Assembly (NCBI RefSeq): GCF_026210795.1
Contig: NC_089436.1
Coordinates: 2,294,001 to 2,358,000, forward strand
Length of the DNA stretch: 64,000 nt
Reading direction: 5' to 3'
DNA from: Rhizophagus irregularis
Lineage: Eukaryota > Glomeromycota > Glomeromycetes > Glomerales > Glomeraceae
Shown here: positions 1-64,000 of the stretch, one piece after another
How the letters are laid out: every line of letters begins with the position of its first letter
Position numbering within the stretch: position 1 is the stretch's first letter
Translations under genes and position numbers: made by a program
The notes under the pieces: model-generated
Told to the model about the DNA's origin: nothing
The model's database searches: none
The model's input: only the letters and a program-made list of their open reading frames with translations

Positions 1-153
1 TGAAGATAAATGATACTTGGATCAAGCACTCCATAGCAATTATCTTTTTTCGTACACTGTATTACATTTTTACAAAGTACAAAGCGTACAAAGCCAATAC
101 CAAATAGACAGAAATCAGTAGCTGTTTTCTATACTACGATAATATTAAATAAA

Positions 154-408
154 CACACAAATTTTTTTAAAGATCGTACAAATATCGGTGACCGATATAT
201 ATTAGATAACGGATCGGTGACTAATAGTTTGGATATCGGACACTTGGTAATTTACATTTTTTTAACCATATTTGAAATTTGCGCATTATGTGACAAATCG
301 GGTACCCGATATGTTGTTAATATGTAAAAATGCCCGATATGTACCTAATTAGTCACCGATATATAGGTACCCGATATGTGTGAGATAGATCGTTTTTTGA
401 CCTGTGTA
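154..408. repeat. TIR MITE, ATCGGTGAC family, copy 1
   Basis: An inverted-repeat element with no ORF. The left arm carries ATCGGTGACTAATAG followed by GATATCGG. The right arm, read in reverse complement, carries ATCGGTGACTAATTAG followed by CATATCGG. The right end reads TTTTTTGACCTGTG next to TA. The left end (CACACAAATTTTTTTAAAGATCG) is a diverged version of the same terminus. A related, left-truncated copy lies at 12824-13013 and a short remnant at 31983-32043. Bases 1-153 before it show nothing I recognise. Confidence 0.6.
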
Positions 409-410
409 TG

Positions 411-433
411 TTTGTCTATAGTAAAATATCATC
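411..433 (+). repeat. 5' target-site duplication of LINE-1
   Basis: This 23-bp word, containing CTATAGTAAAATATC, recurs at 9881-9903 with one mismatch. A 20-bp version recurs at 9950-9969. The first two copies bracket the LINE-1 sequence, as expected for target-primed reverse transcription. Confidence 0.75.
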
Positions 434-541
434 AGACTCTCTCCTGAATTTTTCAAAAATGAAAATTTCCGACAAAAATATTTTTTTTATTATTTTTAAA
501 CTACTAATAAAATTTATATTCCCAACCCAAAGTCCTCTAAT

Positions 542-2488
542 ATGTCTGGTAACTATGCCAAGAGAGGCCGTGGAAGTTATAACCCTAACAGTAGAAAAGT
601 TTTCTGTCAAGAATGAAAAAATAATAATAACTCTGATAACTCAAGCTCCGATGGTGAAAACACTGTCCAGCAAAAACATAATCGTACGATTACCAAAAAT
701 TCTATGGATGAAGATTACATTGCCAACGTCCAGGCGGCTGATGTTGGAACCTCCTCCCCAAAAAAATCTGCTGTGCCAACTGCGTCCAGTCATGTCACGT
801 CTTCTGGAAATGTGGACGCGTCTATGCAGATCTAGTGGTGACTCTCGCCATAACCAGAGATGATTTTTAGGCTGCGGCTATGCCAAATGCTGCCAAATAA
901 TTTACTACTAATAAGGCTCTTATCGAGGCTGTTAATAATCTTTTTTAGAAACCTATGAGTCATACACTGGCAAAGCGCGTATGACTGGTTCTGGCCTTGT
1001 TATTCATTTCCATACAGCTGAAGCACGTGATATATGCGTTAGTTCCACCCATTCTGAGTTCCCTGATCTAATATTCCATGCACATGATCCTCGCCAACTC
1101 CAATCTAATGAAGATCTCTGAGCTATCCAAGTTACCGATATTCCGTTCTTTATTAAAAAAGACAACCTGATGGCTTATTTCAAGAAATTTGGAAATATTA
1201 CCTCCTGCTGCCTTTTTCTAGACCCAATGCAAAAGTACAGCAAACCCACATTGTATATGACAATGCTGATTCAATTGCCCGTTTTACTGATCAATAGGCC
1301 ATTTACTGTTTCTCCACCTGTCTCTGTATCACTCTGTGCTATTATTCCGTGAACCAAAGGCTGCGCGCCATCAATTTGTTGCCACCCTCACTCTAACGTT
1401 GAAGATATTAACCTTGCTCCCCTTACCCGTGAACTTGGCGCTAAAGCTGTCAACGTTTCGCTTTTCCTGAATTTCTACAAACCCAAACGATGGGCATATG
1501 TCACCTTCAATTCTTAGGAAACCATGGATGCTGCTATGAAACAAACTGTCAGCTTCCAAGGCAAGGTGCTTTTCTGGTCTTCCCCAGATAATTCTAACAA
1601 ACTTTGTCACAGATGTGGTAAACTAGGCTGTGCTCTGAATTTTTGTCCACTCAAGCTAACCAGAGGACGTACTTGTACTCGAGATCCAGTGGAAAAACTC
1701 AAAGAACGCTTTAATGTCAATCAACCTCATCACTCTAACTCCAATGTCAACACACGTCCTCGCTCCTGATCTCACTCAAAATCTAGAGATCATTCATCCT
1801 CTACTTCAAGACGTGATAATAACACTACAAATAGACATAATAATAATAATAATAATCATACCAATTCCAATCCCGCTTCTTCCCAACATGCTCGTCACAA
1901 CAGTAAAGAATGTTCGGTCTCTTTTTCCTCCTCTTCTCGTTCTACAGCACGTCCTTTGCCTCACCAAACCCTTAATTCTGCGTTATCTCTTGAAGATGCT
2001 AATAATATCCTAAACCTTCTACGCGAATTACAATGTGAAGTTGCTAACTTTCACAAACGCATCTCTGCTCTCAAACTTGCAGACCAGCAGATGACTCAGA
2101 TTGAATCACACCTTGGCCTCGATCCAATTCCTACACCCAATGAACCTGACTTGGATCTCATGCAAGAAGACGCTCCTATATCCCATGTTCCACTCAACAT
2201 TCAGCCTTCAGCTAAATCTTCCTCACCTCCAAAAAGTATTTTAACGCAGCCTTGACCACCCTCAACTACCATTGCTCCTACCACACCACACTCCCCTTTT
2301 CTGCTTTTCCCCAATGCTCCTCTTTCCACTCCTACATCCTCCATGCAAGAAGAAATTAATGATCTCAAGAATAGTAGAGTTGTTATTGAAAGCAAATTGG
2401 ACTTGCTCACTGGAAGTATTCATAAGTTCATTAGCTCCATTGGTGGCGCTCCCCCGGATCAAGCTGGTTCAGCTTCTTCCGTTTAATT
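542..2488 (+). pseudogene. LINE-1 ORF1 (gag-like), degenerate
   Basis: The likely start is ATG 542 (MSGNYAKRGRGSYNPNSRK), giving a basic, Asn/Ser-rich N-terminus. The middle part (about 1080-1550) has an RRM-like run including VTDIPFFIKKDNLMAYF and FGNITSC. A CCHC zinc knuckle follows at 1603-1650 (LCHRCGKLGCALNFCPL). After it come an Arg/Ser/Asn-rich stretch and a C-terminal helical region up to 2485 (SSIGGAPPDQAGSASSV). The protein would bind the element RNA in a cytoplasmic RNP. The frame is broken by several stops, for example TGA at about 631 and 1120. LINE-2 carries the same domain order at 17735-19815. Confidence 0.75.
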
Positions 2489-5328
2489 TTCTTCTTTCCA
2501 TTTTATCTCCCTGACTATTTTTATCATTGTGTTCTAATGTCGGACAATAATTTTAATTATGACACTTTTGTACGAAACCCTCCTAATTTTGATAATGTTA
2601 CTGAAATTTTTTCATATGAATCTTTATTTTCTTCTCCCAGTAACACTTCCTCTATCCCCAATTCATTTAATATTTCTTCTTTTAATGTTAATGGCCTTAA
2701 ATGCATGGTCAAACTAAAATAGAACAAACTTCTTCTTTCTTTTCTCTTAAACATATTTCTTTTGGTGGTATAGTTGATACCCATCTTCACCCTAAACAAA
2801 TGAAGTTTTTATCCAAACGTATTGTTAATTATACTATATTTTCTTCGGAATTGGATACTTCTAAACAAATTCTTTCCTCTGGTGGTGTTTCTCTTTTTAT
2901 TGAAAATTCCCTTGCTTCTCATGTTCAAGATTTTAAATCTCATTCCTCGCGTTTGCTCTCTGTTGATTTATATTTTAAAGGCAACGTGAAATTGCGCATA
3001 TTTGTTGTTTATATTCCCCTCCTGCTGAAAGTGCTTTGTGCTCTGACACTATTGATTTGCTTATTCAACAACTTGTTCTTACTAATAAGCAAGCTGGCTT
3101 TTATCATGCTATTTGATGTGATTTTAATATGCATTTAGATAAATATTATCCTATTTATTTTAATCTACCTCAACTTGCTTCTAAGCATATTCACCGATTA
3201 TTTTATCATCTCCTTTCTCATGGATATGAAGACTATACTCCTATTAATCTTTCTGATTCCTTAGGTACCTTTCATCGCAATGACCAAATTACACATGTTG
3301 ATTATGTATGGTCTTGCCTTCTTCTCAAAGGATTCGCTTTCACTGCCTGCATCTTTGATGCCCAAGACATTTGTACATTTGATCATAATCCTGTTATTAC
3401 ATATTATGATATGTCTTTATTATTTGCTTCTACCAAATTGGCTCGCGCTTGACAACTTAAACGCCAAACCCGCTGCGTCTTCAAATTCGATTCTGTTACT
3501 GAATCCCAATGGACAGAATTCACTGATAAAGCCGTTTTATGTGACGTCTTACCTTCAACCTTTTCCTCCTGGCATATCAATCAAATGTGCGAATATCTCC
3601 AATCATGTATCCTTAAAGCTGCCAAAGCTACTTTACCTTCTTCTCCAGTTGGCAATAATTATACTCCCAAGATCCCTAAGGAACTGGAAATATTAACTCA
3701 ACATTATCAGGTTTTAAATCGCCTAATGCACTCAATACGTCTGCTGCGCAAATATCCTTTAACTTATTCTGCCGCTTACGAACATAAGTGGTCTATTCAT
3801 TTGATTAGACTTCAAAAAATTCTTCACTTGTATAAGAAAGTTTTCGCTTTCATTCCTACTTTACCCGTTTCTATTTCATCATGTCGACAAGATGATTTTA
3901 AATCACTTCTTGAAATTTTATCCAACATCTCAAAATCCTTACGGGGATTTCATTTGCTTCAAGAAAAAGAATTTCAAGACTCTTCCATCCGTGCTCGTTT
4001 GGATGACAGAAATAATAATTTTGAAACTGATCTTTCTTCCTTTATCAATTCAGCACTTTCTTGCACTCATCGTTGTATTACTTTGGACTGTGTCTTTTTG
4101 GACCATCCCACTCATCCTCAACTCCTCACTGATCCCAAGGACATTGAGTTGACTATTTCCAAAACTTTATGCTGATTAAGTCCAACCCTCCTACCTCTAT
4201 CAATGCATTACCAGATAGATGGTCCTCTGCATATCAACCTATGGATGATGTGTCCTCCTCCATCTATGATTCTTTGATGAATCCCTACTCTTGACGAATG
4301 GTTATCCACAGTGTCCTCATTTTGATCCAAGCCTGCCTCTCCAAAGCTGATATTCCCGACTTATGGTGACAAGCAATGGTTTTTCCCATCCCCAAACCTC
4401 ACGAATGGAAGTGTCAATTAAAAAACACTTGTCCTATCACCTTACTTGAAGTGATTAAAAAATCTCTTGTCAAACTTTTCTACAATCGCCTTTCTGCTAT
4501 TTTGGCCTCACATGATGTTCTTAAAGGTGGAAACTTCGCTGGTCTACCTGGTCGTTCTTGCCGTGACCCTATCATTACCTTAACCATGATGCTGATGTTA
4601 ACAAAAACCCACTTTGGATACTTTCTCACAATGTTACGGTTTGCTCTTGAACATATACACCTTCCTGCTTCTGCAGTCAAATTTATCCTTTCACTTTTCA
4701 TGAAACGCACCAACAGCGTTTTCACTGCTCATGGATCTACTCCTGCTTATAGGGTTCGCATTGGTATTGACCAAGGCGAAGTTATTTCCCATCTTTTATG
4801 GGTTATTTATATTGATCCTTTACTTACTGTTTTGAAGAACGAAAAGATGGACCCTTATGTTCTTTCTACACCCTCTTTAATTGCCTCTCAAGATTCTTTT
4901 CCTGATTTGCTGATCAATAATTTAGTATTTATGGATGACTCGACCTGCAAAGCTCTCTGCCAAACAAGTCGTGTATTCACATAATGCCGTTCTTATTCCA
5001 AAACTTGAATATCGGATGCAAATTACTCAGTATACATTCTGTTGTCAAGCTTTGGGTTTGATTAATTTGTTTGCTCATCAACGACAATGTCATATTACTA
5101 ATTTATTTTTAATGGCTAATTCTTATTCTTTTATTCAATCTCTTTTTATATACACTGGCCTACAAAAAGTATTCAGATTTTTTTTTTATTTATAAAATTT
5201 ATATGTAAAATTTATAATTTTATGTACATATAAAAAATTTTTTCGTACTTATTAATTGACAAATAAATTTTATTATATTAAAATATAAAATATAAAGTTA
5301 TTATACGAAAAATATTATAGCTAAAAAA

Positions 5329-7028
5329 TTAATATTTAGTATGGCCACCTTTGGCTTTAATTACTGCTTTAACCCGATTAGGCATACTTAAAATTAGGCT
5401 ATATCATGTTTCAATAGTGATTTTCCGCCATTCCTCTTGTACTGCCCAATTAACTCCTGTTTAGACTTAGGCAAAGCTTTTTTTTAAGAACCTGATAATC
5501 CAAATAGTTCTACAGGTTTTCGATCGGGTTTAGATCAGGGCTCTGTGCCACCCAGTCTAAAATCGGAATACTATGCGTTCTCATCCACCAAACACTGTAA
5601 GTTGAAGTATGACAAGATGCTCCATCTTGTTGAAAAATGGAGTTAGGGTAATTGTCAACCCATGGGATAAAATGGTTAGCCAGAATATTAACGTATTCAT
5701 CAGAATCCATATTTACCTCCACTACAACCAAAAAACCAACTCCATGCCAACCAAAACACCCCAAAACATTACTGATCCTCCCCCAAACTTAACTGTAGGT
5801 TGAATACAATCTTTATTGTATGTTTCTCCAGGACTTCTCCATACTCTTGCTTGACCATCTGATTGAAAAAGAGCAAATCTTGACTCATCTGACCATACCA
5901 CTTGTTTCCACTCCTCTATCCAATTTTTTTTTTCTTTACACTATTTCAAACGGTCAGTTCGATGTTTTGCAGTCAAATGAGGTTTTTTTCGGACAGTATA
6001 ACTTCCAAGACCTTCACTATGAAGGCAACTTCTGATTGTATTATGGTGTAAAGTTGCGTCAAGACTGGTATTTAGCCTGTTTGTCACATCACCTAAAGGA
6101 GAAAACCGGTCAGTTCGGATTAGGGATAGAAATCAATTCTAATTTTGAGAATCGATTATAGAATCGACTAATCGCGATTAACCGAATCTTAAAATTCGAT
6201 TTAAAAATTCGATTTTCGGTTTCGATTAATCGATTCTAATCGATATTATGTACATAAAAATCATGACATTTGGGATGTCACAATTTGGATGATCATGGTT
6301 TTTACGTAAAATCGAAATTTTTTTTATTCTTTTAATATTTACATTATGATTGTCACTCTTGAAAATGGTCAATTTGGCTAATAATCATGAATTTTCATTC
6401 AATAGGCCAAATCGACCACTTTCTAAGTCAAATTGACCAATTTTAACCATTAAAAATAGTTTCACTTAAGCAAAAGCCTTTGTGCAGTAATAAACGCGTG
6501 TATTCCCTATTGATTGTTAGTTTTGTACCGCCTTGTAACCAAAAAATTCTAAGTTACACGAAGTTAATTCCGGCCGAGCTTTAATGCCAGCCGGAATTAA
6601 AATTTTATTTAATCGTTAAAACACAAATTTTTTATATTATTTTAAGCCAAACAAACAATTGACTAAGACCATAAAAGGTCATAAGAATGAAAAAATTGTT
6701 TAGGCGTCAGATTCGATTTTTTTATGCGATTTTCGATTAATCGATTCAGAAACGATTTTCGATTAATTCGACTATTGCAGAATCGATTCCAATCCCTAGT
6801 TCGGATGATACGTTTTAAAGCTCGGGTATCACGTTCAGTGAGAACTTTTGGTCTTCTAGAACGTTTCTTAGGTTCTGTAGAACCTGTTTCTTTATACTTT
6901 TTTATAATATCATTTACAGTACTGGTCGGAATACCAAACTGAGTAGAAATAACTCTTTGCCTGATACCACTAAGATATGCGCCAATAATTCGTTTCCGGT
7001 GGGTCTTTGAAACTTCTTTTCCACGCAT
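5329..7028 (-). pseudogene. Tc1 transposase, interrupted
   Basis: It starts at ATG 7028 (MRGKEVSKTHRKRIIGAYLS) with paired-like helix-turn-helix motifs (QRVISTQFGIPTSTVNDIIK) and a basic linker (KKRSRRPK). The catalytic part continues after the nested MITE. QDGASCHTS at about 5645-5620 carries the second Asp and QSPDLNPIEN at about 5545-5515 carries the Glu. The two are 34 residues apart, which is the Tc1 signature. The C-terminus ends VIKAKGGHTKY at 5331. The protein would cut and paste the element at TA sites. The MITE at 6121-6798 plus stops after PIENL make it non-functional. Confidence 0.85.
6121..6798. mobile_element. hAT-type MITE with CGATTAATCG-rich arms
   Basis: A perfect 8-bp target duplication GTTCGGAT lies at 6113-6120 and 6799-6806. 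The termini TAGGGATAGAAATCAATTC and, in reverse complement, TAGGGATTGGAATCGATTC form the TIR. Both arms are rich in the palindromic word CGATTAATCG. No coding capacity is seen. The core includes a short palindrome, AATTCCGGC with GCCGGAATT, near 6567-6598. The MITE splits the Tc1 transposase between its DNA-binding and catalytic parts. Confidence 0.9.
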
Positions 7029-7526
7029 TTAAAACTAGAAGAGGAGTGAAAAATAAATATTTTGTTATCTCCTTTATTTATATGTGTGATAGGGAGAAAT
7101 CGCCGATTGTAACACAGAGGCGCAAAATCACGTGATGAAAATCTGAATACTTTTTGTAGGCCAGTGTATAGATTGTGTTTACTTCAATATAATTTTTTGA
7201 TTCCTATTTCTCCCCTTTTAATTAAGGACTGGTCTATCTGGTCTTCTCTTCTTTCTTTCAAGAAGGATTATATTGTATGCATTATTGCTCTCTTGAATTC
7301 TACTCTCTTTCGCTTGTCTCAAGCTCAACTGTCAAAGCTGCCAAATTTATCTTCATTTGATGGTTACATCCCTTTATTTGAATGCATGACACCCAAAGCT
7401 TTCAAAGCTTATTATCATATCTTACGTAAATGACAGCTGTTTTATTTATCTCACCTTGTAACTCCTCAAGGCACCCATTTAATCTCTTGGAAGGCTTATT
7501 ATGATAATTTGGTTGGAGGTCATATT

Positions 7527-7770
7527 TAAGGTTGCTTGCCGAAACCTAGGGGTTTAGGCAAGATGGCGTTTCACCAAAAAGTGAAATTCTGCTGAAACTA
7601 TATTAAAGTTATATTAAAAAACTGGCGAAACTTTGGAGAAAGGCGAAACTGCCGAAACTTATTATAAATGTCAAAACTGCTGAAACTCTGCCGAAACTAT
7701 AATAAATCTATAGTAAAATTTTGATGAAACTAATCGTAGGATTTTGAAGAGGTTTAGACAAGCAACCTTA
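7527..7770 (+). mobile_element. TAAGGTTGCTTG MITE, copy 1 (hAT type)
   Basis: A 244-bp element beginning TAAGGTTGCTTGCCGAAACC and ending GGTTTAGACAAGCAACCTTA. It is flanked by perfect 8-bp duplications GTCATATT at 7519-7526 and 7771-7778. The interior repeats CCGAAACT-like words. Other copies lie at 34972-35216 (inverted), 35738-35970 and 50256-50499. Confidence 0.95.
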
Positions 7771-9880
7771 GTCATATTCCTTATTGGTATAAAGATATCC
7801 AACGACAAACCACTACTCCTGATACTAATAATCGTTTAATTGATGAATACATCATCCCTCTACCTGCGAACGACTCCTCATTCTATGAATTTGAATCCTG
7901 ACTTTCTTCTCCTCCTACTACCATGAACTGGATTGTCATGTTGAATGAATTTGGTTCTCCTTTCTTTGGTAAAAGACTTTTGGTTCAAGGATTTCTCCTG
8001 ATTGCGAATCCTTGCCTGGTGACCTCATTAAACCTTTTCCCTGCCCTAGTTGTGCTGCTCATACTCCTTTACTTCCTTCTAAAAGACGGAATGCTGATTT
8101 AACTCTTTGCACACCAAAGGTCTCTTTACAACATTTGCTTTTACGTGGGCTGATATAGAAGATGGTGTTTGTCTCCATTATAATAGATGGGATATTGTTC
8201 CTGATTTTTCTGCTGTAGACGCCATTGAGGTTCCTGTTATCCCTACCACTATTGAATCCTCAGCTGCCACTGTCTTTGTTAACTCTCCTTTAATCCCTTC
8301 TATGGATTCACGATACATCTTTTTCACTAATGGGTCACTTATTAGCTTAGGAACTCCTGATGTCTCTATAGGCTGGTCTTGGATGCAAATTGTACCAGAT
8401 GCTGCTTTCCCAACTCTATTGCTACTTATGCACATGGCATTATTTGGGATAATCCCTCTTATCTATGCAGTTTTAACTATCACTCCTCGCGACTCAGAAG
8501 TTACTATTTATACTGACTCGCAAACTGCCATTGATGGCCTCTGAAGTTGTTTTTCTTCTACCTACTCTAATAGCCGGCTTTATTATAAAACTACGAACTT
8601 TTAAGGCCCATTCTGGCAATTATTTGAATGATTTTGCTGTGGCCAACACTGCTTATACTTCTCCATCCAGTATTTTGATCTCTGGCTTGGATCTTGCTTC
8701 TGCCCACGATTTTGTCTTAACCTATGATAACAATGTCATCTGCGAATCCAATCCGAGACATCTTCTTAAGAAACGCAGTTGATGCGTAATTTATTACAAT
8801 TAACACGTTTTCACTTTACTTCTTTATCATCATCCAATATAGATTATATTGTTGATTGGGATCTCACTTGGTTTACTTTGAAATTTGAACCTTCTCATGA
8901 CGCATCTTTCACTTATGAACATGCTTCGCGGCACCACACCTTCAAATTTAAACTTTTCTTGGATGAATTACCCATGTTGGAAAAGCTTAAAAGAGCACGT
9001 CCAGACTTATACATGGACGAATTAACTTGTCGTTCCTGTATCGACCACATGGAAGATTTAATGCACCTGTTTATGTGCAAAAGACGTCACTTACCTATGC
9101 ATCAAATCCTCCAATCTTATCAAAATCATTTGATCTCCAAAATTCAAGAAGCTGGAAAATTGGCTAACATTGATCCTGCTCCGTTTATTATTAAACTCAC
9201 CTCTCTCTTATGCTGGTCCTTTTCCTATACAAATTAGTCCTCCTATGCCCTTGTCCGTGGTTGTCTACCCAAGCTCTTTGTTGACTTATTTGTCGACTTG
9301 TCTATTCCTTGAAATTCTGCAATAAAGGTTATCGCTGCTATCCATAACAATTTTGTTCAAAAATTCAGAAAACGAATTTGGAATTCGTGTTCTTATGAGA
9401 CCTATCAATGGGAAAACGCGATGAATATTACTTATAAGTTGAAATCTACTCCAAGGCTGTCTAATTTGCCACTGTCAACCTACATGATTCACGTGACTCT
9501 AGTACCGATTGGTTGAAAAACTCGATGAAATATGGTTTGCCTTGGTTTAATCACTTTTCAGGTTTTATGGGTCGTCTAACGGTGCTACTTAATAACAGCT
9601 TTTGCAGGATGGAGTGTCAATTTTTATAGTGGGCGCGCTATTCGTTATTTTGTTAGCATAGTTGCTTCTACTTTGGTTGGAATATATCAAGGGGGAAGAT
9701 CTGGGGAAATTTAGTGTAATGCGATTTTTCTTTTTTAGATTAATTTTTTTTTACTTTATTTTTTCTTAGGAGACTATATAGCTTTGTTTTTAGTTAGTTT
9801 TATTTTTTATTTTTCTTTTTATTTTTGTAAATTGTAAAGTTCGAATAAATTTAATAAAGATAAAGGCTACTATGCCATAT

Positions 9881-9903
9881 TTGCCTATAGTAAAATATCA
9901 TCC
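9881..9903 (+). repeat. 3' target-site duplication of LINE-1
   Basis: It matches 411-433 except for one C/T difference and directly follows the LINE-1 3' tail. Confidence 0.75.
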
Positions 9904-9969
9904 AAAGTGACTTACGGCATTAATTAATAAAATTCAAGCTCAAGCTATGTTTGTCTATAGTAAAATATC
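9904..9969. repeat. 46-bp insert followed by a third copy of the target word
   Basis: Forty-six bases (starting CAAAGTGACTTACGG) separate the LINE-1 3' TSD from a third copy of the same target word at 9950-9969. The simplest reading is an earlier, severely 5'-truncated retroinsertion at the same site, which made its own duplication. The insert is too short to classify. Confidence 0.5.
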
Positions 9970-11396
9970 GGATAGATATTATACATTTATCAGATAGTGC
10001 CGATATACAGTACATGTCTAAAGTATACCTAATAGGCTTAATAGGCTAATAGCTATAATTTACTGATTTTATTATTGAACGCATATCAAAAATGATATTT
10101 ATTTAATGCAATAATATGAATGCTAATAAATTTATAATTTAAATTCAATTATAATATTAATTTATTTATTTAATTGTTAATTAATTACAAATAAATAAAA
10201 TTACAAAAAATCATATAAAAATTATTCTAGCTATATAAAAAATTAGAATTATGTGTATCAAATATATTTTTATCTGTTTAATATTTAAAAGAAAGAAATA
10301 GAAATAGTAAAGTATTTTAGTAATAAAGATATTAGTATGAATAATATTAAACAAAATTGTTAAAGAAAAGGAATAGTATTAGAAAATGTTAGTAAAAAAA
10401 AAGAAAAATAAAATGGATAGAAAATGTTAGTATGTTTAGTAGTATTAGTAGAAACAAACGTTAGATTAGAAAAAAGAAAGAGTATTAAAAAAAATATTAA
10501 TAATATAAATAAAATTAGTAAAAAATATACCTTTATATTTATTCCAGTTTTATTACACCTCTTTTTTTGAAGTTTGCTATTTAAAGAGAAAATAGATCTT
10601 GTTATTATATTTTTTTTAATAAAATAAAAAAATAAATATTTAAGATTTGGGATTAGATCCGGATGACCATTTAGAAATAGGATCAGATCACTAGATACAA
10701 ATACCTTTTTCTGAGTTTTATTAAATTGGCCATTTTTGGTTTTTTTGATTTTATTGAATTGGCCGTTTTAGATTTTATTAAATCAGATACAGAGGTAGAG
10801 ATTTCAATTTTAGTTTTTTTGGATTTTATTAAATCAGACACGGAGGCAGAAGTTTCAATTTTACTTTTCTTGGGTTTTACTAAATTAGAAACAGAGGTAG
10901 AGGTTTAAAGGTTTCAATTTTACTTTTTTTATTATTCATTTTGTATTTTATGAAATAGCTAAGAAAGTTAAGGTTACAATTACTCAAATGAAAAGTACGC
11001 TTATTAAAAAATTTTCAAAAAAATCATCAATTCAATTTTCCGAAATCAGGTTCTTCAACACTTTTTTAGGATCAGGAACAAGTTTGCGTTCAATTCTTCA
11101 ATTTTGTGTTCAACCTTTCTTTTAGGATCAGATACACATTCAATTCTTTCTTAAGATTAAGATTAGTTTTGCATTTAATTCCTATTTCAAAATCAGTTTT
11201 GCGTTTTTGGTAAGATAAAATAAACGTTTAATTATTCTTTTAGATCAGATTCACGTGCAGTTCTTCAAAATCAAGTTCACGTATCTCGTATTACTCATTC
11301 GCGTAGTCAAATCTCAACAACTTCAAAATCTATAAATTTGCTTACAAATCTTTTTTCACAAATTCCTTTTCTCATTCAAAGCAATCAAAGTAGGCA
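9970..11396. other. AT-rich intergenic DNA
   Basis: No gene is seen apart from the minisatellite at 10735-10915. The stretch is A/T-rich with many stops in all frames. Its last 300 bases, which run up to the ATG of the next pseudogene, are less AT-rich and could hold its promoter. Confidence 0.6.
10735..10915 (+). repeat. 51-bp minisatellite with an open frame
   Basis: Three to four degenerate units of about 51 bp carry GATTTTATTAAATCAGA and GAGGTAGAGATTTCAATTTT. In one frame each unit reads DFIKSDTEVEISIL followed by two or three residues. Whether it is translated cannot be told. It may be a decayed repetitive coding region. Confidence 0.6.
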
Positions 11397-12522
11397 ATGA
11401 TGGATAGTGATCAAGAATTTACCTCCTCATCTTCCTCGTCCTTGTCAGACAATGCTATTCATTTGAATCAAAATATGTATCGAACAATTAAAGTAAGTAT
11501 TTTTTTATTATCTGTCATTGAATTTTTCCAAATATTTACGTTTATTTATTATTTATAGAAAGAAGTCTTTATCTGAGTAGATTCTGAATTAAAGAATATA
11601 TATGAGATCGATAGTGAACGTACGTGGCTTGAGCAGAAAGAAACTATCATTACAAAATTACTTCCACTGCTTTATAAGTTAGTCAACAAAAAGTATAATG
11701 TTTCAAATAGTGATATCTTAAAGATGTTACATGGACGTTGGCATTCATGCCATCATGTAAACAATATAAAGAAGCAAGGTGAAAATGGATAGGAGGAGAT
11801 TAAAGAAGAATTTAAGAACTATGGACATTAGTAACCATTTTATTAATATGAAGTGGGAATTTAGTTAATTTTATTTAATTTTATAATTATTTATTATTAT
11901 TAGAAAAAAAAAAAAGAGCTCAAGCAGCAAACTATTTAATAGAAAATAATGATAAATACATTCGTAGATATCCAGAAAAGGAGCTTGTACAAATTCTTAA
12001 GGAATTTGGTTATCATTCAGAGGAGTAGGAGGAAACCGATTCTGATGAAGAAAATGATATAATTGGTGAAGAATCTGCTGTTAAAGAAAAGACAATGTCA
12101 ATTCATATATATGAAACATGGTGGCGTTCTTCTGCAGTATGTACCATATATTTACGATTATTTTATTTATTTTATTTATTAATAGTAATTATTTATTAAA
12201 GCTTCAGCATTTATTACATGATCGGATTGATCCAACCGTTGAAAAACTGAGGAAAAAACCTCAAATTCTAAAAATTAAAAGAGTTTAAAGATGTAAAACA
12301 ACAACAAGTATGCTTCCAGTGGATGCACCAAATTGGTGTCTGACTGACGAGGCTTTTAAAAGATTTAATCGCTCAACAAATGAAATTTCAACATATGATT
12401 ATAATACTGATCAAGATGAAGAAAGTGACAAATATCATAATAATGAATATGAAAATAAAAAAATAAAAAATAAAAAAACAAAAAAAACAAAAAAAAGGGT
12501 AAAAAAACATAAAAATAATTAA
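11397..12522 (+). pseudogene. Unrecognised multi-exon gene, decayed
   Basis: It starts at ATG 11397 (MMDSDQEFTSSSSSSLSDN). A first intron fits 11493-11558 (GTAAGT to TTTATAG). Exon 2 (KEVFI, stop, VDSELKNIYEIDSERTWLEQ) contains HGRWHSCHHVNNIKKQGENG. A further intron ends at the TTATTAG before 11910, giving the exon RAQAANYLIENNDKYIRRYP and a later acidic run EETDSDEENDIIGEESAV. The last exon ends in a very basic tail (KKTKKTKKRVKKHKNN) at 12519. At least four in-frame stops interrupt it (near 11574, 11790, 12029 and 12286). I do not recognise a domain. An acidic/basic protein acting in the nucleus is possible, but that is only inferred from composition. Confidence 0.5.
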
Positions 12523-12823
12523 ATATTATGATTAAATACTTTTATTAGGTTTTTCTTATCAATTGGCATTTATACGAATTGATTAAAATAAAGTTGTATG
12601 TAAGATTAATTTGAACATTCAATCCAATTAATTTTAAAATACAATATGTATATTTTTAATATTTTCGTCAGTTATTCGTGATAAGTTATTTCTTAGAAAA
12701 AATAAAAAAAAATTGAAAATAAGGGATTTTATATGAATAAACGATTATCTTTAATATTAAAATACTTTTTTTAGTAATAATTTTAATATAACTCTTTGGA
12801 TTATAAAATAAATATTTTGCATA
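12523..12823. other. AT-rich spacer
   Basis: No feature is recognised. It lies between the decayed gene and the MITE remnant. Confidence 0.5.
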
Positions 12824-13013
12824 TCGGTACCCGATATGTGTAAGATTGATTCAGTGTTACATATCAGTGACTAATCGTTTAGATATCGGGAATCTGATTT
12901 TTAGGCATATTTGATATGTTACATATCAGGTAATAAATGTCCGATATGTATCTAATTAGTCACTAATATATAGGTACCCAATATGTACCTGATAGCATCA
13001 ATTTTGACCAGTG
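12824..13013. repeat. ATCGGTGAC-family MITE, left end missing
   Basis: It carries CGGTACCCGATATGTG, TCAGTGACTAATCG and, at the right, AATTTTGACCAGTG, matching the copy at 154-408. The left terminus (CACTGGTCAAAAT) is absent here. A free-standing copy of just such a terminus lies at 31983-32043. MULE transposase coding sequence begins directly at 13014. Confidence 0.6.
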
Positions 13014-13740
13014 ATTACTTGAAGTACTTTTTGAAAAAAATGATTTAAGACTCACATTAGGAATTTTTTGAATGTCGCCAGCTCAACAGGACTTATATCA
13101 ACGATTTTATGATGTAGTTTTAAATAATAACACCTGTAAAACTAACAAATACAAAGAATTTAATGATCTTAAAACTCAATGTTCTATGGAAAGTTTCGAA
13201 ATGTAGCAAATGCTTTAGTAAAGAATGAACTTTTTCAACATATGTTTGGATTTTGCAATGTTTAAAAAAGGCGACAGATGAATCATTCCAAAATCATTTT
13301 GGATAGACTCCAAACCTGGTCTAATTAATGCTACAGCATTTTTATTGTTTATTTTATATATGCCAAAATATTATTAAACATCTCAAATCAACATTAGGTG
13401 AAGATTTTCTTTCATTTAGTAAAGCATTTTATTCTTGTAGAAATATGTTAAATGTTGAATTATTATAAAAATGGAAAGATATGGTAGTGACATTTTTGGC
13501 ATGTTATAATTATATGACTAAAACACTATATTCTAATAGGATTAGTTAGGCTAAATGCTATACACCATTTCAGTATAATGCCAGTATCAAAGTGTTGAAT
13601 GATTCAATGGCATTAAATCTTCAAATGTGAGTTGTGAGGATCTACACAACTCTTTCCCCCATATGGGCTAATCGGACGCATTAGCCAAATGTCACATTTA
13701 AAACAATGTGATATGATTATATGGTTTTGTGAACGCCAAT
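13014..13740 (+). pseudogene. MULE transposase, C-terminal half (FAR1/MULE family)
   Basis: The sequence opens with ATTACTTGAAGTACTTTTTG, which translates to the LLEVLF part of a MULE transposase. It continues with MSPAQQDLYQRFYDVVLN and NTCKTNKYKEF at 13074-13160. Further along come FWIDSKPGLINATAF at 13295-13335 (the second catalytic Asp region), blocks resembling HIWQNIIKHLKS and a QSVEXFNGI block near 13580-13610. Multiple stops (including TGA for a Trp just before MSPAQQ), frameshifts and a deletion make it dead. The matching N-terminal half is on the other strand at 32044-32893. Confidence 0.6.
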
Positions 13741-13769
13741 GATTTGATAAACTAGTAATACACAAACTT

Positions 13770-14449
13770 TTGTTTAACCAAAAAATGAACACGACGCAGC
13801 CTTCACATACGCCTACTAGTAAATTTCCTTGTCCATTATGTCAATTTTTAAATAATAAAAGTACTTTATATACAAAGAATAGGCTTTCTTTACATCAGCG
13901 AAAATTTCTGGAATTCACTCTTGTTACGAATAGAAAAAAAACTTTCATACCATAGATCGGGAGGTGGTAATAGAAAAATAATATTTGAACCCTTTAATGA
14001 AGAATTATTTGTTAGGATATTCTCTCAGGAAGAAAACTTTACATTTATTTCTTACTTGAATATTATATAAATGTGTTTTTACTGGAGAACTAGGATATAA
14101 ACGCTTGGGTTCTTTATTTGATTGTGAAGATTGGGGAGAAAAAAAGCATACAAGTGGCACTAAAGCATATGTATTTATGGAAGATAAAGAGAGGCAAAAA
14201 GAAGTTTCTTTTGTTTGGTCTGACTATGTAGTTATTAGAAACCGAGTGGGTAAAGAACCTTTAACTTTACATAGTTTAAAATTAGTAGTTTTTTTTAATG
14301 TTTTAACTGGTTATTTTGTGCAAAATCAAGATAATATGTTGAATTTTTTGGAGGAGTGTGAAGATTGTATAGTTGAAAAATTGGAAGGTAAATTTTTTTT
14401 TGAAAAGTTCATTATAAATTTACTTATAACTTCAATTCACACTCATTAA
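13770..14449 (+). pseudogene. C2H2-like companion gene, copy 1, degenerate
   Basis: This is a diverged copy of the gene at 61119-61677. FPCPLCQFLNNKSTLYTKN (about 13818-13875) corresponds to the C2H2 finger, but the second His is lost (HQRKFLEF). After a frameshift come EPFNEELFVRIF near 13990-14025 and the conserved block LGSLFDCEDWGEKK at 14107-14148, then GTKAYVFMEDKERQKE at 14157-14204. The C-terminal part (VSFVWSDYVVIRN and LKLVVFFNVLTGYF) is longer than in the second copy. It converges on the minus-strand gene ending at 14589, leaving only 140 bp between the two stops. The function is unknown. A DNA-binding partner of the convergent gene is a guess from the finger. Confidence 0.55.
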
Positions 14450-14588
14450 TTTATTATTTTATATAGGAAATTCTAATTTAGAAATATTCATTTAAAAAAT
14501 TATTATGTACATAGATTTTTTAGAAAATTGGTGTTTGTAAAAATTTAGAGAAAAATTGTTTAAGAAATATTAAAACTTTTAAAAAAAT

Positions 14589-17364
14589 TCATTCTTTTAG
14601 AACAATTGTTTTCTGTACAATAGATTTTGGTATATTGTTCATCAAAAAGTAAAGTTGCCGGTTTTCATATGTTAATATATTGTGAACAACAGAATTTGCT
14701 TTATTTCCACCTCCCATTGTTGTTGCACCAAAAAATACCCAAACCTATAAACCCATATTAAATTGTAAACGTATATAGTAAGTTGTAATAATTAACAATT
14801 AATTACTTACATGCATATGGTTTTTTTTCTCAAGACTGGAAGTAGAAAAATGTTTGAATTGTAAATTTTTACTCTTCAAAATACGAAAAAATTGAGGAAT
14901 ATAATGTGCAAATATATGCATGTAAGGAGTAATATCAGTTGGATTGAACATTCCTTTTTTTTTTTATTAGCACTATTTGATTTTCCAATAGTTGGCTCAC
15001 AAAATTTTAAGATCCAACTTTTAGCTGCTTGTTCAAATGAATCGATCTCTTCTTCAGTAATATGATCTTGACGTAAAAATAAATATAAACGTAAAAATTC
15101 ATGCCATAAAAATTCCATTTTCCTACCATGATCACCAGAAACAGATCTAGTTACTTCAAAATTCTTTAGTACATTTAATTTTTCAACGCCATTTAAAGTA
15201 GTCCAGTCGTATTTACCTTTTGTTTTTGATTCATAAAATTGAAAATGAGTTATTCCAATACGATGCATTTCTTGTTCAATTAAAGTTGATGTACTTTTTT
15301 TAAATTGGTTTATGTCCTCCATAAGTTGATAGAAAAAGCATCCAAGTAAAACATCAGTAATTCGTAACATCACATGCAACTCATCAGGAATCCAATTTCC
15401 AGTTTTAATCATAGGAAATAAGCATGGATTTGCATGTCCTAATAATAAAATTTAACCAAATAATATAATATACATTTTTGAAATGATATTATTATTTACC
15501 TTTATTATTTCCAGTAATACTCCAAGAATGATTCATATCAGCACGCAATTCTTTTGAACACTCACAATATAAACAAAAAAAATTGGAATTTGCAGCTTTA
15601 ATTCCATAATTAACGCCATAAATTTCCAATCTCCAGAAAAAAATAACTCAACCGGCCAAATAATATTCTCACAATCCATATACCCATCTTTTATTTCATC
15701 TAACTCATTAATAAATTGAGATACAATGTATAACAGGATACTTAAAGAAATTTAAACGTAAATATTTAATTAATATAATTAATCATGAACTCACCAATAT
15801 TGCTTACTTGGTTTTAAAACTTCATCTTTTTCATTTAATAAACATACCGTAAACATTACATGTGAGTATTGATGAGTTACAATATGTCCATCTGTATCCC
15901 CAGGAGTCAAAATAGATGAAGAACCTTTTTTCCATATAGGAACTAAGATATCTAGAAGGGCTTTAATAGATCAAAAAGAACACAATCCATCTTGATTATT
16001 ATTACCACTATTACTAGAAGAACCAAGATCTTCTATATTATCATTTTCTCTTTCTTTACGTTTTTTTGATTGATTTGAAGGTGATGAAGGGATTTTAATA
16101 ATATAATCATATATAGGGATTAGAGAATTCATAACTTCATTAATATAATGTTTTCGCCCTTCAATACGATATTCTCTTTCAATTCTTGGATCAACCATTG
16201 CAAGACGTCGATATCCATCACGTGAAATCAAGCACTCATCAATTGCTCTTAGTATAGCATCACAATGAACCATAAAATCCAAATTATTATGAGATCGAAA
16301 ATCAATAACTACTACTTCTCCACCAATTTCAAGTTCAATTAACCTTAATTGACTATTATTAATGTTATTATTTTTCAAAATAATGCTTGATTGAGTTTTA
16401 AAATCCTTAGCTAGTAAATTTAAACGTCTATTCTGCTGTGATGTAGAAATTTCGGTATATGGACGTTTCCTATTTATAATAGGAGTATTTGTAATATTTT
16501 CTCTTGCTTCATAAGCAAGGTATGTTAAAGCCAAACAATAAAACTCCTGAAACTTTTGAGTTTGCTTTCATTCCAATAATCTGATTTTATCAATAAAAAT
16601 AACAATAGTTAAAATTTTTTTTATTAAATATTGGACAAATTACAAAAATACAAAATCTAAAAAATCAAAGCTTCTAATTTCAGTTTAAAATAACAATCAC
16701 CTTATAAAAATCATTTGCCACACCTGAAGATGATCGAGTATTTGAAATAATTTTAGATACGTTGTTATTATCTTTCCATTCAATTGAATATTTGATTTTT
16801 CCATTAGGCAAATAATTAGATTCACAGATAATTTGAAATCCTCCCAAAATTGTCTCTACTTTATATGCATTTGGAATTTTATAGACAACAGAATTCTTTT
16901 TACCACGCTGTGTATACTTAACGTTTGAAGGATATTCCCCCAATGATAAAATGTTGTAACTTCTTTCATGTCGTTTTCCATTAACCTCATAATAAATTAT
17001 TGTAATAAAAGAACTAGTTGGATAGTTACAAATAAAAATAGGTTCGTTATAATTTGGTGATTCAAATTCCTGATCGCTAATCCCTAAAAATAAATAAATT
17101 GCATATAAATTCACATAATCGCAAATAATTACTAAATTAATCAAAATAATTAATAATATAATCTTTTGTCTAATATTTATTATTTAAGTTATCTTCTTCA
17201 TTATAACTTCATAACTTATTAAAATAAAATGCGTACAACTTTAATTCTTATATAATAAAATACTAATAGACTTATTATTTCGTTATCTAATATTATACAT
17301 AAATAATATAATAATAATATAATAGAAATACTACCTGTTCAAGCCGTTTTTGATTTTCTTCCAT
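14589..17364 (-). pseudogene. FYR-domain / putative DDE-like gene, copy 1, broken
   Basis: A long multi-exon gene. A possible first exon is 17364-17335 (MEENQKRLEQ, donor GTAGTA), though its phase does not join cleanly. The exon at 17085-16690 has a FYRN-like block (GEYPSNVKYTQRGKKNSVVY, GGFQIICESN). Near 16575-16530 a FYRC-like block reads NSKVSGVLLFGFN. Then come IELEIGGEVVVIDFRSHNNL, ISRDGYRRLA and EVMNSLIPI (16350-16110). Next are LLDILVPIW and VMFTVCLLNEK (15955-15835), then IIWPVELFFSGDWKFMALIM (about 15665-15610), WIPDELHVMLRITDVLLGCF (15400-15340), EFLWHEFLRLYLF and FCEPTIG. After a final intron come FFGATTMGGG and the stop at 14589. It carries TGA at 15971-15973, at least one frameshift in the FYRC region and a deletion removing the SGDGRNVGR motif seen in copy 2. 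Confidence 0.6.
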
Positions 17365-17369
17365 ATTCA

Positions 17370-17734
17370 AACTTAAGTGCTCATATTAAAGGTCGGAAAT
17401 TTTGCAATTTTGCTTTTACTACACATTAAAATAACTTTTATTTAGTATAAAGTTTGCTGTCACGTGTACCTAAAACCAATTCCCAACCAATTCCCGCCTC
17501 AATAATTGATATTAGAGAGAGTCTAAATCTTCACGTTCTAATTTGCCAATCATAATTTATTTGTTATTTTGTTACACAAAATTACATATATACTTCTATA
17601 ATATCACATGTTTATTACTTAATGAAATACGTCAAATCTGCCCATATGCAATTTTTGAAAATACTAATAAATTTTCTTGAAATTTTTGCTTGAAAATTTC
17701 TAAGTGCTCGTTAAATAAATTAATATTTCCCTAG
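17370..17734. other. Spacer between the FYR/DDE-like gene and LINE-2
   Basis: No ORF is supported. It would hold the upstream region of the minus-strand gene and the 5' leader of LINE-2. The LINE-2 5' end and its target duplication could not be located. Confidence 0.4.
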
Positions 17735-19815
17735 TTGCTTTCCTCTTTACTGAGCTTTATACTATATATTTTACCGCCACCACATCCTGAAGTTTTGGCT
17801 TCTTCTGGAGATCGCCCGTTATCTCCTAATAACGCTTCTGACATGCCAAATAAACTAACACGTAATGTCTCTGCTGATGATATGAACGTTGACATAACTT
17901 CTCCCTCTGTTCCTGCCTCTGACCCTAAACCCAACGTTCCTTCTGATCTTCCTGTTAATAGAGTTCCTGTTATAACTTAACCTCTTCCTACTGACACGTC
18001 TTTAGAGTCTTCAATTCATGCCCATCCCCTTCCTGGTTCTACAAACCCTCCAAATAATGATAAGGGTAAATCTGTGGCCTTTGACGTATCTGTATGCCAA
18101 GCAACCTTTCCCTGATGGTGATGCTGCTGCTATCAAATCCTCTCCTTCCAGATTTTATGCTGCAGCATATCTTCATGACGCGCCTGTCACGTTCAAAGAA
18201 AAATTTACCACTAACTGCGCCATGTGTGATGAAGTGGACAGAGCTCTCTCCCGATATTCTTCTTATAGTTCGCGTGCTCATTGTAAAAAATCAGGAGACA
18301 ATAAAAGAATCCTTGTTTTCTTCTTTATTTAAGACGATCATTCCGCATGCGTCCAATCTATACATGTTGCCAAAATATTTCGGCTATTTCGCCCACATGA
18401 CAAACTCTTCAAAGCAAAATCATCTGATTTCATAGATCTGGCTGAAATTAGGTTTCAAATAGGTTAATCTGGGTCTGAAGAACCTATGAAAGAACTTTTG
18501 AGGAATTTCGACCAACTTACATAATTTCGGCAGGGCTCTGGAATTTCGGACAACCTATATTTAATATATGGCCAAAACTTTAAAGTCTGATTCGAAATTA
18601 TTACAGATTATGCCGAATTTTTCTGAAGTCTGCTAAAAGTTGCTGCAGATCTGGCCCAAATTATCTGAGGTTTAAAAAAATTTATTGATATATCTACAAG
18701 TAGCTATATTTTGGAGCCGAAATGCGGCCGAAATTGAAAAAAAGTTTCAGCAACATGTATAGTCCAATCCTCATGTGCCGATCTTCTCAATTTGGTCTTT
18801 ACCCCCTATTCACCTGCAGATGCGCGTCATAGTGATGAAGAAAAGTCTTTATTTGTCACTGATATCCCCCTTTTCCTTAATGAACTTCAAATCAGACAGG
18901 CTTTCTACCACTAGAAACCATTACTACAACGCCCATGTCCAATTCTCCAGTGCGGACCCTGTTGCACAATTTACTGATACTTGGGCGATTATTTGTCTTG
19001 GTAATTCCCTACACGTCTGTCCGGCATCTTATTCGAACCCCTAATACGATATCTGCAGGGAACATGTGACTTAGAAATCGCCTCACATGTCAATGCTAAA
19101 GCTATCAATATCCCTCTCTCATACAATTCCTACAAGCCCAAGCCTTATGCTTATTTGAATTTTTCATCGTTCGAAAGTTTTGAGGCCGCAAAGGAATTGA
19201 CAATTGCTTTTCGTAATAAAGGTTTGACCTGGCACTCTCCTGATGAAGCCAAAAATCTCTGTCATATTTGTGGAAGACATGGATACTCTCCTTCCAGATG
19301 TAGCCCTCGGCCCACTTGCAAAACAAATGACCGTTTGAATAAACTTTACACACAGTTCAATGCTGGGCCCAAACGTGGCTACCCTGACTCTTGGCAATCA
19401 CAATCTTCCTCTAGATCACGTTCACGGTTATGATTTAACTCACGCTCTTGTGGCCATACTTCCACTGAACATTCAAATAATTCCCACTTGCCTGCTTTTC
19501 TCGCATTGATACTGCGAACTCTCAAAATAATGCCCAAATTAATGCTCAAAATGGAGCCAATTCAGGTCACCCCTCTTCAACTTCCCTTAGCCCAAGCCCT
19601 CTTTACCTCCTAATGTCATAGAAGAATTAAAGATACAACTCAACGATATTGCTCAACAGCTCAAGAAAGTCAGTTGGATGGAATATTTTATCACGGATCA
19701 TGAATATTGTATTAGGAAACTTAAGTCAATGTTGAACTATGATGGCCCTCCTGATAATACTTCCCGACTTTTATCCAAACAATGCTGGTTGGGACAACTG
19801 TCATCAAAACATTAA
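17735..19815 (+). pseudogene. LINE-2 ORF1 (gag-like), broken
   Basis: The likely start is ATG 17843 (MPNKLTRNVSADDMNVDITS), or an earlier start in the same frame. There is a Pro/Ser-rich N-terminus, then an FYAAAYLHDAPVTFKEKF block (18150-18205). The frame is cut by the MITE at 18359-18761. After it come YSPADARHSDEEKSLFVTDI and an RRM-like region. Then SYNSYKPKPYAYLNFSSFES (about 19120-19180) leads into the zinc knuckle LCHICGRHGYSPSRCSPRP at 19257-19313, and a Ser/Arg-rich tail. The fold should bind element RNA. It contains stops and frameshifts, and runs into the Tc1 insertion near 19845. Confidence 0.75.
18359..18761. mobile_element. hAT-type MITE in LINE-2 gag
   Basis: A perfect 8-bp duplication GTCCAATC lies at 18351-18358 and 18762-18769. 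The termini are TATACATGTTGCCAAAATAT and, in reverse complement, TATACATGTTGCTGAAAC. The interior has many CCGAAATT/TTTCGG words but no ORF. Removing it joins the gag frame (HACVQS to SCADLLNL). Confidence 0.9.
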
Positions 19816-19860
19816 TAATAATAATAATTCTTTCTGTTTACCTGTACAGTCACGTCGAAA

Positions 19861-21643
19861 CTCTTTCCTGAATACATTTTTTACAAATATTTCTGCGTAA
19901 TAATTTTTTTTAAAAAATAATCTCTTTATTAAATTTTATTACATAAATATAAAAATGTCTATGGATAAGAGCCAAACACCAAACGAAGCAGCTTTAGACT
20001 TCGTTTCCAAGTTTAACGAAATTTATTTTCAATCCTTTACACACCACTTAAGTTCTTTTGTACAGGACGTTTCCTCAAGGACTTATTTGAAAAAAACCCC
20101 TCAGTACCTAAGGATAAAGCCCAGTTACTGATACAGAAATTTGGCGAGACAGCCAACCCTGCGAACTTCACTTCACAAGCCCAAGCTACGAATATACAAC
20201 CCACCACCCTTTCGCTAATATTTTCTATAGCGCTATATGCTGCGTCCAGGTCTTGGGATAATTTTTCCGCCCAATTATTTTGCGAATTTGGCGATATGGG
20301 TGATGATGATGATGACGACGAAGATGAATCTCAGAATACTGATGATTATCTGATAAATATGTCACCTTTGCTACTTGATGAAGATGATTTAGTAATGACT
20401 CTGTTGATCAAACTGTAATACCTGAAAACTCCCGGAAGAAAGATAAACAAAAGGCGCGTGTTACAGCTGATAAACAAATTACGAACCAATCAACGAAGGC
20501 AAAACCTGATGTGAAAACATCAGCCAAAAATTCCCATAAGGGAAAGAAATCATCCGAACCAGAAGCTACACAGATACTGACAGGATACGAAACTGTTGGA
20601 GAGGAGCATGAGCGAATCTGAGACATAATAGTTTACGATATCCCGTATACCTGGGACCTGCAGAAAATTATAGCAGAGTTAAAACTATGATCAAGTGTTC
20701 AGTTAAACGCCAGCACAAGTATCAGACTCTTAGAGTCAAGATAGCACTTTCCTCCTTTAGCCTTCCCCAGTTTAATAAATATTGGACGACAGACCTGGGA
20801 GGTATACCTGTTAGATGGTTCCCTGCGAGTTGGACTTTACGAGAAAGAAAACAACGTGAAAAGCTCCAAGCCATTATTCATGACATTCCGGAGGATATGA
20901 CAATGGCTACCTTGTGGATGGACCATAAACCATGTGAATTTTTAATGAAGTGTGGTGCTAGCTCATTTAAAATAATTCAAACAAGTAAAGGAATATGCCA
21001 CAGTTTTTCGTACCTAATGGTAAGGAGTTGAAATGGTGTCGGCACTCCATTCCTACCTTGAAGAAAGCACAATGTAAACCGAAGGCTAAAAATACACTAA
21101 ATACGAAAAATTCAGGTAAGTCTGACAAGAATTTAGACAGTAATCAGCCTAAGAAGAAGGATAAACCTGCATCCTCAAACAAAGTCTAAAAATAATAACC
21201 AGGAGGAGAAATACCCGAATACTCAGAAGAAGGCAAAGAAATCCTCAAAGAAAAAGGGTAATAATAAAGATAACAAGGCGGTTTTAGCAGAAATTTTAAC
21301 TTTATTACAGAAACTAGTTTAGCCTATGCTTTAATTAGCGGTTTTACGAATTTCAGAATTGTATTATTTTTAGGATAGAACATGTTTATGTGTTGTACCA
21401 CAATTTCTTGGATAGAGGACTTGTCCTCTCCACTTTTTTTCCCTCTCCTTTTTTTTACCCAGTGTGTTCGCCTGGACTGTTATTGGACGTGGTAGTAGTG
21501 CAGGTCCTTTTTTTTTCAAGAAGTTCGGGTTGGCTTCCAGCTTCTCTGGTTGTCGATAGTAGATCTTAGTTAGGTTGTACTATATAGTCATGCCTTTGTA
21601 TATTTCTCTGCCGACTTCACATAAAATAAATAAAAATAAATAA
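19861..21643 (+). mobile_element. ORF1-only non-LTR retroelement, copy A
   Basis: It is flanked by long near-identical duplications at 19840-19860 and 21644-21665 (word ACCTGTACAGTC, then CGTCG and AAA). These belong to the Tc1 TIR into which it inserted. It starts CTCTTTCC(T/C)GAATACATTTT, carries one gag-like ORF (19955-21322) and a 3' UTR of about 300 bp, and ends in an AAATAAATAAAAATAAATA tail. No RT or endonuclease is present. Copy B at 26960-28882 has the same layout, so the short form is itself mobile. Confidence 0.75.
19955..21322 (+). pseudogene. Gag-like protein of ORF1-only element, copy A
   Basis: Starts MSMDKSQTPNEAALDFVSKF at 19955. A frameshift follows near 20070 in the FVQD region. 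There is an acidic run (GDDDDDDEDES) near 20300, then a basic linker (KKDKQKARVT) and an RRM-like block starting DIIVYDIPYTWDLQKI at about 20621. A second RRM-like block has IIHDIPEDMTMATLW (20875-20920), then CGASSFKIIQTSKG. It ends with a Lys/Asn-rich tail and EILTLLQKLV before TAG at 21320-21322. Compared with copy B it lacks a Pro-rich segment of about 20 residues near 20393 and part of the second RRM-like block. It probably binds RNA. It is broken by several frameshifts and stops. Confidence 0.65.
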
Positions 21644-21879
21644 ACCTGTACAGTCGTGTCGGAAAGTATTGCCCGATTTAAAAATAATGTTAAAGTCGGC
21701 AAAACTTTATTAATTCTCATTAAAATTTACATAAAAAAATAACTTTTAAAATGGCTAATAATGTGCAACAACATCTTCAAAAACGGAGCAGTCCAAATTT
21801 TCCCATTCTTCACTTAGTGTGGCTTTAAGTTCACCTACAGTTCTAGGAAAGACCTCCTGACTCTGGATATTGTCTTTTA

Positions 21880-22720
21880 ACTGCTTTCAAATGTTCTCTA
21901 TCGGATTTAAATCAGGGAATTGGCCGGCCAATCAATAATCGTAATTTTATTTTTCTTTAACCAATCTTTAGTTATTTTTGCGGTATGAATGGGTGCATTA
22001 TGTTGTTGAAAAGTTGCAGCCCTTCCTGTTAATTCGCAAACTGTATGATTAAATGGATGGAGATGTTTTTTTAAGATTCTAACATATGTATTTGAATTAA
22101 TTTTTTCATTTCCTTCCTTATTTTCATCACAAAAAATCAATGGTCCTTTTATCCCTCTCGCAAAACATCTCTAAACCATAACTGATTTTTGACCACTTTT
22201 AAAGATAGGTGTCAAACATTCAGTGCCCCTGTATGCCTCCAAACTCTTATTTGTCGTGACTGCTTTCCAATCTCAATACTTAATTCATCAGAGAAAATAA
22301 CTTGTGCCCAATCACGAGCTGTTTTTTCACACCAACTAATACGAGCTGATGCATGCCTTTTTGATATAAAAGGCTTTTTTGTGGCAACATGGGAATGAAT
22401 TCCAACATCATATAATGTCTGTTTAGCAGTTGTTAGACTACAACTCAACTTCAATTTATTAATAACTTCATGTAAAGTATACGTCAATTTTTAGTAACTT
22501 CATTAATGAGTGCATTTTTTTCATTATCATTGAGAGCAGATTGCTGTCCTGAACACGGTAAATTTTCAGTTTTTCCAGTCTTCTTGTATTTGTCAATAAA
22601 CCTGCGTATTGTGATAGGGTCATGTCCCATTTTTCTTGCTATTTGTGCAGAATTGAAATTTTCCATATACACTAGTATTTTTCCCTTCTCTTGAAGAGAT
22701 AACTCAGTGTAATGTGACAT
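21880..22720 (-). pseudogene. Tc1 transposase of the second Tc1 element, inactive
   Basis: It starts at 22720 (MSHYTELSLQEKGKILVYME) with HTH motifs (NSAQIARKMGHDPITIRRFI) and a second HTH (CSLTTAKQTLYDVGIHSHVA). The catalytic core follows: VIFSDELSIEIG near 22300 keeps the first Asp, but the second motif reads FQQHNAPIHTA near 22010, so the expected catalytic Asp is His. The third motif (DWPANS, then PDLNPIE) is shifted by a one-base deletion near 21923, giving NSLI and a stop. It is therefore inactive by substitution and by frameshift. Confidence 0.8.
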
Positions 22721-22889
22721 TATTTTTTTAACTGTGAAACGGGTTCAACAAGTTGTAAATTTATGGGAAAACAAAAAAAAAATAATAAAAAAGGGTATAA
22801 TTAATGTAAACTAGGTGTATCATTACACAATACAAAATCGGGCAATACTTTCCCTTTCCAGTCGACACGCTCCTTTACCTAATCATGTC

Positions 22890-23661
22890 AGCATAGCGAA
22901 CATGCTTTTATCACTTTGCTGATCATTCATCGATATCATGTCACATTAATTTTGAAGCTATGGTTAAAGCCATAAAATTCTTAGCCAAACTATACTAATG
23001 TCTTTTTAGTAGTATAATTTATGAAAAATAAAAAAAATTATATTGTTAAAGTTAACCTTAAACTGAAATTTTCAATAATTTAATATTTGCCTATATTTGC
23101 TGATCATCTGCTAATTTGACTTTGGAGCTTCGGGCGAAGCCACAGATTTACAGGCGAAATTTGAAATTTTCAAAATATATTATTTAGGTATTCAAGAATC
23201 AATAGCCAAAATAATCATGTAGAATTTTAGGTAATCAAAAGTTATCATTGAGCAAATGTTTATGAATATTATTAAAATACACATATGGGGATAAGCACAG
23301 CAAAACAAGGGGATAGCCTCAAAAAAAAATTTCTTAAGTTTATATGATAATTATGTTCCAATTTATCCAAAAATTACAGTTGTAATGAAGTCTCAAAAAA
23401 AAATTTTTAAATCCTATCCCCTTGTTTTGCTGTGCGTGTCCCCACCCCATATAGACAAAATTTGTAAAACTTTATTAACTGTTTAAAGAATTTTTTTGAT
23501 AAATTTAATATGCAGTAAATTTAAATGAATGTTAAATTGTCTGTAAAATTATTATTATGTAGGATTTTCAACCAAAGTAATTATAACGAAGTGATAAAAT
23601 TGAATAAATGATCGACAAATGATTGATAAAATTGTGATAAAGTAAAGATGTCCGCTATGCT
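22890..23661. mobile_element. MITE with 9-bp target duplication (MULE-like?)
   Basis: A perfect 9-bp duplication AATCATGTC lies at 22881-22889 and 23662-23670. The TIR is AGCATAGCGAACAT at the left and AGCATAGCGGACAT in reverse complement at the right, with TTATCAC sub-terminal words on both sides. It encodes nothing. A nine-base duplication is typical of Mutator-like elements, but the family cannot be named. It holds a smaller inverted-repeat element at 23285-23452. Confidence 0.8.
23285..23452. repeat. Small nested foldback (GCACAGCAAAACAAGGGGAT arms)
   Basis: The left arm CACAGCAAAACAAGGGGATA (23298-23317) is repeated in reverse complement at about 23409-23436. Both ends run into GGGG/CCCC and ATAT, which may be a short duplication. 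There is no ORF. Confidence 0.65.
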
Positions 23662-23839
23662 AATCATGTCAACCTTGGCGGCTTTCCTAATGATTCAATA
23701 AGATTGCGTCAAGAAATCTCCTTGGTCTCCAATACTCAACAAAATCTTTCCAATCAATTAGGATCCATTCTTGAAAAATTAGTCTTTTTCTTTTCCGAAT
23801 CCACCTTCCCTTTTAAATGATTGACACACCCTCCTAACT

Positions 23840-24660
23840 GTGTGCGTGATATAAATTCTTCACTTTCCTTTTCCTCTACTCAAATTTTTGATACTTCCCC
23901 TGAGCAGTTTAGTCGTGAACTTAATTCCTCTAATATTTTACGTATCGGTACCTTAATGTTCGGTCTATAGTTAACTCTACCAAACAATTGAATTTATTTT
24001 CTTTACTTTTTTCTCATTAACTTCACGGATTAATTTTTACTGATACCAATTTACGGTTACCCGCTCACAAATACGTGTGTGAACCTTATCTTTCTCAATA
24101 TAATTACCATAAATGGTTTTTTCATTTTCACCTTCCGTCAACCATCATGCAGGCATTGGCATAATTCTTCATTCTAGTTTAGCCATGTATGTAATTAGAA
24201 AACAGTTTTATAAAGACTGGTTGTTATCCTTTTTTCTTCAGCTACCTGGTCGACAAGATATTTTCATTATTGGCAATAATAAATCAATCTCTGAATGTCA
24301 CTCCACTCTTGTCTCCTGTATTACTGCAGCGTGCTCTGCTGGTGCTCACGTTTTACTAGGCGGTGACCTGAATGCTGAATTTGACTGTTACCTTAAAAAC
24401 CTTTCTAATCCGACTATTTCATCTTCTACTCATCCTTTGTTTCGCTATTTACATTTGCACCAATTTGAAGATTTGTGTGCTTTTGATTCCTTATCCCCCT
24501 ACTTACATTTAGATCTTCGAGTTCTAAACATCTATCTCGTCTGAATTATCTTTGGACTTCCCCTGCTTTTCCTGCTGCTTATTTATGGTCTCACGTCCTA
24601 GATTCTTCAGATACCTTTAGTACTAATCACTTTTTATTGATCGCTTTCTTTGATTTTCTT
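23840..24660 (+). pseudogene. LINE-2 endonuclease region
   Basis: APE-like endonuclease blocks: HHAGIGIILHSSLAMYVI at about 24138-24195, LPGRQDIFIIGNN (the metal-binding beta region), HVLLGGDLNAEFDCYL at 24346-24393, then SRLNYLWTSPAF near 24535 and a block around SDTFSTNHFLL, where the usual SDH reads TNH. It would nick the target DNA. A one-base slip after DLRVLNIYLV and stops upstream break it. LINE-1 has the same blocks at 2670-3400. Confidence 0.7.
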
Positions 24661-25337
24661 ACTATTCAAGATCTACATGCTTAAAGCAGCGTTCATGCTA
24701 CCGAATTAAATATAATGTCCATGCTACCCTTCTTGATCAAAAAATTCTTTTCACTGCTAAAGTGGATTCTGGTCTTAAGAAACTAGCATACTCTAATGGT
24801 GATGGACATCTTAATAAAGACTGGCACCGATTGAAATCTGCCTTACTCAATACCGCTCATTGTGCTTTTCCGAAATGAGTAATTTCTTTAAACAAACCCA
24901 AACAGTTCCATTTGAACTTAGACCTTTTATTCATCTTAGTCACAAATTGGATCATTATATTAGTTCACTTTTAAAGTTTTTTCAATTTCCAATCTTTATA
25001 ATTCTTGGAATCAATTTTTCCCTTCTTTTTGTAGAGAATTTATTGATTTGTTTCCTGATCAAACTGCTCTTATTGATGCCTTTCCTTTGCCCACAACGCT
25101 TTATTCGGTTTATCTATCTTCCTAATGAAATTTTGTATAACTTTACGAACCGTTAAAAGGTTTATTTCTGGAAAAGTCACCTTAAAATTTGACAATCATA
25201 AGCAAGCCGCTATGAAAGCTGCTATTGCTGAACGGAATTCTAACTTTATGAAGACAAAGAAAATTTATTCAAAGCTCTTTGAATCGTGAAAAATGAAGTA
25301 TTGAGTACTTATTACTGATATTCCTGGTAATCCTCAA
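24661..25337 (+). pseudogene. LINE-2 linker between endonuclease and RT
   Basis: Degenerate coding sequence between the two enzyme domains. Fragments such as NGDGHLNKDWHRLKSALLN near 24797-24850 and a block ending FMKTKKIYSKLFES near 25245-25285 are still legible, but not in one frame. Confidence 0.45.
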
Positions 25338-26946
25338 TTGTTGATTGCACCGGATGATATTCATAAGGCTGCCATTAGGCACTTTCAAGATGTGGTTGGT
25401 CCTAGTAGATCTCCATTCAAAACTCTTGAAAATCTTCCTGATCGATGGAAAAGTCATTATATTCTTCTCACTTCAATTGACTCAGATATATACCTAATGG
25501 TTATGGCACCTATTACTGAAGATGAACTTCGGGCTGTTATTAATATTTCTCTGCACCACAAGGCTCCTGGTCCATCTTGTATACCTTATGAATGGTTCAG
25601 ATTATTATCTCCTGAGGGACTCCTTTACTTGTGCAAACTGATGAATTCCTGTTTGGCGTCTTCAGATATTCCCAAGGATTGGTGCCTGGCTTCTATTGTA
25701 CCCATTCCTAAACCTCATGAGTTCGAATGTTTATTGAATAATACCTGCCCAATCACCTTATTGGAAACTGCTCAAAAACTTTTAGTTAAAATCGTCACTG
25801 ATCGCCTTTCTCAAGTAATGGCTAAATACCAAGTGCTTACTGGCGATAATTTTGCTGGACTTCCTGGTTCATCTGTTAACACTCCTATTAATATACTTAA
25901 TGGCATTATGAAAAGTCATCGTGTTTCCCAACTCCCTCAAGAATTGTGGATTTTAAGTCAAGATATTTCCAAAGTGTTCGATTCTATAGATCGATTAAAA
26001 TTTCCTCTAATCTTTCTGACTTTATAGTAAGCCTGTTTACCTCTAGAAAGAATAGAATCTTAACCCCCTTTGGAAAAACTGAACTATACAACCTCTTGAT
26101 TGGTATTGATCAAGGCAAGGTTATTTCCCCACTCCTTTGGACCATTTATTTTGATCTTCTTTTAACTGAATTATCATCATCAGCAATTTCCTCTTATATA
26201 TGGAGTTCCGGTATTCCTGCAGATATTCTTGACATTAACAATAATGAAGATGTTGCCGTACCCATTACTCAACTTACTTATATGGATGATTTCACTTTGA
26301 TTGCCTCTTCTTTATCGGGCTTAAAACAGTTACTCCCCATAGCCCGTGATTTCTATTTTTTAAATAATATTACAGCAAATTTCTCAAAATATAAGTTGGT
26401 TTCCTCCTCAGCTGGCAATAATCTGATTACATTTCAATTGGATTTCGAAATTCTGGATTATCTTTCTTCAATGAGCTTTTCATTACAGACTCTGAAATTA
26501 TCTTCATCTTTTCGATTTTTGGGTGTTTGGTTTAACTTGCAAGGATCCCCTAACTTTGTTCTTTCACAACTCAAAGACATTTATTCTTCTTTTGTCACAT
26601 CTGTACGGTTCAAGAAATTATCACCTGCTCAATTGGCATATCTTCACTCTTTGGTTATTTTACCGAAAGTTCAATTCCATTTTCAAGTATTATACTTGTC
26701 AGAAATACAGATTATGCGAATTACCAATGGATATTATGGTCTTCAATGCAAAGCTCTTTCTGTGGCTCATACTTTTCCATTGATAGCCTTAATTAGTAGA
26801 TTTTTCAGTAAAGATGTTAATCCTTATGACTCCCTGTGTAAACGACTTATATGTCATTTTCTATCTTGGATTTCATTGTTATCCACTACTCCAAACAGGC
26901 AAATTAGGTCCTTATTATGCTACGAACTTTGCAGCTTACCTTAAAG
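25338..26946 (+). pseudogene. LINE-2 reverse transcriptase
   Basis: The two overlapping frames split near 26000. The first covers the fingers: AVINISLHHKAPGPSCIPYE near 25540-25600, IVPIPKPHEFECLLNNTCPI and FAGLPGSSVNTPI near 25850-25890, and SQDISKVFDSIDRLKF (the first catalytic Asp) at 25957-26004. The second has LIGIDQGKVISPLLWTIYFD at 26096-26155 and the catalytic box YMDDFTLIASS at 26279-26311. A thumb region (LSPAQLAYLHSLVILPKV) lies at 26620-26673. It primes cDNA synthesis at the nicked target. It is cut at 26947 by the minus-strand retroelement and resumes at 28896. Confidence 0.85.
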
Positions 26947-26959
26947 TGGCCTACTTCTC

Positions 26960-28882
26960 TTTTTTTTTATTTATTTTATGTGAAGCAGGCGGGGAATACA
27001 GCGAGGGATTGATTACAAGTAATACGACCCAAAAAAAGCCCACCATCGACAACCAGAGAAGCTGGAAACCGACCCTAACTTCCTAAAAAAAAAGACTGTA
27101 CCACTATCACGTCCGATAGAGGTCCAGGCAAGCACACTGGGTAAAAGAAAAAAAAAGTGGAGAGGACAAGTCCCCTTTTCAAGAAATCGTGGCACTACAC
27201 ATAAACATATTCTATCCTAAAAATAATACAATTCTGAAATTCGTAAAACTGCTAATAAAAGCATAGGCTAAACTAGCTTCTGTAATAAAGTTAAAATTTC
27301 TGCTAAAACCGCCTTGTTATCTTTATTATTACTCTTTTTCTTCAAGGAATTCTTTGTCTTCTTCTGAGTATTCGGGTGTTTCTCCTCCTGGTTATTACTT
27401 TTAGAGACTTTCTTTGAGGATATAGAATTATCCTTCTTCTTAGGCTGATTACGATCCAAATTATTGTCAGACTTACCTGACTTTTTCATATTTGGAGTAT
27501 TTTTAGCCTTCGGTTTACTTTGTGCTTTCTTCAAGGTAGGAATGGAGTGTCAACACCATTTCAACTCCTTACCATCAGGTACGAAAAACTGTGGCGTATC
27601 TAAGGCCCTTAGTGTGGTCTCCCAATTCTCGAAATAGGCCACAAGTTTCCTCCTTCCTTTACTTGTTTGAATAATTTTAAATGAGCTAGCACCGCACTTC
27701 ATTAGAAATTCACATGGTTTACGGTCCATCCACAAGGTAGCCATTGTCATATCCTCCAGAATGTCATGAATAATGGCTTGGAACTTTCACGTTGCTTTCT
27801 TTCTCGTAAAGTCCAACTTGCAGAGACCATCTAACGGGTATACCTCCCAGGTCTATCGTCCAATATTTGTTAAACTGGGAAAGGGAAAATGAGGAAAGTG
27901 CTATCTTGACTCGAAGAGTCTGATACTTATGTTGCCGTTTAACAGAACATTTAATAGCGTTCCCCTAAAGTTTTAATTCTGCTAATATTTTCTGCAGGTC
28001 CCAGGTATACGGGATATCGTAAACTATTATGTCTCGGATTCGCTCAAGCTCCTCTCCGATAGCTTCGTATCCTGTCAGTATCTGTGTAGCCTCCGGTTCA
28101 GATGATTTCTTTCCCTTATGGGAATTTTGGGCTGATGTTTTCACATCAGGTTTTGCCTTCGTTGATTGGTTCTTGATTTGTTTATCATTTGTAACACGCG
28201 CCTTTTGTTTATCTTTCTTCTGGGAGTTTTCGGGTATTACAGTTTGATCAACAAGGGTCATTACTACATTAGGCATTGATGGAAGCTTGATAGGTACTGG
28301 ATTTGGTGGTTTTTGGAATTTTTGGCGTATAAGATCATCTTCTTCAAGCGGCAGATGTGATGCATCCATCAGATAATCTTCAGTATTCTGAGAATCATCA
28401 TCGTCATCATCATCGTCAACACCCATATCGCCAAATTCGCAAAGGAATCGGGTAGAAAAATTATCCCAAGACCTGGATGCAGCATATAGCACTATAGAAA
28501 ATATTAGTGAAAGGGTAGTAGGTTGTATATTCGTAACTTGGGCTTGTAAAGTGAAGTTCACAGGGTTGGCTGAGTCGCCAAACCTCTCTATCAGTATCTG
28601 GGCTTTATCCTTAGGTACTGAGGGGTTCTTTTCAAATAAGTCCTTAAGGAAACCGTCTTGTACAAAAGAACTTAAATGGTGTGTAAAAGTTTGAAAATAA
28701 ATTTCGTTAAATTTGGAAACGAAGTCTAAAGCTTCTTCGTTTGATGTTCAGCTCTTATCCATAAACATTTTTATATTTATGTAATAAAATTTAATAAAGA
28801 GGATTATTTTTTAAAAAAAATTATTACGCAGAAATTTTCGTAAAAAATGTATTCGGGAAAGAGTTTTTTTTTTTTTTTTTTC
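26960..28882 (-). mobile_element. ORF1-only non-LTR retroelement, copy B
   Basis: It is flanked by a perfect 13-bp duplication TGGCCTACTTCTC at 26947-26959 and 28883-28895. Read on the minus strand it starts with an A tract, then CTCTTTCCCGAATACATTTT, carries a single gag-like ORF (28762-27268) and a 3' UTR sharing most sequence with copy A, and ends CACATAAAATAAATAAA. It is inserted into LINE-2 antisense to the LINE-2 reading direction. Confidence 0.85.
27268..28762 (-). pseudogene. Gag-like protein of ORF1-only element, copy B
   Basis: The better-preserved copy. It opens MDKS, then a stop, then TSNEEALDFVSKFNEIYFQ (28762 onward) and FLKDLFEKNPSVPKDKAQIL. An acidic run near 28425-28390 is followed by a basic linker. 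An RRM-like block begins RDIIVYDIPYTWDLQKILAE at about 28035. One stop after LAELKL and a frameshift near 27780 separate it from the second RRM-like block (CGASSFKIIQTSKGRRKLVA, YFENWETTLRALDT). A Lys/Asn-rich tail and AEILTLLQKLV end at TAG 27268. It is an RNA-binding ORF1 protein by architecture; no enzymatic domain is present. Confidence 0.7.
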
Positions 28883-29026
28883 TGGCCTACTTCTCCTGAT
28901 TCTCTTGTAGATTTCTCTTTATGGACTTCTAAACGTCATTCCATCAGTTACAATTGGCTTTTTCAAGCCATTAAACTACTTCGAGAAATTAAACTTCAAT
29001 TTGATTTTTCTGACCATACCAACTCG

Positions 29027-29672
29027 AAAAAAAAAATTCTGGCCTGAGCCAGAATAAGCTAAACAATAAAAATTTTGGCTCAAGCTAAAGTGAGCTGAGC
29101 CGAGCCATGAAAATCATAGCTCGAGCCAAGCTAAGCTCGAGCTTTATCTTCACAAAAACGTTTCGCAATATTTTTTATTGAAGCATTGAAATAAACGTTG
29201 CGAAACATTTTTTTTAATATAATATAGTGAAAAAAATGTTTTCACAACGTTTCTTTACTAAAGAATTTAAAAAACGTTTCTTTCTAATATACCATAGTGA
29301 AAAAGACGTTTTCGCAACATTTCTTTACTAAAGAATTAAAAAAAACGTTGTGAAATGTTTTTTTCTAATATAATATTGTGAAAAAAACGTTTTCGCAATA
29401 TTTTTTATTAAAGAATTAAAAAAATGTTGCGAAATATTTTTTTCTAATATAACATAGTGGAAAAAACATTTTCGCAACGTTTCTTTACTAAAGAATTAAA
29501 AAAAATATGATAACTCAAGCCAGCTCAAGCTTTTTGAGCCGAGCCTATTACCGGCTCAAGCTCTTTTCAAGCTAGCTCGCGAGCCACTAAGCCAATTTAA
29601 TCGTGGCTCAGTTCGGCTCAGATTGAAAAGCTCGAGTCAGCTCATGAGCCGGCTCGGCTCATGTGAAGCTTT
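29027..29672. mobile_element. GAGCC-rich repeat element, 5'-truncated copy
   Basis: Both ends are dense in GAGCC/AGCTC words (CTGAGCCGAGCC near 29095; CATGAGCCGGCTCGGCTCAT near the right end). The right terminus in reverse complement reads AAAGCTTCACATGAGCCGAG, matching the terminus of the larger copy at 45615. The core is a minisatellite (29155-29505). The left end lacks about 65 bp compared with the copy ending at 55931, and no target duplication is seen. Confidence 0.65.
29155..29505. repeat. Minisatellite of AACGTTTCTTTACTAAAGAA units
   Basis: Four imperfect units of about 85 bp, each with CGCAACGTTTCTTTACTAAA, AATTAAAAAAACGTTG and TTTCTAATATAATA. Each unit is itself partly palindromic. 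The same type of core occurs in the second GAGCC element at 53100-53800. Confidence 0.7.
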
Positions 29673-31300
29673 ACCTTTAGTCTCATTATCTTCTGACTTG
29701 GCCAATTTCAAAACGCGCTCTTGGCTAAAATCTGCCCTCTGGTGTTTATCACAAGTCATGGATCCATTTTATAACTTCCAATTTACATGGACTAACCTAA
29801 AAAAAATGGGCCTTGTTGCCAATACTGGAAAAACTCTCTTTTGGTTTCGGCTTATTGGTTGGAAAATTTGTAGATATAATTGACACTTCTTCTCATATTC
29901 GACTCTGAATGAATATTATTGGATTGTTGGAGTAGACTCTTCAAATTCTCTTATTTTCAGGCGGGTTTTTTATACTATTGATGATAACTCTGAAATTCAT
30001 GTAGTTTATTTTTCTCATTGGATTCCTACTACATATAACCAAATGCAAATTACTCCTTGTCCTAGATGTTTCCTTCACTGTCTCGTTAATGATGAAAGCC
30101 CTTTGGCTCTGAAATCTGTTGGAGAAAAACTACTTCATCGTTCTTGTTTATCTGTTTTACCTTCTTATCATTGTCTACAACTTTTTTAAATGACCGCACA
30201 CGTAGATATTTTACAACAATTTATTAATTTAAAACTTTCTCCTTTTATTTTATGTTCTTATTTTAGATTCTTACTTGAGTTTTCAGAATTGTATATCCCA
30301 GAAAGATATTTAGCATTAGAGCAATCACCTTTAATGCATTGTGACAGTTCTCCTATCTTATCATCAGATCTTACTCCTGTATCGAATTCTGCCTTTGCTT
30401 TATGTTCTGATACCAATTTCCATATATCTGGAACTATACATGCCATTGATTCATTAACCTCATATCTGGTCTGTGCTTGGGTACAAACCCTTGATGATTT
30501 TATACTTAACTCTGGAATTTTTTCCTGTCCTATGATTTCTCCATATAATGAAGTTGCGGAATTAACCTTTGTATTATATGTGTTGAATTCCCTTCCTTTG
30601 GGTTCCTCCGTTTCCTTTGTATCCTTGTTCAAATTTGACATTTTGTTTTCACGATGGTGTGAAGCTTCCCCTATAAGACGAGCCCGATTGAAGAATAATC
30701 CTTTATGGTCTTGTATTTCAGAATTGTTGAAATCCAGACGAATTTCTTGCAGATTTATTAGTTTCCTCAAAGATTCTGCTCCTCCATATTCCATTCACGC
30801 ACATGAACTTATCAAAGGACAAAATTGGCCTAACTCGCTACAACCTATACCATTAATGGACGCTATTTTTCCTTCTTCTCTGAACACCATGGGTCTCTTT
30901 ACTGGGTATGATGAACTTTTAACTCAAGATCCGGTTAAATATTGGCAGTCTTTTTCAGATATTCAACAATTTTTCTCGTTAATAGGACTCTCCCGTTTTC
31001 TGTTCATGCAAACTTTCTTTCACGCTGTGGACTGGTCACTCTCCTTTGATACTTTCAAACAAACTTTATATCTGAACCTTGCAGTGTCCAAATCTTCCAT
31101 TTTTGCACAATTTTGCCTTAAGCTTTAGTTCAATGAACTTCCTGTCATGTATAAGCTTTCTCAAAGATTTCCTGGTCTATATGCTGATGACTCCTTATGT
31201 CCGATTTGTGGCATTTTTATGGAAACATTGGAACACCTTTTTATCTGCTCACCTAGCTATCTAGATACTGAGGATGATAACTCTGTGCTTCTGAACTAAA
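29673..31300 (+). pseudogene. LINE-2 RNase H and C-terminal Cys/His region
   Basis: Coding sequence resumes after the GAGCC element (LSSDLANFKTRSWLKSALWC at about 29691-29750). CPRCFLHCLVNDESPLALKS lies near 30060-30120. The RNase H-like part is in the 312-residue frame 30190-31128: SYLVCAWVQTLDDFILNSGI at 30460-30519, then MISPYNEVAELTFVLYVLNS (the acidic position is in VAELTF) near 30535-30600. The DSQ box is degenerate (KFDILFSRW). A Cys/His motif, CPICGIFMETLEHLFICSP, is at 31200-31256. Stops and shifts occur at 29881 and 30187. It is part of the same pol ORF as the RT above. Confidence 0.65.
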
Positions 31301-31975
31301 AAGATGTAACCACGTCAAACTTGCTACTAAGGTGTTTTCTTCACCATGATGCAAACAATCATACGATGAACTTCTTATGGCCCTTCGTAATTTACCAGTG
31401 CTTGGCCTTCCAGATTTACTTTCCAATAATAATTATTCCTCCTTTTCAGCTTCTTGGTTTCTCCAAGGCTTCATTCCATGTGATCTTTCAAAATGCCTTA
31501 TACGATGTTTCAGTTTAAATTATAAATGTATATCTTCCATATTTCTCATACATTTTTGAAACTTCAACGTGAAATTTATCATAAACTTTGGCAACCGAGG
31601 TGTAAAATTAAAATTACAAAAGATGCAGCAAAAGGAATTTTGCCAAGCACTCTTCAATCATACAAAGAACCTTCTGTTCAACCTTTCTGTTTTTCCGCTC
31701 CTTAAGTAGCTTTATCTTAGGCCAATGGGCTTCTTTCCCCGCTTCAGACTTCTGAATAGTCTTCTCTTAGTATGGGTAGTTGATCTGAAACTTTGCTTTT
31801 TAGGTTTAAAGTTGGGATATACAAGTTTGGGATTTATAGTTTAGGTTACTTCTCTATATGTACAAATTTGTGCAACTATTTTCTTTTTATTTTAGTTTTA
31901 TTTATTTACTTTTTCTTTTCATTGTATTTTGAGTAAACGAAGTTATAAATGATTAATAAAAATAACTGTTAGCCT
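31301..31975 (+). other. LINE-2 3' end
   Basis: Degenerate C-terminal coding remnants and a T-rich 3' UTR, ending in AATGATTAATAAAAATAA. No further gene is seen. Confidence 0.5.
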
Positions 31976-31982
31976 ATCAAAT

Positions 31983-32043
31983 GTGAGTTGTATTAGTATT
32001 ATTCGGAGTTCTATGTACCCGATAACATTGATTTTGACCAGTG
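31983..32043. repeat. Isolated terminus of the ATCGGTGAC-family MITE
   Basis: In reverse complement it begins CACTGGTCAAAATCAATGTT, then ATCGGGTACAT, which matches the terminus at 12950-13013 (CACTGGTCAAAATTGATGCT). It abuts the MULE coding sequence at 32044. Confidence 0.6.
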
Positions 32044-32893
32044 AATGTACTAGAATCAAGGCTTTCATCTTTATCTTTTTGTAAATAATAAATTGCATTA
32101 CAAACATCTTGTTTATAAAAAACGTGTTCTGGATATTTTTTTCTAAGAATTTCTAGTTGTACAACAGGAGTAACTTTACAATCGGTAAAAAATTTCAAAT
32201 CTTGGATCATATTATCACTATTAAAACACCTATATCTGGTATTAATATAAACTATTTAATTTGGGTTTAATTCATGATTATGTTCATCTTTTAAAGTTGT
32301 ACATTTTATTTGATGTGTAGTTTTTAGAAACGTAAAATTACAATGCCATTCACAATTGCATATATTAGTATTATGTTGATGATGCAAATTCTGATCAATT
32401 CCTTTCTAGATATATAGATATCACCTAATAAACACTGAAATGATTTATGCCAAATGATCAAAGAATTAGTTGAATCTTTATCATTTTGAAAATTTTGGTA
32501 TCCAAATCTTCTTTCTAAACAGTATTGATGCATAAATGCATCAACGGATTGCCAGTTATCAAAAATATCTCCTACATAAAGATTATATTGGTAAATAAGA
32601 GAAGAATTCAACGTTTCAGAATTATCATCAGAAAAATCTAAAATATTCTCATTAATTGGACTATCAACATTAAGTAAAGTAAAATTTGGATCTACAGTTC
32701 TATTTGAATTATAGTTTTCAAAAATATCTTCTGTATTGTAAAATCCTTCAGATCCATTATCAAAAACTGGTAAAGAATTTCAAAATACATTATTATTAAG
32801 TTCTATAACTTCATTATTGTTTTGTTCAAATTTACAACCTTTAATAACTAAAGAATAGCTATTAGTAAGATATTCATCTTCCATATATTCCAT
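32044..32893 (-). pseudogene. MULE transposase, N-terminal half with FAR1-type DNA-binding domain
   Basis: It starts at ATG 32893 (MEYMEDEYLTNSYSLVIKGC). After an acidic/Asn-rich stretch comes the FAR1-like zinc domain: VGDIFDNWQSVDAFMHQYCL (about 32580-32520), a RFGYQNFQ segment, then NTNICNCEWHCNFT in another frame near 32370-32340. Next is MIQDLKFFTDCKVTPVVQLE (32210-32150), then KKYPEHVFYKQDVCNAIYYL and DESLDSSTF at 32065-32044. There the coding sequence stops at a MITE terminus. A TGA near 32783 and frameshifts near 32340-32230 inactivate it. The continuation of this protein (LLEVLF onward) is found at 13014 on the + strand. Confidence 0.65.
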
Positions 32894-32934
32894 GTATGGT
32901 TTGTTTATTATTTTAAAAAGTTGTGAGAAAGAAA

Positions 32935-34400
32935 ATCAAACCGATGAAATTCACCTCCTAAATAATGATTTTATGTAAAAATTTAGTAATAAAATTAAAG
33001 TGAAAATCATTATATAAAATTTTAAGGTGAAAATCACCCCGATAAAAATCACCTGAGGTGAAAAATAAATTAATTCTAATTTTATATTCACCAGTGGTTA
33101 ATTTAAAATTAATTCACCAGTAATATGATAATTTTAGTTTTATATTAATTTTGTTTGTATTACGTTTTACAAATTCATATACATAAATAAAAATTTTTTT
33201 ATGAATTTTTTAAACTGTAACTTTTTTTCCAAACATACTATTAAACCCATATAACTCAATTTCATAAATTAAAAATGAAATTTATAGAGAAATTAGTATT
33301 TTTTATAATACTACTAACTGTTTAATTCCTAAAGTTTTATATTTTTTATTTAATAACTTTAGAGTGTAATTTCACTACTTTAGTCAAGTGAAATCAATTT
33401 CTTTTATTAATTAAAAGTTGTTCAACAGAGCCAAAACTACTTGTATATTATTTTTTATAAGTGTAGATATAATACATATAAAGAATCCCATATTTTTCAT
33501 AATGGTACTAACTTTTAAAATTATTTTTTTATTTACTGTATTACTTCAAAGTGTAATTTTACTACTTTAGTCAAATAAAATTGACTTTCTAAATTAATTG
33601 AAAATTATTCAGTAAAGTCAAAACTACATGTATATTAATATTCATGAGTGTAAATATAATATATATGGAGAAACCAACATTTTTCATAATGGTACTAACT
33701 TTCAAATTTTTTTTTTCTTTAGAGAGTAATTTCATCACTTTAGTCAAATGAAATTGATTTTCTAAATTAATTGAAAATTATTCAGAAAGGTCAAAACTAC
33801 TTGTATATTAATTTTTATGGATGTATGTATAATATATATAGAGAAATCTATATTTTTCATAATAGTACTAACTTTTGAATTTTTTTTTCTGTTTATTAAC
33901 TTCAGCACATAATTTCACCACTTTAGTCAAATGAAATTGACTTTCTAAATTAATTGAAAATTGTTCAGCAAGGTCAAAAAAACTACTTGTATATTAATTT
34001 TTATGGGTATAGGTATAATATATATGAAGAAATCTATGTTTTTCATCATGATACTAACTTTCAAATTTTTTTTTCTATTTATTAACTTTAATGCGTAATT
34101 TCACCACTTTAGTCAAATAAAATTTACTTCCTTTATTAATTGAAAGTTGTTGTGCAGTATAAAATCTACTTAATATTTGTAAGATTTATCCTATTTTTTA
34201 TAATAATACTAACTTATAAATTATTGTATAATATATTATTAGATTTAAACTATATATTTTATATAAATATTTTTATTAATAAAATTATTAGTTTTTTCAA
34301 AATAAAACAATTTAAATTTTAATAAATTATGTAATAAATAAACTTTATCTTGGGTGAATTTCACCACTGGCAAGCGTTAAAATCACTCTTTTTAAAAATA
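32935..34400. repeat. Inverted-repeat element carrying a tandem array
   Basis: The left side has ATGAAATTCACCTCC (about 32944), GGTGAAAATCACC and GAGGTGAAAA words. The right side has GGGTGAATTTCACCACTGG (34352-34370), the inverted equivalent. Between them is the tandem array at 33240-34215. No target duplication could be fixed and no protein is supported; the AT-rich ORF at 34140-34322 looks like chance. Confidence 0.55.
33240..34215. repeat. Tandem repeat, 5 units of about 173-187 bp
   Basis: The word ACTTTAGTCAA recurs near 33378, 33565, 33738, 33921 and 34107, with other shared words around it (GGTCAAAACTACTTGTATAT, TTTTTCATAATGGTACTAAC, AATTGAAAATTATTCAG). The period and unit length resemble a satellite, but only five degenerate units are seen. 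Confidence 0.8.
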
Positions 34401-34554
34401 TAAAATTACTACCATTTGATACATCTTAATAAGAAGAATCTAATAAAAATAAAATTGTCTTTCTACAAATATTATGTGACAGGATAACTTACAAAATCTA
34501 AAAATTTATAAATTAATATAACTTTTTATTTATCAATTTTATTATTATCATTAA

Positions 34555-35316
34555 ATACCACAAGTTGAAAAGTTAGCTGATTGGTGACCGATTGGTGACT
34601 GATTAGCATTTTTGCCAAATATCATTACCAATCAGGCAGTTTGCTAATTTTTGATCCAGAAATCAGAAAAGGATAAATATAGCTCATTGGAATCATCTCA
34701 ATAAGATGAATTTAATGGTAGTAAAATTGCATTTCTAGGATTAATAATTAATAAAAAATTAAATAAAATATAAATAATATATTTTTATTTTATATTTTAC
34801 TTAATTTCTCATCAAGTATTAATTTTAAAAATGTGATTTTACTACCATTAGATTCGTCTTGTTGAGATGATTCCAATGAACTATATTTCATCCTTTTCTA
34901 ATCACTGGATTAAAAGTTAGTAAATGCCTGATTGGTGATAGTATTTGGCGAAAATGCCAATCAATCACTAATAAGGTTGTCTGCCTAAACTTCTCCAAAA
35001 TTCTATGATTAGTTTTTCCAAAATTTTACTATAGTTTTATTATAGTTTTGGCAAGATTTTGGCAGTTTCAGCATTTATAATAAGTTTCGTCAGGTTTCGC
35101 TTTTCTCCAGAGTTTTACTAACTTTTTAATAAGACTTGTATATAGTTTCAGCAAAGTTTTGCCATTTCGGCATTTTGCCAACTTGCCAAAATCCCCTAGT
35201 TTCTCCAGCAACCTTAATTACCAATCAGTTACCAATCAGTTACCAATCAGCTACCTGATTGGTGACTGATTGGTGATTGGTTGATACCTGATTTTTTACT
35301 TTTTAACCTGTATTAC
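34555..35316. repeat. Foldback element with GATTGGTGAC arms and nested MITE
   Basis: The left arm has AGCTGATTGGTGACCGATTGG; the right arm has several ACCAATCAGTTACC and GATTGGTGACTGATTGGTGA words and ends ACTTTTTAACCTG next to TA. Inside is a second inverted repeat (34661-34740 against 34820-34910) made of the GGAATCATCTCA/AATGGTAGTAAAAT module. A TAAGGTTG MITE has inserted into the right arm at 34972-35216. A related element lies at 52546-53036. Confidence 0.7.
34972..35216 (-). mobile_element. TAAGGTTGCTTG MITE, copy 2, inverted and diverged
   Basis: A 245-bp element beginning TAAGGTTGTCTGCC and ending CTCCAGCAACCTTA, in the opposite orientation to the other copies. The flanking octamers ATCACTAA and ATTACCAA agree at 6 of 8 positions, consistent with an older insertion. 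Confidence 0.85.
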
Positions 35317-35737
35317 GCTTAATAAAAGAAATCTAATAAATATAAAAATTCAAAAATTTTTAAAATTAATTTTAGCCCTTACAGTTTAAGGGATATAATA
35401 TTAATTTAATATTAAAGTAATATAAAAATTTTATAAGTAAACTATATAAAATTTTTTTATAAAGGGTGCATTTATTTACAAAATATATATATATAAAAAC
35501 TGTGCATTTAGCATTAAGACCCATTTATAAAAGTTGATTGTATATATATTATAATACAATTATTTTACTATCCAATAATTTAATTTACATAAACTTTTTT
35601 TTGTTTTGTAATCCTCTTTATACTTTATTAAATTCATTGAAATTGGACCTTTAGATGGTGTAAAAAAAGCTTTTTAATAAATAAATTATAAAATTATATA
35701 TTATTTACTACTATAAAAGATATATTATTACCATAAA
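35317..35737. other. AT-rich spacer
   Basis: Nothing recognised between the foldback element and the next MITE. Confidence 0.5.
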
Positions 35738-35970
35738 TAAGGTTGCTTGCTGAAACCTAGGGGTTTAGGCAAGATGGCGTTTTGCCGAAAAGCAAAATTC
35801 TGCTAAAACTATATTAAAGTTATATTAAAAAACTGGCAAAACTTTGGAGAAAGGTGAAACTGCTGAAACTTATTATAAATGCTGAAACTGCTAAAACTAT
35901 AATAAATCTATAGTAAAATTTTAACGAAACTAATTGTAGGATTTTGAAGAGGTTTAGACAAGCAACCTTA
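35738..35970 (+). mobile_element. TAAGGTTGCTTG MITE, copy 3
   Basis: A 233-bp element with TAAGGTTGCTTGCTGAAACC and ACAAGCAACCTTA termini and a perfect 8-bp duplication ACCATAAA at 35730-35737 and 35971-35978. Confidence 0.95.
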
Positions 35971-35978
35971 ACCATAAA

Positions 35979-38239
35979 AAGTATATTGTGATATCTAATT
36001 GACCTTTCACTCATGTAATTTCTAGCATGCCTTTTATAATAATTTTATTAATAAATAATGATAATAATAAGATGATGATATTAATAATAAAATAAGAAAA
36101 TATTAGAAATAGAGGTAGTGTAGGAAGTAGAGGTAGGAGTAGATATAATGATAGTGGTAGTGGTAAAGAAAAAAAAAGAAGTTATGGCTATATTAATAAT
36201 GAATATACTGTACAATTCCTATTTTCACTTTTATTTAATAAATTTTAACATTTTAAACCTTTATATGAATTTACAGTAACTTTACCTAAAGAACTCTTTT
36301 TACTATCATCCTATTCAATATTGTATTTTTTTTCCTATTAAACAAATTGTTAAAAATACAAATATTATGAATATTAGTTTTATTTTTATTTTTATTATGT
36401 AAAAAATGCAAAAGACAAAATGCAATGTAGTTTTATGCTATAATAAGAATAGGAGTTATTTTAAAGATTATCATACTCAAAAAGATGATAATAATTAGAA
36501 TAAATATAAAATTTTCATAATTTGAATTATTTTACTTCATAAAAATTTATTTTGCACTTTTATTATAAATTAATTTTATACCTAAAATTAAAAAACTTAA
36601 TTAAAAGTTATTTCTTATAATAAATTCTAAATATTACATTAAGATTATAAATAACTACAATTAAATTCCAATATAAGATTGCTAAATTTAAAGAGATTTT
36701 TTTAATTTTGTGGTTATTTTTAAAAATGAAGTTATTTGATTAATGGGTAATTTTTGATTTCTAATATATGATCAGTAAATTAATAATTGTTATCACATAA
36801 TATATACATTGATTTAATCAGAAAAAAATTTTATTAAAATAGCTTAAGTATTTCTAAAAATAGATAAGAGCTAAATTTGTAGTAAAATTGTGAGCAAATT
36901 TGCTTGCAATTACTTACAGTATAAAAAATAACAAAAACTGAAAATAACTGAAAATAACTGAAATTTCTATATAAATTATATTCAAAAAGTTATTCCAAAT
37001 AATTAATGGTTAATTATTTTGTATTTTAGTTACTTTTTATTATAGTAATCATTAATGTAATTATGAAAAAAGTTGGAAATCAATTATAGTAATTATAAGA
37101 ATTAAAATTACTAAATTGCATACTATATATTACTAGTAAAAATATAAACCAAATAGCAAAAAATATCTTGAACATGATACAGTAATGGCTTAACATTTTT
37201 TAGATAATTTGTATAATCATCATGTCATTTGACTATAATAAATTTATTATAGAAATGAAAAAACCCAGTTCTCTAATTAATTTGTTATATATATATACTA
37301 TATAGTTTATATATTTGTTAAAAAAATTTACCAATCATACTAATTTGAAAATTGCAATAATAGTTTATTGGAATAGTAGTAAATATGCTTAGTTTATATT
37401 TCTAAAAGTTTTCAAAAGTATAAAGTATAGAAATTTGTTAAAACAAAAATTATAAATTATTATATTATATTAACTGAATATGTAATAATTTGCATAATAT
37501 TAGTAAAATAAAAACAGATTAAAATATAATTATAAATTTAAGAATAAATTTTTTAAATATTTAATTATAATACTAAGTATATTCCTTTCTAATAAAAAAA
37601 AAATATAAGAAATCAATAATTATAAAGTAATTACTAATAACAAAAATCATAATATATAAAATAAATTACAAGAATTTTTTTTAAAAAAAAATGTTTAAAT
37701 AAAGTAAAATAAAAATTTTAACATAATAATAAATAAATATAGATAATTTAATTAAAATACCAATATAGTTACAATTAATAATATTAAACAAAGCTAAGCC
37801 AAATTAAATTTAGATTATATTATAAAATAAAAATTTAAAATTAAAGAAATGAACCTGCCAAAAAGGTTATAAAAAAATGTTGAGAACCTATTTAACAAGA
37901 CATTGAGCATTATTTAAATTCAATTTTTTAAAAATTTTATTATTTTAGAAATTAGAAAGAGTTATATAAATGAAAATACTTTTTATAATGTATTTAAAAT
38001 TGTAAAAATAAAATATGAAAAAAATGTTAAGCGTATAAAAAAATTTTTTAATAAAATAGCACAAAATTAGAAATCGTGATCACAAAATTTAATGCAATTT
38101 ACAATAAATTCTATCCGCAGAAATTTTGCAGCTCATTTTAACCTAACCGAGAACATAAAAGTTTGCCCAATTTTTTCAGACTAATTTATATAAGAAAATG
38201 ATGCGTAGATGATATAAAACATTTATGGTGGATATATCC
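35979..38239. other. AT-rich, gene-poor upstream region of the cyclin gene
   Basis: A/T-rich throughout with frequent stops. I see no transposon termini or convincing ORF. A short Arg/Gly/Ser-rich reading at about 36112-36190 (GSVGSRGRSRYNDSGSG) is too short to call. Confidence 0.55.
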
Positions 38240-38813
38240 GAAATTTAATGAACTGTGTTAGGTTTGACCAGCTGCATTGTTGTAATACTGCTGTAACTTC
38301 TTGCGGCCGGGTACTGCGCTTTTTACTCAATCAAAGTAGGATGGGCGGGTGGCGGCTGGCGAAAAAAAAAATAAATAATGGAATACAAGTTCTCCATTCT
38401 TTTATTTCATATTATTCTGCAGTAAATCACTAGAACTGCGGTAGATTGGAAATGTCCCCCCCTTTTTTTTTTACTAAATAACGGAAATAGACAATAAATA
38501 TAAATAAAATAAATTTATTGGATTACATAATATCTGAATTTGTGTATAAATATACCAGATAAAGTATTTTGATATCAGAGAAAACTGCGGCAATTTTAAA
38601 CACCTATAATATAAGTTCTATAGTTTTCTTTAAGAATTGTATTCTTTTGTTTCAGCCTTTAAATTAACTGCGTACACATTATTAGCCAACCTTTTTTCCG
38701 CTTATAGCTATAAAACCCTTATACAAAAGCCTCTACAGAAAAGAAATGATATATTTATTGTTTTAACTTGTTTTAACTTACCTAGCTAAATTTCTTGATG
38801 ATCTTTCGACAAG
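38240..38813 (+). promoter_or_regulatory. Probable promoter and 5' UTR of the cyclin gene
   Basis: The base composition changes here: GCGGCCGGGTACTGCGC and GGATGGGCGGGTGGCGGC at 38302-38360 are GC islands in otherwise AT-rich DNA. They are followed by a long T tract at about 38460. The next ATG in the cyclin frame is at 38814. No TATA box or specific operator can be assigned. Confidence 0.4.
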
Positions 38814-40518
38814 GTGCTTCACAGAATGAAAAAACGACGAATGGTGGTAATTTTGCCAAACGAGAAGTGCGACCACATGGGTGGTTCTCCGCAGCAGCTG
38901 CCACTAAAACATTATTTAGAAGACAACAGCTACCATCTCGAACAACAACAGCTGCAACAAGTTATTCAAAAACGTAGAAGGTTGAATGAGAGTAGTATTC
39001 ATTTACAGCAACTTGCATTACAAGCCACTCAACCTCTTGAAGAAAATTCCTCCATTGAAAGTTCTAAACTTGGAAAGCCATGGCCTACAAATGTGGTTCG
39101 TTCTCGTTGTCCGCTGTTTTTTGGGAGTCGGTTTCGAGGAAGTGCATATATATCTTCAAAACCTAACACCATACAGAATTATTCACAACAATCTAATGAA
39201 ACTATCAAGGAATTTAAAACTTATTCAAAATCCTGTCAGTTTAAATCCTTAGAGGAAAAAGTATCTATAGTTAATAATAATAATTCTTTGGGGTCCTCAT
39301 TTCAACAAAGTATGACTTCTTCTGATAATGATGGGTCACAAAAAACGATTGATAATAATTTTAATAATCAATTGGGTAGGATCACGCATCAACAAAAAGA
39401 AGTTTCTACTGGTACTACTAACAAATGCATAATTCCCGCAGACGCGTCAGACTCCATTCGTAATCATTCTATAGCAATCACAGATCATCATGATCCAGGA
39501 AATGAGAATCAGGAATTTTCGATTCTCAATATAATTCCGTCTTTAATAAGTGAAAAGCATCGAAAAGCTGCTTTTGTTGAAAACCTTGTCGGTGAGTGAT
39601 GGGTATAGGAAAAAGAGATCCAAGAGGAGGTATACGATTTATTCTAGCGTATTAACAAACTCCTCCCACCTGCTTGAATCAAAATTGACGCTTAATTTAT
39701 AAATACATCGATCCGGCAAATTTATTACTGGACAATTTATAGATACAGCTGGCCTCATTATTGAGGTAATTTGGGCCAATTTTTCCGTAAATCCTAGTGC
39801 AAAAATTATTCCACTACGTTTATTCCTTCAAGAAACTTTGCGTCGTTCGAGGACTTCCTATTCAACTCTTCAAACTGCCTTATTCTATCTCTTTCGTATC
39901 AAACCCCAAATCTCATCCACGTCTCGACGTACCGAGCTTCCCCTAACCCCGTCTTCCGAGTATCCCCCAGATTCTAATCAAAGTCAGAATAACGACCCAG
40001 CAACCTGCGGCAGGCGTATGTTTTTAGCGGCACTAATCGTCGCATCAAAGTATCTTCAAGATCGTAATTATTCTAATCGAGCCTGGTCAAAAATATCTGG
40101 TCTACCTGTTCATGAGATAAATGCAAATGAAATTTGTTTTCTTAAACTTATTGATTACAATCTTTTCATAGCCGAGGATATATTCAAACGTTGGAGTAGT
40201 CTATTGTTAACGCATATCCAAGCTATTTCAGGTTCAGATATGAGTAATCCTGATGCGTTCAGGCGAGCAGAGAATCAGCGAGAAGTAGCATTATTTCGTG
40301 AAACTTTGAGATCTATGGATCCAAAGACGATGGATTATAAATGTTCCGGAGTTGGAATTTATCCTGTTACACCAGCTGATAGTGCTCCAAGTTCACCAAA
40401 AGAATATAATTCAGATAATATGCAAGTCTCAAATTCTTATTCATTACCCCCTGTAACTGTAACACAACAACCCACACCGCCCATATCATATGGAAATTTT
40501 GTTGATAATTATATGTGA
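38814..40518 (+). CDS. PHO80/PCL-type cyclin, two exons
   Basis: Exons 38814-39591 and 39743-40518 join across a 151-bp intron (donor G|GTGAGT, acceptor TTTATAG) and give about 517 codons. The junction restores VENLVD in frame. The N-terminal 240 residues are Gln/Asn/Ser-rich and basic (MLHRMKKRRMVVILPNEKCD), likely disordered. The cyclin box begins at the junction: TAGLIIEVIWANFSVNP, then IIPLRLFLQETLRRSRTSYS, LQTALFYLFRIKP, RRMFLAALIVASKYLQDRNY, SNRAWSKISGLPVHEINANE and FLKLIDYNLFIAEDIFKRWS. This arrangement fits the fungal Pho80/Pcl group, which binds a Pho85-like CDK in nutrient and cell-cycle control. The C-terminus is Pro/Ser-rich (VTPADSAPSSPKEYN). It is the only intact host-like gene in the window. 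The ATG at 38826 is an alternative start. Confidence 0.85.
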
Positions 40519-42100
40519 TTGAGGTTTAAAAGTACATACTTTGGTATTTTGCTATAGGGATTAGGTTATAAAACAGTAAATTACTATGTTTTATAACATG
40601 ATTTTGATAGCAAATCACCAATTCAATATTTTCACCTCATTTATCATGCAATATTCCTATATTTCTAATGCCTTAATTTTTTTATTATTTACAAAGTAAA
40701 TTTCATATAGGTATTAGAAGTTCAGTTTTTTTACCTCAATGCAATAACTCACATTAAGTTATTTTAATTTTAACTGTGGGGTGATTTTAAGCTTTTTTAT
40801 ATATATATATAAGCATTTTTTCATGAACCATTTTATTGAATCATTGCATTAGATATCATAACTTTATATGATTCAGATAATATTATTAAAGGTATAATAA
40901 CATAAAATTTTTTTATTAATTTGAATAAAATTTATTTTACCTTTTATTAGAAATAATATCAAACAATTTTAAATATGTAGTTTATTAAATTCAATTAAAT
41001 ATTTATGTATATCTTTCTTTATATTTTATGAAAATAAAAATCATATTTAAGTTTACTAAATTCTCTTCTGCTTTATATTTGAAATAATATAAATAAATCT
41101 AGTCATATGTATTTTTTTATTATATTACTATTATATAATTACATATATATTTTTTTGAAATTTTGATATATTGATTAATACTAAAATAGATAATTTTGCA
41201 AAAATTCTTTAAGTTTAGGTTAGTTTATATGTAAAGTAAACTACTATTTTCTTTACTGATATAAAGAATATTTTTCTTATATATATATTATTACAATTAG
41301 TATTTGTAAACTAAAATATCTGAAATGAAAAAATAGTTAGTAACTGTTTGATACATTTAGATTTTTTCCCCTATATTTAATATTTGTTTGAAATAAATTT
41401 TACCAATACTAATTAGAAGTAATATAAATAATAGTAATATTAGAAATCAAAGAAAATATGCTATTTTTTTAAGAAAATAATAATTTCATATAACTTTATA
41501 GAAAAAATAATAAATTCATTAGACTTTTAACCAATACCTATAATTATATGAAATATAAAATCATTTTTGGATCTATACATTTATATTTAGTAATTTAGAT
41601 TATATTTCAAATTTCAAAATATAAGGAATAAAGAAAAAATTGCATATTTTTTAGAAAGGCTGAAATAGTTAGAAAAATGATAATAATAATAAAATATACT
41701 AAAATTGATAATAGAAAACAAGTATAATATATAGTAAAATAATATAATAAGAATATGTAGCAAAGTAAATAATTAATAAGAATAATTATAAAATCTATAT
41801 GATTAATTATGAATTATTATAAATTATCAAATTGAAAAGTACAATTACATTAAAAAAATTTATTATTATTAATTATTAGTAAAAAATTTATAAAAAGTTT
41901 TAAAAGATTTATATAGTTTTTACAAAATTTAGAATTAATAATTATAAATGTTTTTCTTTATTTTTTATTATAAAATAAAATGGTAAAGTTGTAAAGATTT
42001 AAATCTGACTTTATTTTTTTTATTTACAATTACCACTGGATAAAATAAACTTTTATTTCAGAAGATTTAGTTTAATATATAATGAATTTATTATATAATA
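40519..42100. other. AT-rich 3' flank of the cyclin gene
   Basis: The 3' UTR presumably lies in the first few hundred bases. The rest is very AT-rich with no ORF or transposon end recognised. Confidence 0.55.
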
Positions 42101-42280
42101 CAGTCTACCCTTGATATAGCAAAGAAACTGTTCTGCATCTCAAATTCGTTATAGCAAGTTAATGAAGAATTTGAAGAATTTGATTGGTTACTTCATTATA
42201 GCGAGGGAAAATTGACATATTTTATTGGTTAAGTGTCACGTGATTCGTTATATAAAAATTCGCTATAGGAAGGGTAAACT
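42101..42280. mobile_element. Pogo/Tigger-like MITE
   Basis: A 180-bp element starting CAGTCTACCCTTGATATAGC. Its right end in reverse complement reads CAGTTTACCCTTCCTATAGC. It is flanked by TA (42099-42100 and 42281-42282). Inner words TTCGTTATA and TTCGCTATA are also inverted. There is no ORF. Confidence 0.8.
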
Positions 42281-42282
42281 GT

Positions 42283-43136
42283 ATACTGAATTTTTTAGAA
42301 ATTTTAGGTCAAATTTGTAGTATTAACTAGAATTATAATTTTGTTTAATAAAATTTTTAAATAATTCTATCTGATATTATAAATTTGTATAAGACTAATT
42401 TTAACTTGAGATGATTTAACTTAGATAATTTAACCTACTAATAAATTTTATATAATTATATTCACCTTTATCATGTGATAAATTTGATTAGGCTGATTAA
42501 TATTTATAGTTACACTATATGTTTATATCATTTTTTTCATTTTTTTTTCCTTTTTATTTTTTTTCTTTTCTCTCTCGTTTCATTATATTTTCCTTTCTTT
42601 TTCCATTTCATTTCCTTTTTTTGTTTATTATTTTTATTTGCTTTCTTTTTTTTTCTTTTTAAAATACATTTTTTTTAGGTTTTTAGCTCTTCTGGATTTT
42701 ACAATTTCTAATACAATATTATATCTTAATACATTAAAAAGGTACATTCTCTTTTTTTTGTTAGTTTTATTTTTTAATTTTGTTCCTTTAATACTAACTA
42801 TATTTTCTTTTCTTTATGCCATTTTTTAACTCCTTTTTCTTCAACGTTTTGCTCTTAATTTGCTTTTATTTAGTCATTAACTTTTTTTATGGGTTCACTT
42901 TTAAACTTAATTATGGAGGTTTTTTTTTTTCTTTATAGTAGGTATTTTTTTTTATTCTTTAATCTTTAGATTCTTACTTATTTTCTAATTTTTATTCTTT
43001 ACTGACTATCTTTTCTTTACTCTATACTGCTCATTGATTTAATATGTTTTACTTTTCTGTCATGAATTTTACTTTTTAACTTCATAGGTTTCATCATCAT
43101 TTTATTCTTTAACTTTTTATATGAGTTTTATTCTTT
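42283..43136. other. T-rich spacer
   Basis: Long T and T/C tracts (42520-42670) give Phe-rich open frames that look like composition artefacts. No feature is supported. Confidence 0.55.
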
Positions 43137-43144
43137 ATTTTTAT

Positions 43145-43537
43145 TAGTGATACCTGGCTAAACTCTTTTTACCAAAAATTTCGGTTTTGTCACCAACTAG
43201 TTTCAGTTTCGTCATTGACTAAACTATATAGTAATAATTTTTAAGTTTAAATATTAATTATATAAAATTATAGTTTTATTATAAAAATATATGAAATTAT
43301 ATTATACATATAATAGTTTTATAAATTCCTTTAAAAAATATTATATTTTAATATGAATTTATTATTATTTTTTTTTATAAGTAATTATTATAATTAAAAA
43401 TCCATGGAAATCTATAAAAAATTCATGGAAATACTATGGAATATTAAATTTCGGCATTTCGTCTTTTAATTTTAAATGTCTAAACTATTTCAGTTTAGTC
43501 AAATGACTAAATATTTCGGTTTCGCCCAGAATCTCTA
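43145..43537. mobile_element. hAT-type MITE with TTTCGG words
   Basis: A perfect 8-bp duplication ATTTTTAT lies at 43137-43144 and 43538-43545. The termini are TAGTGATACCTGGCTAAAC and, in reverse complement, TAGAGATTCTGGGCGAAACC. The interior repeats TTTCGGTTT and ACTAAA words. It encodes nothing. Confidence 0.8.
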
Positions 43538-43629
43538 ATTTTTATAGCTTTGTTTTTTTATTTGCTTTATTATTATCATGTATTTTTTTTATGTATATGT
43601 ATCATAATTACTATGTGGCTGTAACAGGG

Positions 43630-44130
43630 TGGACATTCTCATATTATCACATTATATTATTACCGATCATTTTGCCGATCATTTGTTAATTATCTATTCG
43701 ATATTATCACATAATAAAACTACCATTATGGATTATTTTTTGCAAATTCGGCTATACATAAAACTAAAATAATTTGAATTGACCATCTTAAAGGTCAAAA
43801 TGGTCAAAATTAGCCGAAATTATATTGTAGTATGTGATTATTATAATTAATAAATAATATGAAAATTCAAAATTTACAATCTCAATATATAGTGATCAGA
43901 TTTAAATGAAACATATACTATTAGATTCATCTCATTGAGAGAATTTGAATGGTTGTAAAATTATTGCAATCAGATTGATAATAACAAAGCTATTACATTT
44001 CAAAATTTTATATTATTTAGTCATTAATCATTATGTGATATAATGTAATTTTAGTGAACTTTTAATTTGACTTTTGACCTTTAAAGCCATAATATTTTAG
44101 CTTTTGGAGTTTAATTTTAGTTTCATGTAT
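43630..44130. repeat. Degenerate foldback element with the CAGTGATC/AATGG module
   Basis: It has TATTATCACAT-type ends at the left and an inverted ATTATGTGATATAATG near 44030. A stretch at about 43893-43975 (AGTGATCAGATTTAAATG, TTAGATTCATCTCATTGAGA, TTTGAATGGTTGTAAAAT) resembles the module seen in the foldbacks at 34.7, 51.0, 52.7 and 55.1 kb. The boundaries are unclear. Confidence 0.4.
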
Positions 44131-44313
44131 GAATTTTACATTAAATAATTTTTATTAATGGCAGCTTTTTATTTATAATGCATTTATTAAAAATAATTTA
44201 AATAAATAAAAGAAAGTTTCTATCTATATTTATATTACATATATTTACATATTGTTGTAGCTTAGCCATATATTGTACTGAATTTCATATTGATTATCTA
44301 TATTTTGTTCTGT

Positions 44314-45606
44314 TTACTTTAAAAGAGTTTCAATATTTTCATCTTCATAATCTTTATTTAAATCATCATCCTTTGTAATTTCAGGTATTTCATTATCCTT
44401 TAATGGCTTAAACAATCTTTTATTTAAACTAGTAATATTTGTTTTAATATTTTTTGACAAATAATTAAAGCAATACTTACATTTTTCATTAAGTATACTT
44501 AAACATTTTTTATGGTAGCTATGCCCACATATTAAAACAATATTTGATAATGAATCTGTAATATTACAATTTTCTGCATCATAAAATTTATCTTCAGTTG
44601 GTGGATTTGAAGTACTCCAAGCTAGTGGAAGAACTTTTATATTCACAATTCTATTATTAAAACTTGGAAATTCAAATGTTTCATTACCGTGATAGTAAAA
44701 ATAATGAAACCTTTTTCTCTAAAAATATTAACTTAACTTTTGAAATATTTGTATTTCTTGTATTAATAAATGCTTTTTTAAACCCTTTATCATTTCTTTC
44801 AATATCAATAATTTTTGCCTTTTGAATAATTTGGTTATCTGAATTTAACTCAACTGTTTGATATTTAAGAGAACTATAAAAATTTTCAATAAAATAGTCA
44901 TTAAATATTGGTAAATAATTTTTTAAAATATCAATAATTGGATGCTCATTTAATGTTCAATAAAACACATCACTTAAAAATATAAGTGGTGCTTTATTAT
45001 AATTATGTCTTTGTAATTTTTGAAATAAACCCCAAATTTTTACAATACTTTCTAGATATCCTTTATAAAATCTATATCTAAAAAGTTTTGCATATATTTC
45101 TAAAGTAAGTGGTAAAGAATTATCTAATAAATCTATTATTATTAAATATTTTATATCTTTTATATTTTTAAAATGATTTATAATTTTTATAATTAAATTA
45201 CGAATATTTTTTCATCCATAAAAAGTAAGATTTAATATAAAGTCAATAAGTCTTGGCTTTGGTTTTTGTACTAAAATTTTTTTTTCTCTGAAAAGATTAT
45301 GATATACCATTATTTGAAATAATATTTCTCTGCTATTTAAAAAAACATGAAGTGGCCCAATCATAGAAATTAAACTTAATATTTGAGAAGAAATTCCAGA
45401 ATTATCTTTTTTATTAAGTCTTAGTGTAATAGCTTTTCTTAAATTTATTTGACCAGGCCAATCACAAATTGTAGGAATTACATAATTGTTTAAATAATCT
45501 TCTTGTTTTATTTTTTTAAATGTAGTAAATAAAATATTTGCAGATTCAATATAATCTTTTGTATTATGTAATGTGTAATGGATGCAAAATAAAATCTACT
45601 AATTTG
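44314..45606 (-). pseudogene. Unrecognised split gene, C-terminal segment with RING-like motif
   Basis: The 3' part of a gene that starts at 60424. Legible blocks: LHNTKDYIESANILFTTFKK (about 45565-45510), VIPTICDWPGQINLRKAITL, FLNSREILFQIMVYHNLF, LIFLSDVFYWTLNEHPII (about 44990-44935) and WSTSNPPTEDKFYD. The C-terminal Cys/His cluster is ENCNITDSLSNIVLICGHSY and then HKKCLSILNEKCKYC (about 44580-44475), a RING-like arrangement. The acidic C-terminus ends at 44314. A frameshift lies near 44720 and a small one near 45580. The function is not recognised. The preceding segment lies at 55940-56431. Confidence 0.55.
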
Positions 45607-46094
45607 CTATTTTTAAAGTTTCACATGAGTCAAGCCATCTCACGAGCTGGCTCGAGTTTTTCAATCTAAGCTAAGCTGAGCCACAATTAAATTGACTCAG
45701 TGGCTCGTGAGCCAGTTTGAAAAGAGCTTGAGCCAGTAATAGGTAGAGGTTTCTGAATGTCAATCATGATGGGTCAAGTAACCCATCAAGGGTTGACTTT
45801 CATGAATTTTCAGGTCAGGAATTAATTTGAATTTGAATTTAAGCTTGGAGTCAAACCTTGCGGAGGTCACTATATAAAATTTTATTTTATGGAAACTAAA
45901 ATATCTGATATATACTTCTCAACGTAATTGATTCATTAATTACGGTATTATATCCCTGTCATATTAATTACGGACTTACGGTGACACAATTGAAATTATG
46001 GCTGATCATATGATTTTTAAAAAACTGAATATGGAGATCAATAAATTTTATCAATCTCATTTTATTTTTCTTCGGTAAAATAATTTCTTTTTAA

Positions 46095-46520
46095 TTTTTT
46101 TATGAAGAGCGTTTACTAACGTTTCTTTAATAACTTTTTTTTTGTAGATTTCGGATTGCAACTCAGTAGGTATGGCTTTAAAGGCGGGATATATTTCTTT
46201 TTTATATATAAGAATGTTTATTAACGTTCTTTAACTTTCTTTTATAAGTTTTAGACTAGAATTTGGAATTAAAGATGAGATATTAGGTAAGATTTTAAAG
46301 AGAGTGGAAGAGGTGGGAGCGGGATTATTATTTTTAATAATATATAAGAACGTTTAAGTTATTAATGTTCTTTAACTTTTTCTTGTAGTTTTTGGACTGC
46401 AATTTGTGGGTGTAGTAAAGGGAAAGGAAGCAGAATATTATTCCTTTTATATATAAGAACGTTTACCAATATTCTTTATCTTTTCATTTGTAGATTTCAG
46501 ATAGAGTTTGTGGTACTGGA
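46095..46520 (+). repeat. Tandem repeat upstream of the hAT transposase
   Basis: Four degenerate units of roughly 100-140 bp each carry ATATATAAGAACGTTTA, then an AACGTTCTTTAACTTTTTC-like word, then TTGTAGATTTC and GGACTGCAATTTG. Paired AACGTT words give each unit a short inverted repeat. It lies between the hAT left end and the transposase start, so it could be a transposase-binding or promoter region; this is inference. Confidence 0.6.
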
Positions 46521-47924
46521 AATTTGAATAAATATAGATCTTTAACATTAAATATTTGAATATATTGTAATATAATACATTAATTAAAGTTGTAAAATTT
46601 AACTTAAATTTTAAATAAAGAATTACGTTAGTATAAATAATTACACCAATATAAATCAATTACGTTAGTAAAATTCAATTAGTATAATCTGATAAATCAT
46701 TTCAGTTAGCCAATTGAAAAGTTTTCTTAAAAAATAAAATTTCAGGTCCATTAGAAAATATATAAAAAAAAAATTGGTTTTACTGCCTTTACATCTTTGA
46801 TAATTTATATTAAAATTAAAAATTGTTTTTCGTTATTTAATTATTATTTAAATTATAAAAAAAAGGAGTTTTTACTGTGATCTGCTATATTTTACCAAAT
46901 ATATATAATAAGATGGATTATCAGATTCAAAATCTCTTTTTTATTTTAATATCATACAAAAATAAAATGTCTCAAAAAAACAATAATGAAGAATTTGAAT
47001 TTAATTATCATTTAAAACGAACTCGTTATATTAATATTACAGATGAAGAGGAAGAGCCTGAAGAAATACTTGATAATGAGGAAATCAGATTAGAAAACTA
47101 TCAAGAAGGAGGGTCTTACTTGAAAATAAAGATGATACTTCAAGTACCTTAAGTACATTAGACGAAAAGGATGAAAAAGGAAGCGTAGTATGAAAACATT
47201 TTGACAAATTTGTAGATAATAAAGGTACTTCATAGGCAAAATGTCGATATTGTGAGTAAGAAATGAATAAAGTTTTTAAAATATGAGATATACAAAATAA
47301 AGTCAAAATCACTGAAAAAAATATTTTTAAATTTGATAATTTGATAGAAATGGTAAATGTAATATAGACAGTGGTTCAACAGGAAACTTATTCCGTCATC
47401 TTAATAAATTACATCTGAATAAAGTTAATCCTTCTATTGCGCAACAAGCAGAAATTATAAAGAATTTTAAAAATTGTGAGTATAAATTTTTTATGATTTT
47501 TTAAGAGTTATGTTAGAAAAAAAATTTTTCAATTTTACTAAAAACAAAATATTAATTTAATAAATTATAAATTTATTTATAGAAATTTTCTAATGAACTT
47601 TTTTGTGCAAAGCTTGTCGAATGGATTGTTACAGATGATCAGCCATTTACAGTTGTTGAATTACCTGAATTTTGCTATGTAATACAAATTTGTAATGCAG
47701 AAGTACAAATTTTAACGGCGGATACTATCAAAAGTGATACATATGGGCCGATTCTTGGAATCTAATTTTTTACACAAAAATAATTTTATTAAAGCAAATA
47801 TAAATTATCATTTATATAAGAATAATAAATTTATACTAGATAATGCAAAAAAAACTAATTAATTATATAATTTTTAATTTTTTTTTAATATAAGATATCA
47901 TTAAAATTTAAAAGATCAAATATA

Positions 47925-48600
47925 ACTCTCATGACAAAATTATTGATAATTCTTCGTAGAAATAAGCTATACAAATAAATTTACATTCATTTGAAAGAGA
48001 AAATCGAGATCTATCTAATGAATTTAAAATCAAGTGAATTGAATCACTAGTTGTTCAGTAATCACGTTCAGTATATTTATTGAATTTTATCTAAATTTGA
48101 TCGTTAATTACTTCACATGTAGTGATTCAATTTGAATGATCTTTGCTCCCTAAGGTGATGCCAACTTTTATCTTTAAAATAAATTTAAAATAATTCGTTT
48201 AATATATGTAGATGTTTAGGAATCATCAATTATATTATTAATATAAAATTTTATAAGTTTGATAAAATCTGATATAAAAAAATTTATTAAATACCTGTAG
48301 ATGCAAGCTACACGAATGAAATTATATTCATTTGAAAGAGAAAATTGAGGTCTATCTAATAAGCCTAAAATCGAATGAATTGAATCACTGGATTGTGAAT
48401 AATTACGTCTAATATATTTATTTTTAATTTTTAAATTTGATTTGACTTTGATCGTTAATTACGCCTCATCCAGTGATCCAATTTTCCTGATCTTTGATTC
48501 TTACGATAGAGCAAATTCTCAGCTTTCAAATGAATGTAAAATGATGACGTTAGCATATCTCCAGGAATAATAATGCACGATTTTGTCACCTGCATAAAGT
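47925..48600. repeat. Repeat cluster inserted in the hAT gene
   Basis: ACATTCATTTGAAAGAGAAAAT at about 47981 and ATATTCATTTGAAAGAGAAAAT at about 48332 head two direct units, each followed by a TCTATCTAATRARY stretch and a GAATTGAATCACT word. CTTTCAAATGAATGTAAAAT at 48519 is the inverted form. Together they look like a composite inverted-repeat element between two coding parts of the hAT transposase. The ends are not resolved. Confidence 0.5.
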
Positions 48601-49340
48601 CCGATCTGAAAATTTTATTTCTTACCAAAAAATGCTTTCATAAGAGAATCCCAAATTCTTTTACTTTATTTAAAAGATTTTATTTGCCATTTAAGGATTT
48701 TAATAGAATAAATCTAATAAAATAATTTTAAAAGATAAAAAACAAATATATAATTAGTTATTTTGAAAAAAAAGAATATCTTATTATTCATTTTACAACT
48801 ATTTTACATCATAATTATTTTTTATTTGCATGTATTTTTTACAAAGAAAAACAATAAATTAAAGCTAAAAATTAAGAAAAAATATGTCTTATCTATGTAT
48901 ATAAAATATTAAGTTTTTTCTTTTACTTACCACTTAAAAATAACTGCTATATTTGCTTATAAACTTTTTTGTCATATTTAATAAAAGTGAATAGAAAAAT
49001 GATGGAAAAGTGATGGGCAGTGATGGGGAAAAAGAAGTGGTTATTACCGTTATTTTTGAATATTGATTAAAAAAATTTTTTTTATTTTTTATTAAATCTG
49101 AGTTACGTAAATATGTAACACATATTTAATTTAGATTTGTGTAATGTTAATCTTACTAAAATATTAAATTTTTATAAAAATCTTAATTTAGACTAATTCC
49201 AAAAATCGGCACATATGATCTTAAAACTGTATAAAAGTTACCATAGTATTAATATACAAAATATATTACAGGTTAGTAAATAATTTATGTTTAAAGTTAA
49301 AATTAATATTTTTTAAATAAAATTAACCTATTTTTAATTA
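48601..49340. other. AT-rich stretch inside the hAT element
   Basis: No coding blocks of the transposase are recognised here. It may be intron plus inserted sequence. Confidence 0.4.
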
Positions 49341-50255
49341 AAGAATACTCCAGGAAAGATAAGCTTCGCTTTGGACGTATGGACTTCACCAAATGTTATT
49401 GGATTTTTTGACATAACGTGTCATTATATTGACGCTGATTAGAATATTAAAGATATTCTTGTCGATTTTGTAAATCTTTCAGGTTCTCATTTGGGCAAAA
49501 ATATGGCAAATATGTTCGTAATATGCCTTAAGGAAAAAAAAATATTAACTAAGGTTTGTACTTTGTAAACAAATTAATTTTTAATTTTTTATATATTAAT
49601 AAAAGTCAGTAAACATAATAAATCTATTTATCATTAGATTCTTGCAATTGCAACAGATAATGCGGCCAATAATAATACTTTTTTAAAATCACTTGAACAA
49701 ACTTGTGTTGAAAATTATATTGCTTTTCATCATAAAGAAAATCATGTTAGGTGTATTGCGCATATCATGAATCTTACAGTTCAGGAGATATTAAAACACA
49801 TTAGAGCTGAAGAAGCATAAGATAAGAATATAATTTTAGAAGAACTTTTAGAAAAAAATAACAAAACAAATGACATAATCCCTAAGGTAAATTAAATTAT
49901 GATTAAAAATAATTTATATAAAAAATTTAAAATAATTATTAGTTGAGAAAACTTATAGTTAAAATTCGGGCTTCACTACAGCGTCGAGACAGATTTTCAT
50001 GCCAATGTGATTTTTATCCAACTGTTAAAGATTTAAATCTTATATTGGACGTCAAGACTCACTGGAATTCTACATATTTAATGATAGAACGTGCTTTTCA
50101 ACTTCAAAAAATAAGTAAAATTTTTAATCATTAATAAATACTAATAAAATAGTAATAAATTATTGAATTTTATTTAATTTTATAACCTCTTGATGAAACA
50201 ATTAGAATTGAACCTGAATTGGAAGGATTTTCAATTTCCTCAAATGAATGGCAAA

Positions 50256-50499
50256 TAAGGTTGCTTGCCGAAACCTAAGGGTTTAGGCAAGATGGCGTTT
50301 TACCGAAAAGCGAAATTCTGCCGAAACTATATTAAAGTTATATTAAAAAACTGGCGAAACTTTGGAGAAAGGCGAAACTGCCGAAACTTATTATAAATGC
50401 CGAAACTGCTGAAACTCTACCGAAACTATAATAAATCTATAGTAAAATTTTGATGAAATTAATCGTAGGATTTTGAGGAGGTTTAGACAAGCAACCTTA
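50256..50499 (+). mobile_element. TAAGGTTGCTTG MITE, copy 4
   Basis: A 244-bp element with TAAGGTTGCTTGCCGAAACC and AGACAAGCAACCTTA ends and a perfect 8-bp duplication ATGGCAAA at 50248-50255 and 50500-50507. It is inserted within hAT transposase coding sequence (resuming WQTLKELCCVFA). It is very close in sequence to the copy at 7527-7770. Confidence 0.95.
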
Positions 50500-50890
50500 A
50501 TGGCAAACATTAAAAGAATTATGTTGTGTATTTGCGGTAATGGTTTTTTATTAAATTTTATTGCAATTTGTTCTTTTTATTTATTTTTAATTTAAAATTT
50601 AGGTTTTTTATAAAGCAACTGAAGAAATGTTAAAGTCAAAATTTATTACACTTTCATCTTTCATTCCAATATATAATGTTTTACTTGATCATTTAGAAAA
50701 TCTTCTTGATAAAAATAATAAAGACCATTATTGTCCAATTTCAGAATTAAGATCTGCTATAAAAAAAGGATACGAAAAACTTCAAATATACTATTCTAAG
50801 ACAGATAAATCAATTGTATACCAATTGCAACAAGTAAAAATTAATTTTTAAATCTTATATTTATATTTTTGATGATAATTCAGATTATTA

Positions 50891-51412
50891 CATCAGGAAA
50901 TTTGTTTAGGCATAATTTAGTGTAATATTTCGGAGGTGGTGTAAAATTTCGAAATATTACACTAAAAACGTAATATTACAAAAGTTTACGCTCTTAAATT
51001 TGAATAATAATAGTAATTTAAGAATATCTCGCTATCTACTGATCCAATCAAGACGATCTATAGCTCATTGGAATCAGCTCATCAAGTCGAATCGAATGGT
51101 AGTAAAATCATATCTCTACGTTCGATAGATGACTTTCTATTAATTTAAAACTTTATTGCATACTATAGAGTGTTCTATCAACTGTAGAAATGCGATTTTA
51201 CTACCATTCGATTCGTCTTGATAAGCTGATTCCAATGAGCTATAGATCGTCTTGATTGGATCAGTAGATAGCGAGATATTCTTAAATTACTATAATTATT
51301 CAAATTTAAAAGTGTAAACTTTTGTAATATTACGTTTTTAGTGTAATATTTCAAAATTTTACACCACCTTCGAAATATTACACTAAATTACGCCTAAACA
51401 AATTTCCTGATG
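50891..51412. mobile_element. Long near-perfect foldback with TA duplication
   Basis: It begins CATCAGGAAATTTGTTTAGG and ends with its reverse complement, flanked by TA at 50889-50890 and 51413-51414. The arms extend for about 200 bp each and include TGTAATATTTCG..TTACACTA words and the GGAATCAGCTCA/AATGGTAGTAAAAT module (51041-51120 and 51186-51280). It could form a very long hairpin. It lies inside the hAT transposase between QQVKINF and VLDSRIK. Confidence 0.85.
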
Positions 51413-52545
51413 TACTTATTTATATGCATTTTATCATTTTTTAGTTCTGGATTCAAGAATAAAACTAAAATATTATAAATAACAAGAATGGGAAGAAAAG
51501 TATATTAATGAAGCAATAAAAATTATTAAGAAGCAGTATAATGAAAATTATCAAGATGATTCATTTAATAATGATCTTAGAGCTCAGAAAATTGATTTGA
51601 ATAATTTTTTTAGTCTTTTTGAAATGGGTGATGATAATGATTCTTCTAATAAAGATGAATTAGAAGAGTATCTTTGTAAACCTGCAGTTAATTTTAAGAC
51701 AGATCCACTATAATGGTGGAAAGTAAGTAAATTTTTTATAATTAATTTATTAGCATCTAATACTTTAAATTAATCTAAATGTAACTATATTATTATAGGC
51801 ACACAAAGCTACCTATCCGCATCTGGCAAAGATGGCACGAGACTATTTAACGATCCTAGGTAAGTATTTATTTGAATTTTTTATTTAACTTTTTCTAAGT
51901 TCTAACTTTTATAATTTTTAATAATAGGGACTAGTGTACCAGTTGAACGAATATTTTCTGGTGGATCTGATTTAATAACAAAAAGATGCTCTAGCTTGAA
52001 ACCAGAAACTATTCAGATGTGCATGTGCTTAAAAAATTGGATAAAATATCTTCAATAAATTAATAAATGGAGATAACTGAGCTGATCACTTTTTAAGATT
52101 TTATTAATTATTATAATGATAATTTTTCAGAAAATTTTCTATTCATATTTTTTCTTTCATAACATTAATTTAGATTAGTAATTTCTTTCTATTTTTTTAA
52201 ATTTATTAATTATTATGTAATAGCCAATACAAGACAAATAAAATCAAACTGTGAATTTTAATTCTTAAATTTATTATAAATTTATATATGTTATTTAATG
52301 TGTAAATTATAAAATCAATTAAAAAAATATAAATATGTTATAATTTTTAACTTACAGATCGGCTGTAGTGTACCTGATCTAATCTGAAATATTAACCCAT
52401 GGGTTAGGTCAGGTTAAAACTTTTTATAATCAGGTTGACATTTAACCTGATCAAAAAAAATGAAATGTGTCGAGGTCAAGCAATTACCTGACCTAACCTG
52501 ACCCATTTGGAGGCTCGTAATAGGGGTACCCAGCTCACACGAGTT

Positions 52546-53036
52546 GAAAAGTAAATCGATCGCAATCAGGTAGCTGATTGGTGACCGATTGGTAACTAAT
52601 TGGCATTTTCATTTATAAATACTGCTATTAATCAGGCAATTTGTATTAACTTTTGATCCAAATGTATTAAAAGGATTTAAATATATTGGAATCGTCTCAA
52701 CAAGACAAATCTAATGGTAGTAAAATCACATTTCTAGGATTAATATTTGATGAGAAATTAAGTAAAATATAAAAATAAAAATGTATTATTTATATTTTAT
52801 TTAATTTTTTATTAACTATTAATCCTAAAAATGCGATTTTACTACCATTAGATTCATTTTGTTGAGACGATTCCAATGAGCTATATTTCATTTTTTCTGA
52901 TCACTGGATCAAAAGTTAGCAAACTGCGAAAATACCAATCGGTCACCAATTAGTCATCAATTAGTCACCAATCAGTTACCTAATTGGTGACCGATCGGTG
53001 ACTGATTAATGCCTAATTTTTCACTTTTTGACCTGT
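52546..53036. repeat. Foldback element with GATTGGTGAC arms, second copy
   Basis: Related to 34555-35316: the left arm has AGCTGATTGGTGACCGATTGG, the right arm TTGGTGACCGATCGGTGACTG and an end CACTTTTTGACCTG next to TA. The inner inverted repeat is again the AATGGTAGTAAAATCACATT module (52650-52740 and 52820-52915). Confidence 0.7.
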
Positions 53037-53099
53037 ATCAAAAAACTCAAGCCAGTAATAGGTTTGGCTCAAAAAGCTCAAGCTGGCTTGAGTTATCAT

Positions 53100-53800
53100 A
53101 TAAAAAACATTGTGAAAACATTTTTTGTATAATATTATATTAAAAAAAAATGTTTTGCAACGTTTTTTTTAATTCTTTAATAAAAAATGTTGCAAAAACA
53201 TTTTTTTCACAATATTATATTAGAAAAAAACATTTTGCAACGTTTTTTTGATTCTTTAGTAAAAAATATTGCAAAACCATTTTTTTCATAATATTATATT
53301 AGAAAAAAACATTTTACAACATTTTTTTTAATTCTTTAGTAAAAAACATTGCAAAAACATTTTTTTCACTATATTATATTAGTTTGCACCATTTTTTTTA
53401 ATTCTTTAATAAAAAAATGTTGCAAAAACGTTTTTTGTATAATATTATATTAAAAAAAATGTTTTGCAACATTTTTTTAATTCTTTAATAAAAAATGTTG
53501 CGAAAACGTTTTTTGTATAATATTATATTAAAAAAATGTTTCACACCATTTTTTTAATTCTTCAATAAAAAATGTTGCAAAAACGTTTTTTTAATTCTTC
53601 AATAAAAAATGTTGCAAAAATGTTTTTTTAATTCTTCAATAAAAAATGTTGCAAAAACGTTTTTTTCACAAGAAAAAATGTTTTGCAACATTTTTTTTAA
53701 TTTTTTAATAAAAAATGTTGCAAAAACGTTTTGTTCATAATATTATATTAGAAAACGTTTTGCAACATTTTTTTAATTTTTTAGTAAAAAATGTTGCAGA
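53100..53800. repeat. Minisatellite core of the large GAGCC element
   Basis: Seven or more units of AATGTTGCAAAAACATTTTT, ATAATATTATATTAGAAAAA and CAACATTTTTTTAATTCTTT. It is the same family as 29155-29505, in the opposite orientation. Confidence 0.7.
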
Positions 53801-54252
53801 ACATTTTTCTGAAGATAAAGCTCGAGTCTGGCTTAGCTCAAGCTATGATTTTCATGGCTTGGCAGGACTCTAAAGAATACATATACAACTCAGATCCAGA
53901 CCCAAAATTTTAATATAATTTTATACACCTAATTTTATTAGAAGCTTTATATAAAATCATCACATAAGCTCAAATTTTATTATAAATTATACAATTATAA
54001 TCTGAGTTTATATAAAAAAAAATTTTTTAAAGAAAAATTTCAAATAAATTTTATTAAAAATTTTAATAAATATTATTAAAAATTATTTAAAAATTCTAAC
54101 AAATACTTAAAAATTTTTTTTAAAAAAAATTATTAAAAAATAACTTAAATAAAATTTTTAAATAAAATTATATGTTAAAAATTTTAAATACCTTATAGAT
54201 ATTGATGCCCAATATGTATAATATAATAAGTTTTATGCAAAAATTTGGATGT

Positions 54253-55044
54253 AAACCCACCTACCAAAAGTATCTGGGCACTTTTAAAAAATGACTATTA
54301 AATCACATTATTTCGATATCCAGTGATCAGAATTTAATGATTTATGATTCATTGAATTCATCTAATCGAGACGCATCTAACTGCAGTATTTTCAAGTCTG
54401 TAAATTCAATAGATCAGAAGTTATTATTAAATATCTAAAAATAGTAAAATGCAAATAACCTTTGATCCATTAATCCTAAAGACATGAAAATAATAGATAC
54501 AATGTACCTTAAACAGACAAATCTAATGAGTCATATTTCATCTTACTAGGTTTAATATGGAAGAAAACGTTATGAAATTTGTATTTGCTAAATTTTTAAA
54601 GATGAAAAATGAATTACTTCATAAAGTTAAATCATATTATTTCAATAATCAGTGATCAGAATTTAATTATTTATGATTCAATGAATTCATATTATCAAAA
54701 TGCATCTAATTGCATTATTTTTATGTTTTTAAATTGGATGGATCAGATGTTATTCTCAACAGTAAAATGCAAATAATTCATTTTTTATCTTTAAAAATTT
54801 AGCAAATACAAATTTTATAATGTTTTTTTCCATATTAAACCTAGTAAGATGAAATATGACTCATTAGATTTGTCTTGTTAAAGTACATTGTATCTATTAT
54901 TTTCATGTCTCTAGAATTGATCAAAAGTTATTTGCATTTTACTGTTTTTAGACATTCAACGATAACTTCTGATCTATTGAACTTACAGATTTGAAAATAC
55001 TGCCATTTTTTAGAAGTGCCTGAATACTTTTGGCAGGTGGGTCA
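54253..55044. mobile_element. Inverted-repeat element with Tc1-like ends
   Basis: The left end is ACCCACCTACCAAAAGTATC and the right end in reverse complement is ACCCACCTGCCAAAAGTATT, followed by AGGCACTT. Two inner inverted pairs occur, for example AATTTGTATTTGCTAAATTT near 54578 against AAATTTAGCAAATACAAATT near 54796. The TIR resembles that of the Tc1 element at 5151 (GGCCTACAAAAAGTATTCAG). Module-like words (CAGTGATCAGAATTTAATG) appear at 54321 and 54651. Confidence 0.65.
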
Positions 55045-55054
55045 TGGGTGTATA

Positions 55055-55410
55055 CTACAAAATAAAAGAAAATACATTTTGTTATATATCTCACCACTCA
55101 GTGATCGTAAAAAGATAAAATACAGCTCATTGGATTTGTCTTGACAAGACGAATTGAATGGTAGTAGTTTCGTATTTCTAGGTGTGATAGTTGTTAAGCT
55201 ATACCACACATCGGCACTTTATATTTTCGTCTACTGTACATTTTTACATTTTATCACATAACTCGGCATCTATCATGCCTAGAAATATGAAACTACCACC
55301 ATTCGACTCAATATATTGAGACGAATCTAATAAGCTGTGTTTTATTTCTCTACGATCACTAGATGCTAAGATATGTAATAAAATGTATTTTTTTAATTTT
55401 ATAAATGAAT
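55055..55410. repeat. Foldback element with the CAGTGATC/AATGGTAGTA module
   Basis: The left arm has CTCAGTGATCGTAAAAAGAT, TACAGCTCATTGGATTTGTC and GACGAATTGAATGGTAGTAG. The right arm has the inverted counterpart (ACTACCACCATTCGACTC, GAGACGAATCTAATAAGCTG, TACGATCACTAGATGC). The outer words ATACATTTTGTTATATATCT and AGATATGTAATAAAATGTAT are also inverted. Confidence 0.7.
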
Positions 55411-55779
55411 TTTAAAAAAATTTCTTCATTTTTATTAAAAAAATGTCTTTAAACAAACTCTTAAAAACTTCTTAAACAAAAAACAATTTCTATTAAAAAA
55501 TATTTCAAGTGTTTTTTAAAACAAATAAAAAAAAATATTTTAAAAATTTTTTAAACAAAAAATAAAAAAAACTTTAAAAAATTTTAAACGTATATAAAAA
55601 AAATTTTAATATCTGTTATATAAAATGAAAATTTTACTTATTGTAAAAATCATTATTGTTATACAAATAAAATCTGACTTTTTGCGTAACTGTTATTTGA
55701 TTATATAATTTCGAATATATAACTTATTAAGAAATTACATAATAAGTTTATATAAAATTGGATTCCAGTATTATATGTA
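55411..55779. other. AT-rich spacer inside the GAGCC element
   Basis: A- and T-runs only; nothing recognised. Confidence 0.5.
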
Positions 55780-55939
55780 TTCTTTGAGGTCCTGGCTCGG
55801 TTCAGTTCACTTTAGCTTGAGCCAAAATTTTTATGGTTTGGCTTATTCTGGCTCAGGCCAGAATTTTTTTTTTTTAAGCTGAATTGAATTAGACTGTGGC
55901 TCAGCTTAAACCAGCTCATGCGGAGTTTTAACTATTTTT

Positions 55940-56431
55940 TATTGACCTTAATTCTTGTTGATTTTAAATACATTTATCATAATCATGAACAGTAAGAAAT
56001 TCCATATTAGTATTTGGAATCGAATATATTCGAATATACTCGAATATTCATTTAAATTTATAAAGTGTATTCGAAATTTCGAATAATATTCGAATAAGTT
56101 AAATTTTTTTTTATAGTAATGATTTACATAATTTTTGGCCTGAATTATGATTTTAACTCAGTTAAATTTAAGGATTTAATGTCCAATTAGAATTTTAACT
56201 ATACTATATATGGCTAAATGAATACTTAAATAACCACTATGCTTATTCGAATACTTGAATATACTCGAGTTATTTGAATAACTGTTACATGAGTCCAAAC
56301 ACTATTCCATATTATTTTCATATAAATCATCAAATCTCCACATTTCAGTTTGCTAATAATAACTTTTTCCTAATTTATTCATAAAATTTCTATCAATATA
56401 ATTTATAATTAATTTAAAATCAATACCTTTA
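55940..56431 (-). pseudogene. Unrecognised split gene, middle segment
   Basis: Read on the minus strand: GIDFKLIINYIDRNFMNKLG, KSYY, stop, QTEMWRFDDLYENNMEFLTV, HDYDKCI, stop, then QQELRSIKNS. The segment lies between the LINE-3 insertion and the GAGCC element and is itself split by the MITE at 56008-56304. It joins at its 5' side to NNISIHNPKG at 59111 and at its 3' side to KLVDFIL at 45605. Confidence 0.5.
56008..56304. mobile_element. hAT-type MITE with TCGAATAT words
   Basis: A perfect 8-bp duplication TTCCATAT lies at 56000-56007 and 56305-56312. The termini are TAGTATTTGGAATCGAATA and, in reverse complement, TAGTGTTTGGACTCATGTA. The arms hold ATTCGAATATACTCGAATA-type words. There is no ORF. 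Confidence 0.9.
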
Positions 56432-56474
56432 AAATTACATAAATAGGTTAACATAGACCATTGGTGGTGAAAAC

Positions 56475-58110
56475 ATGCCCATTAGAGAAATATTTATAAC
56501 ACATAGATGTTTCAATTTATTACGAAAAATTAGAACTTCAAATTCATACTCACTTATATATGCTAGCCAATTAATATTACCTTCTGGACACACTATGAGT
56601 TGGGCATGTTATCGTTTCATTGCAGGGCTATCAGCAAAAGGATACATAGCCAAATAGTTTCAATTATTAACCTGATAGATTAAGGGATAAAGGGAATATC
56701 AGCACCAGAAATGCCTAGATATTCCTTATTTAACTTTTTGAGTAATATACTGTATTACAACCGGTATCAGAGAACAAGCGAAAACACCTATATGTTATAA
56801 TAAAAGATAAAAACAATGAAGTCTCAATAGGATTTGTTAAGAAAAGAACACAGATAAAGAAAAATGGAGAAAAAATTAAATGTTTAATTATAAAAGTTTG
56901 TAATATTGAAATATGTTCAGATAATTCTCAAAAAGCAATTATTCAAAAACAAAAATATTCCAAGATGATTACAATAACTCAACATAATGCATTAGTATTA
57001 CCAATTTTTATTTGTTTATCAACAGGTGCAATTATACATATTGACTGGTATAGTGGAATCGTTAAATAGAACTAAAAATATTTCAGCAAATATTGATATA
57101 CAACAATTGGAAAAAACACCTACAATTAATTTGAATGAAAATAATTTAGGTCTATGGATCAATCGATGGATTGAGCAAGATACACTTAAACAAGAACTTA
57201 CAAATATAAGACATCAATTAAAGTCACTGAAAAATATTGAATATTATACAGATGAATCACTGGCTAATCGAACTATAGATAATAATGATCTTTTACATAG
57301 AGCAGATAATACTACTGTGAACTTAGAGGCAGCATTCTATACAAATAATGAATTAGGAGAATTTTCAGTATATTTATGTTTATCTTTATGGCCATCATCA
57401 ATTAGGGCAGAAATAGTAGTTATTTTTTTGGCATTGTTGACAGCACCAGAAAATTCTAATATAACTATTTATACAGACAGCTTAGGTGCTATTAATTCAA
57501 TTAATTCAGCTTTTAATTCAACAACTAGAGCATGACTTAAAAAGACCAATAATCTAATCATTATTAAAATAATCATGCTGATTAGAGAAACATCTATAAA
57601 CTTAAAGTTGGTTAAAATAAAAGGTCATAGTGGCATAACAGGCAATGATATAGCTGATAAATTAGCAAAGAAAGGACAATGTGAAAACAATTTATTTAGG
57701 AATAATGTAGATTTTATTAATAATATATTATCTTACTTTTCTGTTTTTATAGATAAACCTATTGAAGTCAATATTAGAAGATTTATTTTGAAAATATTAG
57801 CTACAGGTGAAGCTACTGAATAGTCATTGTTAAAAAATAATCAGGAATTATGTTATGGAGATGTTAATCAGATAGACTGGAAAATTACTTGGCTTATTTT
57901 CCATTATTGCAAGAGGTTTCACTGCATTAGCATGAGAATTAACTATTTATGGACTTTTATAGCAAAATTATTTCATAAAATCCTTCCTTTAGAATTCATT
58001 CTAGCAACAAGAAAACTAAAACTCTACAAGGAAATGAAATGTATTATAAAATGTAATAAGAAGGAAAATTGGAATCATTTATTTAAATGTCAGGCATATG
58101 TGGTAGTTTG
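56475..58110 (+). pseudogene. LINE-3 pol fragment with RNase H
   Basis: The first part (MPIREIFITHRCFNLLRKIR, 56475 onward) ends in a stop at 56655. A second block lies around 57026-57535 with EYYTDESLANRTIDNNDLLH (first acidic position, about 57239-57298), LWPSSIRAEIVVIFLALLTA (Glu) and NITIYTDSLGAINSINS (Asp). The final Asp motif is VKIKGHSGITGNDIADKLAK at about 57611-57670. Together these form the D-E-D-D set of RNase H. It continues with a Cys-containing C-terminus (CIIKCNKKENWNHLFKCQAY) near 58038-58097. Single stops interrupt it at 57066, 57533 and 57821. Confidence 0.75.
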
Positions 58111-58799
58111 ACAAAAAATATTAGAAATTACAATAAAAAAATCTATAATTATATGTTTAAAACAAAAACAAATTAGATGTAAAGGTGAAGATTTTATTAG
58201 AAAAGTATTACAAAACATATTAGAAGTTACAGCAAAATAAGAAAAATTTCAAAAGTTTTAACATTTTTGGTATTAGAAATGAAAGTTGAAATTTATCTAA
58301 CAATAAGATTACAAAAAGACTTCAAGATATCTCTTGCTAAGGTACAGACACTTATGGCCAATATTTTAATTCAATTCATTCTAGCATTTAAAGAATTAAT
58401 GTGGAAATCAAGATGTGAACAAGTTATTTTATAGGAAAAAAGAGAAGGTATTTCTCGAACAGATAAAATTACTTCAAAATCAAAAGCAAAGGATAATTCA
58501 AATCAACCTTCAGAATTCAAAGTAAAAAACAATTCAAATCAACTTTCAAATAAAGTTAAAATTTTACAAATAGGAAAAGTAGATCAATTACAAAAATCAG
58601 TCTCTTTGGTAAAAAAATCAATGGATACCTTTGTAAGAAAATATATATGTGAAGATTGGATTCTGATAAAAAAGAAAGTTAATAAAATTACGTTATATAT
58701 GAGCAAAAAATTATTGGATTGATAGTTACAAAAATAATATTTTTATTCTTTTCTCAATTATATTTATTTTTATTTATAATTTTAGATATATAATCTATT
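58111..58799 (+). other. LINE-3 3' region
   Basis: Degenerate Lys/Asn-rich reading frames with many stops, then AT-rich 3' UTR. No separate gene is supported. Confidence 0.5.
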
Positions 58800-58872
58800 A
58801 ATTATTGTTATTTTTATTTTTATTTTTATTTTTATTTTTATTTTTATTTTTGTTTTTGTTTTTATTTTTGAT
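58800..58872 (+). repeat. Microsatellite TTTTTA
   Basis: About ten TTATTTTTATTTTTATTTTT-type units in the LINE-3 3' UTR. A short inverted repeat (AAGTATCATTCATAGAATAT against ATATTCTAATAAAATGATAC) follows at 59008-59071. Confidence 0.85.
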
Positions 58873-59110
58873 TTTCTTTTAATGGTTTATATATTTTATA
58901 TTTTTAGATTATAGTATATTATTTTGCTATACTTTTTGTTTACTTTTATTCTTAATTTTATTGGTAATATAATATCTAATGTTTGATCGGATTAGCCTGG
59001 AGCTGGAAGTATCATTCATAGAATATTTGTGATTATTATATAGTCCAAATATATTCTAATAAAATGATACATGATTCAACATTTAAAAAAAAAAAAAATC
59101 AACACCTTTA

Positions 59111-60424
59111 GGATTATGAATTGAAATATTATTTAATGAATAAAAAGGTATTTTAGGTATATTAGAATTTGAATTTAATAATATTGTTACAAAATGATTA
59201 ATATCATGTGTTTTCAATAAAATTGGTTGATTTCTTCAGTGAATATTATGATAATTATCAATATTAAGTATAAACATATTTTCAATATTTTGTAAACAGT
59301 AATTATTTATAGTATCTTGATGACTTTCAGAAATAAGAGCTTTTTGACGATTTACTGTTTTTCTTGTTATTGAAAATCCTATATTTGCTAATATATCAAT
59401 AGAAGATGAAGATGTACCAGAAGTTTGTAAATATGATCCAATATGCTTTAAAACTATTAATATATTTATTATTAATACTAGCCAAAAAATAACATAAAGA
59501 AACTAATTTTTTCTTATTATTTTCATTTGTTTTATCAGATTTAGTATAAGGATTAGTTCCAATTAGAGCTCCAAAAATGACTCGCATAAACTCGCATTTT
59601 TGACTCACATAATTGTAAATTTCATTTAATTATATTCTAACTTAATAAAAAGTACTTTAAAATTAAGGTTTTTGACTCGTGACTCGACTCAACTCGACTC
59701 ATTAGGAGCTCTAGTTCCAATATATAATTCATCAAAAAAGCCAATTAAATTTTCATCAGCTGTTTCAAGCATTTTCTTAAAAGCTGTTGGATCATAAATA
59801 GGCTTTTGGTTTAATTTATGCTGATTATTGTAAAGAATATTGGACATTTTTATTATCTTATCACTTAAACTAACTTCATTTGGAATTGTTATATGCTCTA
59901 AAATTTCTTAAAAATCCAATTTAAGTTGTTTCAATTCTTCTTCACTATAAAAAACATCATTTCTTAATATATAAGAATAATTACCAACTTGTAAAATATT
60001 ATTGTCAATTTGCTTTTTTCTTTGGAATTGGTGCTTTATATTCTTCAGTTTGTAAATACTCGGGATTTTTATTAGTTTTTTTTTTACATATACTACAAAT
60101 TTCTGCAAATTCATCTAATTCTAATACTTCAATTAATCTCTTTAGAACTTTTTTAAGATTAAGTTTTTTTGACTTTATATTTGCATTTTTTGATTGTGTT
60201 TTGTAAATATCATGTTTTAAATGAGAACAAGATTTATTATATTCAAGATTACGAGTTTTATTCACAATAAATTTGTTAGAATGAGTTTGGCATAGCTTCA
60301 TGCCAACTAAAATAATTTCTTTTTTTGTTACTGGAACATTTGTATTCTTGGTAATTGTTCTAATTATTCCCTTGCAATCAGTAGAAAAAAAATTACAGAT
60401 ATTTAATGTGGTTTCTATTTCCAT
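59111..60424 (-). pseudogene. Unrecognised split gene, N-terminal segment
   Basis: It starts at ATG 60424 (MEIETTLNICNFFSTDCKGI). Cys/His residues cluster in MKLCQTHSNKF, NKSCSHLKHDIY and EICSICKKK, so one or more small zinc-binding units are possible. After a frameshift near 60020 it continues VGNYSYILRNDVFYSEEELK, then MSNILYNNQHKLNQKPIYD, FFDELYIGT and, across the MITE at 59564-59713, NPYTKSDKTNENNKKKLVSL and CYFLASINNKYIN. It goes on to VSRKTVDRQK-like and SIHNPKGVD blocks and stops at the LINE-3 duplication at 59110. Later segments are at 55940-56431 and 44314-45606. I cannot name the family. Confidence 0.55.
59564..59713. mobile_element. Short hAT-type MITE
   Basis: A 150-bp element, TAGAGCTCC to GGAGCTCTA, with a perfect 8-bp duplication GTTCCAAT at 59556-59563 and 59714-59721. 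The right arm has repeated GACTCGACTC words and the left arm GACTCGCATAAACTCGC. It interrupts the split gene between ELYIGT and NPYTKS. Confidence 0.9.
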
Positions 60425-60429
60425 TTTTA

Positions 60430-61118
60430 ATTTAAATTTTAAATAATTTATTTTTCAAAAATAAAGAATTTTTTATAAAAAAAATTAGAAACAACTAATG
60501 ACAAATTTAGTTATGTAAATTTTATTTGCTATTAAAATTCATACAAAGTCTGAAAATTAATGTTTTCAAAAATCTAAAAATTAACTAAAACCCGAAAATG
60601 AGCTGAATTTTAATAATAATTAGAAAATTAAATTGTTTTAATGATATCATGACAACCAGTGATTAGAATTTAATGTTTTGTAGCTTGTTAGATCCATCTC
60701 ATCAAGACGATCATTTTGATAGTAATTTCATAAATTTTTACATCAAATTGATTGAGAAATTGCATTTTGAAAATTTCTATTTATTATATAGATTATAACC
60801 ATATAATTGCAAGTATAAATTTAGCCATAACTTCTTAATTACCTAAAATTATGAATGATTACTTCAGCCATTAATTTTAAATCAGTTAAACCATATGGAC
60901 GGATTCGACTCAACAGCATCACCCCCGTAACAAATAAAATGCGATCACACCCCATCAGAATCATATCACATTATATGTAAGATTTGATTGGTTTTGAAAA
61001 CAATTATATATTACTTGAATTAGAAATTGCGTTTTGTGCGTCAGTTTTGTTAAAAATTAAAAATGCGAAAATGAATTTTTTTACTTTATACGTACGTTTT
61101 ATATAATTTTGTTTTACG
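60430..61118. other. AT-rich intergenic region with one module-like word
   Basis: It separates the divergently transcribed split gene and C2H2 companion gene. A CAGTGATTAGAATTTAATG stretch at 60657-60675 with TTAGATCCATCTCATCAAGA after it resembles the foldback module. Otherwise nothing is recognised. Confidence 0.5.
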
Positions 61119-61677
61119 ATGCCATATACTTGTTTTCTTTGTTCTGAAAATACTCCTAAAACTTTCTCATCTAAAAACTCACTTTTTATTCATGAAAGAA
61201 CTGTTCACCCAAATAATAAAATAATACCTCACTCGCGCAGGTTAACTTCTCCATCTTTATACGATATTCACCACTTTAAACATTCTTTTATAATGCAGTT
61301 AAAGGCACGCTTACAATTTCATAGAAGTGAACCTCGAGTAAAAACTTTAAAAATGGGGCCCTTTTCTGAAGGACTTTTTATTATTTTATTCTACAATGAA
61401 CCAACTTTTCAATATTCTCCAGCAAAAAGAATGTATACTTGTAAGTTTGAAGGTGGTCAAGGATATGAACAATTAGGAATTCTTTTTGATAATAAAAACT
61501 GGGGTAGTAAAAAGCGGCGAACAGGGGACATGTGCATATGTTTTAATGCAGAACGCGCAAGAAACTTATGATGTTACTTTCTGTCGTGTGTACAAAGATT
61601 CAAATATGCAGTTACGTTGTGGTTCTATGCGTTTTGAATTTAATGTTGATGTAAGAGATTTTGTAGAAGGTAATTGA
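61119..61677 (+). pseudogene. C2H2-like companion gene, copy 2, one frameshift
   Basis: It starts MPYTCFLCSENTPKTFSSKN with a C2H2 pattern (CFLC, then HERTVH). Then come YDIHHFKHSFIMQLKARLQF, FSEGLFIILFYNEPTFQYSP, YTCKFEGGQGYEQLGILFDN and NWGSKKRR. At about 61524-61527 a run of four G (three expected) shifts the frame. The continuation TCAYVLMQNAQETYDVTF, CRVYKDSNMQLRCGSMRFEF, NVDVRDFVEGN ends at TGA 61675-61677. It aligns with the copy at 13770-14449 through LG.LFD..WG.KK and GT.AYV. It converges on the minus-strand gene at 61889-64000. The role is unknown; it may be a sequence-specific DNA-binding protein working with that gene. Confidence 0.6.
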
Positions 61678-61888
61678 AAATTTTATATATGTATAATAAC
61701 TTAGAAGATTTTGGAATGTAGAAAAAAAAATTTAGAAATATAGTTTATAAATTTAAAATTATAGAAATAAAGTATGAAAAGATTATTTTTTATTTACATT
61801 ATTTTCCATTTAATGAAAAACTGAAGTATTTACATAGGTTCACAACGCTATTATATTGTTCATATATATTAAATGTATGATTACACCA
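61678..61888. other. Intergenic spacer between convergent stops
   Basis: AT-rich, about 210 bp, nothing recognised. The corresponding spacer in copy 1 is 140 bp. Confidence 0.5.
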
Positions 61889-64000
61889 TTAGGTTTTAAT
61901 GTCCATTGTTTTTCGTGTATATTTAATTGGAGTATTATGTATCTGATAGAACAATTATCGGTTTTCATAATATAGAATATCATGAATTACAGGTTTTTTT
62001 GATTTTCCTCCACCCATTGTTGTTCCTCCAAAAAATAGCCGTACCTAAAACAAGAATATGTTAATAAATTATTTAATCAAAAAATGCTAAATAAAATATT
62101 ACAAATTGTGAATTTAATTAGTTTAAATGTATTTACCTGTTGATGATTTTTCTTTTCTATACTTGATGTTGAAAAATGCCGCAATACCATTCCTTTTTGT
62201 TTTAGATATCGCATAAATTGAGGTACATGTTGAGCAAGCACATGCATATAAGGTGTAACGTCTGTGCGCAAATACATTCCTTCTTGTTGATTAATACTAT
62301 TCAGATCACCAATAGTAGGACGACAAAAATCACGAATCCATTGTTTTGCATCAACTTCAAATTGATTGATTTTCTCATCTGTTATAGACTTTTGACGCAT
62401 AATTTTATAAAGATTATAAAATTTACGCCAAAGGTATTCAATATCTTGCCCTCTTGCAGCTTTTCGTCCTTCAAAAAGATGTTTAATCTGAAATTCTTTC
62501 AATATTTTTTCCTTATCGTGCACCCTATGCGTTATGTCCATTCCCATTTTCCATTTTTCGTAGTAGGAGAATAAAACTCAAAATGAATATGTAATCTTTT
62601 CATTTCTGCAATTATCAATGGTTGTGTGTTATTTGCAAAATCTTTTTGTTTAACAAGTTCATAAAATAGACATTGAAAAAGCACATCAGAAATTCGCAAC
62701 ATAAGATGCAATTCATCTGTGATCCAATTATTTTGATCAATTTCTTGAAAAAGCATTGTATTTTTACATCCTATAACAAATATTAATTTTTTTAATTTTT
62801 AATTTAATATTTTAAATAAAAAATACAATAAAATCAAATATATACCACGTGTATTTTTTGAGTTTAACCATACTTTATCCATATCATATCTCTCATCTTT
62901 ATGATAATTACAATATAAACAGAAGTAATTGGATGTTGCCGCATTAATTCCTAAAACTAATGCTACGAATTTCCAATCACCTGAAAAAAAAAGTTCAATC
63001 GGCCAAATTGTATTATTTGAATCTTTATATCCATTTATCTTTAATTGTTCAAGTTCTTGTGAAAATTTGGCCGATACAATTGATAAAGAATTATAAGATT
63101 CCTTTCCTATATATAAACAAATACTATGTACAACAATATTATAAATAAATCATGTATAATAATTAAAATTGACAATATATACATAATACCTGTATTGATG
63201 AGCAGGATTCAGAACGCCCTCTTTTTCATTAAGAATACACATAGTAAGCATCACATGCTTTTGCTTTCGCCCTACATTTCTCCCATCTCCACTCAATTTT
63301 ATATTAATCTTATCTCCAACTTTTAAAATAGGAGGTGTTGAAGTTGTTAAAATAGGAACTATAATATCTAATAGAGATATAATAGATCGGTATGCACCAT
63401 TGCCCACATCATCATCATTAAGTTCTATTCCACTAATATCTTGTTGATTTTCATTATCATTATCATCATCAAGATTAACACTTTGCAAATTAAATGGTTT
63501 AATTGGAATAAGGGAATTCATTATTTTTGTGATTTCATTTCGGCGTTTTTCAATTACATGTTCTCTTATTAAATTTGGAACAGCTTTAGCTAATCTGCGA
63601 TAACTATTACGCGAAATTAATATTTCATCACAAGCACGGATAATTGAATCTATGTGTTGTGTAAAATCAGTTACATTGTCAGGATGGAAATGTAACTCTA
63701 CAATTTCACCATTAATTTTAAGAACTATAGCTTCAATAGTTGCAATAATTTCTTCAGATGGTGAAGTAAATTTATTTTTTTTGAGAATTGACATAGTTTG
63801 TGTTGCAATTTCCTTTCCAACCATTGAAATGCGTTTATTTTTTTGTGATTGTGATGTAAGTTCAGTAAAATATCATTTGCGATTAGCAGGTGTAATAGAT
63901 TGTTGTGGCTGACAAGCAATAATTTTGCGAATTTGATGTAAAAAACCTATATCTAAACCAAAAAGGGTTGTACCAGAAACTCGTGAATTGGGTTTATTAC
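61889..64000 (-). pseudogene. FYR-domain / putative DDE-like gene, copy 2 (runs off the window)
   Basis: The better-preserved copy; its N-terminus lies beyond 64000. From the window end: NSRVSGTTLFGLDIGFLHQI (FYRC-like), then one TGA at 63873-63875, then IEAIVLKINGEIVELHFHPD, ISRNSYRRLA and IMNSLIPI. An acidic linker follows, then KINIKLSGDGRNVGRKQKHV (about 63312-63253). Intron 63107-63189. Next, NNTIWPIELFFSGDWKFVAL and YFCLYCNYHKDER. Intron 62771-62845. Then NWITDELHLMLRISDVLF, and across a frameshift RKAARGQDIEYLWRKFYNLY, RDFCRPTIGDLNS, TPYMHVLAQHVPQFM and FSTSSIEKKNHQQ. Intron 62045-62136. Then RLFFGGTTMGGGKSKK. TAA at 61955-61957 replaces a Gln present in copy 1. Conserved acidic residues in SGDGR, SGDWK, TDELH and SIEKK suggest an RNase-H-fold DDE enzyme. 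Confidence 0.6.

Follow-up and report, generated by a model that had tools for sequence, protein, structure and literature searches.

RAG1 is the enzyme that rearranges antibody genes. Among transposons, the RAGL elements consist of two convergent genes, the partner being the kelch protein RAG2L, and both RAGL and Transib make target duplications of 5 bp (PMC7204232, in the passages on these elements). Kojima groups Transib with CACTA, Mirage, Chapaev, Plavaka, ESTA and Lanisha in the CMCT clade; the sections of PMC12730594 that define this clade describe C(2)C and H(3-4)H motifs between the second D and the E, ends that are mostly 5'-CA..TG-3', and target duplications of 2-5 bp. In Rhizophagus irregularis, two-thirds of the repeats had been unclassified, and a curated repeat library names Transib, CMC and Plavaka families (PMC11075540, in its passages on repeats).

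Here we describe a family of DNA transposons from R. irregularis with a DDE transposase related to RAG1 and CACTA, CATAT ends, two convergent genes and a one-base target duplication. We put the probability of this reading at about 0.85. Two of the copies lie in the stretch of DNA that was analysed, 64,000 nucleotides that we call the window (G000:C8:2294001-2358000); the searched assembly comprises 146.7 Mb in 32 contigs. This is a real, multi-copy family of DDE transposons and probably a new lineage.

A preliminary description of the window reported two diverged copies of one intron-bearing gene, at 61889-64000 and 14589-17364. Both genes were found, on the minus strand, and their GT..AG junctions can be read; the spans are real but are parts of complete elements. 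Copy 1 occupies 60892-64930 (4039 bp, both ends found, the window stopping at 64000) and copy 2 occupies 13660-17648 (3989 bp, C on both flanks); both elements, to which no strand is assigned, are of the autonomous type and decayed. The left end of copy 1, CATATGGACGG, starts at 60892 and the right end, GCCCATATG, was read in the extracted locus L020, with C as the flanking base on both sides; 15 of the first 30 bases of the left inverted end (60892-60911, plus strand) pair with the right end.

Junctions and frames place the copy-1 transposase gene at 64007-63190, 63123-62846, 62770-62137 and 62044-61955 (minus strand), while its first, FYR-like exon is past the window end and stops at 64074. 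The gene of copy 2 is broken and covers 14589-17084 (minus strand) in five coding blocks, at about 17084-16701, 16581-15794, 15727-15495, 15438-14810 and 14744-14589, some of these limits being approximate. Decay has left copy 1 with a frameshift, an in-frame stop and, near the C-terminus, a premature stop, and copy 2 with frameshifts, an in-frame stop and the loss of one zinc-ligand His. At E 10, Pfam gave neither a transposase nor a FYR family for the conceptual proteins of the two copies, and the composite copy-1 protein had no match in the PDB at E 1.

What kind of enzyme do these genes encode? The preliminary description had singled out several short motifs with acidic residues. FFSGDWKF is present at 62967-62990 and 15620-15643 and FCLYC at 62910-62924 and 15564-15578; DELHLMLR lies within 62694-62720 and SSIEKKNH at 62143-62166, and the corresponding sequences of copy 2 read DELHVMLR and SSLEKKNH. 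SGDGRNVGR, also offered as an invariant context, holds for copy 1 (63267-63293), but copy 2 reads GDTDGHIV and keeps the Asp alone.

We aligned 18 copies, 14 with long frames and four assembled by hand, one of these from the exons of two related copies. In the numbering of L009, residues D227, D308, C327, C330, H519, H524 and E546 are invariant in all 18, the acidic residues picked out earlier among them. By this alignment SGDGRNVGR of copy 1 would contain the first catalytic Asp. The segment from FFSGDWKF to FCLYC (62910-62990, minus strand) would supply the second Asp and a CxxC pair of zinc ligands, spaced as in RAG1, and that from PYMHVLAQH to SSIEKKNH (62143-62253, minus strand) the HxxxxH ligands and the catalytic Glu. 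All 18 copies have 19 residues from the second Asp to the first Cys; the step from one His to the other is 5, and the Glu follows the second His by 22 residues in 14 rows and by 24 in four. The corresponding steps in mouse RAG1 are 19 (D708-C727), 5 (H937-H942) and 20 (H942-E962), these being the residues that we take to have the matching roles.

Profile comparisons point the same way. Searched against the PDB at E 10, the 18-copy profile returned 14 sequences, 13 of them RAG1 or amphioxus RAG1L. The best was 3jbw (E 0.0032), and the best single stretch was weak (i-Evalue 0.042). D708, C727, C730, H937 and H942 are in register in the five printed alignments; the RAG1 entries are related to one another, so these hits are not independent. 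With a five-row profile RAG1L was the top hit (E 0.2), and the next four sequences belonged to two unrelated proteins. With hhalign, the family scored 37.5 against mouse RAG1 (probability 30), and 100 shuffles gave at most 24.6; in a forced global alignment E546 pairs with E962, but D227 does not pair with D600. One CACTA protein of the same genome scored 40.5 (probability 33; 100 shuffles at most 27.0), in an alignment that covers the first Asp, the second Asp and the CxxC. A second CACTA of the same genome (23.5) and Plavaka (18.5) gave no signal and were rejected as close relatives; mariner scored 13.4. RAG1 itself had no signal in the same test against the first CACTA (15.0), the second (16.3) or Plavaka (13.8).

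No Pfam transposase family, Transposase_21 included, matched any of the 18 copies at E 1. The order D, D, CxxC, HxxxxH, E, which is that of RAG1, together with the profile matches, places the family within or close to the CACTA-Transib-RAG1 clade, and the transposase appears to be a DDE enzyme distantly related to RAG1, with catalysis presumed from these residues. A search of the open-licence literature for a RAG1 transposon in Glomeromycota returned nothing.

The transposase is encoded many times over. A 62-residue piece around FFSGDWKF and the second Asp matches the genome at 127 places or more among 133 candidates scored, a copy number far above chance, and many of the matches lie in single open frames of 300-812 codons. 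We cut out the loci around chosen matches, 16 and then 20 more. Within the best-matching sets the loci are 95-99% identical over 3.5-3.9 kb, the ends are sharp and the flanks differ. The exception is L013/L014, whose sequences match past the element (85% and 81%), so this pair could be a segmental duplication. In the 24 complete copies the autonomous element is 3623-4197 bp long, with imperfect inverted ends of about 20 bp, 5'-CATAT..ATATG-3', in which the first 30 bases of left and right form 13 to 24 pairs; all 24 have CA..TG ends. The earlier proposal of a dispersed DDE-type transposase gene, with element ends shared across copies, is thus borne out by the sharp-ended units, the number of matches, the invariant acidic residues, the common CATAT..ATATG ends and the one-base duplications described below. 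Read from its sequence, the family has been mobile recently.

These ends are common to two lineages. One is rich in introns and includes the window copies, L015-L018, L034 and L039; the other has long open frames. The transposases of the two are 31-37% identical to the reference row. A Tc1/mariner-like transposase frame, identified by eye, lies beside or within the L036 copy (L036:3334-4401). Collections of viral and prokaryotic contigs held no relatives of the family; since they cover viruses and prokaryotes, this says nothing about fungi or animals.

How does the element join its target? We examined the flanks of 38 copies, placing the ends with the flanking base disregarded. Both ends could be placed in 24 copies; the other 14, in which one or both ends were not found, were left out (L007, L013, L014, L019, L025, L027, L030, L031, L032, L035, L036, L037, L038 and L040). 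L027 has equal flanking bases but a weak second end and was not counted. In 24 of 24 copies, from both lineages, the element is flanked by the same base on its left and on its right. The match extends to two bases in 1 of 24, and at other offsets 2-13 of 24 agree. The duplicated base is A in nine copies, T in eight, C in four and G in three, with no target preference evident. We considered CATATG as a duplicated palindromic target and rejected it, since the left end is often CATATC or CATATT. Longer duplications were likewise rejected, two bases agreeing in just 1 of 24 autonomous copies and 1 of the 21 non-autonomous copies described below.

To look for empty sites, we fused the two flanks around one copy of the duplicated base and ran the result against the genome. 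They were found for L008, L017, L018, L011, L012, L024, L026 and L028. One site per copy was aligned, with identities from 116/122 to 121/121, and the junction base is single in 8 of 8. The sites of L028 and L024 have a one-base gap in the right flank, 6 and 17 bases past the junction, and none at the junction itself. For L008 there are at least 35 exact matches (121/121) and two at 99%; its host is a high-copy repeat, identical over 121 bp at at least 35 places, for example G000:C32:763907-764027. These empty sites belong to further copies of the host repeat and did not arise by excision. A usable site was absent for 16 of the 24 flank pairs among the best 40 candidates scored per search, and the matches of L033, which lie in a tandem repeat with gaps, were excluded.

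The same observations bear on whether the units are a transposon at all. A family of host genes multiplied by segmental duplication could have introns and two genes per unit, as these do, and the alike flanks of L013/L014 would suit it. The sharp inverted ends, the differing flanks in the other sets and the one-base duplications refute it for all 24 complete copies, eight of which have empty sites as further evidence against it; we give this explanation almost no weight.

The window also holds a third element, which is non-coding. It was found by scanning with an end matrix and covers 1478 bp at 47740-49217 (no strand assigned), with A on both flanks. Its G+C content is 21%, no frame exceeds 80 codons, and its ends are of the same kind as those of the autonomous elements. 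Among the best 40 of 310 candidate matches that were scored, 39 are full-length at 97-100% identity, the window copy included, and two other copies equal the window copy's own bit score. Its 22-base end occurs 299 times with at most one mismatch; the reversed control occurs 0 times. Internal stretches at about 193-309 and 733-849 of this non-autonomous family are inverted with respect to each other and about 71-73% alike.

We fetched the flanks of 20 other full-length copies, making 21 with that of the window. A one-base duplication is found in 21 of 21 and two-base agreement in 1 of 21, and there is no repeat among the 21 left flanks. The window copy splits a decayed hAT-like frame (47410-47739 and 49218-49800) that is continuous across the insertion only when exactly one base is removed (0, 1 and 2 were tried). 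Upstream in this hAT-like frame is a weak match to the Hermes DNA-binding domain (E 0.018, below cut-off). The target duplication is therefore one base pair in 45 of 45 copies, autonomous and non-autonomous. The non-autonomous family bears the marks of recent movement, and, to judge from their ends, the short non-coding elements appear to be mobilised in trans by the RAG1-like transposase.

The autonomous element has a second gene, absent from the preliminary description although it is in both window copies; that description also lacked the element ends, the one-base duplication, the third element and the relationship to RAG1 and CACTA. The second gene is on the strand opposite to the transposase gene, between this and the left end, so that the element consists of two convergent genes, a C2H2 zinc-finger companion and the transposase. 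The companion protein has about 150-250 residues, with one C2H2 finger and a conserved domain. In copy 1 the gene is at 61119-61677 (plus strand; sequence, alignment and Pfam scan), its frame broken and the first frame intact to 61571; in copy 2 it is broken and was read from the sequence at 13788-14446 (plus strand, limits approximate). Thirteen companion proteins, the first frame of copy 1 included, are 20-66% identical to the first row of their alignment, with two Cys and one His invariant. In a Pfam scan of eight, seven matched a C2H2-type family at E 0.09 or lower, all below the curated cut-offs, and one was blank; no kelch match was found among the eight.

At the other end of the element, the transposase begins with the FYR-like region, encoded in copy 2 by an exon at 16701-17084 (minus strand). 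The preliminary description assigned a FYRN-like run, GEYPSNVKYTQRGKKNSVVY, to the 62-64 kb copy. It is actually in the 14-17 kb copy, at 16881-16940; the N-terminal exon of the former sits past the window end. We compared 15 N-terminal regions by hhalign with FYR domains of TBRG1, of KMT2D and of the FYR genes of the same genome, in two versions of this reference profile. The probabilities were 79 and 73 and the P values 1.6e-5 and 3.2e-5. The local score was 34.9; in 200 column shuffles no score exceeded 24.2 and no probability 11.8. The alignment covers 79-80 columns, from the Y.C.I strand to SG..LFGL. In global mode the FYRN core falls on YKIPNAYKVET, beginning where GEYPSNVKYTQRGKKNSVVY ends, so the earlier placement was slightly off.

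The sequence searches were blank: none of the 15 regions matched FYRN or FYRC in Pfam, the families proposed earlier, or a PDB sequence, even at E 10. An unrelated beta-rich domain with a chance SG..LFGL would account for these blanks, for the global-mode probability of just 41 and for the low-confidence model of the copy-2 exon folded alone (pLDDT 46). Moreover, FYR was chosen for comparison because the earlier description had proposed it. A chance resemblance sits poorly with local probabilities and P values that hold over 79-80 columns and exceed 200 shuffles, and we consider an unrelated domain rather unlikely. Homology to the FYR domain is not settled, but the profile comparison makes it quite probable. 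Pfam FYRN scores above its cut-off at three other places in the genome (L001-L003), each with a FYRC-like sequence in the same locus; these look like ordinary host FYR genes. The N-terminal profile match is what the family has in common with chromatin proteins such as TBRG1 and KMT2D. Unlike theirs, its FYR-like region is below Pfam detection and joined to a transposase core, and Pfam scans of the element proteins found no SET, PHD or JmjC domain. A role of the region in chromatin targeting is a guess; a search of the open-licence literature found nothing relevant on a FYR domain in a transposon.

Both genes are under purifying selection. For the transposase, dN/dS is 0.14-0.25 in the six of nine pairs with dS of at least 0.1; the three remaining pairs (0.41, 0.52 and 1.14) have diverged too little, with dS below 0.01. 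Values for the companion are 0.15-0.28 in five pairs, of which one has a dS of 0.04, and for the FYR-like exon 0.16-0.32 in five pairs. By these ratios, transposase, companion and FYR-like region have all been kept by selection between subfamilies.

These features suggest a mechanism. The transposase would cut at CATAT..ATATG and attach one 3' end to each target strand, at positions one base pair apart, and repair of this one-bp stagger would leave the 1-bp duplication. The zinc-finger companion probably aids end recognition or assembly of the complex, and movement would be by cut-and-paste rather than copying. How long a target duplication is reflects the geometry of the strand-transfer complex; a single base pair would demand a target geometry undescribed for RAG1, Transib and CACTA in the literature examined, and an enzyme with this stagger would directly test how DDE transposases set it. 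Because the family aligns with RAG1 and with one CACTA, which have no signal with each other, it may help to find the root of the lineage that gave rise to V(D)J recombination. If the FYR domain is real, its exon being under constraint, the family would be a testable case of a transposase with a built-in chromatin domain. RAG2 carries a PHD finger. A bolder reading makes the family a new RAG1-related superfamily that combines the one-bp stagger with a captured FYR domain, steering it to chromatin with the H3K4-methylation machinery as the counterpart of that finger; we think this improbable. A practical use of the ends together with the one-base rule is the annotation of repeats in a genome where these are largely unclassified.

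How different, then, is the family from what has been described? It could be a divergent branch of a named CMCT superfamily, CACTA/EnSpm or Transib, in which the one-base duplication is a mere variant, and such a branch may already be listed in Repbase or in the curated library for Rhizophagus, as Transib or unknown. The C(2)C and H(3-4)H motifs, found in 18 of 18 copies, and the CA..TG ends, found in 24 of 24, are features of the clade (PMC12730594, defining sections). The alignment with one CACTA protein fits a branch of this kind, as does Transib being reported from R. irregularis (PMC11075540, passages on repeats), and duplication length can differ among lineages, as in hAT (5-8 bp in the published passages). 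Against it, the 2-5 bp reported for the clade compares with a single base in all 45 copies here (24 of 24 and 21 of 21), two lineages whose transposases are 31-37% identical to the reference row both make the one-base duplication, and no Pfam transposase matches. We find such a branch doubtful and favour a separate lineage. In the open-licence literature, nothing relevant was found on a one-base target duplication, although an earlier description is possible.

The family resembles CACTA/EnSpm in the C(2)C and H(4)H between the second D and the E, in its CA..TG ends and in the profile alignment with one CACTA protein of the same genome. It differs in its one-base rather than 2-5 bp duplication, in having no match to Pfam Transposase_21, and in giving no signal with the second CACTA. 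From Transib and RAGL it is distinguished by a one-base instead of a 5-bp duplication and by ends that read CATAT.. rather than heptamer-like CAC.., and apparently also from RAGL by its partner, a C2H2 protein with no kelch match in the Pfam scan. With RAG1, RAGL and Transib it shares the order D, CxxC, HxxxxH, E at near-identical spacing and ends that start with CA, and with RAGL the arrangement of two convergent genes between inverted ends.
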